A DNA stretch of 46,266 nucleotides, from positions 1 through 46,266 of IMG/VR virus record IMGVR_UViG_3300022848_000018, one strand, 5' to 3'. Position numbers and translations under genes: made by a program. The notes beneath the pieces are model-generated. The model had not been told where the DNA came from and did no database searches. It worked only from the letters and a program-made list of their open reading frames with translations. Every line of letters begins with the position of its first letter. Position 1 is the first letter of the stretch. Positions 1 through 46,266 of the stretch are shown piece by piece. This stretch comes from a virus.

Positions 1-340
1 ATGGGAAGGCAGTTAGAGACGAGCAACCACGCCAAGCGTCGGAGAAATTAGTTCCAGCGGAGACATCTAGCAATGGGAAGGCAGTTAGAGACGAGCAAGC
101 ATACCAAGCGTTGGGAAAATTAGTTCCAGCGGAGACATCTAGCAATGGGAAGGCAGTTAGAGACGAGCAACCACGCCAAGCGTCGGAGAAATTAGTTCCA
201 GCGGAGACATCTAGCAATGGGAAGGCAGTTAGAGACGAGCAAGCATACCAAGCGTAGCCGAAATTAGTTCCAGCGGAGACATCTAGCAATGGGAAGGCAG
301 TTAGAGACGAGCAACCACGCCAAGCGTAGCCGAAATTAGT
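1..340 (-). repeat. 72-bp tandem LRR-coding repeats, left-hand set
   Basis: Units start at 1, 73, 145, 217 and 289 (the last diverges after about 340). They are almost identical at nucleotide level except for a window of about 16 nt, which encodes the residues on both sides of the invariant Ala-Trp. Read in protein order, the variable pairs are GY-AW-RG, GY-AW-YA, SD-AW-RG, PN-AW-YA and SD-AW-RG. The array continues at the right end of the window. Because assembly of such repeats is error-prone, the true copy number may differ. Confidence 0.93.
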
Positions 341-1252
341 CACGCTTCCAAACACATCTACGGCGCCGAGTGCCTCGAATGCAGCGACAGCCAATGCTTT
401 ATCCGCTGTCGACAACTCCGCGTCGATCATCATCGCGGCATAGATTTTGGTGCCCGGTAGATATACCCCACCTTGTACTTGAGAGAACGCCCCGGCAGAC
501 GCCGCTACCGAATATGTAGCAACGCCCCAGTCAGTTGCTTGGATATAGGTTCCAGTAATCCCGCCCGATGGAATAGTAACGACCAGATCGTCACCCGCCT
601 TGTCAACTGTCCAATACCAAGGCGGGCCACCGGTCAGCGCCGGGCGGCTGGCCCCAGTGACTTGGTAGGCATGGTTGCCGGAGATTTCCCTGACCGTCAG
701 AGCATCAACGCTACCGACAAAATTAAGATCAGCGCGAATGATGAGGGCGGTCCCATTTGCTCTGAAGATTTTCGAGATTGAACCATTCGCCGAATAATCA
801 CCGGACTCTTGTGTCCCAAAGACAATTGCGACATTCCCCGCGCTGTAGGCGGATACGGTCAACTCCGCCTGATAAAATTTACCGCTGACGAGAGGCGCAA
901 TGCTGGCCGTAAGGTCGCTGTCTCCTACTTGAGTGCCGTCACTAGAGGCCGTACCAGACCCGATTGCCCACCCTGTGCCCTTGCCCCAGTTGCTATCAGC
1001 GTCAAACCCGCCATTGACAGCCAACTCAGCCCCAATCACCACCCCCTGACTGCGGTCCAACACCAAACCAACCGGGTCAGTCGCAGCATCGACGGCGGTT
1101 ATTCCCGCGCTCGTCTCATACTGCAACGCGATGCCGCTTTGCCGAAAAGCCGGATCGATCTTGTCGAACAGGAAGCCAGCAGCACCATACTTAACGAACA
1201 GCTTCGCCAGCAGGTCACCACCGCCAAGAAGTCTTCTGCGCCGTCGACTCAT
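1..1252 (-). CDS. LRR tail/receptor-binding protein, N-terminal part (gene continues at 46266)
   Basis: The ATG at 1252 opens a frame with no stop down to base 1. It continues in frame at 46266 and ends at 45752, giving about 588 aa in total. Residues 1-60 look like a virion-anchoring head. Residues about 70-200 begin with a NGGFDADSNWGKGTGW-type segment and resemble the beta-sandwich carbohydrate-binding modules of phage appendages. From about residue 304, 24-residue repeats start (NF-xx-AW-xx-CSSLTAFPLLDVSAGT), of the BspA/DUF285-like leucine-rich type. Expected role: adhesin at the tail, binding the host surface. It follows head and connector genes in the late operon. The gene contains only two GANTC words (about 804 and 1246), unlike its neighbours, which suggests transfer. 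Domain assignments are by pattern only. Confidence 0.85.
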   Translation of the reverse strand, partial: MSRRRRRLLGGGDLLAKLFVKYGAAGFLFDKIDPAFRQSGIALQYETSAGITAVDAATDPVGLVLDRSQGVVIGAELAVNGGFDADSNWGKGTGWAIGSGTASSDGTQVGDSDLTASIAPLVSGKFYQAELTVSAYSAGNVAIVFGTQESGDYSANGSISKIFRANGTALIIRADLNFVGSVDALTVREISGNHAYQVTGASRPALTGGPPWYWTVDKAGDDLVVTIPSGGITGTYIQATDWGVATYSVAASAGAFSQVQGGVYLPGTKIYAAMMIDAELSTADKALAVAAFEALGAVDVFGSVTNFGYAWRGCSSLTAFPLLDVSAGTNFGYAWYACSSLTAFPLLDVSAGTNFSDAWRGCSSLTAFPLLDVSAGTNFPNAWYACSSLTAFPLLDVSAGTNFSDAWRGCSSLTAFP

Positions 1253-1267
1253 AGCAATTAGCCTCGA

Positions 1268-1642
1268 TTACTTAATGGTCCGGCGGGCCAGCAGAATCAC
1301 ATCAAGATCTGTCGAGCCATCACCAGCGACTGAGCCGGGCTTCAAGTACAACGGCGCCTCCAGAATCACTTCGATTTTGGCCTCAGTCAGGACGATTGGA
1401 TTCCCTTGCGGATCGTTCAGGACAGCAAAGTTAGCCCCGTCGTTCGACCCGAGCAGACTCACTTTGCCGCCCGTGCTGAATGTGCCAACCACCTGAACAC
1501 TCACATCAGCCGCGACGTTGTTCTTCCAGGCTTCGCCATCAATATCAGTCGTGCTGAGTCCTTCCCAGGTAACCAACACGGCAGCTAGTCCACCGCCTTC
1601 GCCATTGCCGATCGGCAACTCACTCAATTCTATGTCAGCCAT
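1268..1642 (-). CDS. Putative virion structural protein (124 aa)
   Basis: This is a small, mostly beta-predicted protein with a SLLGSNDGANF segment typical of phage structural beta-sandwich proteins. It has no signal peptide or membrane segment. The ribosome binding site is AAGGAATC, 8 nt before the ATG, and contains a GANTC word. The gene lies immediately upstream of the LRR adhesin, so a decoration or tail-accessory role is likely by context. Its GANTC density (about 6 in 375 bp) matches the rest of the genome and contrasts with the adjoining adhesin gene. Function otherwise unknown. Confidence 0.75.
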   Translation of the reverse strand: MADIELSELPIGNGEGGGLAAVLVTWEGLSTTDIDGEAWKNNVAADVSVQVVGTFSTGGKVSLLGSNDGANFAVLNDPQGNPIVLTEAKIEVILEAPLYLKPGSVAGDGSTDLDVILLARRTIK

Positions 1643-1653
1643 CGAGAGATTCC

Positions 1654-1839
1654 TTATGGTTCTAGTGCTGTGATTCTGGCCTCATGGTCCACTATCGCTG
1701 CTTCGACGATAGCCAGCCGGGACTCGAGATCTTCAGTCAACTCTTGCATAGCTCTATAGAAGTCCATCAGATCGCGAATCATGCGCTGTTGGCTGTAACT
1801 ACCATGCTCCTGAAACGGGGCCACATCGAGCAATGGCAT
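1654..1839 (-). CDS. Small coiled-coil protein (61 aa)
   Basis: Residues about 25-60 (DLMDFYRAMQELTEDLESRL... then AIVEAAIVDHEARITALE) form heptads suited to a trimeric or dimeric coiled coil. The first 20 residues are polar and Gln/Ser-rich. The start has a GAGGAAG Shine-Dalgarno and lies just after the stop of the 233-aa connector-like gene. A linker or neck/tail accessory role is plausible from position only. Confidence 0.7.
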   Translation of the reverse strand: MPLLDVAPFQEHGSYSQQRMIRDLMDFYRAMQELTEDLESRLAIVEAAIVDHEARITALEP

Positions 1840-1841
1840 AA

Positions 1842-2543
1842 TCAGGCTTCCTCGTAAGTCTCAGCTGAGACCATGCTCGGCCGGAGTCCAGAGAAGGAGG
1901 AATAAGCGAGTCTTGACCGTGCCTCGTCACCGGCTCTAGCGAAGATCTTGGCCCTGGCTCCCTGCATGACAAGATCGCCCCAGCGCAACAGAATCCAATT
2001 CGTGCACAACGTCTGAGCCAAAGCCTGAGAGGTCTCGGAGACTCCATAGGCCCCGGTGTAGGTAAAGTCCTGATCGGCCTCAGACCACTGGCATGGCCGA
2101 GTGTCCCCGGCAGGATAGTATTCGAGTCGCCGAGGCACCTCATACCAACCAAGGCTGATGGTTGAGCCGATCTGGCCACAGCCCATGAATGCGAAGGAGT
2201 TACCACTCCGGTAGTATTGCTTCACGTACCTGGAATCAGCGAACATCGCACCTGGAGTCCGCGGGCTGGCGTAAGCATCACGATCAAAACCGAAGGAATC
2301 GAAACGGGCGGCCGCAAGCTTCTGAAACAGGTGCGGCCGAGGTATGTCCCATGAATGTGACTCAGCAACTGTCGTAGTCAACGTGTCCTCGACAAGGTTC
2401 GCAGCGTAAAGAATCGCGCCCCCGTTGTCACCGGCATGAAGTTCTCGCAGAGTGAGATTCACGTAGGCGGCGACATTCGCCCGCATGTCAGGGCGAAGGT
2501 GCTCCAGAGTCAGTGTGTCAACAATCTGCGAGAACGTAGTCAT
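1842..2543 (-). CDS. Putative head-to-tail adaptor/connector protein (233 aa)
   Basis: The N-terminus is helical and resembles the adaptor-type proteins of short-tailed phages (MTTFSQIVDTLTLEHLRPDM, then a VNLTLRELHAG segment). The middle is aromatic-rich with a SLGWYEVPRRLEYYP segment. The C-terminus carries another helix with R/A-rich residues (RWGDLVMQGARAKIFARAGDEARSR). Position after the major capsid gene and size near that of T7 gp11 fit a tail tubular A/adaptor role, but I see no diagnostic motif. The gene abuts its neighbours (2-3 nt gaps), consistent with one transcript. Confidence 0.55.
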   Translation of the reverse strand: MTTFSQIVDTLTLEHLRPDMRANVAAYVNLTLRELHAGDNGGAILYAANLVEDTLTTTVAESHSWDIPRPHLFQKLAAARFDSFGFDRDAYASPRTPGAMFADSRYVKQYYRSGNSFAFMGCGQIGSTISLGWYEVPRRLEYYPAGDTRPCQWSEADQDFTYTGAYGVSETSQALAQTLCTNWILLRWGDLVMQGARAKIFARAGDEARSRLAYSSFSGLRPSMVSAETYEEA

Positions 2544-2546
2544 GGG

Positions 2547-2879
2547 CTAGGAGCCCTTCTTCGCGGAGTCAATAACCACGGCGGTTGGGACTGGCTTATC
2601 GCCAACGATTCCGGGCTGATCCCTGGGCTTCTGGACTCCAGCCTGGTCAATCCCACGGACGACCTTGCTGCCGGCGACTTCAAGGAGATTCCGGCCGTCG
2701 ACTCCAAGCTCCTGGACCTCAACGATCGCATTCCGATAGATAGCCGATTGTTTGCTCCAAAGCTCCCTGAACTTGGCGATCCTGTCTGGATCGGAGTCAG
2801 GGATTGAAAGCTGATTGTTCTGGAAGTGAAAGCCGCCGATCGAAAGTGCTCGATAAGCAGCGCACCGAAAAGTAGCCAT
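2547..2879 (-). CDS. Unknown 110-aa late protein
   Basis: It is the first gene after the terminator that follows the capsid gene. The ATG at 2879 is preceded by GAGGAATC (SD with embedded GANTC). Residues 1-30 are an FRCAAYRALSIGGFHF-type beta segment; residues 35-60 form a basic-acidic helix (DPDRIAKFRELWSKQSAIYR). The C-terminal third is low complexity and charged and ends in KKGS. No membrane segment. A head-completion or decoration function is possible by position; I do not recognise the family. Confidence 0.7.
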   Translation of the reverse strand: MATFRCAAYRALSIGGFHFQNNQLSIPDSDPDRIAKFRELWSKQSAIYRNAIVEVQELGVDGRNLLEVAGSKVVRGIDQAGVQKPRDQPGIVGDKPVPTAVVIDSAKKGS

Positions 2880-2904
2880 TGATTCCTCACTGTGCCGAGA
2901 GTCT

Positions 2905-2957
2905 GAAAAAAGGGAGCGACCGCTAGACTCCCGGCTAGGATAAAACGGCCGCTCCCT
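2905..2957 (-). terminator. Intrinsic terminator after the major capsid gene
   Basis: Read on the minus strand, an 11-bp stem (GGGAGCGGCCG pairing with CGGUCGCUCCC, one G-U pair; arms 2946-2956 and 2912-2922) is followed directly by six T residues (2911-2906). It lies 45 nt downstream of the capsid stop. It probably terminates partially, so that the capsid transcript is more abundant than downstream connector and tail transcripts. Confidence 0.9.
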
Positions 2958-3001
2958 CCTACCACGACGCGCGCTGCGCGTAACGACTCAGGTCGCCAGA
3001 A

Positions 3002-4222
3002 CTAAGCCGCTACGTAATCGCTGCTAACAGCTGTCGTGATATCCGTCATGATGCCCATCGTCTGAACACCCTTGACCTCGAATCCGAGCTCGTCGAGCAG
3101 ATCGCCCTCGATAGCATCCTTGCCATCAAGAACGGCCCGTCCGCCGGTCCCGTATTCGTTCGTCTGAGTCGAACGCAGAACACGCTTTGAGATGCCGGCG
3201 GGATGAAGAACCACCAGCTTCGCCGCCCAGACAGGATTCTCAACGAACAATGGGTGAGTCATGAGCTTCAGAGTACCATTGAAGCCGATGATCTCCGTGA
3301 CCTTGAGTCCATAGCTGGTTTCGCCAACAGCGATATTGTAGGTGCCGTCCTTGCGAACCATGTCCGAGATCAATTCCATCGTGGTTGATCCGGTGAACGC
3401 GATTCGTTCGTTCGGAGCCCCCTTGATGTTCTTGTCGAAGATTCGGCGCATGAAGTTCGTCAGGGACGCCGGGCCCATGAGGGCCATTGCACCGGACGTG
3501 CCGCCGAAGTTTGCAGGTTCAACGATTCCACCGTAGCCTTCGATCTGCGGAATCACGCCGTCGGACATGGTGAGCTGCTTGGAGTTGTACGAAGTCACCG
3601 CCTTGCGACCGTACCAGAATGCCCGCTCCATATCCTCTGCATGATAGGTCATGCAATTCTGGCGGTTGTTGGCCAGCTGACTCCCGGTCACGAACTCGAT
3701 CGCATTCGCCGTGCCAGAGATCGCCCAGCCATTCCAGAAGATCTGGACGTAGTTGAGTCGAGACTCGCCCTTCTGCGTAACGGCTTCCGGCCGCTGAGCG
3801 CCTTGCTCATGAGCCGTACCGATGGACTGGAAGAACTCGCCAGTGGCAATCGTTGCCGCAGTCGTTCCGGCCCAGCCGCGCTGAATCGTAACGGTATTGC
3901 CTGCAACAGCGGTGACGAACACGTACTCGCCAGTCGTCTCGTTCATGAGAATCGTTTTCGGAACCCAGAGATTGGAATCGTCAACGACAATGGACGTGGC
4001 TGCGGAGTTACCGCCGGTCACGACCTCGGCACGGCCAGAGATGTGCGAATCTTCCCACCACTGGAACACGCTGTCACGAGCCGGCCGAGTCGGCATGCCC
4101 GAAGAAAGGGCCAAAAGCGGCGTGGTGCCGACAGGCCCATACATAAGAACTCGGGAGGCGAAGTCACCGACTCGTTCGCCCACCAGTCCAGAATGAGAAG
4201 CAAAGATGCCTCTGATCGACAT
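3002..4222 (-). CDS. Major capsid protein, SU10-like (DUF5309 type), HK97 fold
   Basis: 406 aa. The region around residues 40-60 (PTRPARDSVFQWWEDSHI) and the later TFTPAF-free, SYGLKVTEIIGFNGTLKLMTHPLF segment match the pattern of SU10/DUF5309 major capsid proteins. Residues about 80-130 form an inserted beta domain (VVDDSNLWVPKTILMNETTGEYVFVTAV). The protein makes the icosahedral shell. It is placed after the scaffold and before an intrinsic terminator, as expected. The ATG at 4222 is preceded by GAGGT and by a small CGAGTC-aacc-GACTCG hairpin in the 48-nt gap. Identity is inferred from sequence pattern plus position. Confidence 0.85.
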   Translation of the reverse strand: MSIRGIFASHSGLVGERVGDFASRVLMYGPVGTTPLLALSSGMPTRPARDSVFQWWEDSHISGRAEVVTGGNSAATSIVVDDSNLWVPKTILMNETTGEYVFVTAVAGNTVTIQRGWAGTTAATIATGEFFQSIGTAHEQGAQRPEAVTQKGESRLNYVQIFWNGWAISGTANAIEFVTGSQLANNRQNCMTYHAEDMERAFWYGRKAVTSYNSKQLTMSDGVIPQIEGYGGIVEPANFGGTSGAMALMGPASLTNFMRRIFDKNIKGAPNERIAFTGSTTMELISDMVRKDGTYNIAVGETSYGLKVTEIIGFNGTLKLMTHPLFVENPVWAAKLVVLHPAGISKRVLRSTQTNEYGTGGRAVLDGKDAIEGDLLDELGFEVKGVQTMGIMTDITTAVSSDYVAA

Positions 4223-4270
4223 GGTATAACCTCAATTTTTGGGTCGAGTCGGTTGACTCGGAACCTCGGT

Positions 4271-5152
4271 TTAGGTGTTACGCCTCATGCGGTCGCGGGC
4301 ATTACCGCGATTCGCCGAAGGCATATCGAAGAAATTATCAAGCGAGCCGCTACTGGAGGACCGATTCTGCCTGTTGTTGTCGGACTTCCGATCGCCACTG
4401 AGCTTGATTCCGAGTGTTGCGAGGGCTTGCTTGGTTGCGGCGATCGCTGCCGCAGGCTTGGTATGCCGCAAACTTGCTTGCTTGTAGATTGTCCGTACCG
4501 CGGACCTGAGTTCAGGATCATTGTACTCCGGAATCGCTTCCGACAACTTCTCCTGCACTTTCGATTCCCTTCCGTTATCACGAATCGCCTGTTGGAACTG
4601 CTCGGTCAACTGGGCTTTGTGGGACGCCAGCGCCCGACTCATTACGCCAATAGACAAATTGAGGGTACTCCGTGCAGTAGCTTGCTGGAGACTCCCCAGT
4701 ACCGACGTCAACTGCGCCGGGTCATTCGGGTCGAAGTCCGCTGGAATCAAATCCTTCGGTGTGGTCAACCCGGTAATAGCGGCGTTCAACTGCTCTGCAA
4801 AGGCCGCCGAGTCATCATCGCTTGAATCTTCGTCATCGTCCTCGGATGCAGGAGCCTTTTTCTTTTTCGACTCCTTGTCGTCATCTTCGTCCGAATCGTC
4901 CTCCAGGTCCAGATCAAAGTCTGTATCGTCCTGGTCATCAAACAGTTTACGCAACGCGTCAGTATTCTCAAGGGAAATATCGTCCACTTCCTGAGTCTGG
5001 CGCCTTTGCTGCTGTTGCTGCCGATCGTCGCCCCCACCTGAATCATCATCGTCGATCTGGTCGATCGGCTGGTCAATCATGCGAATGTCGCTCATACCAC
5101 CGAAACCATTCGGGGCGTAAACGGGCAGATTCTGGTACAAGAACTTATACAT
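4271..5152 (-). CDS. Scaffolding protein
   Basis: About 293 aa. The N-terminal half is extremely acidic with long Asp/Glu/Ser tracts (residues about 25-115) interrupted by a Gln run and KESKKKK. The C-terminal half is helical and ends in a basic tail (RGNARDRMRRNT), the usual capsid-binding arrangement of phage scaffolds. It sits between portal and capsid. The ATG at 5152 overlaps the upstream stop (TGATG) behind a GAGGAGA Shine-Dalgarno; a GTG at 5155 and a later ATG (MSDIRMI, about 20 codons in) are alternatives. Confidence 0.8.
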   Translation of the reverse strand: MYKFLYQNLPVYAPNGFGGMSDIRMIDQPIDQIDDDDSGGGDDRQQQQQRRQTQEVDDISLENTDALRKLFDDQDDTDFDLDLEDDSDEDDDKESKKKKAPASEDDDEDSSDDDSAAFAEQLNAAITGLTTPKDLIPADFDPNDPAQLTSVLGSLQQATARSTLNLSIGVMSRALASHKAQLTEQFQQAIRDNGRESKVQEKLSEAIPEYNDPELRSAVRTIYKQASLRHTKPAAAIAATKQALATLGIKLSGDRKSDNNRQNRSSSSGSLDNFFDMPSANRGNARDRMRRNT

Positions 5153-5424
5153 CACTCAATCTCCTCGGAAGTGGCCTCAGCCAGGGTTAATGAATCCCGC
5201 AGCTGCTCTATGAAGCGAGCAGCTGCGGCAGTTTGTATCAACAATTTACGCGACTCCGAATCAGCCTCATCTATGTCAGTCATCGATATCTGATTGAAGC
5301 AATCTACCTTGATTGATTCCAACAAGGCGTCACAGAAGTTGAGTTCCCGTAGGTCCTTCAATAAGATGCCGACTCGATGCCGGAGGTCCAACGGGTAGGT
5401 AGCCAGGATTCGTTCGGCGTCCAT
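5152..5424 (-). CDS. Unknown 90-aa protein between portal and scaffold
   Basis: It is a helical, acidic protein with a single Cys pair of unclear meaning (FCDALLESIKVDCFN). There is no signal or membrane segment. The start has a GAGGAATC ribosome binding site containing GANTC. Its stop overlaps the scaffold start, so translation is probably coupled to scaffold. A minor assembly factor is plausible from position only. Confidence 0.7.
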   Translation of the reverse strand: MDAERILATYPLDLRHRVGILLKDLRELNFCDALLESIKVDCFNQISMTDIDEADSESRKLLIQTAAAARFIEQLRDSLTLAEATSEEIE

Positions 5425-5461
5425 AGTGATTCCTCAGATGGAGGGTAACATACCGATCCTG

Positions 5462-7396
5462 TCACCCGACGGGTTGTTGTGAAGCCTGCGGTGGAATCGG
5501 CTGGCCGTCAGGGCCAAGTTGCTGTTGCTGTTGTGCTGGGTCCTCCTGAATCTGGAACTGCTTCATGTCCGCATCGACATCCATGAGATTCGTCCAGTAA
5601 TTCATCATCTTCAGAAGGTCGATCTTATTCTGCTGCACGGTATCAGGAGTCTGAATCATCGCGAACAGAATCTTCTGGAAGGCGATGGCAGCTGCTTCAC
5701 GATTCAGTTGCTTCAGGCCAGAACCTAGCGAAGATAGCACGTCGCTATGCTTGAGTCCAGTGAGCTTGGCCAGTGTCTCCGCGTCGGCAAACTGCGCAAT
5801 ATTATGGAACGCCGCCATGCGAACTGGATGCAGGACCTGTGAATCAACCAGAAAGGACAGCATATGCAATCTGCGATTGACTCCCTGCATAACTGCGGCC
5901 ACTTGGGACTCGATAGCTCGATCGAGGCCAGCAATCTGGGATGGAAGCCCCTGACTCGGGAACATAAGCTGTAGGAATCCCATCACGGCCTGTACATCGC
6001 CCATGGCCGTCCGAGTCTCAGCTGAGTTGCCCTGAATCCGAGCTATACCACGGGCTGGGTCAGCACTGGCCGACGCCATCTCGTTCTTCATCGTCAGAAT
6101 CCCAGCGACATCGCCCTCACGAAGCTTCGTCATGTCGTAGTACTTTGGATTCACGCCGAGGAATCCCCATATACTCGAACGCGCACCCGCGACATAGACA
6201 TTGAAGAGGAATGAGACGAATGACTGGAATGACTTCATGAGTTCGGCCACAGATTTAGTGGCTTCGCCCATATCATCCACATTCAGATGACCCAGGTAGT
6301 AAGGAATGTCCTCGGTGAGTCGGCCGGCTGGAGTCGCTGAGACGATATAAGTTCCATCGACAATAACAATGCGCCACAACTCGTACTCCGGAATAGCTGA
6401 CTGAGCAGGTTGGACTCGATTCTCCTCTGGGGGCTCGGCACTGAGGTCGAAATCAGCTGGAGTCAATCGAATGAACATCCGAACGACTTCATGCCCAGTG
6501 ATCTTCTGGCCAGTTCCACGTTCGAGTCCCTGGAAGTACGCATCCAATGAGTTACCACCACCCTCTTGCAGGTCGTCGACGCCCATTCCAGCATGATTCG
6601 GGGGAGACCGGTAGTAGGTGCTCAGCTTATTGGCCGCCGTATCCTGTGCCATGCCAGGCATTGATTCCAGAACCAGGTCCATGTTGACCCACTTATTCTT
6701 CCGAGCCTCGCGCACGAGCTTATAGCGACTCATAGTCTCAACCGTGGCCGCCCACTCGGCATCCTTGCTTATCGCCCTGGGATCAGTGACCGAAGTATCC
6801 CAGAGAAAGTTGTACATATCCAGGGAACGAATCTGATTCCCAGTATAAGTCCCGAGCTCGCCACCGTATTCCGTTGTGTTCCAGTCAAGCCAGAATCCAC
6901 CGAGGTTGTACTTGAGCAGACTCCGAATCGAGGAGGTCAAGTGACTGTAGTACTTTGTCTCCTTGCCGTCCTGATTCATCTTCTCGACAACCGTGCGCAC
7001 CTGCTCAGACATGTCAGGATCGGTGATCTGGAACACATCCATCGAGTTGGGAGAGAAGACTCCGGCATAGAAGGCCACGAGATCTTCCAGATGCGCATGA
7101 AGCAACGGAATCACCGTGTTGATGGCTTGCGGCATTCCCGTCGTTGCTTCCTTCTCGGCTCTGATTCGATCCTCAGCACTCAGCCGCTGCCATGTCGCCA
7201 CAGCCTTGTCGATGCGAGCATAGCGCTGGATTCGAACGTTCCGAATTGAGGCGCCGTCATCGAGCCGGTCCTTCAGATAGTTCAGCAACGTATCATGAGT
7301 CTCTTCGACAAGCAAGCCACCCATCGGCCCCTTAGAGTCTCCTTCAGCAAAGATGACGTCAGGATGTTGGATCTTCGTGTTACCGTCGCGTTCCAT
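5462..7396 (-). CDS. Portal protein
   Basis: 644 aa. It is the gene between large terminase and scaffold, in the size range of P22/T7-like portals. It shows an N-terminal helical wing, a central aromatic and beta-rich portion (FWLDWNTTEYGG...YNFLWDTSVTDPRA), a long helical C-terminal barrel region (residues about 400-600), and a Gln/Pro-rich tail (DPAQQQQQLGPDGQPIPPQ). Twelve copies would form the DNA entry channel and bind terminase. The start is preceded by AGGAGAGAATC. Assignment rests on position, length and overall pattern rather than a catalytic motif. Confidence 0.8.
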   Translation of the reverse strand: MERDGNTKIQHPDVIFAEGDSKGPMGGLLVEETHDTLLNYLKDRLDDGASIRNVRIQRYARIDKAVATWQRLSAEDRIRAEKEATTGMPQAINTVIPLLHAHLEDLVAFYAGVFSPNSMDVFQITDPDMSEQVRTVVEKMNQDGKETKYYSHLTSSIRSLLKYNLGGFWLDWNTTEYGGELGTYTGNQIRSLDMYNFLWDTSVTDPRAISKDAEWAATVETMSRYKLVREARKNKWVNMDLVLESMPGMAQDTAANKLSTYYRSPPNHAGMGVDDLQEGGGNSLDAYFQGLERGTGQKITGHEVVRMFIRLTPADFDLSAEPPEENRVQPAQSAIPEYELWRIVIVDGTYIVSATPAGRLTEDIPYYLGHLNVDDMGEATKSVAELMKSFQSFVSFLFNVYVAGARSSIWGFLGVNPKYYDMTKLREGDVAGILTMKNEMASASADPARGIARIQGNSAETRTAMGDVQAVMGFLQLMFPSQGLPSQIAGLDRAIESQVAAVMQGVNRRLHMLSFLVDSQVLHPVRMAAFHNIAQFADAETLAKLTGLKHSDVLSSLGSGLKQLNREAAAIAFQKILFAMIQTPDTVQQNKIDLLKMMNYWTNLMDVDADMKQFQIQEDPAQQQQQLGPDGQPIPPQASQQPVG

Positions 7397-7406
7397 CGAT
7401 TCTCTC

Positions 7407-8966
7407 CTAGATGGGTAAATACTGTGACTGGCCTATTGACTCCGCTCCTGGCCCAGGCGATCCATCGCCCAAGGCGGTCAGAATCGAGCGGTCTACTCCA
7501 CGGTCCTTAATCAGCTGGCCGTGCATTTGCCAGATCTTAAGTCCGTACGCTCCCGAATCAGGGAGATCGTCCTTGACACTTGAAGCCTGGGAGTATTCCT
7601 TGTATGCGTCGAACAAGTCAATTTCGCCTTCGGCTAGAGCATAGCTCCCGACTCGAAGGGCTTCACGCATGGCCAGGATTCTTGCGGGCTTGGATTTCTT
7701 ATCGGTATGAATTGGGAGCATGGCAATCGTTTCGCGATTCATCTGACGAATCTGCATAAATAAATCAAATTGACTCAGCAATAATTTCTGTGCAGCCTCG
7801 GCCTCGATAAACCAAGTCGATATGCCCCAATAGTAACTGAGACTCAACATCTCGTCAAAGATGCCCTCTTCGCGCCAATGCCCGACTCGATGGTCTATGA
7901 TCGCCGGAATCGAACTACCAGTTATTAACGCGTGAACCGTGATCGCCGACTTATCATGATACGCTTCGAGTCCGAAGGCAGGATCTAAGACAAGCGCACC
8001 CGCGATGAGATCCTCAGGCAATGGACGTATAACGAATCGAACGGTTGACATATCTGCGTTCAATATCTCGTCCTGAGTGAGATTCATCATCTCACATTCC
8101 CAGACGTGCGACAAACCGAGTTCGCGGTATTCCTTATAATCGTTCAGTAACTCTTCAACAGTATAACGCTCAGGCCATAAAGCTCTCAACTCACCAGTCG
8201 CAGCATCCTTGACTAAACAACCAAAGATCGTTGGATTCCACTTCGGATTCTTCGCCAGGCGCATAAGCAATGTAGTCCGACGAATCGCATTACCCAGAAA
8301 CATGACAACGGCACGCTTGGCCTTCGCCTTCATCAGACTCCCGAGAACCCATTCATCCAGATTCTTCTGCTGATTCACGTCCTTCGTATTATCAAGATCC
8401 TCCACATCGTCAATAATGATAATCTCAGGCCGTCGGCTATTGATCAAGAGTCCGCGCACCTGCTGCTCTGAACCGAGCGCCTTGAATATGCAATGCTTGA
8501 CTCTGACGCTGCCATCCGGCGACCGAATTGATATGTCGATCATCCAGAGGGAATCAGTCTCCGACGACTTTATGACTCGGCTAGGACCATGCAACTCTTG
8601 ATCCCGATCACTCTGTAACCAGGCGATGATATCTCGAATCGCGTTCTTAGCAATGCCATTCGTCTTTGAGACGTACAACGTAAAAGCGAAGCTTGTATAA
8701 CGGAGGAACAGAATCGAAGCCAGCTTTGCCAACGTACTCTTAGCGTGCTCCCTGGGAACAGCGAACAACTTCTGTAGAGTCTCGGTCACTTTGTCATGAT
8801 TCGCCTGGTCAACAAGCAGAAGCAGCTCAGCCCATATCTCTTCATGGAAGTCCGGAACCCTAAGAGTCAGCTCGTCGCCAAGGTAAAAACTCAAGAAGGT
8901 AACACAGTCCTGGCGCATGGCCAGAAGCAACTCTTGCTTAGTGAGTTCTACGGTGACATCAGACAT
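7407..8966 (-). CDS. terL: Terminase large subunit (packaging ATPase and nuclease)
   Basis: 519 aa. The motor domain has a deviant Walker A AVPREHAKST (residues 69-78) and a Walker B with hydrophobic run then DD (EIIIIDDVED, 181-190). The nuclease domain has Asp328 in ALVLDPAFG, Glu388/390 in WFIEAEA, and a VKDDLPD cluster (464-470) carrying the last metal ligands. It packages DNA through the portal and cuts the concatemer. The start overlaps the end of the small-subunit gene by 8 nt, which fits translational coupling. The type of genome end (headful or other) cannot be told from this sequence. Confidence 0.93.
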   Translation of the reverse strand: MSDVTVELTKQELLLAMRQDCVTFLSFYLGDELTLRVPDFHEEIWAELLLLVDQANHDKVTETLQKLFAVPREHAKSTLAKLASILFLRYTSFAFTLYVSKTNGIAKNAIRDIIAWLQSDRDQELHGPSRVIKSSETDSLWMIDISIRSPDGSVRVKHCIFKALGSEQQVRGLLINSRRPEIIIIDDVEDLDNTKDVNQQKNLDEWVLGSLMKAKAKRAVVMFLGNAIRRTTLLMRLAKNPKWNPTIFGCLVKDAATGELRALWPERYTVEELLNDYKEYRELGLSHVWECEMMNLTQDEILNADMSTVRFVIRPLPEDLIAGALVLDPAFGLEAYHDKSAITVHALITGSSIPAIIDHRVGHWREEGIFDEMLSLSYYWGISTWFIEAEAAQKLLLSQFDLFMQIRQMNRETIAMLPIHTDKKSKPARILAMREALRVGSYALAEGEIDLFDAYKEYSQASSVKDDLPDSGAYGLKIWQMHGQLIKDRGVDRSILTALGDGSPGPGAESIGQSQYLPI

Positions 8967-9660
8967 CTTCAGGAGTCTTTAAGGAATCCACGAAGGACTC
9001 AACCAGGTCCGGGTCGATCGTAATCTTCGCCTTAGGCTCAGCCGGTGTAATGTCCTTGGCCTCTTTCTCTCTGGAGTCCATTAGCTCCCTGATCTCAGTG
9101 AGCCGAATCATCTTGATTCCATCGGACGGCTTACTGACTGTCTCGCCGTCAATCGTCTTACTGATCGAACTCGGCTGCTGTAGCTGTTCTGCGATACGAT
9201 TCGTAACGCTAATACGCATGACTCCAAGGTCACCGCCCTCAAGCACAACCGTAGTGTTATCAGCTCGCTGATTCGAATAACCAGGCACCGGATCAGTAGA
9301 CCGCTTCGCGCGATTCGCTGCGACAGCAATCTTCACCAGAACCTCAGGGTCGCGAATCGAGGGCATCACACGCCGGAGCTTCTCAAGCACGACCTTCTCA
9401 AGGTCATCCCAGCCGAAGTCCCGAATCTTATCGGAGCCGAACTGATCGATTCGAAGCAGCGCAATGGCCCGGTCAAACTGCTGCTCCTTCTTATTCATCT
9501 CCTCAATAAGACTCTGCAGCTCCTCCTCCTCGACCTGGAGGCCCTTAGCCACAGACTCAACAGTCCCACCACTGGCCAATGCCTGCACAAGCACATAGAC
9601 CAGCTGACTCATTGAGTCTTTAGCCTCGCCCAGTTGGGCCTCCAGGTCACTCTTCTGCAT
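8959..9660 (-). CDS. terS: Terminase small subunit (putative)
   Basis: 233 aa. The N-terminal 75 residues are helical with a helix-turn-helix-like region (GGTVESVAKGLQVEEEELQSLIEEM). The middle has a basic helix (VKIAVAANRAKRS) followed by a beta segment (NTTVVLEGGDLGVMRISVTNRIAEQL). The C-terminus is acidic and charged. It is the first gene of the late block and overlaps terL by 8 nt. Expected role: recognises phage DNA to start packaging. No strong Shine-Dalgarno precedes the ATG. Named by position and domain pattern. Confidence 0.65.
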   Translation of the reverse strand: MQKSDLEAQLGEAKDSMSQLVYVLVQALASGGTVESVAKGLQVEEEELQSLIEEMNKKEQQFDRAIALLRIDQFGSDKIRDFGWDDLEKVVLEKLRRVMPSIRDPEVLVKIAVAANRAKRSTDPVPGYSNQRADNTTVVLEGGDLGVMRISVTNRIAEQLQQPSSISKTIDGETVSKPSDGIKMIRLTEIRELMDSREKEAKDITPAEPKAKITIDPDLVESFVDSLKTPEDV

Positions 9661-10036
9661 CAGTCAGTAATCCGTTCTGAATCGGTCGAAGTTGGTGTAA
9701 ATTTGTATATTTTTGGAGGGTCATATTAACCGCCAGCCCCTCGAGTCGTGTGGGGGGTACATCCCCCCGGCCTTCGTTTTACGCGCTTCTGATTCCCAGC
9801 CTCTTGCTATGGGTAGTGCTTCGATGAGCGACTAGCGAGTCCATTGCTCTTCCCTAAGAGTAGACTTCGTGAGCGACTAGCGAACTCCTTAAGCTTACTA
9901 CATGCTTACTAATAACACTTCGTCCGAAGGACTCATTCATACTTGCGTAGCTAGGCCGAAGGCCGTAGCGAAGCAAAATTTTGAAGGCCTCTGTGACATT
10001 TGAATCACAGAGGCCAAGTTGCAGGATCAGACTAGG
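9661..10036. other. Noncoding region between late operon and small-gene cluster
   Basis: No convincing ORF on either strand. It holds a GGGGGG-TACAT-CCCCCC hairpin (9752-9768), a 13-bp direct repeat GAGCGACTAGCGA (9826-9838 and 9871-9883, each preceded by CTTCG), a CTTCG-TC-CGAAG hairpin and a GGCC-GAA-GGCC hairpin (near 9928-9960), and a strong stem-loop at 9986-10015. GANTC density (6 in 376 bp) is as high as in genes. The promoter for the late operon is expected here, but I could not pick a convincing -35/-10 pair. Confidence 0.7.
9986..10015 (-). terminator. Probable terminator of the 11718-10037 gene cluster
   Basis: A perfect 11-bp stem GGCCTCTGTGA/TCACAGAGGCC (9986-9996 and 10005-10015) encloses an 8-nt loop. 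On the minus strand it lies about 20 nt after the last small ORF and is followed by TTCAAAATTTT, a weak T-tract. It would separate this cluster from the terminase operon. Confidence 0.6.
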
Positions 10037-10126
10037 CTAGAAGTGCGCGACAATCCAGCCAATTGAGAATCCGACAAGTGGAATGAATAGGAGCCAGAAT
10101 AAGCCGGGGAGTGGTCTATCGCTCAT
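10037..10126 (-). CDS. 29-aa single-pass membrane peptide
   Basis: The ATG at 10126 lies inside the end of the 90-aa gene (whose stop is 10118-10116), so the two overlap by 11 nt. The peptide begins MSDRPLPGLF and then has a hydrophobic span of about 18 residues (LFWLLFIPLVGFSIGWIVA) ending in HF. This is a typical small integral membrane peptide. A close relative of its first nine codons recurs in the mini-ORF at 10385-10450. The function is unknown; a membrane role such as superinfection exclusion or holin-like activity is speculation. Confidence 0.55.
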   Translation of the reverse strand: MSDRPLPGLFWLLFIPLVGFSIGWIVAHF

Positions 10127-10388
10127 CGAGGTCAACTCCCTGCAAAGCGTTGAACGCTTCGACTCGATGCAATTCAGCATGATAATTCCACAATTTCAGC
10201 ACAAGTGGTTTGAGTTCGTCCCAATCTTGCCATGAGGTAGAGCCAAGTTCCGAAAGCTTCTCGTTCTTCGATTCCTCGGCTACCTGCGCAATCCGAATAC
10301 TCGTGTTGATCATGCGCTCAACAGAGCAAGTCGACAAGTTGCGTTTGTCAGCGTCTGACAGTTCTAGGATCGGTGATGCGTAGATCAT
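10116..10388 (-). CDS. Unknown 90-aa protein of the small-gene cluster
   Basis: Helical and soluble, with no Cys motif beyond a single Cys (LSTCSVERMINTSIRIAQVAEESKNEK) and a Trp-rich middle (SWQDWDELKPLVLKLWNYHAELHR). The ATG at 10388 overlaps the stop of the preceding mini-ORF (ATGA) and is preceded by CGGAGTCAAATAA, where the SD overlaps a GANTC word. The same leader precedes the 101-aa gene. Not recognised. Confidence 0.7.
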   Translation of the reverse strand: MIYASPILELSDADKRNLSTCSVERMINTSIRIAQVAEESKNEKLSELGSTSWQDWDELKPLVLKLWNYHAELHRVEAFNALQGVDLDER

Positions 10389-10450
10389 TTATTTGACTCC
10401 GATTGAGTGGAAAGGGAAAGAATAAGGCCGGGGAGTGGTCTAGTGCTCAT
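10385..10450 (-). CDS. 21-aa coupled mini-ORF (MSTRPLPGL...)
   Basis: The ATG at 10450 overlaps the stop of the 101-aa gene (ATGA), and its own stop overlaps the ATG of the 90-aa gene (ATGA). The peptide is MSTRPLPGLILSLSTQSESN plus K. The first residues match the 29-aa membrane peptide at 10126 (MSDRPLPGL). It may be a truncated duplicate that now serves as a translational bridge between the two larger genes rather than a functional peptide. Confidence 0.4.
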   Translation of the reverse strand: MSTRPLPGLILSLSTQSESNK

Positions 10451-10752
10451 GCGTCTGGCTCATGTTTGATTATGAAGCCTTCTACATCGGTATGAATTGG
10501 GCCGTCTGAATCCCCTGCCAAAAGCCAAGCGCGATAAGCGTCAAGGCAATATTTACGGGCAAAAGCATGGAATGAGTAGCCAGTGATACCGGCAAATGCG
10601 CAAGCTAAGCTGAGACTAACAACGCTTCCGGCCTCTGCTAGCAACTTCAAACGAGCAACGCCATTCTGGCCCACATAGGATTCTAGGTCGGCAATCGCTC
10701 GCTGGTCGTTCTCTGCGCGGTCGTTGCTGGTGTAGTGAATATCTGTATGCAT
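10447..10752 (-). CDS. Unknown 101-aa protein of the small-gene cluster
   Basis: The N-terminal third is polar (HTDIHYTSNDRAENDQRAIADLESYVGQ). The middle is Ala/Leu-rich (ARLKLLAEAGSVVSLSLACAFAGITGYSFHAFARKY), which could be a helical bundle core or a weak membrane-associated helix. The C-terminus is acidic. The leader carries CGGAGTCAAATCA before the ATG. Not recognised. Confidence 0.68.
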   Translation of the reverse strand: MHTDIHYTSNDRAENDQRAIADLESYVGQNGVARLKLLAEAGSVVSLSLACAFAGITGYSFHAFARKYCLDAYRAWLLAGDSDGPIHTDVEGFIIKHEPDA

Positions 10753-10790
10753 TGATTTGACTCCGATTTAGTGGGAAGGGTGAGAGTGAA

Positions 10791-10814
10791 GCCGGGCAGG
10801 TTACCCTGTCCGGC
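10791..10814 (-). terminator. Stem-loop downstream of the 294-aa gene
   Basis: A 10-position stem GCCGG(A)CAGG/CCTG(C)CCGGC with one mismatch and a GTAA loop lies 20 nt after the stop of the 294-aa gene on the minus strand. There is no T-tract (TTCACTCTC follows). It is more likely a processing, stabilising or attenuating hairpin that lowers expression of the following small genes than a full terminator. Confidence 0.45.
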
Positions 10815-10833
10815 CTAGTTGCGTTAGATTCGA

Positions 10834-11718
10834 CTAGAGGCCAAGCGCAGCGGCTGAAGCTTCAGGGTCGAACATATCCAACGCCGCGAGGTCGTCCTCG
10901 GTCGTGACCTTGTAAGCAATGTCAACGCTGGCACGATTCTGAACCCAACCTTTGATAGTGTCGTTTTCTAGCGGCTCGTCCTGATTCGCGGCGATTGTGA
11001 ACATGTTCGCCGCAAGTGACATGAAGAGGCCGCGTTTTTCAAGGTCGGGATAGACGCCATCGGCATAGGACTTCGATCGAATCGCCTTAAGGACTTCGCC
11101 TTTCGCCGGCAAGACGTTCGCCAGTTTCGGATTTTGTTCAACAAGCGCCTTTCGGAATCCGGGCCAAACGGCATCAAAGGTGTCGGTGTCGATCTCCTCG
11201 GCGGAACCACGTTCGGCGGATGCCGCAAAGGCTTCAATTCCGACTGGCGACGCCTCGAATCCAGCATTAAGCGCCGCTTCGCTCACGGCGTCGCGGTAGT
11301 TGCGGAAGTAAACGTGACGCATTTCTTTGCCGATGATCTTCGCCAGCAAATCAGGCGCGCCTTCAAGGACAGCCTCGACAGTCGGGATTCCGAAAGCGAG
11401 TATCGCCTTGATGATCGGCTCGGACTTGCCACCAGCAATCTTTTTCTGTCCACCAACGTAAGCGAAAGTCGGGCGGGAATCGATGTACTGGTCCGCGCCG
11501 CTATCGGTCAGAACGTAGCTGCCGTCATCGTCCTGTGCGATACCCTGAAAGAACGTCGGGACGCCAACAAAGCCATCGGAATCCTTGGCGGCCTTGTTGA
11601 TGGCGGCCAGCATCGCCGTTGTGTCGTCGAAATACTTATAGGCCTTCATCGCCTCGCGAATCTTCTCGACTTCATCGCCGGAGGCAACTTTCAGGACATT
11701 CTGGTCTTGTGCAGTCAT
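10834..11718 (-). CDS. Unknown 294-aa protein, first gene of an independently transcribed cluster
   Basis: A soluble, acidic, helix-rich protein with no Walker, zinc or nuclease motif. Recurrent features are an AYKYFDDTTAMLAAINKAAK helix, a central aromatic turn (FRNYRDAVSEAALNAGFEA) and an acidic C-terminus. It has its own promoter region (11787-11835), a short leader, and a hairpin after its stop, which suggests strong early expression. Its GANTC density (about 9 in 885 bp) is lower than the genome average, still above chance. No family recognised. Confidence 0.8.
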   Translation of the reverse strand: MTAQDQNVLKVASGDEVEKIREAMKAYKYFDDTTAMLAAINKAAKDSDGFVGVPTFFQGIAQDDDGSYVLTDSGADQYIDSRPTFAYVGGQKKIAGGKSEPIIKAILAFGIPTVEAVLEGAPDLLAKIIGKEMRHVYFRNYRDAVSEAALNAGFEASPVGIEAFAASAERGSAEEIDTDTFDAVWPGFRKALVEQNPKLANVLPAKGEVLKAIRSKSYADGVYPDLEKRGLFMSLAANMFTIAANQDEPLENDTIKGWVQNRASVDIAYKVTTEDDLAALDMFDPEASAAALGL

Positions 11719-11786
11719 AACGATAGTTCCTTGTTCGATTCGGCTAGCCGGGATTGGCGGGCCGCGCGGCTCGGGGCCGCAAGAGA

Positions 11787-11835
11787 AGTATCGTTGAAAA
11801 CGGTTCGGAGTGCAAGGGATTTAATCGCTATTATA
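11787..11835 (-). promoter_or_regulatory. Sigma70-like promoter(s) for the 294-aa gene
   Basis: On the minus strand, TTGCAC (11815-11810) and GATACT (11792-11787) are separated by 17 bp, which would start transcription about 60 nt before the ATG. A perfect TATAAT lies at 11835-11830 but lacks a recognisable -35 at the right spacing. Either could be used by host RNA polymerase. Evidence is consensus matching only. Confidence 0.4.
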
Positions 11836-12063
11836 GTGAGTATAGGCGATTTATTCGTTTAGGTCGCTGAACGCTCTAGGACGGGCGCTGACGGGCTATC
11901 GCATGATCTGAGTGCAAGGCATTAGGCGATACCTATCGAGTCAGGACAGGCTATTCAGGGTCGTTTAAGGGGCAATCGCTCAGAATCGCTTAGAATAAAT
12001 TCCATGCACAATCATACCAGCGACTCGTAAAAGCCGCCAGCGGTCACGCTAGAGCGTTTAAAC

Positions 12064-12246
12064 GTGTCAATAGAGAAAATGAGTCGAGTGGAAAGAATTA
12101 TTCATTGGCGGAGAATGTCGGATCGTAAATTGAACAGTCGAGTCAATGTTACGGAGCCGAAACAATGGAATCAAATAAGCAACGGTTTTGATCGGTTTAT
12201 GGTATTTATGAGTCAGTTGCTTAGATGTCACATTGAGTCAATATAA
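12064..12246 (+). CDS. Doubtful 60-aa ORF in the control region
   Basis: It opens with GTG at 12064; an ATG at 12079 behind AGAGAAA is an alternative. The product is basic and helical (MSRVERIIHWRRMSDRKLNSRV...). It has no good ribosome binding site and overlaps repeated operator-like sequence at its end. It could encode a small DNA-binding protein but may be chance. Confidence 0.25.
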   Translation: MSIEKMSRVERIIHWRRMSDRKLNSRVNVTEPKQWNQISNGFDRFMVFMSQLLRCHIESI

Positions 12247-12284
12247 ATGTCACACTGATTGATTCATGTGATAAAAATGCCACA
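12225..12284. promoter_or_regulatory. Operator-like cluster of TGTCACA/TGTGA motifs
   Basis: Two ATGTCACA sites are spaced 22 bp apart (two helical turns). They are followed by TGTGATAAAAATGCCACA (12267-12284), whose ends are inverted half sites. A closely related 18-mer, TGTGACATTTTTGCCACA, lies at 16337-16354 upstream of another early gene set. Shared arrangement at two control regions suggests a regulator binding site; the regulator is unknown. Confidence 0.45.
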
Positions 12285-12312
12285 GCCCGCAGCCCGGTCG
12301 ATCGCGTTTAGT

Positions 12313-12354
12313 ACCCGATTCTGGTCTAGTTTTATCATCACCCGATTCTGGTCT
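12313..12354 (+). repeat. 15-bp direct repeat (ACCCGATTCTGGTCT x2)
   Basis: Identical copies at 12313-12327 and 12340-12354, offset by 27 bp, each containing a GATTC. Both are outside any gene. An iteron or activator site is possible. Confidence 0.8.
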
Positions 12355-12484
12355 GATTGCAGATCTAAAGAGGTCCACATTGCGCTTTGTGCTTCGATTC
12401 AATTAAGTTTATGAGCTTGTGCGGTTATTGGATTCTGAACGCGGTCGGGATATTTTTTCTGGCGCCCTTACCCCTAACTTGGTG

Positions 12485-12520
12485 ACTGTATATGATATAA
12501 GGTATGGTATAATATACTCA
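12485..12520 (+). promoter_or_regulatory. Early plus-strand promoter with extended -10
   Basis: TATAAT at 12508-12513 is preceded by TGG, giving an extended -10 (TGGTATAAT). It lies in an AT-rich stretch in an otherwise GC-richer region. A GACTGT-like -35 is weak, as is usual for extended -10 promoters. It points into the plus-strand early operon with a long leader (about 300 nt) before the first solid gene. Confidence 0.65.
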
Positions 12521-12764
12521 TATGCTGCTAAAGTTTAAGGGGTTGACCCCCTAGGAGGAATTACCCCTTCGCGGTCTAAGCCAGAGTGGCAATGGAATCA
12601 TTAGCGCCTTTAGGCGAAACGTATGTATCAAGCGCTTATCAATGGAGTCAATTGGGCCGGTAGGTCGCCCTGAGCGCCCTGAGCGCCTTGGCGATGTGTA
12701 TGAGCATATGCTTTGCTGTAATAGAATCGATCCCGCCTTGGCGTAGTCTTGCTCTACGAGCTAT
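12521..12764 (+). other. Structured leader of the early operon
   Basis: No firm gene. It contains a GGGG-TTGA-CCCC hairpin (12539-12550), an orphan AGGAGG (12553-12558) with no start codon at usable distance, a GCGCC-TTTA-GGCG hairpin (about 12604-12616), and repeated CCCTGAGCG words near 12668-12690. GGCGTAGTCTTGC at about 12740 recurs near 13098. A 23-codon frame with ATG at 12592 and stop at 12663 is possible but lacks a good SD. A regulatory leader is likely; its type is unknown. Confidence 0.4.
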
Positions 12765-12806
12765 ATGAATATGAATATGAATATGAATATGAATATGAAT
12801 ATGAAT
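12765..12806 (+). repeat. Tandem ATGAAT hexamer repeat (7 copies)
   Basis: Seven perfect copies of ATGAAT lie immediately upstream of the first early gene. Read in frame they encode (Met-Asn)7-Gly-Ser-stop, a frame that ends at the ribosome binding site of the downstream gene (GGGAGC). Copy-number change would alter the spacing between promoter leader and gene, and it presents an array of seven start codons. Confidence 0.95.
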
Positions 12807-12819
12807 GGGAGCTAAAGCA

Positions 12820-13032
12820 ATGGTTAAGATTCAGGAATGGTTGCAGACTTGGTGCGGAGTTGTGGCGTGGGTCGTTTTCGCCTTTGGCGTAGTCTATTGG
12901 ACTCACGAGCCTGATAAGGCCATGCCTGAGTATAAGGGCTTCGCTGAAACACGTGCTGAGTTTTTCAAGAGCACGAATCGTTATGATTACCTCGACCGAG
13001 CGAATGAAAGGTTAATTGACTCCCGCCGGTAG
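12820..13032 (+). CDS. Small early membrane protein (70 aa)
   Basis: The ATG at 12820 is chosen because GGGAGC lies 7 nt upstream; an in-frame ATG at 12805 is possible. One membrane segment (WCGVVAWVVFAFGVVYW, residues about 12-28) is followed by a polar, charged C-terminal domain (ETRAEFFKSTNRYDYLDRANERL). It is the first gene after the early promoter. Early phage membrane proteins often alter host physiology or block superinfection, but nothing here shows which. Confidence 0.7.
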   Translation: MVKIQEWLQTWCGVVAWVVFAFGVVYWTHEPDKAMPEYKGFAETRAEFFKSTNRYDYLDRANERLIDSRR

Positions 13033-13210
13033 GCGATGAGAAGCACTATTGTATCAAGCTGAAGGCCGGAATGAATCGCATCAGTAACTCGCCGGTAGGC
13101 GTAGTCTTGCCACCATAAGCATGTACTGGAATCTCTGCGTTGGTAGACGATGCGTATGTAAATATCATCACCACCATGAACTCAATTGAAGATGCAACAG
13201 AAGGAATCAG
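13033..13210 (+). other. Short intergenic region
   Basis: It has GGCGTAGTCTTGC (about 13098), a second copy of the word seen near 12740, and GCCGGTAGGCG twice. Two very short frames (15 and 22 codons) have no ribosome binding site. I see no promoter. Confidence 0.5.
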
Positions 13211-13819
13211 ATGATGCCAAATAACGATAAGCGCAGTAATAGCAAGGTTGAGGCCGAGACGGTTCCGGCCCAGGTCACTAACCCAATTGACTCAGATGGC
13301 GAATACTTCTCCGTGACCCTGACGGTTAAAGCAAATATCTTCGTGACCGGCGCTGAGTTGGCTTTTACGAGTCGCTGCTATAAGCCAAAGAAGTACTTAC
13401 CCACTGAGTATTTACCGACCGTTATACTGTCAAGATGGAACTATTGGGAAGAAAGGATTCAGAAGGTATGGGAGCAACGCGCGATCGACTTCGGCGACGG
13501 ATTCAATTACCTCTGGCAACAAGACGGCTCAAAGGTTGGTTGCATTGTCAAGCACCTGCCAGATATTCATACTACCAATGAATCAAAAGGCGACGACGCA
13601 GCGGACCAGCGCAATGTAGACCCGACCAGAGTTTCTACCATCGACAGATTCACCGTGAAAATCACCTACGACATCGAGATACCAGATCGCCCCGGCCGTA
13701 CTGAGCGCCATATCATCCACCGAGTCGTAACTGCTAAAAACCGAACCCAAGCCTACCAAGTCGCCCGCCAGTTCTGCGCTCCGAACTGGAAAGTCAGCTC
13801 CATCACTATCGTCGACTGA
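13211..13819 (+). CDS. Unknown 202-aa early protein
   Basis: The start is ATGATG at 13211/13214 behind GAAGGAATCAG. The first 30 residues are polar and disordered. The rest is mixed alpha/beta: two beta-rich stretches (EYFSVTLTVKANIFVTGAELAFTSR; DRFTVKITYDIEIPDRPG...HIIHRVVTAKNRTQAYQVARQFC) flank a helix with Trp residues. The second resembles a duplicated version of the 63-aa protein encoded next (YRIEYTHHYPDDKRLAHGEVRIAADSCSAAIQIF). Family not recognised. Confidence 0.8.
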   Translation: MMPNNDKRSNSKVEAETVPAQVTNPIDSDGEYFSVTLTVKANIFVTGAELAFTSRCYKPKKYLPTEYLPTVILSRWNYWEERIQKVWEQRAIDFGDGFNYLWQQDGSKVGCIVKHLPDIHTTNESKGDDAADQRNVDPTRVSTIDRFTVKITYDIEIPDRPGRTERHIIHRVVTAKNRTQAYQVARQFCAPNWKVSSITIVD

Positions 13820-13847
13820 TTCAAACCCCGAAAAGGAAATCCCGGCA

Positions 13848-14039
13848 ATGCCCAACATAAACCTACAGAAGCGGCCAAACCTCTACCGAATCGAATATAC
13901 CCATCACTATCCCGATGATAAGCGCCTAGCCCACGGCGAAGTGCGGATCGCTGCTGACTCTTGCTCGGCGGCGATCCAAATATTCCTGGCTAGCAGCACA
14001 GCTAAGATTCTCGAACTCCATGCTGAGAGGGTACTCTAA
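13848..14039 (+). CDS. Small 63-aa early protein
   Basis: A compact beta-beta-alpha protein (RIEYTHHYPDDKRLAHGEVRIAA then SCSAAIQIFLASSTAKILEL). Its pattern echoes the C-terminal domain of the preceding 202-aa protein, so the two may share a fold. Its stop overlaps the next start (TAATG). The SD is AAAAGGAAATC. Function unknown. Confidence 0.72.
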   Translation: MPNINLQKRPNLYRIEYTHHYPDDKRLAHGEVRIAADSCSAAIQIFLASSTAKILELHAERVL

Positions 14040-15112
14040 TGGCAAACCGTCAAATCATCTCAGTTGGCGAGCGCGAAGCTCTGGCGGCTGAATCAACCTA
14101 CTGGCAAGCAATGGAGCGTTACCTGATTAAAGACTCAGGCCAGCGCGAAGGCAACTTCATGCTCATTCAAGCAAGCGAAGGTCCGGTCCCGCCTCACATC
14201 CAGAATCACGGCGAAGATGAACCTCTTCTTCAACAACTTTGGCACGACTCACTGAATGACATACGGAAGCGCGACCTTGTGGGCAACTTCCATTGGGGCG
14301 CTCTGTACCAGGTCGATCAACGATTCTACGCCTTATTCGCCTCATCCAATCCGGTCTCGATCAAACTCGACGAGCAGCTACAAGCTGAGATTCGTGGTGT
14401 TTTCTCGATCGAGGAAGCCAAGGAACGCCTTGACGCATTCGCGTTGGCTCAAAAGGCCATGGATTCAGGCTGGGATTTTGCCTTTCATAATCGCTCGATC
14501 GGCAAGCCAAACCCCTGGACATGGGTTAATGGAATCAAACTGGACCAAGCCACTGACTACGGAGTAGCGGCTGATATGCTTCTACGATTCCTCGACGTAT
14601 CTCGTGCCGATGGTATACTAACACTGAAGCATTGGTTTGCGGAGAACGCGATTCATCCGGCTGAATACTGCATTGCAAAAGCAGACCATGCCGCGTTTCG
14701 TGATGACTTGATTCAACGGCTTGTCTACATCCATACCTGCCGGAGCATGTGGTTGCGTACGATTCCAAGGCAGATCGGCCAACGCCATGTCACGGCTAAT
14801 GACGCACCGACCTATGGCGGTATCCGCCCACGAATCATTCTCCGTATCAAGCAACTCTGGCCTAAAGCGCATGAAGCCTGTCGGCACTTTCTTCCGACCT
14901 CGACTCAACGCAAACTACAACAGGCGGTGATCGAAGCCTCGATTCCAAGGGGCGCATTCCAAACCGGCACTACGATCGAGACCTTGAGAGAAGAGGATAT
15001 GCAGCCACGGAACCAGAATAGATCTAAGCCACGAATCAAGGTCAATCCTGACGACCTGAAGGAACTGGACCAGACATTCTTCGGTTACTCGGAGGAAGAT
15101 GATAATGGATAA
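14039..15112 (+). CDS. Unknown 357-aa early protein
   Basis: A soluble, Trp-rich helical protein with no recognised catalytic motif. Features: an N-terminal helical segment (SVGEREALAAESTYWQAMERYL), a central FHWGALYQVDQRFYALF aromatic block, and a basic C-terminus rich in Arg/Lys (RPRIILRIKQLWPKA; QPRNQNRSKPRIKVNPDDLKELDQTFFGYSEEDD). The acidic/aromatic extreme C-terminus looks like a short interaction motif. It is coupled to neighbours by TAATG upstream and an 8-nt overlap downstream. The co-transcribed 409-aa protein may be a partner. Confidence 0.8.
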   Translation: MANRQIISVGEREALAAESTYWQAMERYLIKDSGQREGNFMLIQASEGPVPPHIQNHGEDEPLLQQLWHDSLNDIRKRDLVGNFHWGALYQVDQRFYALFASSNPVSIKLDEQLQAEIRGVFSIEEAKERLDAFALAQKAMDSGWDFAFHNRSIGKPNPWTWVNGIKLDQATDYGVAADMLLRFLDVSRADGILTLKHWFAENAIHPAEYCIAKADHAAFRDDLIQRLVYIHTCRSMWLRTIPRQIGQRHVTANDAPTYGGIRPRIILRIKQLWPKAHEACRHFLPTSTQRKLQQAVIEASIPRGAFQTGTTIETLREEDMQPRNQNRSKPRIKVNPDDLKELDQTFFGYSEEDDNG

Positions 15113-16328
15113 GGGACTCAAAGAATACTGCGAAGCAATGCCTGGCGAGCCTAAAGACGCATTGATGAATATGCGTTGGATTCCAAGGCCGAATGGCTTC
15201 CGCTATGGAACCATGTCAATGGCCATGCGGCGAGCTGAGAAGCACGAGGATCATGTGCTTAATTACGCTCATGGATTCAAGCGGGCTGCGCAGTTCTCAG
15301 CACTGGCCTTGGAGCTTGAGGTGGAGATGATTCCTCAGGCTCGAACGGCCATGCCTAAGTCCTCAGTCAAACGAGTCCTGTTCGACCGCACAGTACCGAG
15401 TCCAATGCCGGTAACCATGCTGGCGTGGCAAAGCATCTGCGAGATCATGTCCGGGAGTTTCCTAACGACTCATGACGAGTTCGTGCGTAAGACTCTTGAG
15501 TCAATGAGTCCGGATGATAGCGAAGATCTGATCGCCCCGGCTACCCCACTGGCCTGTGGACTCGACAGCGAAAATCTCTATTGGTCCTGCCTTTGCATCC
15601 CGACTCTGATGGAATCCTTCCGAGATAATAATTCGCCTGGGACGATTCCGAAGAATACCTCGGCAATCGCAGATCAATATGGGTATGGCGTGCATCAGAT
15701 GGCTTTGATTCGTATGCACTTCGACCGAGAATCCAGGCGGTATTCCTGGCGACAGGCTATCCTTGATGGCGAGCATGATACGATGCTGCCTGGAATCATC
15801 ATGCTCGCCATGCTACTGAAGCAGGCGGATGTTCCACCTGGACTCCGCACACTTCTGATCGAACGACTCGGAAGGTTCTGGCAGCAACGACCGCGAGGCA
15901 ATGGCGGATCATCTGACTGGGCTGCGCCATCGTTTAAGTACGCTCCGAGTCAATCGCATAATCCCGACAGCCGAGCCATGACGTTCACTCCGGCTTTCGG
16001 AATCGACACGGCTGATATCTCGCACCAGCATTTCGCTAGGCTCTACGCAGATCACGGAATAGGCTTTAGATTCAGCACGGCTGCCGCCTCGTCGGTCTGG
16101 CTCGATGGCTACCGTAAATCAATAGAGACTCAGTTAGATTGGCTACTGGCGAGGAATCCAGAATGGGCTAATTGCCTCGGCTGGCCACAGGAGCGTGCGC
16201 ATAAGCCCACGGCAGCCGAGATTGAAAGATCGGTTGACTCAGACATGATAACACGCATGAAAGAGCCAATCAATCCAGGCGAGCTAATAACCGATCTTGA
16301 ATCAATTAAGAACGTCCTCGGAATCTAG
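15105..16328 (+). CDS. Unknown early protein of about 407 aa
   Basis: The ATG at 15105 has GGAGG at a good distance; the ATG at 15099 is too close to it. The protein is helical with many Met and Trp residues (MRWIPRPNGFRYGTMSMAMRRAEKHEDHVLNYAHG) and a C-terminal helical part (KSIETQLDWLLARNPEWANCLGWPQER). No membrane span or nucleotide-binding motif is visible. It overlaps the 357-aa gene and is followed by an operator-like site and probable promoter, so the two unknown genes close the first early unit. Confidence 0.8.
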   Translation: MDKGLKEYCEAMPGEPKDALMNMRWIPRPNGFRYGTMSMAMRRAEKHEDHVLNYAHGFKRAAQFSALALELEVEMIPQARTAMPKSSVKRVLFDRTVPSPMPVTMLAWQSICEIMSGSFLTTHDEFVRKTLESMSPDDSEDLIAPATPLACGLDSENLYWSCLCIPTLMESFRDNNSPGTIPKNTSAIADQYGYGVHQMALIRMHFDRESRRYSWRQAILDGEHDTMLPGIIMLAMLLKQADVPPGLRTLLIERLGRFWQQRPRGNGGSSDWAAPSFKYAPSQSHNPDSRAMTFTPAFGIDTADISHQHFARLYADHGIGFRFSTAAASSVWLDGYRKSIETQLDWLLARNPEWANCLGWPQERAHKPTAAEIERSVDSDMITRMKEPINPGELITDLESIKNVLGI

Positions 16329-16476
16329 GCCATAAGTGTGACATTTTTGCCACACTCGAAAATACAACTAAAAGTTGCTAGTAATTTCCCGCTACTCGTG
16401 CTAGTGTATATTTGCGTTCGGGCGTGCGCTTTCGCCTACCTGAATCACCGCCGAATCACTCGAAAGGAATCAATCA
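16329..16476 (+). promoter_or_regulatory. Intergenic control region with operator-like inverted repeat
   Basis: TGTGACATTTTTGCCACA (16337-16354; GTGTG/CACAC arms) nearly matches the motif at 12267-12284. Downstream lie TTGCTA and a TGTATATT-like -10 candidate near 16402-16413, though spacing is imperfect. The region ends with ACTCGAAAGGAATCAATCA before the ATG at 16477, a leader repeated before the 17045 and 18057 genes. Confidence 0.45.
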
Positions 16477-16797
16477 ATGCCTACTCGCTTAGAAGTCCCG
16501 AAAGGTGGACTCCCGCTGCATATCGGTGACGGGATCACCTGGCAAGAGATAGATTGCAAAGCCATACCGGCTAGAATCACGCCATCGTTGCTGACTGTAG
16601 CGGAGTCAATCCGAGTCACCGCTGATTATCAAGCCATATTCGGCCGCGGTGGTTTCACGCCAGTGACTCAGGAGGAGCTGGAAGATAGGGCGATTCGTAC
16701 CAAGAAACGGGCCGCCAGACTCGCTTACGAAAACTGCGAGGAACTGCCTTATGCCGCCAACTTTGTTCTAGTGGAATCGAAGGAAAATCAAGCATGA
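16477..16797 (+). CDS. Unknown 106-aa early protein
   Basis: Start ATG with AAAGGAATCAATCA leader. The protein begins with a short beta-rich part (LEVPKGGLPLHIGDGITWQEIDCKAIPARITPS) and continues with a helix rich in Arg/Lys (EELEDRAIRTKKRAARLAYENC). It overlaps the next gene by 4 nt (ATGA). It could bind nucleic acid through the basic helix, but I do not recognise it. Confidence 0.72.
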   Translation: MPTRLEVPKGGLPLHIGDGITWQEIDCKAIPARITPSLLTVAESIRVTADYQAIFGRGGFTPVTQEELEDRAIRTKKRAARLAYENCEELPYAANFVLVESKENQA

Positions 16798-17015
16798 ATA
16801 GGCAGGAATCCGGAATCGCGGTCCTCACCCCGCGCAACTCGACTGATAAGAAATCAGTTGTCACTACGACCGGACTCGATACCTCGACTAAGGTCAAGGG
16901 AATCGACGTGCGGGAATTTGACATGGCTAAAGCTGAGGATCGGGAGAACCTTATTCGATTCATCTCCTGGGTCGCGGCCAACGGTAAATCAATAACGGTC
17001 ACTTCCAATCGCTAA
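16794..17015 (+). CDS. Unknown 73-aa early protein
   Basis: A polar N-terminus (SGIAVLTPRNSTDKKSVVTTTGLD) precedes a small alpha/beta segment (KGIDVREFDMAKAEDRENLIRFISWVAANGKSITVTSN). The start overlaps the previous stop. No motif recognised. Confidence 0.68.
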   Translation: MNRQESGIAVLTPRNSTDKKSVVTTTGLDTSTKVKGIDVREFDMAKAEDRENLIRFISWVAANGKSITVTSNR

Positions 17016-17044
17016 ATCCCATCACTCAATCGAAAGATCATTCA

Positions 17045-18034
17045 ATGTCACGCATTCAAATCAATTCAGCCGAGAAATACGAACTGCCGGAAATCCTGGC
17101 TACTGAGTCACCGGCCGATTACATCAAATCGAATCTCGCCGCCATCGCCCACAAGTTTCATTTCAATGTCATATATGACTCGCTGACTGGTTATCCGGTC
17201 GCGACGATATATATGTCTGAGTTCAAGGGGCTTCTGGAACAGATTTGGTGGAGCGAGCTTAGAGAGGAATTGATTCAGGCCATGACAGGCCGACGGGTCG
17301 CTACTGTTGCCGACTTGGCTCCGATCATCGAAGCCGGAGTCGATCAGTTACGGATTCGTTCGCTGGCTACCATGCGCCCGACTCCCGCGCTCTCATTCAT
17401 TCGTGACCTAAATGCGATGGAGAGAATCCGCCAGATTGATCCGCAACGGATCGCCAGTTACTTACTCATTAGATTCCTGGTCGATAATAGCCTCGCTCGG
17501 AATAAGGCAACGGGACTCGATGACGTTCTGACGCGGCATGAAATTGCCGTTCAATTAGGGCGGATATGCCGAGATCATCCGGATTCCCACGAGATTAACG
17601 CTTGCACTCGGCAGTTGATCGAGTTAGACGCTCGTTTCAATCTCTCGAAGATTAAGTTCGATTCCAAGCAAGAGCAACTGATAATCGGTTTTCTCGCGAT
17701 GTTTATGTCGCCTGAGTCTAAGGTTGAAAAGGCTCTTAACGAGTCCTTCGATATGCTTCGCAAGTTTGTTCGTAAGGTCTTAGCGCAATGTGAGAAGGCC
17801 GAGCTTTATGAGTCAGGCAATCGCCAGATGCGTCCGGCCTTTGTCGAGGCAACGCGCGAAGAAATCATGCTCGGAATCAATGCCGAGTCAGCGAAGATCG
17901 AGCTTAAAGCGTCGCATAAAGCCAAGCGTCGCGACGCGGCTAAATTCGATAAAAATGGCAAGCCGAGAATCAGGATTGATAAGAGCATGTTAATGCTTTC
18001 AGTCAAAAGCGCCGCCGATGTTTTCGGCCTCTAG
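17045..18034 (+). CDS. Unknown 329-aa early protein
   Basis: Mostly helical, with a mixed beginning (MSRIQINSAEKYELPEILATESPADYIKSN...) and a strongly basic tail (ASHKAKRRDAAKFDKNGKPRIRIDKSM). No Walker motif or Cys cluster. The leader ACTCAATCGAAAGATCATTCA is shared with neighbouring genes. The tail suggests nucleic acid contact. Located just upstream of the zinc-motif protein and the RecD-like helicase, it may belong to the replication set, by context only. Confidence 0.78.
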   Translation: MSRIQINSAEKYELPEILATESPADYIKSNLAAIAHKFHFNVIYDSLTGYPVATIYMSEFKGLLEQIWWSELREELIQAMTGRRVATVADLAPIIEAGVDQLRIRSLATMRPTPALSFIRDLNAMERIRQIDPQRIASYLLIRFLVDNSLARNKATGLDDVLTRHEIAVQLGRICRDHPDSHEINACTRQLIELDARFNLSKIKFDSKQEQLIIGFLAMFMSPESKVEKALNESFDMLRKFVRKVLAQCEKAELYESGNRQMRPAFVEATREEIMLGINAESAKIELKASHKAKRRDAAKFDKNGKPRIRIDKSMLMLSVKSAADVFGL

Positions 18035-18056
18035 CACTCAATCGAAGGAATCAATC

Positions 18057-18581
18057 ATGGAAAATTCAACCAACGTTCAATGCGGAAAATGTGCCGGTAC
18101 GGGCTGTTTTAATAAGATTCGCCAGCAGACCTGCTACGCTTGCAAAGGGACTGGAATCTACGAGGGGCTAGGCCGTCCGGCGAACGCTACCGTAGCGATG
18201 CGGACTGCCCGTCTGGAGTCTGAGCGGCTTGAGGCTATCATTCAGGCGGCGAAGGATAATGGAATCGAAGCCCCGCGACTCGCGCTTGGTCATTTCCTCT
18301 TTATGGCCGCGAAGCCAGCGTCGAGGAATCCAGAGCATATTTACATCAAGCATGACGGGGAGTATCTGGGAAAACTGAAGGATGGCGTTCTGACTCTGGG
18401 GCCGCCAATGGCCGAGGAGTTGCTCGCTGAGTTACGTGAGTTGATTGTGGACCCCGGAGAATCAGCTAAGGCTTATGGCCTTCGGACCGGGAAGTGTTCC
18501 TGTTGTGGCCGGACTCTTACGAATCACGAATCAATAGACCTTGGTATCGGCCCGATCTGCCGCGCTAAGTACGGCATCTGA
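18057..18581 (+). CDS. Zinc-motif protein: DnaJ-type CXXCXGXG plus C-terminal DUF6011-like Cys motif
   Basis: About 174 aa from the ATG at 18057, chosen for its GAAGGAATCAATC leader. Residues about 8-34 hold two CXXCXGXG-type knuckles (CGKCAGTGC and CYACKGTG) as in the DnaJ zinc domain. The C-terminus has CSCCGRTLTNHESIDLGIGPICRAKYG, the pattern of phage DUF6011 proteins, another likely zinc site. The two zinc units flank an alpha/beta core. It precedes the helicase gene by 16 nt. Likely a structural or nucleic-acid-binding adaptor; no J-domain is present, so not a true DnaJ. Confidence 0.78.
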   Translation: MENSTNVQCGKCAGTGCFNKIRQQTCYACKGTGIYEGLGRPANATVAMRTARLESERLEAIIQAAKDNGIEAPRLALGHFLFMAAKPASRNPEHIYIKHDGEYLGKLKDGVLTLGPPMAEELLAELRELIVDPGESAKAYGLRTGKCSCCGRTLTNHESIDLGIGPICRAKYGI

Positions 18582-18597
18582 GTCGGGGAACAAAAAC

Positions 18598-20550
18598 ATG
18601 TCATTGAAGATCAATCTCGACCCCCGGCTCTTTGCCCCGAAGATTCAAGCGACAAAAGTCTCGACGAATCCTAGGCTCGAAGCTGCGGCGAACAAACAGA
18701 TCATGCGGTTGATTAACCGTGATGATTCGATCGAAATCCCGGCTACTCCGCACCAGGACCAGAGTCACCTGCCTGAGAAGCTAGTCGAGGATGATTTCCC
18801 CTGGGATGAGTCTCAGTTGGAAGCCATCACGACTCTAGCTAAGGTTCAGGCCGGCTGCCTGATTGGCGCTGCCGGTACTGGTAAGACGACTTGTGAGAAA
18901 AAGCTAGTTGATACTTTGATTCATGGCGACGAAAAGCTGGGCATCACACCGATGCCGGCTAATAAGGTCGATCTGAATCGTTACTGGATCAAGGATGGCC
19001 CAGGTACTGAGGTCATAGCAGACAAGGGACTCCAGCGCGAAGATCTCGCCGCCGTTCCAGCGATCCTGCTGTGCGCGTTCACTGGGCAAGCGACTCAGAA
19101 CATCAAAAAGAACTTCCCGCGTAGCTGGCACCCGAATATAATGACCATTCATTCGGCACTTGGTTACTACCCGGAATCGACTGAGTACGTTGACCCGGAG
19201 TCTGGGAAGATCAAAGAGTCCTGGATGTTTGTGCCATATTACACTAAACTCATTAAGATGCCATGGGACGCAATCATTATTGATGAAGCGTCAATGGCGA
19301 ACGTTGAGTTGTGGCACCAGCTACTCGACGCCTCGAAGCCCGGCACACGATTCTATTTCATTGGTGATATCAACCAGCTCACACCGCCGATCGGCCAGGG
19401 AGTCCTTGGCTTTGCGATGGCTAGACTCCCGGTAGCAGAACTCCGGCACATTCATCGGCAGAAGGAAGCGGCAGCGAATCGTATCATCGAAACAGCGTGG
19501 GATATATTGCAGGGAAAGGCCCCGACCTTCGACGATCCTCGGACTAATAAGGATTGGCGAGTCCTGGGCTATGAAATCCCACATGCCGTTCCGGTCGCAG
19601 CGCAACAGATTCTATCAATCGCTGCGGCCTTGCGTAGCAAGACGATAGAAGTCAACGTCGAGGATGAAGAGACTGGCGGACTCAAGACCATTAAGGACTA
19701 CCCGATCTATGACCCATGGCGCGATCGAATCATTACCTGCATGAACGGCGCCAACCCAGGTGATCCTTCGTCTGGAATCGGTCAAGTTCCCCTCAATGAG
19801 ACTCTGGCGATGATCTTCTCGGACCAGATCGAGCGGACGATTATTGACGCCGGGCGTGAAACGAAGAAGTTCGCTGTTGGCTACCGAGTCATGGCGACTA
19901 AGAACGAACCGCCGTCGGTGAAGGATCGTATAACGAATGGTACAACAGGAATCATCACTGAGATCACAGCGAATGAGAAGTACATCGGTGATTCCCAGCT
20001 GTTCGGACCTGAGAAATCGGTCCGGGCTTATCGAAAAGAGTTGATTGCTGATCTCGACAAAAAGGATGATACTCCGTTTGAGTTCGAGGCCGAGGATTTC
20101 AATGGAGTCAATGTGGATGAGAAGGACGAGCGTACTCGTGGCACGTCCTCGCATACGGTCCATGTGGATTTCAATGGGATTCAGCGCAGCTTCCGGCTCA
20201 AGACTGAGGTTGAGCAGTTGCAATTAGCCTATGCCTCGACAGTCCATAAGACTCAGGGCTCGGAAATGGATACGGCGATTGTTATCATCCACCATGCTCA
20301 GAAGCGGATGCTCTGCCGTGAGTCACTTTATACAGCCGTCACTCGCGCAACGAAGCGACTCATCATCCTTTATACTCCGCATGGCATGAAGCTGTCGCTG
20401 GCGAAGCAGAAGATATTTGGTTCGACGATTCAAGAAAAGACCAAGCAATACTTGGCTATGTCCACGTCGGGTGATAACGGCGGGATGCCGATGCTTAATG
20501 TGAGATTGAGTCATGACGACCCAATCGTAAAGAGGAGTAACTTGATATGA
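18598..20550 (+). CDS. RecD/Dda-like superfamily 1B DNA helicase
   Basis: 650 aa from the ATG at 18598 (GGGGA upstream; an earlier TTG frame is unlikely). The first 65 residues are an extra N-terminal segment. Walker A IGAAGTGKTT lies at about 89-98, motif Ia (CAFTGQATQNI) and TIHSALGYYP follow, Walker B is DAIIIDEASM (224-233), then GDINQLTPP (motif III) and an Arg-containing RHIHR. The C-terminal UvrD-type domain ends with VHKTQGSEMD and YTAVTRATKRLIIL. It unwinds DNA 5'-3' by family analogy, supporting replication or recombination. It is coupled by ATGA to the next gene. Confidence 0.9.
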   Translation: MSLKINLDPRLFAPKIQATKVSTNPRLEAAANKQIMRLINRDDSIEIPATPHQDQSHLPEKLVEDDFPWDESQLEAITTLAKVQAGCLIGAAGTGKTTCEKKLVDTLIHGDEKLGITPMPANKVDLNRYWIKDGPGTEVIADKGLQREDLAAVPAILLCAFTGQATQNIKKNFPRSWHPNIMTIHSALGYYPESTEYVDPESGKIKESWMFVPYYTKLIKMPWDAIIIDEASMANVELWHQLLDASKPGTRFYFIGDINQLTPPIGQGVLGFAMARLPVAELRHIHRQKEAAANRIIETAWDILQGKAPTFDDPRTNKDWRVLGYEIPHAVPVAAQQILSIAAALRSKTIEVNVEDEETGGLKTIKDYPIYDPWRDRIITCMNGANPGDPSSGIGQVPLNETLAMIFSDQIERTIIDAGRETKKFAVGYRVMATKNEPPSVKDRITNGTTGIITEITANEKYIGDSQLFGPEKSVRAYRKELIADLDKKDDTPFEFEAEDFNGVNVDEKDERTRGTSSHTVHVDFNGIQRSFRLKTEVEQLQLAYASTVHKTQGSEMDTAIVIIHHAQKRMLCRESLYTAVTRATKRLIILYTPHGMKLSLAKQKIFGSTIQEKTKQYLAMSTSGDNGGMPMLNVRLSHDDPIVKRSNLI

Positions 20551-21047
20551 TCGAGAATAAGAATCCCAAGGTCGTGGATAATGACCACGATGAAATCACC
20601 GCCGAACTTGCAGGCGTAGAGATTCGTGGATGGTCCTACGAAAACCGAGATGAGCATCGAGTCAAAATGCTTGCAGCCAGGGAGTTCTGCGAAGGCTGGT
20701 ATCAGGGGAGGCTGCATTACGTCCGGAGTCTTGAGTCTGCGGAAGGCGCTAATCTTGACAAATTATCAGCGGAGTTGGATCAGGTTCTGGACTCGACTCC
20801 GGTCGTCGATAAGACTGGCATGCCGGCTCATGCCATGATTCATGAAGTCGAAGCAGTCCGCGGCCGGGATAAAAACGTCGGCGATTTTTATCACGGATTC
20901 AAGGCGCGTTATCCGCGGCTGGCTGAAATGATCGGCAATGTGGTTTTGACTCAAGCAGCAATGGCCTACGCCATGCTGTGCAAGAAACTGCCGGAGGTTT
21001 ACCCGAGTCAAGTCGAGTCTTTCTGCGATTGGATGATTAGCCAGTAA
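20547..21047 (+). CDS. Unknown 166-aa protein
   Basis: A helical soluble protein coupled by ATGA to the helicase and by TAATG to the following gene. A basic start (IENKNPKVVDNDHDEITAELAGVEIRGW) leads into helices containing ARYPRLAEMIGNVVLTQAAMAYAMLCKKLPEVYPSQVESFCDWM. Possibly a helicase partner; no motif supports this. Confidence 0.72.
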   Translation: MIENKNPKVVDNDHDEITAELAGVEIRGWSYENRDEHRVKMLAAREFCEGWYQGRLHYVRSLESAEGANLDKLSAELDQVLDSTPVVDKTGMPAHAMIHEVEAVRGRDKNVGDFYHGFKARYPRLAEMIGNVVLTQAAMAYAMLCKKLPEVYPSQVESFCDWMISQ

Positions 21048-21475
21048 TGCCAAAACGATTCATCCAGTGTAATACCTGCGAGCGCTTGTGGGATGGAACC
21101 ATGCTGGATGAGTTCCCGGTTCTACGAATCTGCAACCATTGCCTCGTCCATGCGGCTCATAGGCTAATTGCCATCATGGGCGAGGACTTCATCAGAGATT
21201 CACTACGGCAGCCGACCTGGAATTTCAGCTCGATGCTATCCCTAGGGAATCAATACCCAGTACCGCTCGGCTCGATAAGCGGCGGCATGAGAGGCTCCTA
21301 TGCTTACGATTTCCATGATTCGCCACCCGATAACCCGCTATCACCAGCTTTTATTGCTGCTCGATGTGAAGGAACCACGGGAGACTCTGGCGTTGATTGT
21401 CCCAAAGGGGACGGGGTATCGTCGAGTGGCCACGATTCGCAGCCTGCTGTCGAAGCAGAGAAAACAGATGCGTGA
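21047..21475 (+). CDS. Small zinc-ribbon-like protein (142 aa)
   Basis: Residues 8-33 hold CNTC ... CNHC, a typical zinc-ribbon spacing (IQCNTCERLWDGTMLDEFPVLRICNHCLVHAAHRL). The remainder is less ordered, Ser/Gly/Asp-rich, and overlaps the next frame (21300-21623) by 176 nt. The latter half may be constrained mainly by that overlap. A role with the replication proteins around it is plausible. Confidence 0.68.
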   Translation: MPKRFIQCNTCERLWDGTMLDEFPVLRICNHCLVHAAHRLIAIMGEDFIRDSLRQPTWNFSSMLSLGNQYPVPLGSISGGMRGSYAYDFHDSPPDNPLSPAFIAARCEGTTGDSGVDCPKGDGVSSSGHDSQPAVEAEKTDA

Positions 21476-21623
21476 GACTGGCGTACCTTACGAGGACTTC
21501 GGAATCAGATCTTATATCATGCCCTGGACTGATACCGATGGCAAGCAATATGATGCTGCCCTGCTACGAGTCCACCGTAGTACCCGCCACGCGGTTGCTA
21601 CCTTATTTCAGAAAGGCACTTAA
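21300..21623 (+). CDS. 107-aa protein encoded out of frame over the 3' part of the zinc-ribbon gene
   Basis: The ATG at 21300 has GAGAGG 5-6 nt upstream. The sequence looks like a real protein: LALIVPKGTGYRRVATIRSLLSKQRKQMRETG followed by VPYEDFGIRSYIMPWTDTDGKQYDAALLRVHR. It extends 148 nt beyond the stop of the overlapping gene, so at least the C-terminal half is unshared. A shorter form could start at the ATG at 21468. Its stop is 2 nt before the next ATG. Function unknown. Confidence 0.6.
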   Translation: MLTISMIRHPITRYHQLLLLLDVKEPRETLALIVPKGTGYRRVATIRSLLSKQRKQMRETGVPYEDFGIRSYIMPWTDTDGKQYDAALLRVHRSTRHAVATLFQKGT

Positions 21624-21625
21624 TC

Positions 21626-22204
21626 ATGGCTGACTCCAAGCAACCAGTAAAAATCCCACCTGGAATGCTGAGCATGTTTGCGAAGCAAAAGCCTAAGGTC
21701 GAGCCGGAGCTGGTTGAATCAGAGCCTGTCGAGTCCAAAGCACTCGTACCGGCCAAGTCCAAGGCGGTTGTTATACCTGCCTCGGTGAAGATAGATTTAC
21801 CCGCCAGTGCGCCATCGGAGAACAAGACTCAGGAATCAACACCTGTGAACTTCCGGGAGGCATTGGATAAGCTCGACGGTTTGATGAGTCAGGAGTTCGA
21901 TGCTATCCTAGTCGCGGCGGCCAGGGATATAGTGAAGCGCACGATGATCGAGCTTCGCGAGTACCCTGAGTATGCCGGAATCGTGACCGATGGTGACGTC
22001 CGCAACGTGATGATCTTCCTGAACCGGACCGTCCAGACTGCGAAGGAATCAGTTACAATAGCCGCCGACAAGAAACGGAAGTCAACGGCGAAGAAGAATC
22101 GTGTGCAGATAGACGCCAACATGGCTTCCCTGCCATTGAACCTGGACGCCCTTGGTAACTTCGATGCAAGTGCCGTCGATGATGTGTTTGGATTCAAGAA
22201 ATGA
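21626..22204 (+). CDS. Unknown 192-aa protein, precedes the Fe-S nuclease
   Basis: The first 75 residues are Pro/Glu/Lys/Ser-rich and probably disordered (repeated VEPELVESEPVESKALVPAKSK). The rest is helical (FREALDKLDGLMSQEFDAILVAAARDIVKRTMIELREYPEYAG) with a basic patch (ADKKRKSTAKKNRVQ) and a short acidic/aromatic end (DASAVDDVFGFKK). It is coupled by ATGA to the nuclease. The disordered N-terminus plus C-terminal acidic tail resembles accessory or interaction proteins. Confidence 0.72.
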   Translation: MADSKQPVKIPPGMLSMFAKQKPKVEPELVESEPVESKALVPAKSKAVVIPASVKIDLPASAPSENKTQESTPVNFREALDKLDGLMSQEFDAILVAAARDIVKRTMIELREYPEYAGIVTDGDVRNVMIFLNRTVQTAKESVTIAADKKRKSTAKKNRVQIDANMASLPLNLDALGNFDASAVDDVFGFKK

Positions 22205-23208
22205 TCGAGCATGGAATCCAAGGCGGATCGTTATTACCCGGCAAGCGCCAGGAGATATTCGGTCTCACTCCGAAGGACTTGATCATCACGAGTCATTCGA
22301 TCGACAATCTGTTTGACTACTGCCCGCGCAAGTTCGAGTTCGTATCGACTTACACGCACAAGCCGGTCGATACTGAATCAGGCTATGCCGCTGATGTTGG
22401 TACGGCCTTGCACCGTGGGACTCAGGCATGGTTGATGGCGAAGCATGACGGCGCCAGCGAAGAGGACGCTAGAATCGTAGGCTCCTGGGCGTTCGTATCA
22501 TCATTCCCGTGGCTCGCCAGTGAGAGAATCACTAACCAGACCCGCGGGTTTGAGAATGCCTGCATGATTCTCGACATGTGTTGGAGCCACCCATTCTGGG
22601 ATGAGTGGGAACTCGTTAAGATTCGTGTTGACGGCGAAGAGCGCTGGGCTGTCGAAGTTCCGTGGGTTCTGATTCATAAGTCCTTTGGCCCAACTAACGA
22701 CGGCCGTTACTTCGCGACCCAAGGGACCGTTGACTTTGTGATGCGCAATCGACTCAGTGGAAAGATCTGCTCGATCGACATGAAAACGACAATCTATGAG
22801 CGGAATCTGAGCCGAGCGCTCTACAAGTATTCAGGCCAGCAGGTCGGCTACGGGCAGGTTGTTGAGGCTTTGCTCGGCCGAGTCATCGAGGAGCTGACCG
22901 TCTATTATTTTGTTGCCCGATTCTCGTCGACCGAACCCTCGATTGAGATACTTGATTTCGTCAAGACTCGCGAGGACTTGGAGGACTACTGGCTCGATAA
23001 GGTTGACCGCCTCGATCGTATGATGCACATGGTTAATGCCCAGCGATTCGTTCGTAATAACGGCGGCTGCTTCTCATATAACTACGAGTGCCAGTTCTTC
23101 GATATCTGTGGGACTCGTGACCGTAGCATGGTCGAAGCATGGTTCCAGGATACGATGAACGCGGTGCCGAGAACCCACCCCGATTGGTGGATAAGGTTGG
23201 AGATCTGA
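22201..23208 (+). CDS. PD-(D/E)XK nuclease of Cas4/AddB type with Fe-S cluster
   Basis: 335 aa. Nuclease core: His71 in DVGTALHRGTQ (motif I), Asp178 in QGTVDFV, Asp193-x-Lys195 in SIDMKTT, and the QxxxY motif in SGQQVGYGQVV. Four cysteines, Cys41 (YCPRKF) and Cys290, Cys297, Cys303 (CFSYNYECQFFDIC), match a 4Fe-4S-binding layout of Cas4/AddB-type nucleases. It probably resects DNA ends for recombination together with the Sak4-type ATPase downstream. There are no Cas1 or Cas2 genes, so a CRISPR role is not indicated. Confidence 0.85.
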   Translation: MIEHGIQGGSLLPGKRQEIFGLTPKDLIITSHSIDNLFDYCPRKFEFVSTYTHKPVDTESGYAADVGTALHRGTQAWLMAKHDGASEEDARIVGSWAFVSSFPWLASERITNQTRGFENACMILDMCWSHPFWDEWELVKIRVDGEERWAVEVPWVLIHKSFGPTNDGRYFATQGTVDFVMRNRLSGKICSIDMKTTIYERNLSRALYKYSGQQVGYGQVVEALLGRVIEELTVYYFVARFSSTEPSIEILDFVKTREDLEDYWLDKVDRLDRMMHMVNAQRFVRNNGGCFSYNYECQFFDICGTRDRSMVEAWFQDTMNAVPRTHPDWWIRLEI

Positions 23209-23211
23209 ATC

Positions 23212-23583
23212 ATGACCAAGAAACTAGATGTAGTCTTTACCCCGTTCCTCTTCGTTGAGCACGTGCTACCTAAGGGACTCCTGCCGAATGAGATAGGCGC
23301 TCATGCCTGCTGGTATTACGCCAAATGTGCTCACAAGAATCTGGAGGAACTCGAACAAGGAGCTACTTATGAAGGCGAACTCGATGCACAGAATCATCTC
23401 CCGAATCTGGTCCGTTCTATCTCGCAGCTCTACGCGATACAAGACCCATCGGATATGCTTAGATTCATACCCTGGTGCAGAGCCGAATGCCAACGGCTCG
23501 GATACGCATGGAATCCCGCCGTGGAGAACCCTGGAGCCGTTAGTGAGTACAGACTACCTTCGACTCCTGCAAAGCCCAACTAA
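23212..23583 (+). CDS. Unknown 123-aa protein
   Basis: Mixed alpha/beta with three Cys/His-containing positions (EIGAHACWYYAKCAH; FIPWCRAECQRLGY) that could hold a metal or be incidental. It starts 4 nt after the nuclease stop and sits between the nuclease and the Sak4-type genes. No family recognised. Confidence 0.7.
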   Translation: MTKKLDVVFTPFLFVEHVLPKGLLPNEIGAHACWYYAKCAHKNLEELEQGATYEGELDAQNHLPNLVRSISQLYAIQDPSDMLRFIPWCRAECQRLGYAWNPAVENPGAVSEYRLPSTPAKPN

Positions 23584-23593
23584 GGGGACTCCA

Positions 23594-24010
23594 ATGAGCA
23601 CTCTATCCGATACCCAGAACGAGTTCGAGCACGCACTTGATTCGTTCCTCGGGAACGTCAAGAAAGCGGAGGATCAGCTCCTGAACGAGTTGAATAATCT
23701 CCGCGAGATTCGTATGCACCTCGGCCTTCCGAATCCTGAGTGGTCCATTGATCACCGGGACTACACCGGGCGTAAGACTCCGGAGCCTTCGGCCGCTTAC
23801 GATCCCGAAGAGGACGCAACGGACGACACGGAGAAGAATCAAATGGCCTACGAGCCGATCGACCCCGAGCCGGATGAATCGGTGGACGAAGAGACTTGGG
23901 ACGTGACAGTCGCGCCGAATCCAGAACCGCCAGAGCCACACATTAGTTCTGATGAGGAACTAGCCCATCGGCTTGAAGCCCTTGGAATCAAACCTCGAAA
24001 GGCAGGCTGA
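23594..24010 (+). CDS. Acidic coiled-coil protein (138 aa)
   Basis: The ATG at 23594 is preceded by AAGGGGACTCC (GANTC in the leader). Residues 1-45 are a helix suited to a coiled coil (NEFEHALDSFLGNVKKAEDQLLNELNNLREIR). The rest is highly acidic with Pro (DPEEDATDDTEKN ... DPEPDESVDEETWD), then a short C-terminal helix (SDEELAHRLEALGIK). It may bind the adjacent ATPase or SSB; unproven. Confidence 0.72.
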   Translation: MSTLSDTQNEFEHALDSFLGNVKKAEDQLLNELNNLREIRMHLGLPNPEWSIDHRDYTGRKTPEPSAAYDPEEDATDDTEKNQMAYEPIDPEPDESVDEETWDVTVAPNPEPPEPHISSDEELAHRLEALGIKPRKAG

Positions 24011-24011
24011 C

Positions 24012-25037
24012 ATGGGCCACCTCGATTTCTCTGACGAGACGGGCCTCGTGATTCCTCAGCACCTCCTGCTCATCGGCCAGACTAAAGCCGGTAAGAGTCG
24101 GTACATTGTCGAGGCAGTCAAGGATGGCTACGAATGTATCTTCGTTGACGCCGACAATAGTCTGTCTACGATTCGCGATGAGCTGAAGGACAACAAAGAA
24201 GCTCTCGCCCGACTCCATTACTTCGCCCCGTCCAACATGGAAGTATTCGTCGTCAATCTTCTGAACGAAGGAATCTTCCGCTGGAATGAAACTCGCAACT
24301 CCGTCTACTCAAGGGCCAATGCGGCACCTACTGATCGACTCGCGCAGATCATACCATCGAAGATACCGAGCCGAGTTATCTTAGCGATCGACTCATGGAC
24401 CTCGCTGACCTACTCGATTCTACGCAATAGGGCGGCGGCGCTCAAAGTAGACCTGACTGAGATCGACCGCTACTCCCGCGAGATCTACGGTGGCGCAGGA
24501 TTCCAGACGACGGGCATAGCTCAGGTGATTCAATCACTCAGGCACCATGTCATCGTCTTGGCACACCCAGCTTCATATGAGATTAAGCAGAAACCGAAGG
24601 GAATCGTTGGTCAGATCAACGAGAAGGACATGCGCATCCTTGAGGTCAAGCAGGTGCCGATCTCCACTTCGCTTCCGCATGGACTCACGATCGGTAAATA
24701 CTTCTCTCAGATCGGTAACATGTACGTCAAAGACCCTACGAACCAACGAGTCCTGGACTTCAAGATCGACGCGAATAGGATCGGTGGCGGGACTCCAGGC
24801 GGCATCGGCGACCCGATGAAAGAATACCGGTACTCAAAGTTATTCGGGCTGCCGAAGGTGGACCCAGAAGAATATGACGGTTGGATTCGTTATCTTACCG
24901 CCGAAGAACTCGCTGAGGAAACTGCGGCTAAGGCAGCAGGTAAGCCAGCGAGCAAAGTGATTCAGCGGCCACAAGTCGTGGCGGGCGGATTGGTTACGGC
25001 CAACAAACCGACAACCGAATCAGCCACTGCCAAGTAA
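24012..25037 (+). CDS. Sak4-type RecA-like ATPase (recombination)
   Basis: 341 aa from the ATG at 24012, one base after the previous stop; an in-frame ATG at 23973 is unlikely. Walker A LIGQTKAGKSR (20-30), then a beta strand with ECIFVDAD, and Walker B RVILAIDSW (Asp127). The sequence continues with a HVIVLAHPASYEIK strand and Gly-rich RIGGGTPGGIGD loop. Phage Sak4 proteins promote single-strand annealing and usually lie next to an SSB, as seems to be the case here. The C-terminal 40 residues are Ala/Lys/Thr-rich. Confidence 0.78.
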   Translation: MGHLDFSDETGLVIPQHLLLIGQTKAGKSRYIVEAVKDGYECIFVDADNSLSTIRDELKDNKEALARLHYFAPSNMEVFVVNLLNEGIFRWNETRNSVYSRANAAPTDRLAQIIPSKIPSRVILAIDSWTSLTYSILRNRAAALKVDLTEIDRYSREIYGGAGFQTTGIAQVIQSLRHHVIVLAHPASYEIKQKPKGIVGQINEKDMRILEVKQVPISTSLPHGLTIGKYFSQIGNMYVKDPTNQRVLDFKIDANRIGGGTPGGIGDPMKEYRYSKLFGLPKVDPEEYDGWIRYLTAEELAEETAAKAAGKPASKVIQRPQVVAGGLVTANKPTTESATAK

Positions 25038-25055
25038 CGGCGGCCGCTGTCTATT

Positions 25056-25083
25056 CGCTACCAGACCAGGATCTATGGTAGCG
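25056..25083 (+). promoter_or_regulatory. Leader hairpin before the probable SSB gene
   Basis: A perfect 8-bp stem CGCTACCA/TGGTAGCG with a 12-nt loop is followed by an A-rich unstructured stretch (about 25095-25140) and then the ATG at 25143 with no clear Shine-Dalgarno. An A-rich leader can drive strong translation without SD. The hairpin may stabilise the message or weaken read-through from upstream. Confidence 0.5.
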
Positions 25084-25142
25084 TCTCAGAATCGATCCAT
25101 CAAAACTGAAAACTAGAAAACAAACAGAAAGCAAACAGTACC

Positions 25143-25661
25143 ATGCCTGAAGAAATGGAAAATGAAGTCGGATTCTTTTCGCTCTCCGAACTCGCCTCGA
25201 TGGATACAACGGCGTTGCCGGCTCTTACGAGTCTCATCCCGGCAGCCGGCGTTTACTTCATGCGCGGTGAGGACGTCAAGGGCGGCGAGAATCAAAGCCA
25301 AGATGAATCCAAGCCGAACCTGTTCTACTTCAACTTCGTCGGTGAGATTCTCGAAGCTAAGCTCGTCGACAAGTCGATCGACCCGGAGACTCTGGTCGGC
25401 CGGAAGCTGACGGACAACTTCACCCTCTGGCCGAATCAGTTCAAGGAACTACTCGGCCTTCTGAAGGGTCGCTACAAGACCGTTGGGCTAGTCTACGACG
25501 GCCCGCGACTCGGTGGTGTTGACGGACAGGAGCCTGGGTGGCTTGATAATTGGGTGGGTCATGAATACCACGTCAAGATCAGCCACTACACGGACAAGGG
25601 TGGCAATGTGCGGGCACGATTCACGTACATGAAGCCCCAGAACGACGAAGCCGGCGAGTAA
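25143..25661 (+). CDS. Putative single-stranded DNA-binding protein (172 aa)
   Basis: Beta-rich and likely OB-fold-like: LFYFNFVGEILEAKLVDKS, GRKLTDNFTLW, YKTVGLVYDGPRLG, and HEYHVKISHYTDKGGNVRARFTYMKP. It sits right after the Sak4 gene, has its own A-rich leader, and is followed by a strong intrinsic terminator, as expected for an abundantly made SSB. The C-terminus is DEAGE, only weakly acidic. The call rests on context and fold pattern. Confidence 0.55.
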   Translation: MPEEMENEVGFFSLSELASMDTTALPALTSLIPAAGVYFMRGEDVKGGENQSQDESKPNLFYFNFVGEILEAKLVDKSIDPETLVGRKLTDNFTLWPNQFKELLGLLKGRYKTVGLVYDGPRLGGVDGQEPGWLDNWVGHEYHVKISHYTDKGGNVRARFTYMKPQNDEAGE

Positions 25662-25676
25662 TCGAAGGTCAAACTT

Positions 25677-25710
25677 GGCGGGGAATCTAAGGCGGTTCCC
25701 CGCCCTTTTT
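25677..25710 (+). terminator. Intrinsic terminator after the SSB-like gene
   Basis: A 9-bp GC-rich stem GGCGGGGAA/TTCCCCGCC (25677-25685 and 25696-25704) with a 10-nt loop, then CTTTTT (25705-25710). It separates the recombination genes from the polymerase group; some read-through presumably feeds the genes downstream, since no promoter is obvious. Confidence 0.92.
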
Positions 25711-25723
25711 CGAGGATAAGGCT

Positions 25724-26155
25724 ATGACGACTGGGATTCAGTGGGTCGATAAAAGCGATTTGCACTGGCAGGGAAAGGCCCCGCTCTGGGGTGACATGAC
25801 TGTGCCAGTGCTAATGATTCATTACGCTGACTTCTACCCTCACTGGTGTGGATATATTAAACACCCGCGCGATGGACTCCCGCCACAGGATCGTCGTCGA
25901 GCCTACGAGAAATTCACTACGGAATCAATTACCTTCTTCGGCTCAAGCGGCCCGGTGATAAGCCTGATGGCCTGGAATCTAGCCGGCGAACTTACCACGC
26001 CGCACCCTCAGGCGCTTGGCTGGTACTGGCTTGGATTCGACCTACCTGAAGGGATAGACCGAGATGTCGCGGAGATCCGACTTGAAGCTTTCGCCCGATC
26101 TTTTTACAAGGGATTCTACGCAGACAAGACAGGTACGGAGTCAGAAGATGAGTAG
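25724..26155 (+). CDS. Unknown 143-aa protein
   Basis: Trp/His/Tyr-rich in its first half (MIHYADFYPHWCGYIKHPRDGLPPQDRRRAYEKF) and mixed alpha/beta overall (ITFFGSSGPVISLMAWNLAGEL; YWLGFDLPEGIDRDVAEIRLEAFARSFY). The SD is GAGGATAAGG. Its end overlaps the next gene by 8 nt. Not recognised. Confidence 0.72.
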   Translation: MTTGIQWVDKSDLHWQGKAPLWGDMTVPVLMIHYADFYPHWCGYIKHPRDGLPPQDRRRAYEKFTTESITFFGSSGPVISLMAWNLAGELTTPHPQALGWYWLGFDLPEGIDRDVAEIRLEAFARSFYKGFYADKTGTESEDE

Positions 26156-26579
26156 CACAAACTATACTGTGATGTATACGCAAGGCCTTCTGGAGTCCGG
26201 GGGCCGTGATACTATTCGGTACCGAGATACTGGAATCAGGCTGTCAGATCGCACCGGCACCGACTGGTACATACTGGTACGGCAGGGACTCAAGCCTGGT
26301 AAAACCGTACTACTTGTTAACGTATCAAAGCCTACGGAGCGATTGGTCGAGAAGGGCCGGATTCTGCCAGAAGGCTGGAGATATGAGGGCACTAAGACCC
26401 GCAACCAGATCGAAGCGCATGGCGAGTTCCCGCGTAGGTTCGCAGCTGGACTACCTTATCGTAATTGGATAGCCTACGAATCTGATATGATTTCTATCCA
26501 GGGACACAGTTACGATATGCTCCGTGAGTGTAACAAGGTTGTGAAGAATATTATCAAAAAGATCGAGGCGAAGAAATGA
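26148..26579 (+). CDS. Unknown 143-aa protein, upstream of DNA polymerase
   Basis: The ATG at 26148 overlaps the preceding gene, and its end overlaps the polymerase start (ATGA). Beta strands (DTGIRLSDRTGTDWYILVRQGLKPGKTVLLVNVS) are followed by basic helices (NKVVKNIIKKIEAKK). Tight coupling with the polymerase suggests a polymerase accessory role, without motif support. Confidence 0.7.
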   Translation: MSSTNYTVMYTQGLLESGGRDTIRYRDTGIRLSDRTGTDWYILVRQGLKPGKTVLLVNVSKPTERLVEKGRILPEGWRYEGTKTRNQIEAHGEFPRRFAAGLPYRNWIAYESDMISIQGHSYDMLRECNKVVKNIIKKIEAKK

Positions 26580-29359
26580 GTGAGAAGCACATCCTTGTTT
26601 TTGAGGATAAGCTTGGAATCACGGATGGCTACCAGCACGCCTGGGCTTCTCTGCTCCAACGCGCCAAGTTGGCTACGACCTCGATTCGTCGCATCAATCT
26701 GCACCGGAGTGAACTTCGCTCCAAGCCGGTCTTAGTTCGCAAGGGGAATCGGAAGCAACCCGGCTTCAATGCGGATCTGCTACCTGAGGTGACTCACTGG
26801 TTCGAGGAACATCTCCATCGTTTTACACCTGCCGCCTGCCTCATAATGGACCCGGCGCTGTTCGGACTCGTCGAGATCGACTGGAAGTCCGCGACCACGG
26901 ATAACCTTCGAGGCGGAGTCTATGACTATGAAACTTCCAGGGGGTATAAAGTTAAGATCGTTATCACGACTCCAATGTCGGCAGTCAATCGGCGCATGGA
27001 CCCGAAAGAGATTGCGATGCTGAATCAGGGAGCTTACAGCAAATCCGAATGGCAGGAGCTACAAGATCACCGTGAGAGTCTCGATGCCGCAGCCGCTGCC
27101 GAAGCCGAGGCTAATGGCGAGGTCAATGATAAAGACGATCATGACCGTGACGAGTCAGCGTTCTTCCTCCCACCATATAAGATTCCATATGGTAGGTTCG
27201 TGCTTAGTGTTGACCTGAATCGCTTACGCCGGGTACTGAACGGAGTCTCTAAGCCTCAGCCAAAGTTTGAATATACCTTAGTTGATAACGAACTCGTGGC
27301 CGACCATGCGAAGAAGATTCTATCGAAGTGCTCTTTAGTTGCCTCGGATGTGGAAACGAATCCATTGTTCCGTGGGAAAGGTACGTTACCGATGGCGCAT
27401 CTGACTTGCGTCGGATACTCAGGACTCACAGAACATGGCGAAGCCCAGTCATTCCTGTTCCCTATCATGCGTGGTAAGTCTGCTCACTCTGGCCTGCACG
27501 ATGTGGCTGAGTATGGGATTCGAACCATGGCCGATATCAATGCTAATGCCAAGCTTCGATTCACATTCCAAAATGGTGCTTACGATTTATCTTACCTCGC
27601 CCGTGATGGAATGCCTGTGCATAATTACGCATACGATTCCATGACGATGTTCTGGTCCTTCTGGCCAGAGCTTCCGAAGCGTTTGGAGTTCATCACTTCG
27701 ATTCTTAGCGACCGCTACCAATACTGGAAAGGCGGTATCAAGTCAGATAACATCTACGAATACTGGTACTACTGCGGAGAGGATTGTTACACGACTCTAT
27801 GCAATACCCTGACGCTGGCTGAGATGCTGAGTCAAAACGAACGTGCTCGTCGGAATTTCTTCTATGCCCATGCCCGTGTTGGAATCGGCTGGTCAATGTC
27901 AATGCGTGGCATTGCTGCCAACGAAGATACACTCATTGGCCCCGGCGGGCATAAGGAAAAATTAGATCAACTCACGGCTGAGGCCGAGGTTAAACTCAAG
28001 TATCTCGTAGCCGATGACTCATTCAACGTGAACAGCCCGAAGCAGAAGAAGCATCTACTCTACACCCTGCTTGGGGCCAGACCAAGGAATGCGAAAGGTC
28101 GTTATGTCAAACGAATCGATGAGGCATCGACAGGCGCAGTTGTCCTCCGTGCTCTCCGCAATGAACATCCCATCTTCCGTCGAATCATCGCCGCAATGCA
28201 AGCTGTGCAAGAGCCTTCCAAGCAGCTGTCTAATGTGGTTGGAATCAAGCGACGCCCCATGCCCGCCGGGCGATCTCGGATGTTTACTTCATACGACGGT
28301 GTCGGCACTACCACCACCCGATTCTCGTCCCGTCAAAGTCCGTTCTACGATGGGGGAAACGTCCAGAATCTACGCGGCACTTACCGAGATTGGCTCGAAG
28401 CAGATGATGACTCAGTCCTACTCGACATCGACTTCTCTGCCGCTGACGATGTATATGTATCCTTCGAGTCAGGTGATCAAAAGAAGATTGAGTTATTCCG
28501 CACCGGCTTGGATTCTCACGCGATGAACGCAACTATGTTCTTCGATAACTGGAATTACGAAGATGTTATCAAGGGCAAAGACGAGAAAGACCCCCGAGTC
28601 GTTCATCCTATCCGAGGGATTCGACAGATCACCAAGAAACTATGCCACGGTTGTAACTACTTAATGGCGGCTATGACTCTACTTATGACTGCCGGTCGTG
28701 ACGCAATCGTAGCGGCGGCTAAGGAATTGGGCAACGAGAATGCAGGCGCTTGGACTCAAGACGAGTTAGTGGACTTCTGCGTTCACATGGAAGAGAAGTA
28801 CCGTGCCCACTATGATCGATTCAAACGGCATGGCGGCTGGTACGATGATATCACAAAAGAACTCACAGCCGATGGTGGCGTAACGACTTGCTTCTGGTAT
28901 TACCAACGATTCCTTGGCGACCCACGCAGCGATGATGTGCTTCGCGCCGCCGCTGCAACCTTCGGGCAAGCCTCAACCGCAGGTAGAATCAATGACGCGA
29001 TCATGGAAATGGATATGGGATTTATTAGACCCACCTTTCGGGACGGCCCGAATCCCGACGCAGACGACGAACCACAAACGATTGGCCGCGCAGAATATGG
29101 AATCAGCCTTCGATTGCAGACCCACGACTCGCTTACTTTCAACGTCAACTACCGCCACCCGCGCTGGTTGGCCGGCTGTGAGAGAATTATCCACTGTATG
29201 TCCCGTCCCTCACTCATACGCAATAAAAGCACAGGAACCCTCGAGACCTTCGTTGTCCGCATTGAGTCAGAAGTGGGAAAAGCCTGGGGCAAGAAAATGC
29301 TGGGCTGGGATAACTCGATTGAAACCCTTGAAGAAGTGGTGATTCGGGCAACGTCGTAA
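26576..29359 (+). CDS. polA: Family A DNA polymerase with 3'-5' exonuclease and unusual active-site residues
   Basis: 927 aa, the replicative polymerase. An N-terminal extension of about 240 aa, including an acidic linker, precedes the 3'-5' exonuclease domain (Asp258-x-Glu260 in SDVETNP, QNGAYDLSYL, CGEDCYT). Polymerase motif A is DIDFSAADDV (617-626): the catalytic Asp is 619, and Asp624 takes the place of the usual Glu of DYSQIELR. Motif B is RQITKKLCHGCNY (683-695) with Arg683, Lys687, Tyr695 conserved and His691 where E. coli Phe762 or T7 Tyr526 would stand. Motif C is HDS (850-852) instead of HDE. It is coupled by ATGA to its upstream gene. Confidence 0.92.
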   Translation: MSEKHILVFEDKLGITDGYQHAWASLLQRAKLATTSIRRINLHRSELRSKPVLVRKGNRKQPGFNADLLPEVTHWFEEHLHRFTPAACLIMDPALFGLVEIDWKSATTDNLRGGVYDYETSRGYKVKIVITTPMSAVNRRMDPKEIAMLNQGAYSKSEWQELQDHRESLDAAAAAEAEANGEVNDKDDHDRDESAFFLPPYKIPYGRFVLSVDLNRLRRVLNGVSKPQPKFEYTLVDNELVADHAKKILSKCSLVASDVETNPLFRGKGTLPMAHLTCVGYSGLTEHGEAQSFLFPIMRGKSAHSGLHDVAEYGIRTMADINANAKLRFTFQNGAYDLSYLARDGMPVHNYAYDSMTMFWSFWPELPKRLEFITSILSDRYQYWKGGIKSDNIYEYWYYCGEDCYTTLCNTLTLAEMLSQNERARRNFFYAHARVGIGWSMSMRGIAANEDTLIGPGGHKEKLDQLTAEAEVKLKYLVADDSFNVNSPKQKKHLLYTLLGARPRNAKGRYVKRIDEASTGAVVLRALRNEHPIFRRIIAAMQAVQEPSKQLSNVVGIKRRPMPAGRSRMFTSYDGVGTTTTRFSSRQSPFYDGGNVQNLRGTYRDWLEADDDSVLLDIDFSAADDVYVSFESGDQKKIELFRTGLDSHAMNATMFFDNWNYEDVIKGKDEKDPRVVHPIRGIRQITKKLCHGCNYLMAAMTLLMTAGRDAIVAAAKELGNENAGAWTQDELVDFCVHMEEKYRAHYDRFKRHGGWYDDITKELTADGGVTTCFWYYQRFLGDPRSDDVLRAAAATFGQASTAGRINDAIMEMDMGFIRPTFRDGPNPDADDEPQTIGRAEYGISLRLQTHDSLTFNVNYRHPRWLAGCERIIHCMSRPSLIRNKSTGTLETFVVRIESEVGKAWGKKMLGWDNSIETLEEVVIRATS

Positions 29360-29386
29360 AAATTCCTGTAGCGGAAATATCCTGCT

Positions 29387-29402
29387 TGGTATAACCTTAA
29401 AC
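29387..29402 (+). promoter_or_regulatory. Candidate promoter for the 74-aa gene
   Basis: TTGGTATAAC (TATAAC at 29390-29395 with TG one base before the hexamer) repeats the extended -10 design of the early promoter at 12505-12513. It lies 60 nt upstream of a small gene bounded by a hairpin on its far side. No good -35 seen. Confidence 0.45.
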
Positions 29403-29455
29403 TTGTCAGCACCCCGCTGGTGTACTCGCAACCCAAATGAAGAGAGATTCATATC

Positions 29456-29680
29456 ATGCCCCAGGGTCTTACCCAGGATAAAGTCGGACTCACCGTCTAT
29501 GGTGACTACGCACAGACCACCGCTGGCGCCGCGATCGACGAACTGGTCGCGTTGCTCACACCGGATGCCACCTCGACTCAGCGCGGCTTTCTCGACGAGA
29601 TGTCGCCGGCGGCTCAGGTTCAGCTTCTCAAAGAACTTGAAGCCATGAAGGCGGTCGTGACTCTGTTCGCAGCGCCTTAA
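29456..29680 (+). CDS. Unknown 74-aa protein in its own transcription unit
   Basis: The ATG has an AAGAGAGATTC leader. The protein has a short beta start (GLTQDKVGLTVYGDY) and helices (AAIDELVALLTP; PAAQVQLLKELEAMKAVVTLF). It is flanked by a candidate promoter and a strong hairpin, suggesting separate control. Not recognised. Confidence 0.72.
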   Translation: MPQGLTQDKVGLTVYGDYAQTTAGAAIDELVALLTPDATSTQRGFLDEMSPAAQVQLLKELEAMKAVVTLFAAP

Positions 29681-29718
29681 TCTACTTCTCCAGGCTGAGC
29701 GCATCGGCCTGGTCAAGA

Positions 29719-29760
29719 GGGACGGAATCTTCGACCCCCTCCCCCTGTGGATTCCGTCCC
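29719..29760 (+). terminator. Stem-loop between the 74-aa gene and the kinase-like gene
   Basis: A perfect 11-bp stem GGGACGGAATC/GATTCCGTCCC (29719-29729 and 29750-29760) with a 20-nt C-rich loop. The T-tract afterward is poor (ACCTTCTTCG), so termination may be partial. Each arm contains a GANTC word. Confidence 0.55.
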
Positions 29761-29796
29761 ACCTTCTTCGCCCCCATAAAAACAAGAGTCGCCACC

Positions 29797-30369
29797 ATGA
29801 TTCATTGGATTCTATTTAACGGCGCCGCCCAGACCGGCAAGAACACCGCGATGGATTTCCTGGCTAAGGATATTGAAGTTTTCCCGCCGAAGGATTTGAT
29901 TATACCTTGTATTGTCAAGGAGTCAGTCCATCGAGTCGTGGCCGATTCTATTCACATGGCTCTAGCTCCTGACCTTAGCTATGCTACGTTCAAGGACACC
30001 CATTTCTTCGGACTCAGTGGGCGGCAATGGGTTATCCAGATCATCGAGCGCGGTTATCGAGATCAGCGCAGGGAGATTCTTATTGATCTTCTACTGATTC
30101 GTTTACAAACATTGATAGATAATTGCAAGCGATCTGAAACGCCGTTGATCGTAATGATCGAATCATGCGGATTCCAGTATGAGTATGAATACCTCTTGCA
30201 GCGCGACATTCATTCTGTAACCGAATCAGTTACGCTAGTCACTATGCAGCGCGAGGGTTATACCTTCGAAGGCGACAGCCGCGAGGACCTGAGTCATATT
30301 GCCGACTACGTGCTCAAGAAACCATCCGAGATTCTAGTGGTTCGCCAAGACATATTGAAGCTCATCTGA
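29797..30369 (+). CDS. Putative deoxynucleoside monophosphate kinase-like P-loop protein
   Basis: 190 aa. The start FNGAAQTGKNTAMDFL (7-22) is a P-loop of the type seen in phage dNMP kinases. A following segment (HFFGLSGRQWVIQIIERGYRDQRREILIDLLLIRLQTLI) resembles the helical lid/NMP-binding region, and PLIVMIESCGFQYEYEYLL a Walker-B-like strand. It would supply dNDPs for DNA synthesis, near the polymerase gene. Substrate not determined. Confidence 0.62.
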   Translation: MIHWILFNGAAQTGKNTAMDFLAKDIEVFPPKDLIIPCIVKESVHRVVADSIHMALAPDLSYATFKDTHFFGLSGRQWVIQIIERGYRDQRREILIDLLLIRLQTLIDNCKRSETPLIVMIESCGFQYEYEYLLQRDIHSVTESVTLVTMQREGYTFEGDSREDLSHIADYVLKKPSEILVVRQDILKLI

Positions 30370-30402
30370 TTTCTCATCTCCGACTCTGGACCGGCACAGA
30401 GC

Positions 30403-31758
30403 ATGTTCTATAATACAAACGATAGATGGGTTAAACTCGTGCTTGATACTAAGTACGAGGATTCTGCTATAGCTCTGCGAGAATACTTACAGCTTGTAGA
30501 CCACAGCGAATCACCTAGAGAATATCACCTATGGAGTTTCATCAGCTTAGTCTCTGCGTCACTCAGGCGCAGGTGCTGGGCATCGCTGGGTAACGTCGGC
30601 TTAGTGCTCCCGAATCAATTCATAGTTCTCGTCGGCCCGCCTGCTACCCGTAAAAGCTCGGCGCTTAGTATGGCCCAGAAATTCCATTGGGCTGCTAACG
30701 TACGACTCGGACCCGGCGATACCTCTGGGCAACGACATGGCTTGATGGTTGCCTTCCAGGGTTCCTATCGGACTCAATCGCCCAAGCGTGTCAGTGGGCT
30801 AATGGCTGTGCCTAAGAGTCTAGACGACTTAGCCGCAACTGATACAGACGAGATTGACCAGGCGCTAGAATCAGACAACCGCAACCACGATTTATACTTA
30901 GTCTCGAAAGAACTCAGCCGTCTGCTGACGAATCAAGACCGAGGCATGATCGATTTTTTGACAGATATTTGGGATGGAGAATCAATTGACTACCAAACTA
31001 AGTATGGCAATGTTAAGATCAAGCGTCCTTCGCTTAATCTCATCGGGGCCACAACCCCTACGAGTCTTGCTGGTAGTCTACCGCGGGGAGCCTCTGATCA
31101 TGGGATTCTATCCCGAATCATATTCGTCTACGCGGCGGCGCAATATCAGAATCTCGCTAGGCCCAAATCGCCAGGTGCGCGTGAGCATGAATTGCAAGAG
31201 CGAATCGTCGGACGATTCAATCGCATTACCGAATACGAAGGGGCCTTTCGAGAGTCCGTAGAGGCGGCTGAGTTGTATGACTCGCTCTATGAATACAAGC
31301 CACATATTAGTGACTCACGATTCAACGGCTACGCAGGCCGTCGGGCAATCCATCTGCGCAAGCTAATGGTCGCGCTTGCCGCTGCACGCAATGACTCAAG
31401 CCAGAAAATAATAAAGACGGATGTGATGCTCGCGCATGACCTGCTTGTGGCTACCGAGGACTCAATGGGTCAAGCCCTGTTTGCGCTCGGCAGTTCGCAG
31501 CTGCACTTAGGTAAGTACCTGATGCTGGAATACATGCGTTCTGAGGGAACAGCGAGTCTGGATGATCTATACCGAGTAGCGCAGAGTGAACTTCGACGTG
31601 CCGATATTAAAATGGCAATCGAAGAACTCTGCTCTACCGGAATCATAGCACCAATCAGTGGGAATCTGTACGCTCTGACCGAGGTCACTCGCCAGACGAA
31701 GGGCCGCTCATCATCTCAATCCGGCGAGCAAGCCCCTGGTACCCCGGAGTCCTCATAG
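30403..31758 (+). CDS. DUF3987-type replicative helicase/ATPase
   Basis: 451 aa. The P-loop is LVGPPATRKSS (76-86), with Arg83 replacing the usual Gly before the Lys. A typical DUF3987 series follows: YLVSKELSRLL, a TDIWDGESIDYQTKYGNVKIKRPSLNLIGATTPTSL stretch, and an ILSRIIFVYA arginine-finger region. The C-terminal 60 residues form a winged-helix-like segment (ASLDDLYRVAQSELRRADIKMAIEELCSTGIIAP). I see no primase domain. It is the last plus-strand gene; its final 74 nt overlap the convergent virion gene. Confidence 0.75.
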   Translation: MFYNTNDRWVKLVLDTKYEDSAIALREYLQLVDHSESPREYHLWSFISLVSASLRRRCWASLGNVGLVLPNQFIVLVGPPATRKSSALSMAQKFHWAANVRLGPGDTSGQRHGLMVAFQGSYRTQSPKRVSGLMAVPKSLDDLAATDTDEIDQALESDNRNHDLYLVSKELSRLLTNQDRGMIDFLTDIWDGESIDYQTKYGNVKIKRPSLNLIGATTPTSLAGSLPRGASDHGILSRIIFVYAAAQYQNLARPKSPGAREHELQERIVGRFNRITEYEGAFRESVEAAELYDSLYEYKPHISDSRFNGYAGRRAIHLRKLMVALAAARNDSSQKIIKTDVMLAHDLLVATEDSMGQALFALGSSQLHLGKYLMLEYMRSEGTASLDDLYRVAQSELRRADIKMAIEELCSTGIIAPISGNLYALTEVTRQTKGRSSSQSGEQAPGTPESS

Positions 31759-34700
31759 CCTGTTGCAGTTGCTTCTGGCCACGGGTATCGGGGGCTTCCA
31801 TAGCCTGCGAACGAATCCAAGTCGGATAGTTCCATGGCTTCCCACCCGCGTCCAGATAACCCTGAAAGACTTCCGGTAGCCTATCGTATTGACCGGCCCG
31901 AATGATCGCCCGAGTCGACTGCCGTAATGTAGCGAGTCTGGTAGCATCGACCTCCATCGCACGGTTATTCATGTAGTAGGCTTCGATCTCACCTTGCTGC
32001 CGTGAGGATCTGAGTCCCATCATGCGATAGGCTTTCTCGTAATACGACTGGGCCTCGGCTATTACCTGGCCGGTCCTATCAGTATCCTGCCCGCCAGCGA
32101 ACATAACACTGATCGCCCCTTTCAGCGCACGATTCGGAAGGTCACGAGATAGTATCTCTGCAATCTGCCGTTGGCTAGCGATGCTGTGATCCGACAGAAT
32201 CATCTCAGCTGCCGACCACATACCCTGTGCAATGCTTTTGAGCACACTGACGCCAGCCATTAGATTCTCCGGCCGCATACTCGGAGACCTAAGGTTAGCA
32301 TCGCCACGTGTGAAGAAAGCCGGACCGATTCCACGTGGACCACCGAACAAAGCGGCTATCTCAGAGATTCCACCATGAGCTATGGCTGCGCCAGCCATCG
32401 GTCCGAATCGATCATAGATACCGTCGATTGGAGTCTTGCCCTCGTTCGGATCGGCCGTTCCGCCACCACTTTGAGACCACTGTAAGGCAGAGAAACCTGG
32501 CACTGATTGCGTGCCAAACATAGCTTGCTGAGTCCCGATCTGCCTAGCAAACGCGCCCCATTCACCTTTCTCCATCCAGCGAAACAGACGCATGTTGTAC
32601 TGCATCATGTAGCTAGCGAAGAGTCCGAACATGGAACCGAAGGCCGAATGGAATAGCTCCGGACGATTCAACGGGTTGTAGTTCGCGATAGTCGCATTAG
32701 CTATCTCTCTGGCAAAATTATGCCGCGCCTGTTTGCCAACGACTCCATGGGCGTCAGCCAGGCGCAGACCAACAAAGTGCGACCAGCTACGACTCATCTC
32801 CTCAGTCACATCGGTAGCGGCACCGAGTAGCCCATCGACTCCCTTTTGCTTAATCCACGACTTAGCCGAGGGGTCGCCAAGCATGACTCGTGCAAAGCTA
32901 CTACGAGAATGGATCAAGCCCAGTTGCTGATTCAGCTCCGCAACCGATTGAGTCGTATCCCCATTCCGCACCATGTAGGCCCAGTCAGCGTGTGACTTAC
33001 GACCAAGCATGTCCCGGAATCCCTGGGTCATAATCTTGTAAGTATCCAACAGCTTGATCGGACTACCCGCCTGCGTGATAGTTGGCAGGGTGCTGATTCC
33101 ACGGCTCTGCATGATCGACGGCAGGTTCGTGATAACGCCCATCATATTCATGGCGGCGTGAGGAAACTCAAGACTCCTCAACAGCAGGGCGCCACTGAGT
33201 CGGTTGATACCAGCCGTGATCTTCTTAATCTCCGGCGGTGGTGTGATCTTCGCCGTCTGCGCCAGGAAGTCCTCGGAACTCCGATACGGAGTGTAAGGGC
33301 CTAGCTCAGTAACTAACTCATCGAAGGTCCGGCCAGTCGGAGTCCCTTTGAACCCAAGCCGATTGAACAGATCTCGGACGTGAGTCGCACCACCACGAGC
33401 CGCGGGCCAAGAAGCCTGCAATGCGCTATGCAAACCAGACAGCCCGGCGTCTATTGTCTCATCGATTCGTTCGCCTAGGCGGCCGGTAGGACTCTTTTCC
33501 GACCTACCGGCCATGCGTCCCAGTAAGGTCTCCTCGTAGTGATCCCAGATAGACCGCTGAGTCGTACCGACAACACTCTCGGCAACAGCCTTATTGGCCC
33601 GGACGATGTTGAGCTGCCCCTCAAAGATTCCACGCACAGTACTGTCCGCGACGCCCTGGTAGGTACTACGCACCCACTCCATGGCCTCCGGAAGCGCCTG
33701 CTGATTAACCGTGCTAGAGGACAAGGTACCACGAGACTTAGCTGCATTAGCCATCAGACTCCCTGGGTCAACCCAATCCATCTGAGCGCGATCCCATAAG
33801 TCCCCGAAGGCTTTGACTTCATCACGACTTCTGAATCGTTCGCCCTGCCCCAATGTTTTTTCATGGGCTTCGCGCAAGGTCTTGAACTCAGCCGCAGTCT
33901 CAGCTATGATAGCACCGCCGGGCACGACTTGATTGTCCGCATCGAAGGTGAATCCAACGAACTTACCGCGAGTGCTGGGCGGAGGAACATACCAAGCACG
34001 ATTCTCTAGCTCAGTAAGCCCCATTGAACGCCGAATGGTATTCTTCTCCTTGAGAAGGGCCTGCGAAACCTTATTGAATCTGGTCATGAACTCAGCCCCA
34101 AGGTCGTCTACTACTATCTCCTTACCAGTCCTGGGATTCACCAGCAGGTCAGAGGCTGTAACTGGGCGTCCAAGCATCTTCGCATTCGTGGCCGAACCTT
34201 CGGCCAGTTTGAATCCAAAGAAACCTGTGCCGAGGTCAACGAGGTCTGCGTCCAGATCCCAACCCGAACTGTTGCTGAGGAATTGATTCACCAGCTGCCG
34301 ACTGTGCGTAGCAGTAGCCGCGGAGATTCTGTTCTGCACGTCACCCATGTGAGTTTCGAGCACCCGACGAATGTGATGATCGGTCTGCTGATTCACAAGG
34401 TTGCGCACCCGCTGAACAGCCAGCAAGGTAGGAGAGTCTCTGAAGCGCATCTCGGCTGTGACAACGGCCCCAAGCGTAGCGGATACTCGATTCCCTATGC
34501 CAGTGACTTGATTGTCAGCCAACCCGGAAACGTACTGGGCGGCATTAAGCAGGGGTGACTCATATATTTCCTTAGCCAGGCCACGGGTCAGCGGGCCTGA
34601 ACCAGCACCAGTCAGGATATTGTATCGCGCCGATTTTGCTTCAGCGTTGGACTCAGCCAGAGAAAACTTATTCCACTGCACCACGTCCTGATCGCTGGCG

Positions 34701-36688
34701 AATCCAAGCACAGGCTTGAGCCACTCACCATCGCGACTGCGTGAGAAGTTGAAAAAGTCTCCATCGATTCGAGTGTCAATCTTCTGGCCATCAAGCAAGT
34801 CGAGAACCTGCTGACTCATTTTCTTAGCTGCTAAGACGTCATCCATGGTTGCCCCAGGATGATTCGCGGCTGCGAACAATGCCTTGACGCTATCACCGTT
34901 TGGGGCGGTGACTCGCTCATAAGAACTCGGAAGCGGAAGGTTGTACCGGATTCGATCCAACTCCGTTATATCAGCCTTGTTACCGAGTATGCGCGCCTTA
35001 CCTTGCAGACTCTTGATCTGGGCCTCGGCCCTGTTAGCCAAGCCAGCCCGCGTAGTATAATCTACTCGGCCGCCACGATTCTCCACCTCCGCTGCGTAGT
35101 CAAGCTGCAACCAGGTTGGATTCTGTGGAACGACAAAGGTCGTCTTGCTCTGCGCCCGATAGTCAATAGTCTCCCGCATCGCACCGAGAACATCTAACTG
35201 ATCGTGAACCGATAGCTTCTCCCAAGAGAGATTCGTGGCAATGCGCTGACTGCCCGTAGTTCCAGCTCTCGTACCACGAATGTTTGCAAATTCATCTATG
35301 TCGAATCGATCGCCGGCCAGGTTGTGGAAGAACCGCTCCTGAGTGTTCTTCGTAGACGTCCGCTGAATCTTCGACGGAGTGTAGCTGGCAATCAGGTCGC
35401 CGACATTCGGTGGTACCCAGGCATGATTCACCAGCACAGATGGCACCTGCATACTGAGTTTGCGACCCAGGCGTATATCCTTAATGTCCTGTGATTGCAA
35501 GAGAGAATCAACACCAGCCTTGCGGTCCTCAATTATCTGAAGAACGCTTTTGCCAGTGGGCACCTGAGCGAACGAATCAACGCCATAAAAAATAGTCGGA
35601 TCCTGCATACCCGACTCTTTCAGATGGATTCCCTCAGACGAGGCTTCGACCCCAAACTTCGAATTAGGCACAAGACGAGTGCCAGCCTTCGTCATCTTCT
35701 GCAATGATTCCCAGCCCTGACCGAGCACCTGAGTATTAAGCGCTTCGCGGTTTGAAGTCAGCTTCGCCGAGTCACTGCCTGGGCCTGTGGTGATGTCATA
35801 CCTGGCCTGCAGCAACTGAGCTGTTAGCTTGGAGGAATCCTTGGGAATATTCATCCCATTGCTCGGCGATGGCGTACCGATGTGCTCGACCATCCGCGAG
35901 AACTGTTGCCGGTCCAAAGCCTCAGAACGAGTCTCACGCACTAACGGACTGTTGGCCCACTTCCGGAGAGCGTACCTGGCACCAATAGCACCGACCATTC
36001 CACCGAGTCCGACGCCTAGAGTCGAGTAGAATATGTTCGTGCCCATGTCCTCTTGATCCCAGAGGAATGAGTTTGTATGCATGAGTCCAGCGAGCGCAGC
36101 CTCCTCACCCGCAGCTATAGCTCCCCCGACTCCAGCCTTACGAAGAAGAAACGAGCGATTGGCCGGGGCTAAAAGATTCAGGAACTCGCCCTGACCAGCA
36201 GCTTTCATTTCAGCCGTCCTGGCGATTCGCTTAGCGCTCACCACGGACTTCTCAATAGCATGGTAGCCTTTGCCCAGAGTCGAACCACGGGCGAACGCGG
36301 TGGCCATTACCCTGGGTACGGCCAAGGCACCGATGTAGGCAGTGCCGACGACTCCGAGAATAACAGAAGTCACCTCAGCAGCGCCCTCGTTCTGCGCCAT
36401 CCAATCGGCAGCTGAATCCCAGCCAATGTTCCGCAGAACATCATTACTAAGTTCACCCTTCTCGGTCATATAGAGTGACGACGATATGTCATCCGCGAGT
36501 TGGAGTGGCGCAGATAGAATTGCTTTGCCGGCCTTCTCAAGCAGGCCCTCGCCATCAGCATATGAGTCAAGTGTCCTCTGCTTAGTCAGGACATTGGTTC
36601 GCTGCTCCGAGGACAACGGTGCCACCTCGGTGCTGAGGTTACGCTTAGGCCCCGCGGAATCATAAGTCAAAAGGTTCAGGGAGACCAT
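31685..36688 (-). CDS. Large internal virion / DNA-ejection protein (1667 aa)
   Basis: The last gene of the late block. It has hydrophobic spans near residues 100-120 and 225-245 (EVTSVILGVVGTAYIGALAVP; STLGVGLGGMVGAIGARYA) and helical, amphipathic tracts throughout. The C-terminal third holds aromatic motifs typical of ejection proteins (SMFGLFASYMMQYNMRLFRWMEKGEWG). No lytic transglycosylase motif is visible. It probably lies inside the capsid and forms the channel through the cell envelope, as T7 gp16-like proteins do. The ATG at 36688 overlaps the stop of the 829-aa gene. Confidence 0.72.
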   Translation of the reverse strand: MVSLNLLTYDSAGPKRNLSTEVAPLSSEQRTNVLTKQRTLDSYADGEGLLEKAGKAILSAPLQLADDISSSLYMTEKGELSNDVLRNIGWDSAADWMAQNEGAAEVTSVILGVVGTAYIGALAVPRVMATAFARGSTLGKGYHAIEKSVVSAKRIARTAEMKAAGQGEFLNLLAPANRSFLLRKAGVGGAIAAGEEAALAGLMHTNSFLWDQEDMGTNIFYSTLGVGLGGMVGAIGARYALRKWANSPLVRETRSEALDRQQFSRMVEHIGTPSPSNGMNIPKDSSKLTAQLLQARYDITTGPGSDSAKLTSNREALNTQVLGQGWESLQKMTKAGTRLVPNSKFGVEASSEGIHLKESGMQDPTIFYGVDSFAQVPTGKSVLQIIEDRKAGVDSLLQSQDIKDIRLGRKLSMQVPSVLVNHAWVPPNVGDLIASYTPSKIQRTSTKNTQERFFHNLAGDRFDIDEFANIRGTRAGTTGSQRIATNLSWEKLSVHDQLDVLGAMRETIDYRAQSKTTFVVPQNPTWLQLDYAAEVENRGGRVDYTTRAGLANRAEAQIKSLQGKARILGNKADITELDRIRYNLPLPSSYERVTAPNGDSVKALFAAANHPGATMDDVLAAKKMSQQVLDLLDGQKIDTRIDGDFFNFSRSRDGEWLKPVLGFASDQDVVQWNKFSLAESNAEAKSARYNILTGAGSGPLTRGLAKEIYESPLLNAAQYVSGLADNQVTGIGNRVSATLGAVVTAEMRFRDSPTLLAVQRVRNLVNQQTDHHIRRVLETHMGDVQNRISAATATHSRQLVNQFLSNSSGWDLDADLVDLGTGFFGFKLAEGSATNAKMLGRPVTASDLLVNPRTGKEIVVDDLGAEFMTRFNKVSQALLKEKNTIRRSMGLTELENRAWYVPPPSTRGKFVGFTFDADNQVVPGGAIIAETAAEFKTLREAHEKTLGQGERFRSRDEVKAFGDLWDRAQMDWVDPGSLMANAAKSRGTLSSSTVNQQALPEAMEWVRSTYQGVADSTVRGIFEGQLNIVRANKAVAESVVGTTQRSIWDHYEETLLGRMAGRSEKSPTGRLGERIDETIDAGLSGLHSALQASWPAARGGATHVRDLFNRLGFKGTPTGRTFDELVTELGPYTPYRSSEDFLAQTAKITPPPEIKKITAGINRLSGALLLRSLEFPHAAMNMMGVITNLPSIMQSRGISTLPTITQAGSPIKLLDTYKIMTQGFRDMLGRKSHADWAYMVRNGDTTQSVAELNQQLGLIHSRSSFARVMLGDPSAKSWIKQKGVDGLLGAATDVTEEMSRSWSHFVGLRLADAHGVVGKQARHNFAREIANATIANYNPLNRPELFHSAFGSMFGLFASYMMQYNMRLFRWMEKGEWGAFARQIGTQQAMFGTQSVPGFSALQWSQSGGGTADPNEGKTPIDGIYDRFGPMAGAAIAHGGISEIAALFGGPRGIGPAFFTRGDANLRSPSMRPENLMAGVSVLKSIAQGMWSAAEMILSDHSIASQRQIAEILSRDLPNRALKGAISVMFAGGQDTDRTGQVIAEAQSYYEKAYRMMGLRSSRQQGEIEAYYMNNRAMEVDATRLATLRQSTRAIIRAGQYDRLPEVFQGYLDAGGKPWNYPTWIRSQAMEAPDTRGQKQLQQAMRTPGYQGLARRIEMMSGPSSGE

Positions 36689-39177
36689 TACTTAGCTCCT
36701 TCGCGACTCTTGAGGCTGGTATACCAAGCCGGGCCTGGAGTTCCAATCTTATCCCCAGTCATGCGTCGGTTCGGATTCACTTTCTTCGTTGAGGTGTCAT
36801 AGATACGCGTGGTCTGCAGTTCCAGGACCTGGTCCATGGACTCCAACGCATCCATACGATTCCGGCTGACCTTTTTGTGCAACGCCTTGAGTCGTGGGTC
36901 AGCGGGCATCATGTTCCTGAGTGATTCCTCGATGAATAGATTCGCCTCACGATATGGCAGCGATCTCTGCTTAGCCTCTGCCAGCAACGGTTCGATCAAA
37001 CCAGCGTAAGCTTCCTGCCGATCCAGATCAGAGAGTGAATCATCACGGGTCATCAATGCAACCTGATAGTTCTCCGGGTGATTCCCGAAGGCTCTGAAAT
37101 CGGCCGTCTTACGGGCAAGCTGATCGTGCTGGAAGTCATTGATTCCTTGCTGCGTAGCACTTGCCCAGACTTGAAGTCCCTCAACCATCTTTGGAATCGC
37201 AAGGCTGTTAGTGATATAATCCGCCGGTGGCCCCTTGATGGCTCGCTCGGTAGCGCCTTGCGCTTGGCGTGCAATGAAGTCGTCGCCAGTTGATTCAGCC
37301 CACCAATCAGCTACAGCTACCGCGGTCTTAACGTCGAATTCTTCCGACAAGGATTCAAACAACGCCGAGGACTGCAGGAGTCTAAGCTCTGGGGCCAAGT
37401 CCTTAACCGTCTTACCGTCCACAGTACCGCCAGACTCCAGAATCGCCCAGTCATCAAGGTTAGGCTCCAACCCCATCTGCCGCATAAGATTCATAGCCCC
37501 GGTAGTATTGGCCTTCTCCTCAAGGCCCATGAACTTACCTGGTGATATCTTCGCATATAGCGGATGAGTCGTGTCGTGAACCTGAGCCTGAATGGCTTGA
37601 CCCTGCGGCCCTTCTGCGATTCGACCAAGGTACTTCGTATAGGCTCTGGCCGCGGCCTCTTGGCGTAGTAGGGGCTTTTCGATGCTGAATCCAGTACCCC
37701 CAGCCATTGCATCAGTCTGCAAGTCGGCATAGATATCCCTGAAGTCAGTCTGCAAAGCCACCGCTTGTTCGGCCGTAACAATATCGGATACGCTTTTGAA
37801 CGACATGAGTCGATTGGTGACTTCAGCTTCGACGGCATCAGACGGCGCCACCTGACCTGAGAGTCTGGCGTGAGCAATCTTATACCGGAACTCTGAACCC
37901 TTACCTTCGAGTTTAGCCTGTTTCTCGATTTCAGCCTCAAGCCTCTCACGAGTCACCATGAGTGCATCATTAGCGAGCCGTGTCGCCTCATAGTAACCAT
38001 CAGTACCAGGCTCATTCAATTCGGCTTGCCTGACGGCCGAATGAGTCGTGAACTGATACGAGGCCAAGGCATTCCCGAGGGCGCTACCGGCAACAGTCGG
38101 CGGCAATGCCTGCGCGAATGTATTGTGCTCGGTGATTATGCTGCTTATGCCCCCGATTCCGGCTGTATTTGCACGCTCAAGGCTAACACGAGACTGAGCC
38201 TCGGAAGAGGAATCACGCAACTTCTTCAGCATGTCGAGCTCGAACAAGATTGGAGTCCCGTCGGGCAGGATCAGCTTCCCGTTATTAGCTAGAATCCCAT
38301 CAATCTCAGGCACCGTGAAAGCGCGGGCGATTCTAGCCTCGGCCGACTTCTGCTGCTCAGCGTTATTTGACGCTATCGCCAGCTCCCGAGTCTGAACATT
38401 ATACTGCCTATCTTCGCGTGCGATTACAGCGGTGTCGAGTCGGCCAAGACTTAACTCCGCACCAGCTACGCTAGCGATTCCGTCAGGATTGTTCCTGGCT
38501 GCCTGCTGAGCCTCGCTGACCTGCTCATCGGTCAGATTCATGATAGTCTTGTCCTGCAAGACGGCATCGTTATTAAGTAAATTTGCCCGAGTCTCAACGG
38601 CCTTTGTCATAGCTTCCACGGCGCTGTTGCTTTGCTCGCGCAGCATGGTAGCCATTTCGAGTCTGAGTTCTTGAGGCAGGAGATTCAGGTCAGTTTCTTT
38701 CGTCGCAATCTCAAAGTCCGCAGCCATTGCCTCCATCTGACGCTGATATGCCTGCTGCTTTTGAGCCTCGAAATGATTCAAAGTCGTGGAGGTCTGGGCG
38801 AGCTTTTGCTGCCGAGCTGAGTTACCTGCTCGGGTATAAGTTGGATCTTGAAGTTGCTTGAAGGCAAGTGTGAGTCGGTCGGACAGCTTACCAGAGTCAG
38901 TAAGCGCAATAGCTTCTTCTTCCTTCCTGGCCAGCTCAGAAGCATTTTCGGTGAGATAGGACTGCGCCTCGAGATTCGCGTCCGAGGTCTGGTGAGATTG
39001 CTTCTGGACTTCCCGAGTCAGCTTCATTACATCAACGGCCGAGCCAGCCTTCTTCAGCGCCGCTGCCTGCTGCTGTTCTGTAACGTCCCTCCTCAGCTTT
39101 TCCTCGGCGAGTCGTTTCTCCTCAAGCTTACCCTGAGCAGCCATAAGCCCTTCGAGGGAGAATCCAGCTTGTGCCAT
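36688..39177 (-). CDS. Internal virion protein, coiled-coil rich (829 aa)
   Basis: Ala/Gln/Glu-rich and almost wholly helical, with long coiled coils (residues 1-180, EEKRLAEEKLRRDVTEQQQAAALKK...). There is no membrane span. Position between the 225-aa and 1667-aa proteins and the composition match ejection-complex components such as T7 gp15. The Shine-Dalgarno region is weak. Confidence 0.68.
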   Translation of the reverse strand: MAQAGFSLEGLMAAQGKLEEKRLAEEKLRRDVTEQQQAAALKKAGSAVDVMKLTREVQKQSHQTSDANLEAQSYLTENASELARKEEEAIALTDSGKLSDRLTLAFKQLQDPTYTRAGNSARQQKLAQTSTTLNHFEAQKQQAYQRQMEAMAADFEIATKETDLNLLPQELRLEMATMLREQSNSAVEAMTKAVETRANLLNNDAVLQDKTIMNLTDEQVSEAQQAARNNPDGIASVAGAELSLGRLDTAVIAREDRQYNVQTRELAIASNNAEQQKSAEARIARAFTVPEIDGILANNGKLILPDGTPILFELDMLKKLRDSSSEAQSRVSLERANTAGIGGISSIITEHNTFAQALPPTVAGSALGNALASYQFTTHSAVRQAELNEPGTDGYYEATRLANDALMVTRERLEAEIEKQAKLEGKGSEFRYKIAHARLSGQVAPSDAVEAEVTNRLMSFKSVSDIVTAEQAVALQTDFRDIYADLQTDAMAGGTGFSIEKPLLRQEAAARAYTKYLGRIAEGPQGQAIQAQVHDTTHPLYAKISPGKFMGLEEKANTTGAMNLMRQMGLEPNLDDWAILESGGTVDGKTVKDLAPELRLLQSSALFESLSEEFDVKTAVAVADWWAESTGDDFIARQAQGATERAIKGPPADYITNSLAIPKMVEGLQVWASATQQGINDFQHDQLARKTADFRAFGNHPENYQVALMTRDDSLSDLDRQEAYAGLIEPLLAEAKQRSLPYREANLFIEESLRNMMPADPRLKALHKKVSRNRMDALESMDQVLELQTTRIYDTSTKKVNPNRRMTGDKIGTPGPAWYTSLKSREGAK

Positions 39178-39178
39178 A

Positions 39179-39856
39179 TCAGTAGTTCCCCAAGCCGCCT
39201 ATGATTTTACCGAGGCTCTCACCATTGAATCCGAAGCTGGAGGACTTGCCGCTGCCCTTAGCCGTTTCATCATAGACCTTATCCTCCGTGACAACAGCGC
39301 CCTTGGCCCCGCCGACTAGAGCGGACAGGAGACTCGTGAGCTCAGACGTGTACTGAGCTGCGCTTGACGTTTCTTGGCCCTTGATTCCAGACTCAATCTG
39401 CGCACCCGTAGCCTCCGCCTGTGCCTCAACTCCTGCCAGTTCTGATGCAGAGGATCTTCGCAAACGATTCGCCAGCAAAGCTGCCATCGAATTGTCTTTA
39501 TCCCCGGTGCCAGTTCCGGAGAAAAGACCATTGAGTGCGCCTTCGAGATTGTCATTGATTCCAGCTGACGCCCGATCGGTAGTGCCTTTGACGTAGGCTG
39601 CCCGGTCGAAAGTCGTTGGATTCGATTGCAGAGAGCTGAGACCGCTAGATAGAGCCGCCACGCTAGCGCTAGTCCCACCCGCCAGTAGGTCACGAATCGA
39701 CGAGCCAAGGTCATTTGTGACATCGGCGTCGAGAGTCGTAGCGATAGTCGAGCTCTTGCCAGCCTTGGCGGTGTTCGACGATTCTTTTTTCGAACCACCG
39801 AAGAGTCCGCTGACAATAGACCCAACAATTGGAAGTGCTGCTGCCCAGAATCCCAT
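39179..39856 (-). CDS. Internal virion protein, smallest of the ejection set (225 aa)
   Basis: A hydrophobic N-terminus (MGFWAAALPIVGSIVSGLFGG, residues 1-21) resembles a membrane-inserting helix. A Ser/Ala/Gly-rich, helical body follows and the C-terminus is Gly/Ser-rich (GSGKSSSFGFNGESLGKIIGGLGNY). By composition and position it is the counterpart of T7 gp14 or P22 gp7-like ejection proteins. The SD is AAGGAAACC. Confidence 0.62.
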   Translation of the reverse strand: MGFWAAALPIVGSIVSGLFGGSKKESSNTAKAGKSSTIATTLDADVTNDLGSSIRDLLAGGTSASVAALSSGLSSLQSNPTTFDRAAYVKGTTDRASAGINDNLEGALNGLFSGTGTGDKDNSMAALLANRLRRSSASELAGVEAQAEATGAQIESGIKGQETSSAAQYTSELTSLLSALVGGAKGAVVTEDKVYDETAKGSGKSSSFGFNGESLGKIIGGLGNY

Positions 39857-39868
39857 GATTTGGTTTCC

Positions 39869-40894
39869 TTAAATTGCGACGTCGCTGAGTCGTTCGAATA
39901 TCAGCTTAGCGGCGCATAACGTGCCCCAACCTGATTTACCTTGGTATTCAAGCGACGTCGTGTCACACCGTTGCTGGAATCGAAGTACGCTAGTTTCCGA
40001 CAGATTCAGATAGCCATCGACACGAGCCTCACGCTCAAAAAGCGCATCAAGACTGTTGAAACCGACATTGCCTGCGAACGCGTTAGCGGACCCAGGAATC
40101 GCGACTGCAGCAGCAGTAGAGTTATACAACCGGCAGCCCACCTTGATCTGGTTATTGGTGTCAGTTTCGTATAGACTCAGAAAACCACCAACCTTATATA
40201 AGCCTTCAGGCAAGGTAATAGCATCCCCAGCTACTGATGCTCCTGCGATTCCATTTATCTTCTCCACAGAAAGCGTACGATCTGACCAGGAACCACTGCT
40301 GACCGATGGGCCATTGGAGGAAGTATACTCCTGTGCTAGCTCAAGCACTTGAGTCGCTCTGACCTGAATATGAGCATAGGCGGCTTGCTTGACTCTAAGC
40401 GAGCTCCACAAATCATAGTCTGTCCTGACCCCAGTCTCAGCATCCTCTTGGCTAAGCAATTCCATGGCCAGGAAGGTAAGAATCTGGGCCTGTGTAAGCG
40501 CGATAGGAATACCTACGTCGCCACTGATGTTACCCATGAGTCGCTGATCGGCGATATCAGCGAAGCTAACGCTTGGATTGCCGCCGATTCCAGCCTCGTT
40601 AGTAATCTCAAGACCTGTGCCGACGCCTAGCTCGCGAATCGCATACGTGGCCTCACCAGTACGAACCACGATACCAGTGCCCGCCTCAGGCAGGCCCCCA
40701 CCAAGCGGATCTTCGCCAGCGGATCGAAATAACGACACTAGTTGATCCAGCGATGGGAGTCTCTGGCCACCAGGCGTAACGCCATCATGCAGACGCAACT
40801 CATTCCGAGTCGTGTCGATCGTAACCTGCCTTGCGGGACCAACATAAAGATCAGCATCTTCAGTAGGGCCGCCTGGGAACTGAACAGTTTTCAT
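39869..40894 (-). CDS. Tail fibre-like protein (341 aa)
   Basis: Residues 15-45 contain QVTIDTTRNELRLHDGVTPGG, the start motif of many phage fibres (Mtd-N-like, with a DT-LRLHDG-T core). A helical linker (TQAQILTFLAMELLSQEDAE) leads to a C-terminal beta-sandwich (residues about 190-340) of the C1q/TNF-like kind by pattern (SLSEKINGIAGA-type turns and YKVGGFLSLYETDTNNQIKVGCRL). It is probably a second adhesin. The start overlaps the propeller gene (ATGA). Confidence 0.65.
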   Translation of the reverse strand: MKTVQFPGGPTEDADLYVGPARQVTIDTTRNELRLHDGVTPGGQRLPSLDQLVSLFRSAGEDPLGGGLPEAGTGIVVRTGEATYAIRELGVGTGLEITNEAGIGGNPSVSFADIADQRLMGNISGDVGIPIALTQAQILTFLAMELLSQEDAETGVRTDYDLWSSLRVKQAAYAHIQVRATQVLELAQEYTSSNGPSVSSGSWSDRTLSVEKINGIAGASVAGDAITLPEGLYKVGGFLSLYETDTNNQIKVGCRLYNSTAAAVAIPGSANAFAGNVGFNSLDALFEREARVDGYLNLSETSVLRFQQRCDTTSLEYQGKSGWGTLCAAKLIFERLSDVAI

Positions 40895-42675
40895 AGCAAG
40901 CGCCCTCCGTAGGCTAGAGTCATTTCGAGATATCGAAGTTGCACAATATCGCCTGGGTCAGTCGCGCCTAGAACCATAGTATGCAACACACCGCTGGTAA
41001 AACAAGAGAAAGTTGTAGCCTTCGCATCGAATCTTGCACGATCGGGGATGGTTGACTCGTAGGTATAACCATCGATCGAACTCCGAAGCTCGATCGAATA
41101 CGTGCTTGGGCTAAATAGCGCGTAAGCCCCACCGTATTCCTCGTCGTCAGCCGTGCTGGATTCCCAATCCTCGTCAACGTCAACGAGACTCTCCCAATCC
41201 TCAACAGGTGAGTACATTTTCGAGTAATGCTCGATATAGGTATCGTACTCCAGATTCCCTGGTACGAGATCAGTGGGCAATCGCTGTGGGTAAGAACCCA
41301 AACCAAGTGACTGTATTTCGATGAAGCCATCGTGTGAGTCGTCAATCAAACCGGGCCTGAAATAACCTACTTCGATTTCAGCATCAAGCCCCTCCGTCGC
41401 CAAGGCTCCAATAGCATCTGACTCAGGGTGATAATACCCCTCGCTGACATTATTCAGGTGCTCGGTATGTTGGCATATCATGGGCGACGAGACAATCGAT
41501 TCGACAGGCATCTGCTTGTGAAGCATCCGAGGATACTTCAGGTCTCGTGGCTCAGTGGAAGGTACCTGGCGAAATGGTATCTCATCCCAGACTCGGGCTA
41601 AGTTATCGTACCCGACAAAGCCAAAGGAATCTCCCGTCATTGGAAGCACACCATAGCAATCTGAAGAAAATTCGCCCCACGAATCCAGAGTGGGAATCAG
41701 AACAAATACTCGCTTATACAACGACCCTTGGACTCGAAGCAGAACATACAGCCGATCCCGTACATTATCATACTCCAATCGTCCTTGCGCCCCTGGATTC
41801 TGAGTAAGGTAATCCCTAATAAACTCATTGAAAGCGGGCTGCACAGCTTCTGGAGTCTGGCCATTAGCCGATCGGAATAACCCACGATTAGTGAGAAACA
41901 GAGTCTGATCAACATTCAGCCTGGCAACCGCGAGCGGATTCTGAGGGCGCTCAGCACCAACTAGCACCGAGAATCTAAACACATTGTCCCCACCGATGAA
42001 CTCAGCAAGTAGCGCACCTGAGGTTGTCCAGACGATGAATCCGCCACTGAAATCTGTAATGGCTAAGGGTTCTCCGCCGATTCGAGAGGCCAATACAACG
42101 AAGCCAGCTCCTCCGATCGTGGGTACGAAATCAGTGCCGTCAGAGGGGCCTGACCAGTAGACGGCCGTTGGAGTCAGTATGCAGAGCCTGGCATTAGACT
42201 CAACAATCCCAAGCGGCGTCGAGGGCAAGCCAGTCACATTCACGCTGGTCATCTTGAAAAAAGTATTAACCAGAGTCGCGTCACTTACACCAACCCGGAA
42301 GATTCCATGGGCTGGGTGAGAGAAGAAGATCGTACGGTCAAGGAATGCGCTCGACCAGCGGTAGTTTTCGTAACCATCCGTAGATGCTTCATGCAAGTAA
42401 TAACAAGGAATCCAGGTGTCAAGTGCAGTGCTCCATTCAAGGATGGCATCCTGAGTATGAACGAACGCTCGCCCAGCGATTCTAGTGCCCTGAACCTCTA
42501 ACGTATTCCGCAATGGAATCGGAGTCAGCATCCTGTTGCCAAAGTCTGTCTTTGGCCCCTTGGAATCAAAGCTGTAATTCCGACCGCCCACAACAAACAA
42601 CCGATCCATAATCCGGGCATCTAATGCCGGAGTGTACGAACCGATTTCTTGGCCTCTGAATCGTTTGGTCGCCAT
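40891..42675 (-). CDS. Tail protein with beta-propeller-like repeats (tail tubular B / nozzle-like)
   Basis: 594 aa. Repeated beta segments ending in short aromatic turns (RNYSFDSKGPKTDFGNR; TDFSGGFIVWTTSGALLAEFIGG; QTLFLTNRGLFRSANGQT; RVFVLIPTLDSWGEF) suggest blades of a propeller, as in T7 gp12 and P22 gp10. An Asp/Glu/Tyr-rich insertion (DVDEDWESSTADDEEYGG) lies before the last blade. It would form the end of the short tail. Position before the fibre and ejection proteins agrees. Confidence 0.62.
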   Translation of the reverse strand: MATKRFRGQEIGSYTPALDARIMDRLFVVGGRNYSFDSKGPKTDFGNRMLTPIPLRNTLEVQGTRIAGRAFVHTQDAILEWSTALDTWIPCYYLHEASTDGYENYRWSSAFLDRTIFFSHPAHGIFRVGVSDATLVNTFFKMTSVNVTGLPSTPLGIVESNARLCILTPTAVYWSGPSDGTDFVPTIGGAGFVVLASRIGGEPLAITDFSGGFIVWTTSGALLAEFIGGDNVFRFSVLVGAERPQNPLAVARLNVDQTLFLTNRGLFRSANGQTPEAVQPAFNEFIRDYLTQNPGAQGRLEYDNVRDRLYVLLRVQGSLYKRVFVLIPTLDSWGEFSSDCYGVLPMTGDSFGFVGYDNLARVWDEIPFRQVPSTEPRDLKYPRMLHKQMPVESIVSSPMICQHTEHLNNVSEGYYHPESDAIGALATEGLDAEIEVGYFRPGLIDDSHDGFIEIQSLGLGSYPQRLPTDLVPGNLEYDTYIEHYSKMYSPVEDWESLVDVDEDWESSTADDEEYGGAYALFSPSTYSIELRSSIDGYTYESTIPDRARFDAKATTFSCFTSGVLHTMVLGATDPGDIVQLRYLEMTLAYGGRLL

Positions 42676-42680
42676 GACAA

Positions 42681-43130
42681 TTACCTGAAATACAGCCGGT
42701 ACCGATGAATCGACGCAGCATCATAGGTGATGGGAGCGCCATTGAGAACCGAGCTAACAGAGATAACGTCGGTCCCATCAGTTAAGAACAGCCGAGTCAC
42801 AGCGCCAGAATACGCTCCTGTCGCCGGAAAGGTAAACTCCTTTGACTCGACATAGATCTCATTCTGAATGACTCCGATCGTAGGCCAATCGGTAGCACCT
42901 TGGTCCAGACTCTGGCGCAGATAGCCATTCGCGCTGGTAGGCTCGCCAATGTCCATTAGGTCGAGGACCGGACCAGGATTCACATCGCATAAACCGACGT
43001 GCCAGGTAAGGGCATCTCCCTGGAAGGCTGCGCCAAAGACTGCCTGGAGTCCTACTATCGTGAAGATGTTGGGTGTCTTGTGCCAGATTCCATTCTTGGC
43101 GTCCCAAGACTCGTACTCGCCTCTAACCAT
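42681..43130 (-). CDS. Unknown structural protein (149 aa)
   Basis: Beta-rich with Trp (MVRGEYESWDAKNGIWHKTPNIFTIVGLQAVFG; ALTWHVGLCDVNPGP; YSGAVTRLFLTDGTDVISVSSVLNGAPITYDAASIHRYRLYFR). The C-terminal pattern is common in small phage tail proteins. It overlaps the lysozyme gene by 8 nt. A fibre or tail-associated component is likely. Confidence 0.7.
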   Translation of the reverse strand: MVRGEYESWDAKNGIWHKTPNIFTIVGLQAVFGAAFQGDALTWHVGLCDVNPGPVLDLMDIGEPTSANGYLRQSLDQGATDWPTIGVIQNEIYVESKEFTFPATGAYSGAVTRLFLTDGTDVISVSSVLNGAPITYDAASIHRYRLYFR

Positions 43131-43809
43131 TGAGCATCTCCTGGAACATCCGCTGAAATAGACTCACTTCGGAGTTCATGTCCTTCATGATCTCTTCGTT
43201 CTTACTGAACGTAGGATTCGCGAGCTTCTTTAGTAGCTCCTTGTTATCGAATTCCGGCGCCATTTCTTTCAGATTCGCCATCACAGCGTCAAGCGCCGGA
43301 TCACCTTCCGACTTCTGGCTGCCGTCGTTCTCCTGCGAATCAAGCTCAACGGCGCTATGGAGTGCGTCGGCTAATTCACCTGACTCACCAAGGAACATCT
43401 TCGCCTGAGCCGTGCGACGACCATTCAACTTGCCGCCCATCGTTCCTGTCGATCGAATCAGCTTCGCTGCGCCAGCCACATCACCTTCGCGCACCCGACC
43501 CATGATGCCGGACTTATCCAGATTCCCAGGCCCACGGTTGTAAGTATAATCCACGAGCGCATCGAATTGATGCTGAGGAACCTTGCGGCCTTTAAGCCGT
43601 TGAGTCACTGCCTTCTCAGCCCAGGCAAGGTCCGAGCGTAGGAAGGAATCAGCTTGCGCCTGAGTGATCTTCTGGCCTTTCTTAATGGACCGATTCTCAG
43701 GGTTGTGTCCATAGCCAATAGCATATCGCCCGCCGTCAGGATAGGCAAGGAGCCTGAATCCCTCAGCTAGCTTAAGATGCTGAATCCCTTTCTCAGACAT
43801 GCTGGCCAT
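43123..43809 (-). CDS. GH24 (T4-type) lysozyme, Thr of the catalytic triad replaced
   Basis: 228 aa. E16-GFRLLAYP-D25 shows the E-x8-D spacing of phage lysozymes, and YAIGYGH follows. Ala30 stands where the catalytic-triad Thr would be. A conserved FDALVDYTYNRGPG helix (residues about 81-95) supports the fold. There is an unusual 90-residue acidic, helical C-terminal extension. No signal or SAR segment. It may be a virion-bound muralytic enzyme or lysis enzyme; GH19 endolysin nearby suggests division of labour. The SD is weak. Confidence 0.78.
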   Translation of the reverse strand: MASMSEKGIQHLKLAEGFRLLAYPDGGRYAIGYGHNPENRSIKKGQKITQAQADSFLRSDLAWAEKAVTQRLKGRKVPQHQFDALVDYTYNRGPGNLDKSGIMGRVREGDVAGAAKLIRSTGTMGGKLNGRRTAQAKMFLGESGELADALHSAVELDSQENDGSQKSEGDPALDAVMANLKEMAPEFDNKELLKKLANPTFSKNEEIMKDMNSEVSLFQRMFQEMLNG

Positions 43810-43823
43810 GGCTAATTTACTCT

Positions 43824-44228
43824 TTATGGCTTCGTCAAGGCGTCCGAGGCTAGCCCTAGACGTCCACGAATCGAAGCGAGGTTCTCAGAGATATCATTGA
43901 GCCGATCGTATATTCGCCGATTCGTAGCGCCTAACGCTGCGAGTTCCTGGCGTGCAAGGTCGATTTTCAGCGTATTCTCGCGCACCTGAGTCACACTAAC
44001 CATGTTTGAGTCAATGCTAGACTGAAGCCTAGGAACTCGTTCATCCTCAATCAGTTCGACTCGCGTCTCGATTTTGGCGTCATTAGCTACTAAGTCAGTA
44101 TATAGCATAGTACCGGTGACGACGGTGCCGAAGGCCGAGGCAAGAACGGTCCCGACCACTAGCAAGTGTCCGAGCTGAATCGTGCCAGAGTAACTTACCT
44201 TAGGACCACTCTTTGCCACGTCGCTCAT
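43824..44228 (-). CDS. Single-pass membrane coiled-coil protein (134 aa), possibly spanin-like
   Basis: A hydrophobic segment at about 22-47 (LLVVGTVLASAFGTVVTGTMLY) is followed by a long coiled coil (VELIEDERVPRLQSSIDSNMVSVTQVRENTLKIDLARQELAAL). No lipobox is present. Placed next to holin and endolysin candidates, it could be the inner-membrane spanin component, though no outer-membrane partner was found. It overlaps the holin candidate by 4 nt. Confidence 0.55.
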   Translation of the reverse strand: MSDVAKSGPKVSYSGTIQLGHLLVVGTVLASAFGTVVTGTMLYTDLVANDAKIETRVELIEDERVPRLQSSIDSNMVSVTQVRENTLKIDLARQELAALGATNRRIYDRLNDISENLASIRGRLGLASDALTKP

Positions 44229-44446
44229 GGGTTATCCTTCCGATTCGGAACGGCATACGTGATCAAGTAGCTGACCAGGGCGACGCCAGCGGTACCGATA
44301 TATGGCCCGAGGGCGGCGTCAATGTCACAGACCTGAGTCATGGTGATAACTGCCGTACCAGCCCCGGCGGACACAGCACCCGCGATGGCCTTAAATGCGC
44401 GAGGGCCAAGGTACTTGACGGCCATTCCAGCTAGCGTGCTAAACAT
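44225..44446 (-). CDS. Putative holin (73 aa)
   Basis: Two hydrophobic stretches (AFKAIAGAVSAGAGTAVITM, about 18-37, and IGTAGVALVSYLITYAV, about 50-66) with a short polar loop (CDIDAALG) and basic/polar end. Size and position between the GH19 endolysin and the coiled-coil membrane protein match phage holins. The leader is GAAAGGGTTGAATC. Confidence 0.6.
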   Translation of the reverse strand: MFSTLAGMAVKYLGPRAFKAIAGAVSAGAGTAVITMTQVCDIDAALGPYIGTAGVALVSYLITYAVPNRKDNP

Positions 44447-44449
44447 GAT

Positions 44450-45214
44450 TCAACCCTTTCCAAACAGCACGGCCCAAAGACCTGCCCAGAATCCAAGTTT
44501 CTCTCCAGCTGATTTCGGTATAGGTTCTACGGCTACTGGAGTCACCGGAGGTTCAGCTCGGCCGGGCGGGGATAGAATTGGCGGTAGCTTCGGCTGCGCT
44601 GCCTGAATCCGCAGCAGATAATCACCAGCCTTCAAAGCCTTCTCGAACAGAACCGCCATCTTCGCTATCTCATGGCGCTTGTCAGTTCCGTTGACGACTC
44701 GGCGAGCCTGAAGATACTCTGCGTAGTCTTCTTCGTCCGATTCATCAATATCATCGATGTAAGCAAGCAGGCCCTTCCCAGTGAACCAGCCGCCCAGGGA
44801 ACCCTGCTTCAGAATCTCGTAGGCAACATTGAATCCAAGCGCCAAGTCTGGATCGCCAACCAGATCGACTCCAATGTTCTTACCGACCCTGACGTAATTC
44901 GATCGGCCAGTAATCTGCACGAATCCACGACCACAGTACCTAGCGCCATCGCCTGCGCGAGTATTCCCGAGTCGCTTACCAACCTTCGTATGCGGCCCGT
45001 AGCGAGAATTAAAATACTTGTCGCCGCCGTACTCTTGAATCGGCTGCATAGTATAAGCCGTCTCAAGTGCTGTCGTAGCAAGCATGTAGGCGGCCAGGTT
45101 GACCTGAATCTTATCCCGCTCCATGCGAAGAATGAGCGCGTCAAAGCCGGGAACATTGGCCATCGTAATGGGATGTTCGCCACGAATCGTATCGTAAAAC
45201 TGCTTAAGAATCAT
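44450..45214 (-). CDS. GH19 chitinase-like endolysin
   Basis: About 254 aa. The ATG at 45214 is favoured by AAGGAA upstream (the TTG at 45220 is less likely). TALETAY carries the likely first catalytic Glu (51), and QEYGG, DGARYCGRGFVQITGRSNYVRVG contain the conserved GH19 core (RGFVQITGR). The C-terminal 55 residues are Pro-rich and then hydrophobic (GEKLGFWAGLWAVLFGKG), perhaps a membrane or wall anchor. It cleaves peptidoglycan by family analogy. Confidence 0.82.
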   Translation of the reverse strand: MILKQFYDTIRGEHPITMANVPGFDALILRMERDKIQVNLAAYMLATTALETAYTMQPIQEYGGDKYFNSRYGPHTKVGKRLGNTRAGDGARYCGRGFVQITGRSNYVRVGKNIGVDLVGDPDLALGFNVAYEILKQGSLGGWFTGKGLLAYIDDIDESDEEDYAEYLQARRVVNGTDKRHEIAKMAVLFEKALKAGDYLLRIQAAQPKLPPILSPPGRAEPPVTPVAVEPIPKSAGEKLGFWAGLWAVLFGKG

Positions 45215-45225
45215 TGCCAAATTCC

Positions 45226-45315
45226 TTAGGCTATAGTTGCTTTTCCGTCGGCGCCGTCACCACCAGTAGTGTAAGCTGCTCCACCAATACCACGATTCCC
45301 TACAGTTAATGTGAT
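45226..45315 (-). other. In-frame Gly-rich 29-codon extension after the TGA of the 145-aa gene
   Basis: Directly after the TGA at 45318-45316 the same frame stays open for 29 codons to a TAA at 45228-45226. It encodes TLTVGNRGIGGAAYTTGG then DGADGKATIA. This resembles the Gly-rich C-terminus of tail fibres, and TLTVGN repeats the SLTVGA that precedes the TGA. It is either a leftover of a fibre end or a read-through extension. Confidence 0.55.
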
Positions 45316-45750
45316 TCAGGCGCCAACAGTTAAGCTCTTCGCTTGGGCAACAGCCTTCCAATGCAAAGCCTCCGAGCCAGGATCGAGCCTGGTGATTCGC
45401 TCGTCAATGGCCATGGACTCCTTGAACGTCCGCGTGTCTATCTCGACGCCAGCCATCACAGCGGCGACCTTGGCTTTCGTCAGTTCGTAATCATCCCATT
45501 CACCACCGGCAGGAGGCTCTTTGATCCCGTCCGCCTGCCACTCTTTCCAGCTCTTGAGCCATGATGGTCGTGCATTGAATCGGCAGAGCCAGTGAGTAGG
45601 CTCACCATCCTTAGTCGCGGCGAGCGGAATTGAAAACGTCCGGCCCGGTAGCGGCGCGAGGTCATCACCGAGAGCGCAGAAGAAACGATTCGCGTCGTCG
45701 CGCAGGGCGTCAGGAATGATCAGCGTGATTGAATAATCGTAGCCGCTCAT
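45316..45750 (-). CDS. Protein downstream of the adhesin (about 144 aa)
   Basis: The ATG at 45750 is preceded by GGGGGA, within the end of the adhesin gene; an in-frame upstream TTG (45765) is unlikely. The start YDYSITLIIPDALRDDANRFFCALG and the THWLCRFNARPSW segment are typical of small proteins found after phage tail fibre genes. The C-terminus is helical. Possible fibre-assembly or fibre-associated role; the family function is unknown to me. Confidence 0.65.
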   Translation of the reverse strand: MSGYDYSITLIIPDALRDDANRFFCALGDDLAPLPGRTFSIPLAATKDGEPTHWLCRFNARPSWLKSWKEWQADGIKEPPAGGEWDDYELTKAKVAAVMAGVEIDTRTFKESMAIDERITRLDPGSEALHWKAVAQAKSLTVGA

Positions 45751-45751
45751 A

Positions 45752-46266
45752 TCAATATCCCCCAACCACAGTCACCGTCCAGCTTCGCGACCGGAGAGCG
45801 TCGATTGCCGTATTTCCTGTGGCCGATGGAGCACTAGATGTTCCACCCGTTATATTGAGTGTGCCGCTAGATGTTCCCGCTGCCGCTATGGATACGAGGA
45901 TATTATCAACTGACGTTGCAGATAGCGCACAACCGTCGAAAGCAAGAGTAAAGTCTGTTGCGGTCGAGGTGTTAAACATTGATGCTGGGAATGTGGTTAG
46001 AGACGAGCAACCAAACCAAGCGTGGCTGAAATTAGTTCCAGCGGAGACATCTAGCAATGGGAAGGCAGTTAGAGACGAGCAACCAAACCAAGCGTGGCTG
46101 AAATTAGTTCCAGCGGAGACATCTAGCAATGGGAAGGCAGTTAGAGACGAGCAAGCATACCAAGCAACGGAGAAATTAGTTCCAGCGGAGACATCTAGCA
46201 ATGGGAAGGCAGTTAGAGACGAGCAAGCATACCAAGCGTTGGGAAAATTAGTTCCAGCGGAGACAT
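45752..46266 (-). CDS. LRR tail/receptor-binding protein, C-terminal part (gene begins at 1252)
   Basis: The frame enters from base 1 and runs to the TGA at 45754-45752. This part holds four LRR units: PNAWYAC, SVAWYAC, SHAWFGC and SHAWFGC, the last followed by TTFPASMF. The C-terminal cap is TATDFTLAFDGCALSATSVDNILVSIAAAGTSS, a GTLNITGGTSSAP turn, and AIDALRSRSWTVTVVGGY, a frequent ending of phage LRR appendage proteins. No GANTC word occurs in these 515 nt. Confidence 0.85.
   Translation of the reverse strand, partial: VSAGTNFPNAWYACSSLTAFPLLDVSAGTNFSVAWYACSSLTAFPLLDVSAGTNFSHAWFGCSSLTAFPLLDVSAGTNFSHAWFGCSSLTTFPASMFNTSTATDFTLAFDGCALSATSVDNILVSIAAAGTSSGTLNITGGTSSAPSATGNTAIDALRSRSWTVTVVGGY
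45985..46266 (-). repeat. 72-bp tandem LRR-coding repeats, right-hand set
   Basis: Units start at about 45985, 46057, 46129 and 46201; the last is cut at 46266 after 66 nt. Joined to base 1, one unit would lack CTAGCA (6 nt), keeping the frame. They belong to the same array as 1-340. Total visible units: nine. Confidence 0.93.

Follow-up and report, generated by a model that had tools for sequence, protein, structure and literature searches.

Recombination between tandem repeats as a probable source of variable words in a putative LRR-like phage fibre

The stretch of DNA that was analyzed, a viral contig of 46,266 nt (the window), has both of its ends within one 72-nt tandem array, which is part of a single gene on the minus strand. 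The units of this array share an almost invariant frame, and nonsynonymous change between them is confined to four codons around a conserved Ala-Trp pair (AW), which together specify a four-residue 'word'. Near-clonal relatives carry the same gene with a different number of units and a different pairing of half-words, and a tract copied from one unit to the next is visible within the array of another relative. We consider it fairly probable that the gene encodes a phage fibre or adhesin with a variable-length LRR (BspA/DUF285-like) solenoid, and that this solenoid is diversified by recombination between its repeats together with selection on the four-residue words.

Layout of the array gene and its product

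Each unit comprises 24 residues and can be written as a frame (FPLLDVSAGTNFxxAWxxCSSLTA) that holds the word xx-AW-xx. Using TRF, 4.7 copies of the 72-nt unit were recovered at the first end of the contig and 3.8 copies at the other (Table 1), and in gene order the words read GY-RG, GY-YA, SD-RG, PN-YA, SD-RG, contig break, PN-YA, SV-YA, SH-FG and SH-FG. A preliminary description of this DNA had proposed nine 72-bp units, nearly identical except around Ala-Trp, with two variable modules, one on either side of AW. Both points were confirmed, the count of nine taking in the units at the other contig end, and the reading of the words likewise confirmed that GY before AW pairs with both RG and YA and that SD-RG alternates with PN-YA. 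The seven internal units vary in only 9 columns, all within a span of 18 nt (P ~1e-5 for so narrow a span if 9 columns out of 72 were drawn at random). Outside the words they show no nonsynonymous and one synonymous (TTC/TTT) difference. The first unit deviates in its 5' half and the last at its 3' end.

Table 1. Positions of the array gene, its repeats and candidate recombination genes in the window.
Feature	Position	Strand	Basis and remarks
Array gene, 5' part	1..1252 (ORF 1252..2)	-	N-terminal region of ~300 aa and first five words, then off the contig end; ORF list, words, uninterrupted homologue L013
72-bp array, first five units	1..340	-	TRF and blastn with one unit
Exonuclease	22201..23208	+	phrog_1218 exonuclease, E 9e-11; candidate recombination partner
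AAA_24-like ATPase (possible Sak4-type annealase)	23973..25037	+	Pfam PF13479, E 9e-4, below the curated cut-off; candidate repeat-recombination partner
Array gene, 3' part	45752..46264	-	Four units and conserved C-terminal cap (TSVDNILVSI...GGTSSAPSATGNTAIDALRSRSWTVTVVGGY); ORF, cap conserved across relatives
72-bp array, last four units (PN-YA, SV-YA, SH-FG, terminal SH-FG)	45996..46266	-	TRF and word reading
99-nt contig-end sequence recurring within the other end	46168..46266	-	Branch; the count of repeats is a lower limit

The C-terminal part of the gene opens with 99 nt that are found again inside the N-terminal part; beyond them, the N-terminal copy leads on to SD and the C-terminal copy to SV. 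This is most simply read as a branch of the assembly graph (k=99) that arose because the SD-RG/PN-YA dimer is repeated. Given this shared branch, nine units is a minimum and the dimer is present at least twice. Six nucleotides (TGCTAG) are missing between the contig ends, with register and reading frame kept. That both ends belong to one gene follows from the relative L013, in which the gene is found in one piece.

No Pfam domain was matched by the protein of the window or by that of L013, and among 12 relatives one matched LRR_5 and one DUF285, both weakly. A structural model of the repeat domain was confident, with a pLDDT of 81.5 and a pTM of 0.78, and the full-length model was poor in the N-terminal 280 residues. 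Foldseek comparison of the model to the PDB returned mostly LRR proteins, with weak scores (E no better than 1.8e-3, TM ~0.2-0.3), and a sequence search of solved structures gave weak matches to LRR proteins only, including the lamprey variable lymphocyte receptors. On basis of the matches of the relatives, the repeat-domain model and the Foldseek results, the array protein may tentatively be grouped with the LRR proteins.

The array gene is located within the structural/lysis block. Its homologue in the cultured phages P12024S and P12024L is annotated as 'similar to putative tail fiber protein' and the relative in Synechococcus phage S-CBWM1 as 'putative tail protein'. Judged by where the gene lies, how these cultured phages are annotated and how the array varies, the protein is a candidate for receptor binding. 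A second fibre-like gene is present at 39869-40894 on the minus strand, for which weak similarity was found to PF18454, the N-terminal domain of Mtd (E 0.004), and to the tail fiber phrog_24210.

Array changes among close relatives

Two contigs from datasets other than that of the window are near-clonal to it. Outside the array, L039 (12,940 nt; Ace Lake, Antarctica, MEGAHIT co-assembly 3300035698, PMC8542988) differs from the window by 4 SNPs in 12,466 nt and L013 (4,755 nt) by none. L013 spans the whole array with seven units (GYRG, GYYA, SDRG, SDRG with a Ser-to-Pro change, PNFG, SVYA and SHFG), versus at least nine in the window, and the half-word PN is joined to FG in L013 and to YA in the window; the difference is 2 nt and yields a half-word that already exists. 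Variation of repeat number and of module combinations, which the preliminary description had proposed to measure, is thus observed among relatives. In L039 the order of the words is that of L013, and the last base suggests one more unit. When the arrays of L039 and the window are aligned without gaps, 12 differences are seen in 340 positions versus 0.11 expected at the rate of the flanks, and these probably reflect a few recombination events and not 12 mutations. With flanks so nearly identical, the differing arrays mean that the number of units and one pairing (PN-YA versus PN-FG) turn over more rapidly than the sequence on either side.

The four SNPs that separate L039 from the window outside the array all fall within 48 nt (window 10073-10120), in or beside small minus-strand ORFs (10037-10180 and 10116-10388). 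The window further contains a perfect hexamer repeat, (ATATGA)7.3, at 12763-12806, and the L039 contig stops at 12806, the last base of this repeat, hinting at a second assembly break or at copy-number variation. A search for further close relatives with the MCP as bait returned the contig of L039 only, and a nucleotide search with the first 5 kb of the window in an annotated phage collection gave no match.

A direct trace of copying between units was observed in another pair of relatives, L046 and L047, which show no differences in 1,386 nt of flanking sequence and 14 in 432 nt of array. Eleven of the 14 fall in one stretch of L047, the 41-nt surroundings of which are identical to the unit located 72 nt upstream and start at the Ala-Trp codons. 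In this way, the second half of a word was copied from the adjacent unit and FQ-RG was changed into FQ-RN.

Change on a larger scale was found in P12024S and P12024L (L120/L121; JQ823122, JQ823123), two cultured flavobacterial phages of the same host. Upstream of the array ~99.8% of their sequence is shared (8 mismatches in ~3,400 nt), after which 33 mismatches in 131 positions and a 69-nt (one-unit) indel occur at the array, before the two sequences come together once more in the cap. In this pair, the array was replaced as a block along with its surroundings. Likewise, in L061/L075, L064/L118 and others, flanking stretches that are 97-99.8% identical enclose unrelated words, and phages with near-identical genomes are documented to swap variants of a receptor-binding gene (PMC7468147). 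One may argue that the array is exchanged through homologous recombination between related phages, in the manner of ordinary tail-fibre mosaicism, in which case the words were imported, the identical frames reflect recent duplication and internal shuffling is not needed. As the explanation for the window we hold this to be unlikely. A foreign array would carry a different frame, whereas the window and L013 agree in word order and frame sequence and differ by the duplication or loss of units and by one altered half-word, and the donor of the L047 tract is present verbatim in the adjacent unit. The best-supported account is one in which unequal recombination or slippage and unit-to-unit copying are accompanied by the occasional acquisition of an entire array from a related phage.

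In eight other groups of near-identical phages the arrays were identical within the group, which implies that array turnover is episodic. The idea, raised in the preliminary description, of a built-in generator of variants driven by gene conversion between repeats can therefore be retained in part. Conversion agrees with the clean tract in L046/L047, although the array of the window may instead have been made by crossover, slippage or import. Unit number and one pairing do differ between near-clones, but a dedicated generator beyond ordinary homologous recombination and selection would be a further assumption, and the eight unchanged groups speak against a generator that runs constantly. Some of the variation, as in P12024S/L, is replacement of the whole array.

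Several arrays show peculiarities of their own. Multi-unit block duplications are present in L088, L114 (IL-YN SS-RN YA-RD, twice) and L118 (QE-FN NF-YN NA-QS, twice). In L018 two LRR-array genes of 16 and 18 units adjoin in one phage contig and could exchange units. A 23-residue variant of the unit, in which NN replaces the Cys-containing stretch and the variable positions are unchanged, occurs in L022, L024 and P12024S/L. The divergence of the P12024S/P12024L pair lies, within the stretch compared, mainly at the tail-fibre LRR array, and the pair could serve as a laboratory system for this question.

Words, frames and alternative origins of the variation

A profile scan of the viral contigs of one collection yielded relatives of the array at 448 loci, 80 of which were kept. 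A scan of bacterial genomes recovered two loci only, both in a single MAG, so that in these collections the family belongs mainly to viruses. For 34 regularly spaced arrays we found a word pN of 0.55, a frame pN of 0.11 and a frame pS of 0.44, implying that most arrays are old and that their words are saturated. In the window the word pN was 0.45, the word pS 0.10 and the frame pS 0.03. Calculated pairwise and with recombination not modelled, pN/pS amounted to 4.5 for the word codons of the window, to 1.16 for those of the family (saturated) and to 0.25 for the frame. Nonsynonymous change, which the preliminary description had proposed to compare between the variable sites and the frame, is concentrated at the four word codons. 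A similarly low frame pS (0.00-0.07) together with a high word pN (0.45-0.53) was seen in the window, L013, L112, L108 and L091, from which it follows that homogenised frames with divergent words arose more than once.

The homogenisation is also apparent from the frame identity, which in the window is 0.992 within the array versus 0.705 to the nearest other array. In all 52 arrays compared, the identity within the array exceeded the mean value between arrays, and in 28 of these it exceeded that to the nearest other array. A four-gamete test of the halves before and after AW gave incompatibility in the window and in all ten relatives tested, although repeated selection of the same residues can have the same effect, and in the relatives breakpoints also part words from frame markers. 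On a scale running from full linkage (0%) to free assortment (100%), the number of distinct pre/post pairs stands at ~70%, and 411 of 488 words are distinct.

A helical wheel places the variable residues opposite the conserved core, so that they are perhaps merely unconstrained; the repeats could then be a structural spacer and the words tolerant surface positions that drift without function. Relaxed constraint alone should not give the difference between word pN on the one hand and word pS and frame pS on the other, and, with the reservation that this argument is less than decisive given the homogenisation of the frame, we regard drift in a spacer as very unlikely. Selection for diverse words seems the more plausible cause of their variety in the window.

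A break of the contig inside the array, with ends that share exactly 99 nt, raises the suspicion that the assembler failed to resolve the repeat and produced chimeric words or a chimeric word order. The halves before and after AW are only 6 nt apart, meaning that each word is read directly, and five of the six distinct words of the window occur in the same relative order in the contigs of two other datasets. Moreover, L013 crosses the array unbroken and the cultured phages (P12024S/L, S-CBWM1) are free of doubts about metagenome assembly, P12024S and P12024L differing at the same place. An assembly artefact is thus highly improbable.

Mutation of the words by a diversity-generating retroelement (DGR) via a template repeat was rejected as highly improbable: all word codons of the window have the form NNY, with most of their variation at the first two positions, resembling mutated AAY codons, but the variable third positions are C or T only, words in the family contain many non-NNY codons (~25% ending in A or G), RVT_1 was unmatched at E<=10 in the window record and at E<=0.1 in the records of 30 relatives (controls matched; most records are possibly incomplete), and a blastn search of the window record with one unit found the copies of the array only, and no template outside it. 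The preliminary description, which had assumed a mechanism without reverse transcriptase, is in agreement with these searches.

Proposed mechanism and comparison with known systems

Repeat recombination could operate as follows. The long identical DNA frames would allow units to pair out of register, whereupon ordinary recombination or slippage would add or remove units and move words. A breakpoint within the shared GCTTGG would join a half-word before AW to a new half after it, and the same exchange between units would keep the frames identical. Selection for binding to the host surface would then retain diverse words, the residues of which are predicted to be exposed. One may speculate that the exonuclease and the AAA_24-like ATPase (Table 1) serve this recombination. 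The phage can probably re-tool its binding surface by ordinary recombination and not by a mutation machine. If true, this provides phages with a simple route to new receptor specificities that is free of reverse transcriptase. The family is found in cultured flavobacterial and cyanobacterial phages as well, and the short array, words that are legible in long reads and cultured hosts make the speed of re-tooling by recombination alone measurable. Arrays of this type disrupt assembly from short reads and are probably more common than current reports suggest.

No description of such arrays in phages was found in open-access papers, which is no proof that none exists. The lamprey variable lymphocyte receptors are built from LRR modules that are recombined into differing binding surfaces, by programmed somatic assembly from a cassette bank and with the variable residues on the concave sheet. 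Recombination of LRR modules is shared with the phage array, which shows no sign of programmed cassette assembly or of variable residues on a concave sheet. DGRs that act on phage receptor-binding proteins, like the tentaclins (PMC10743442), similarly target diversity to a few exposed residues of an adhesin; these have a C-type lectin fold, whereas here reverse transcriptase and template were not found and repeat recombination would take their place. In tail-fibre tip mosaicism and flexible receptor-binding modules of phages (PMC7468147) the receptor-binding region varies among near-identical genomes, as here, although there whole gene variants swap and here units and half-units do so too.

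With regard to the repeat itself, the array resembles the PARCEL/DUF285 repeats (TIGR02167) and the BspA-type LRR (Pfam LRR_5) in repeat length, conserved hydrophobic positions and variable number. In the passages concerned, Roske et al. 2010 (PMC2996958) describe PARCEL as ~25-residue tandem repeats of surface proteins, with conserved hydrophobic and highly variable hydrophilic positions and presumed shuffling; the comparison of near-clones and the evidence from tracts, both present here, do not feature in those passages. The phage array differs in that variability is limited to four positions around Ala-Trp, in having its own C-terminal cap, in its putative role as a phage fibre and in the lack of a Pfam match for the protein of the window.

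The closest precedent is the fungal HNWD genes het-d and het-e of Podospora anserina, which act in non-self recognition (Paoletti et al. 2007, PMC1805685), the repeats of which evolve in concert and contain four codons, paired around a conserved residue, that are under diversifying selection. Common to both systems are concerted tandem repeats, variable in number, with four codons in pairs around a conserved residue that are reshuffled between units. The fungal genes specify WD40 propellers of intracellular NLR-like proteins, form a multi-gene family and have been proposed to involve RIP hypermutation, whereas here a single gene for an LRR-type phage fibre was seen. The array may thus be viewed as working like the HET-D/E system while being unrelated to it. 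Whether phages of several lineages have a reverse transcriptase-independent diversification of this kind, in which LRR-type fibre arrays use identical frames as recombination handles and words and halves are reshuffled, lost, gained and selected within the population, is in our estimate an evenly balanced question; if so, these arrays would be the phage counterpart of fungal HET-D/E.
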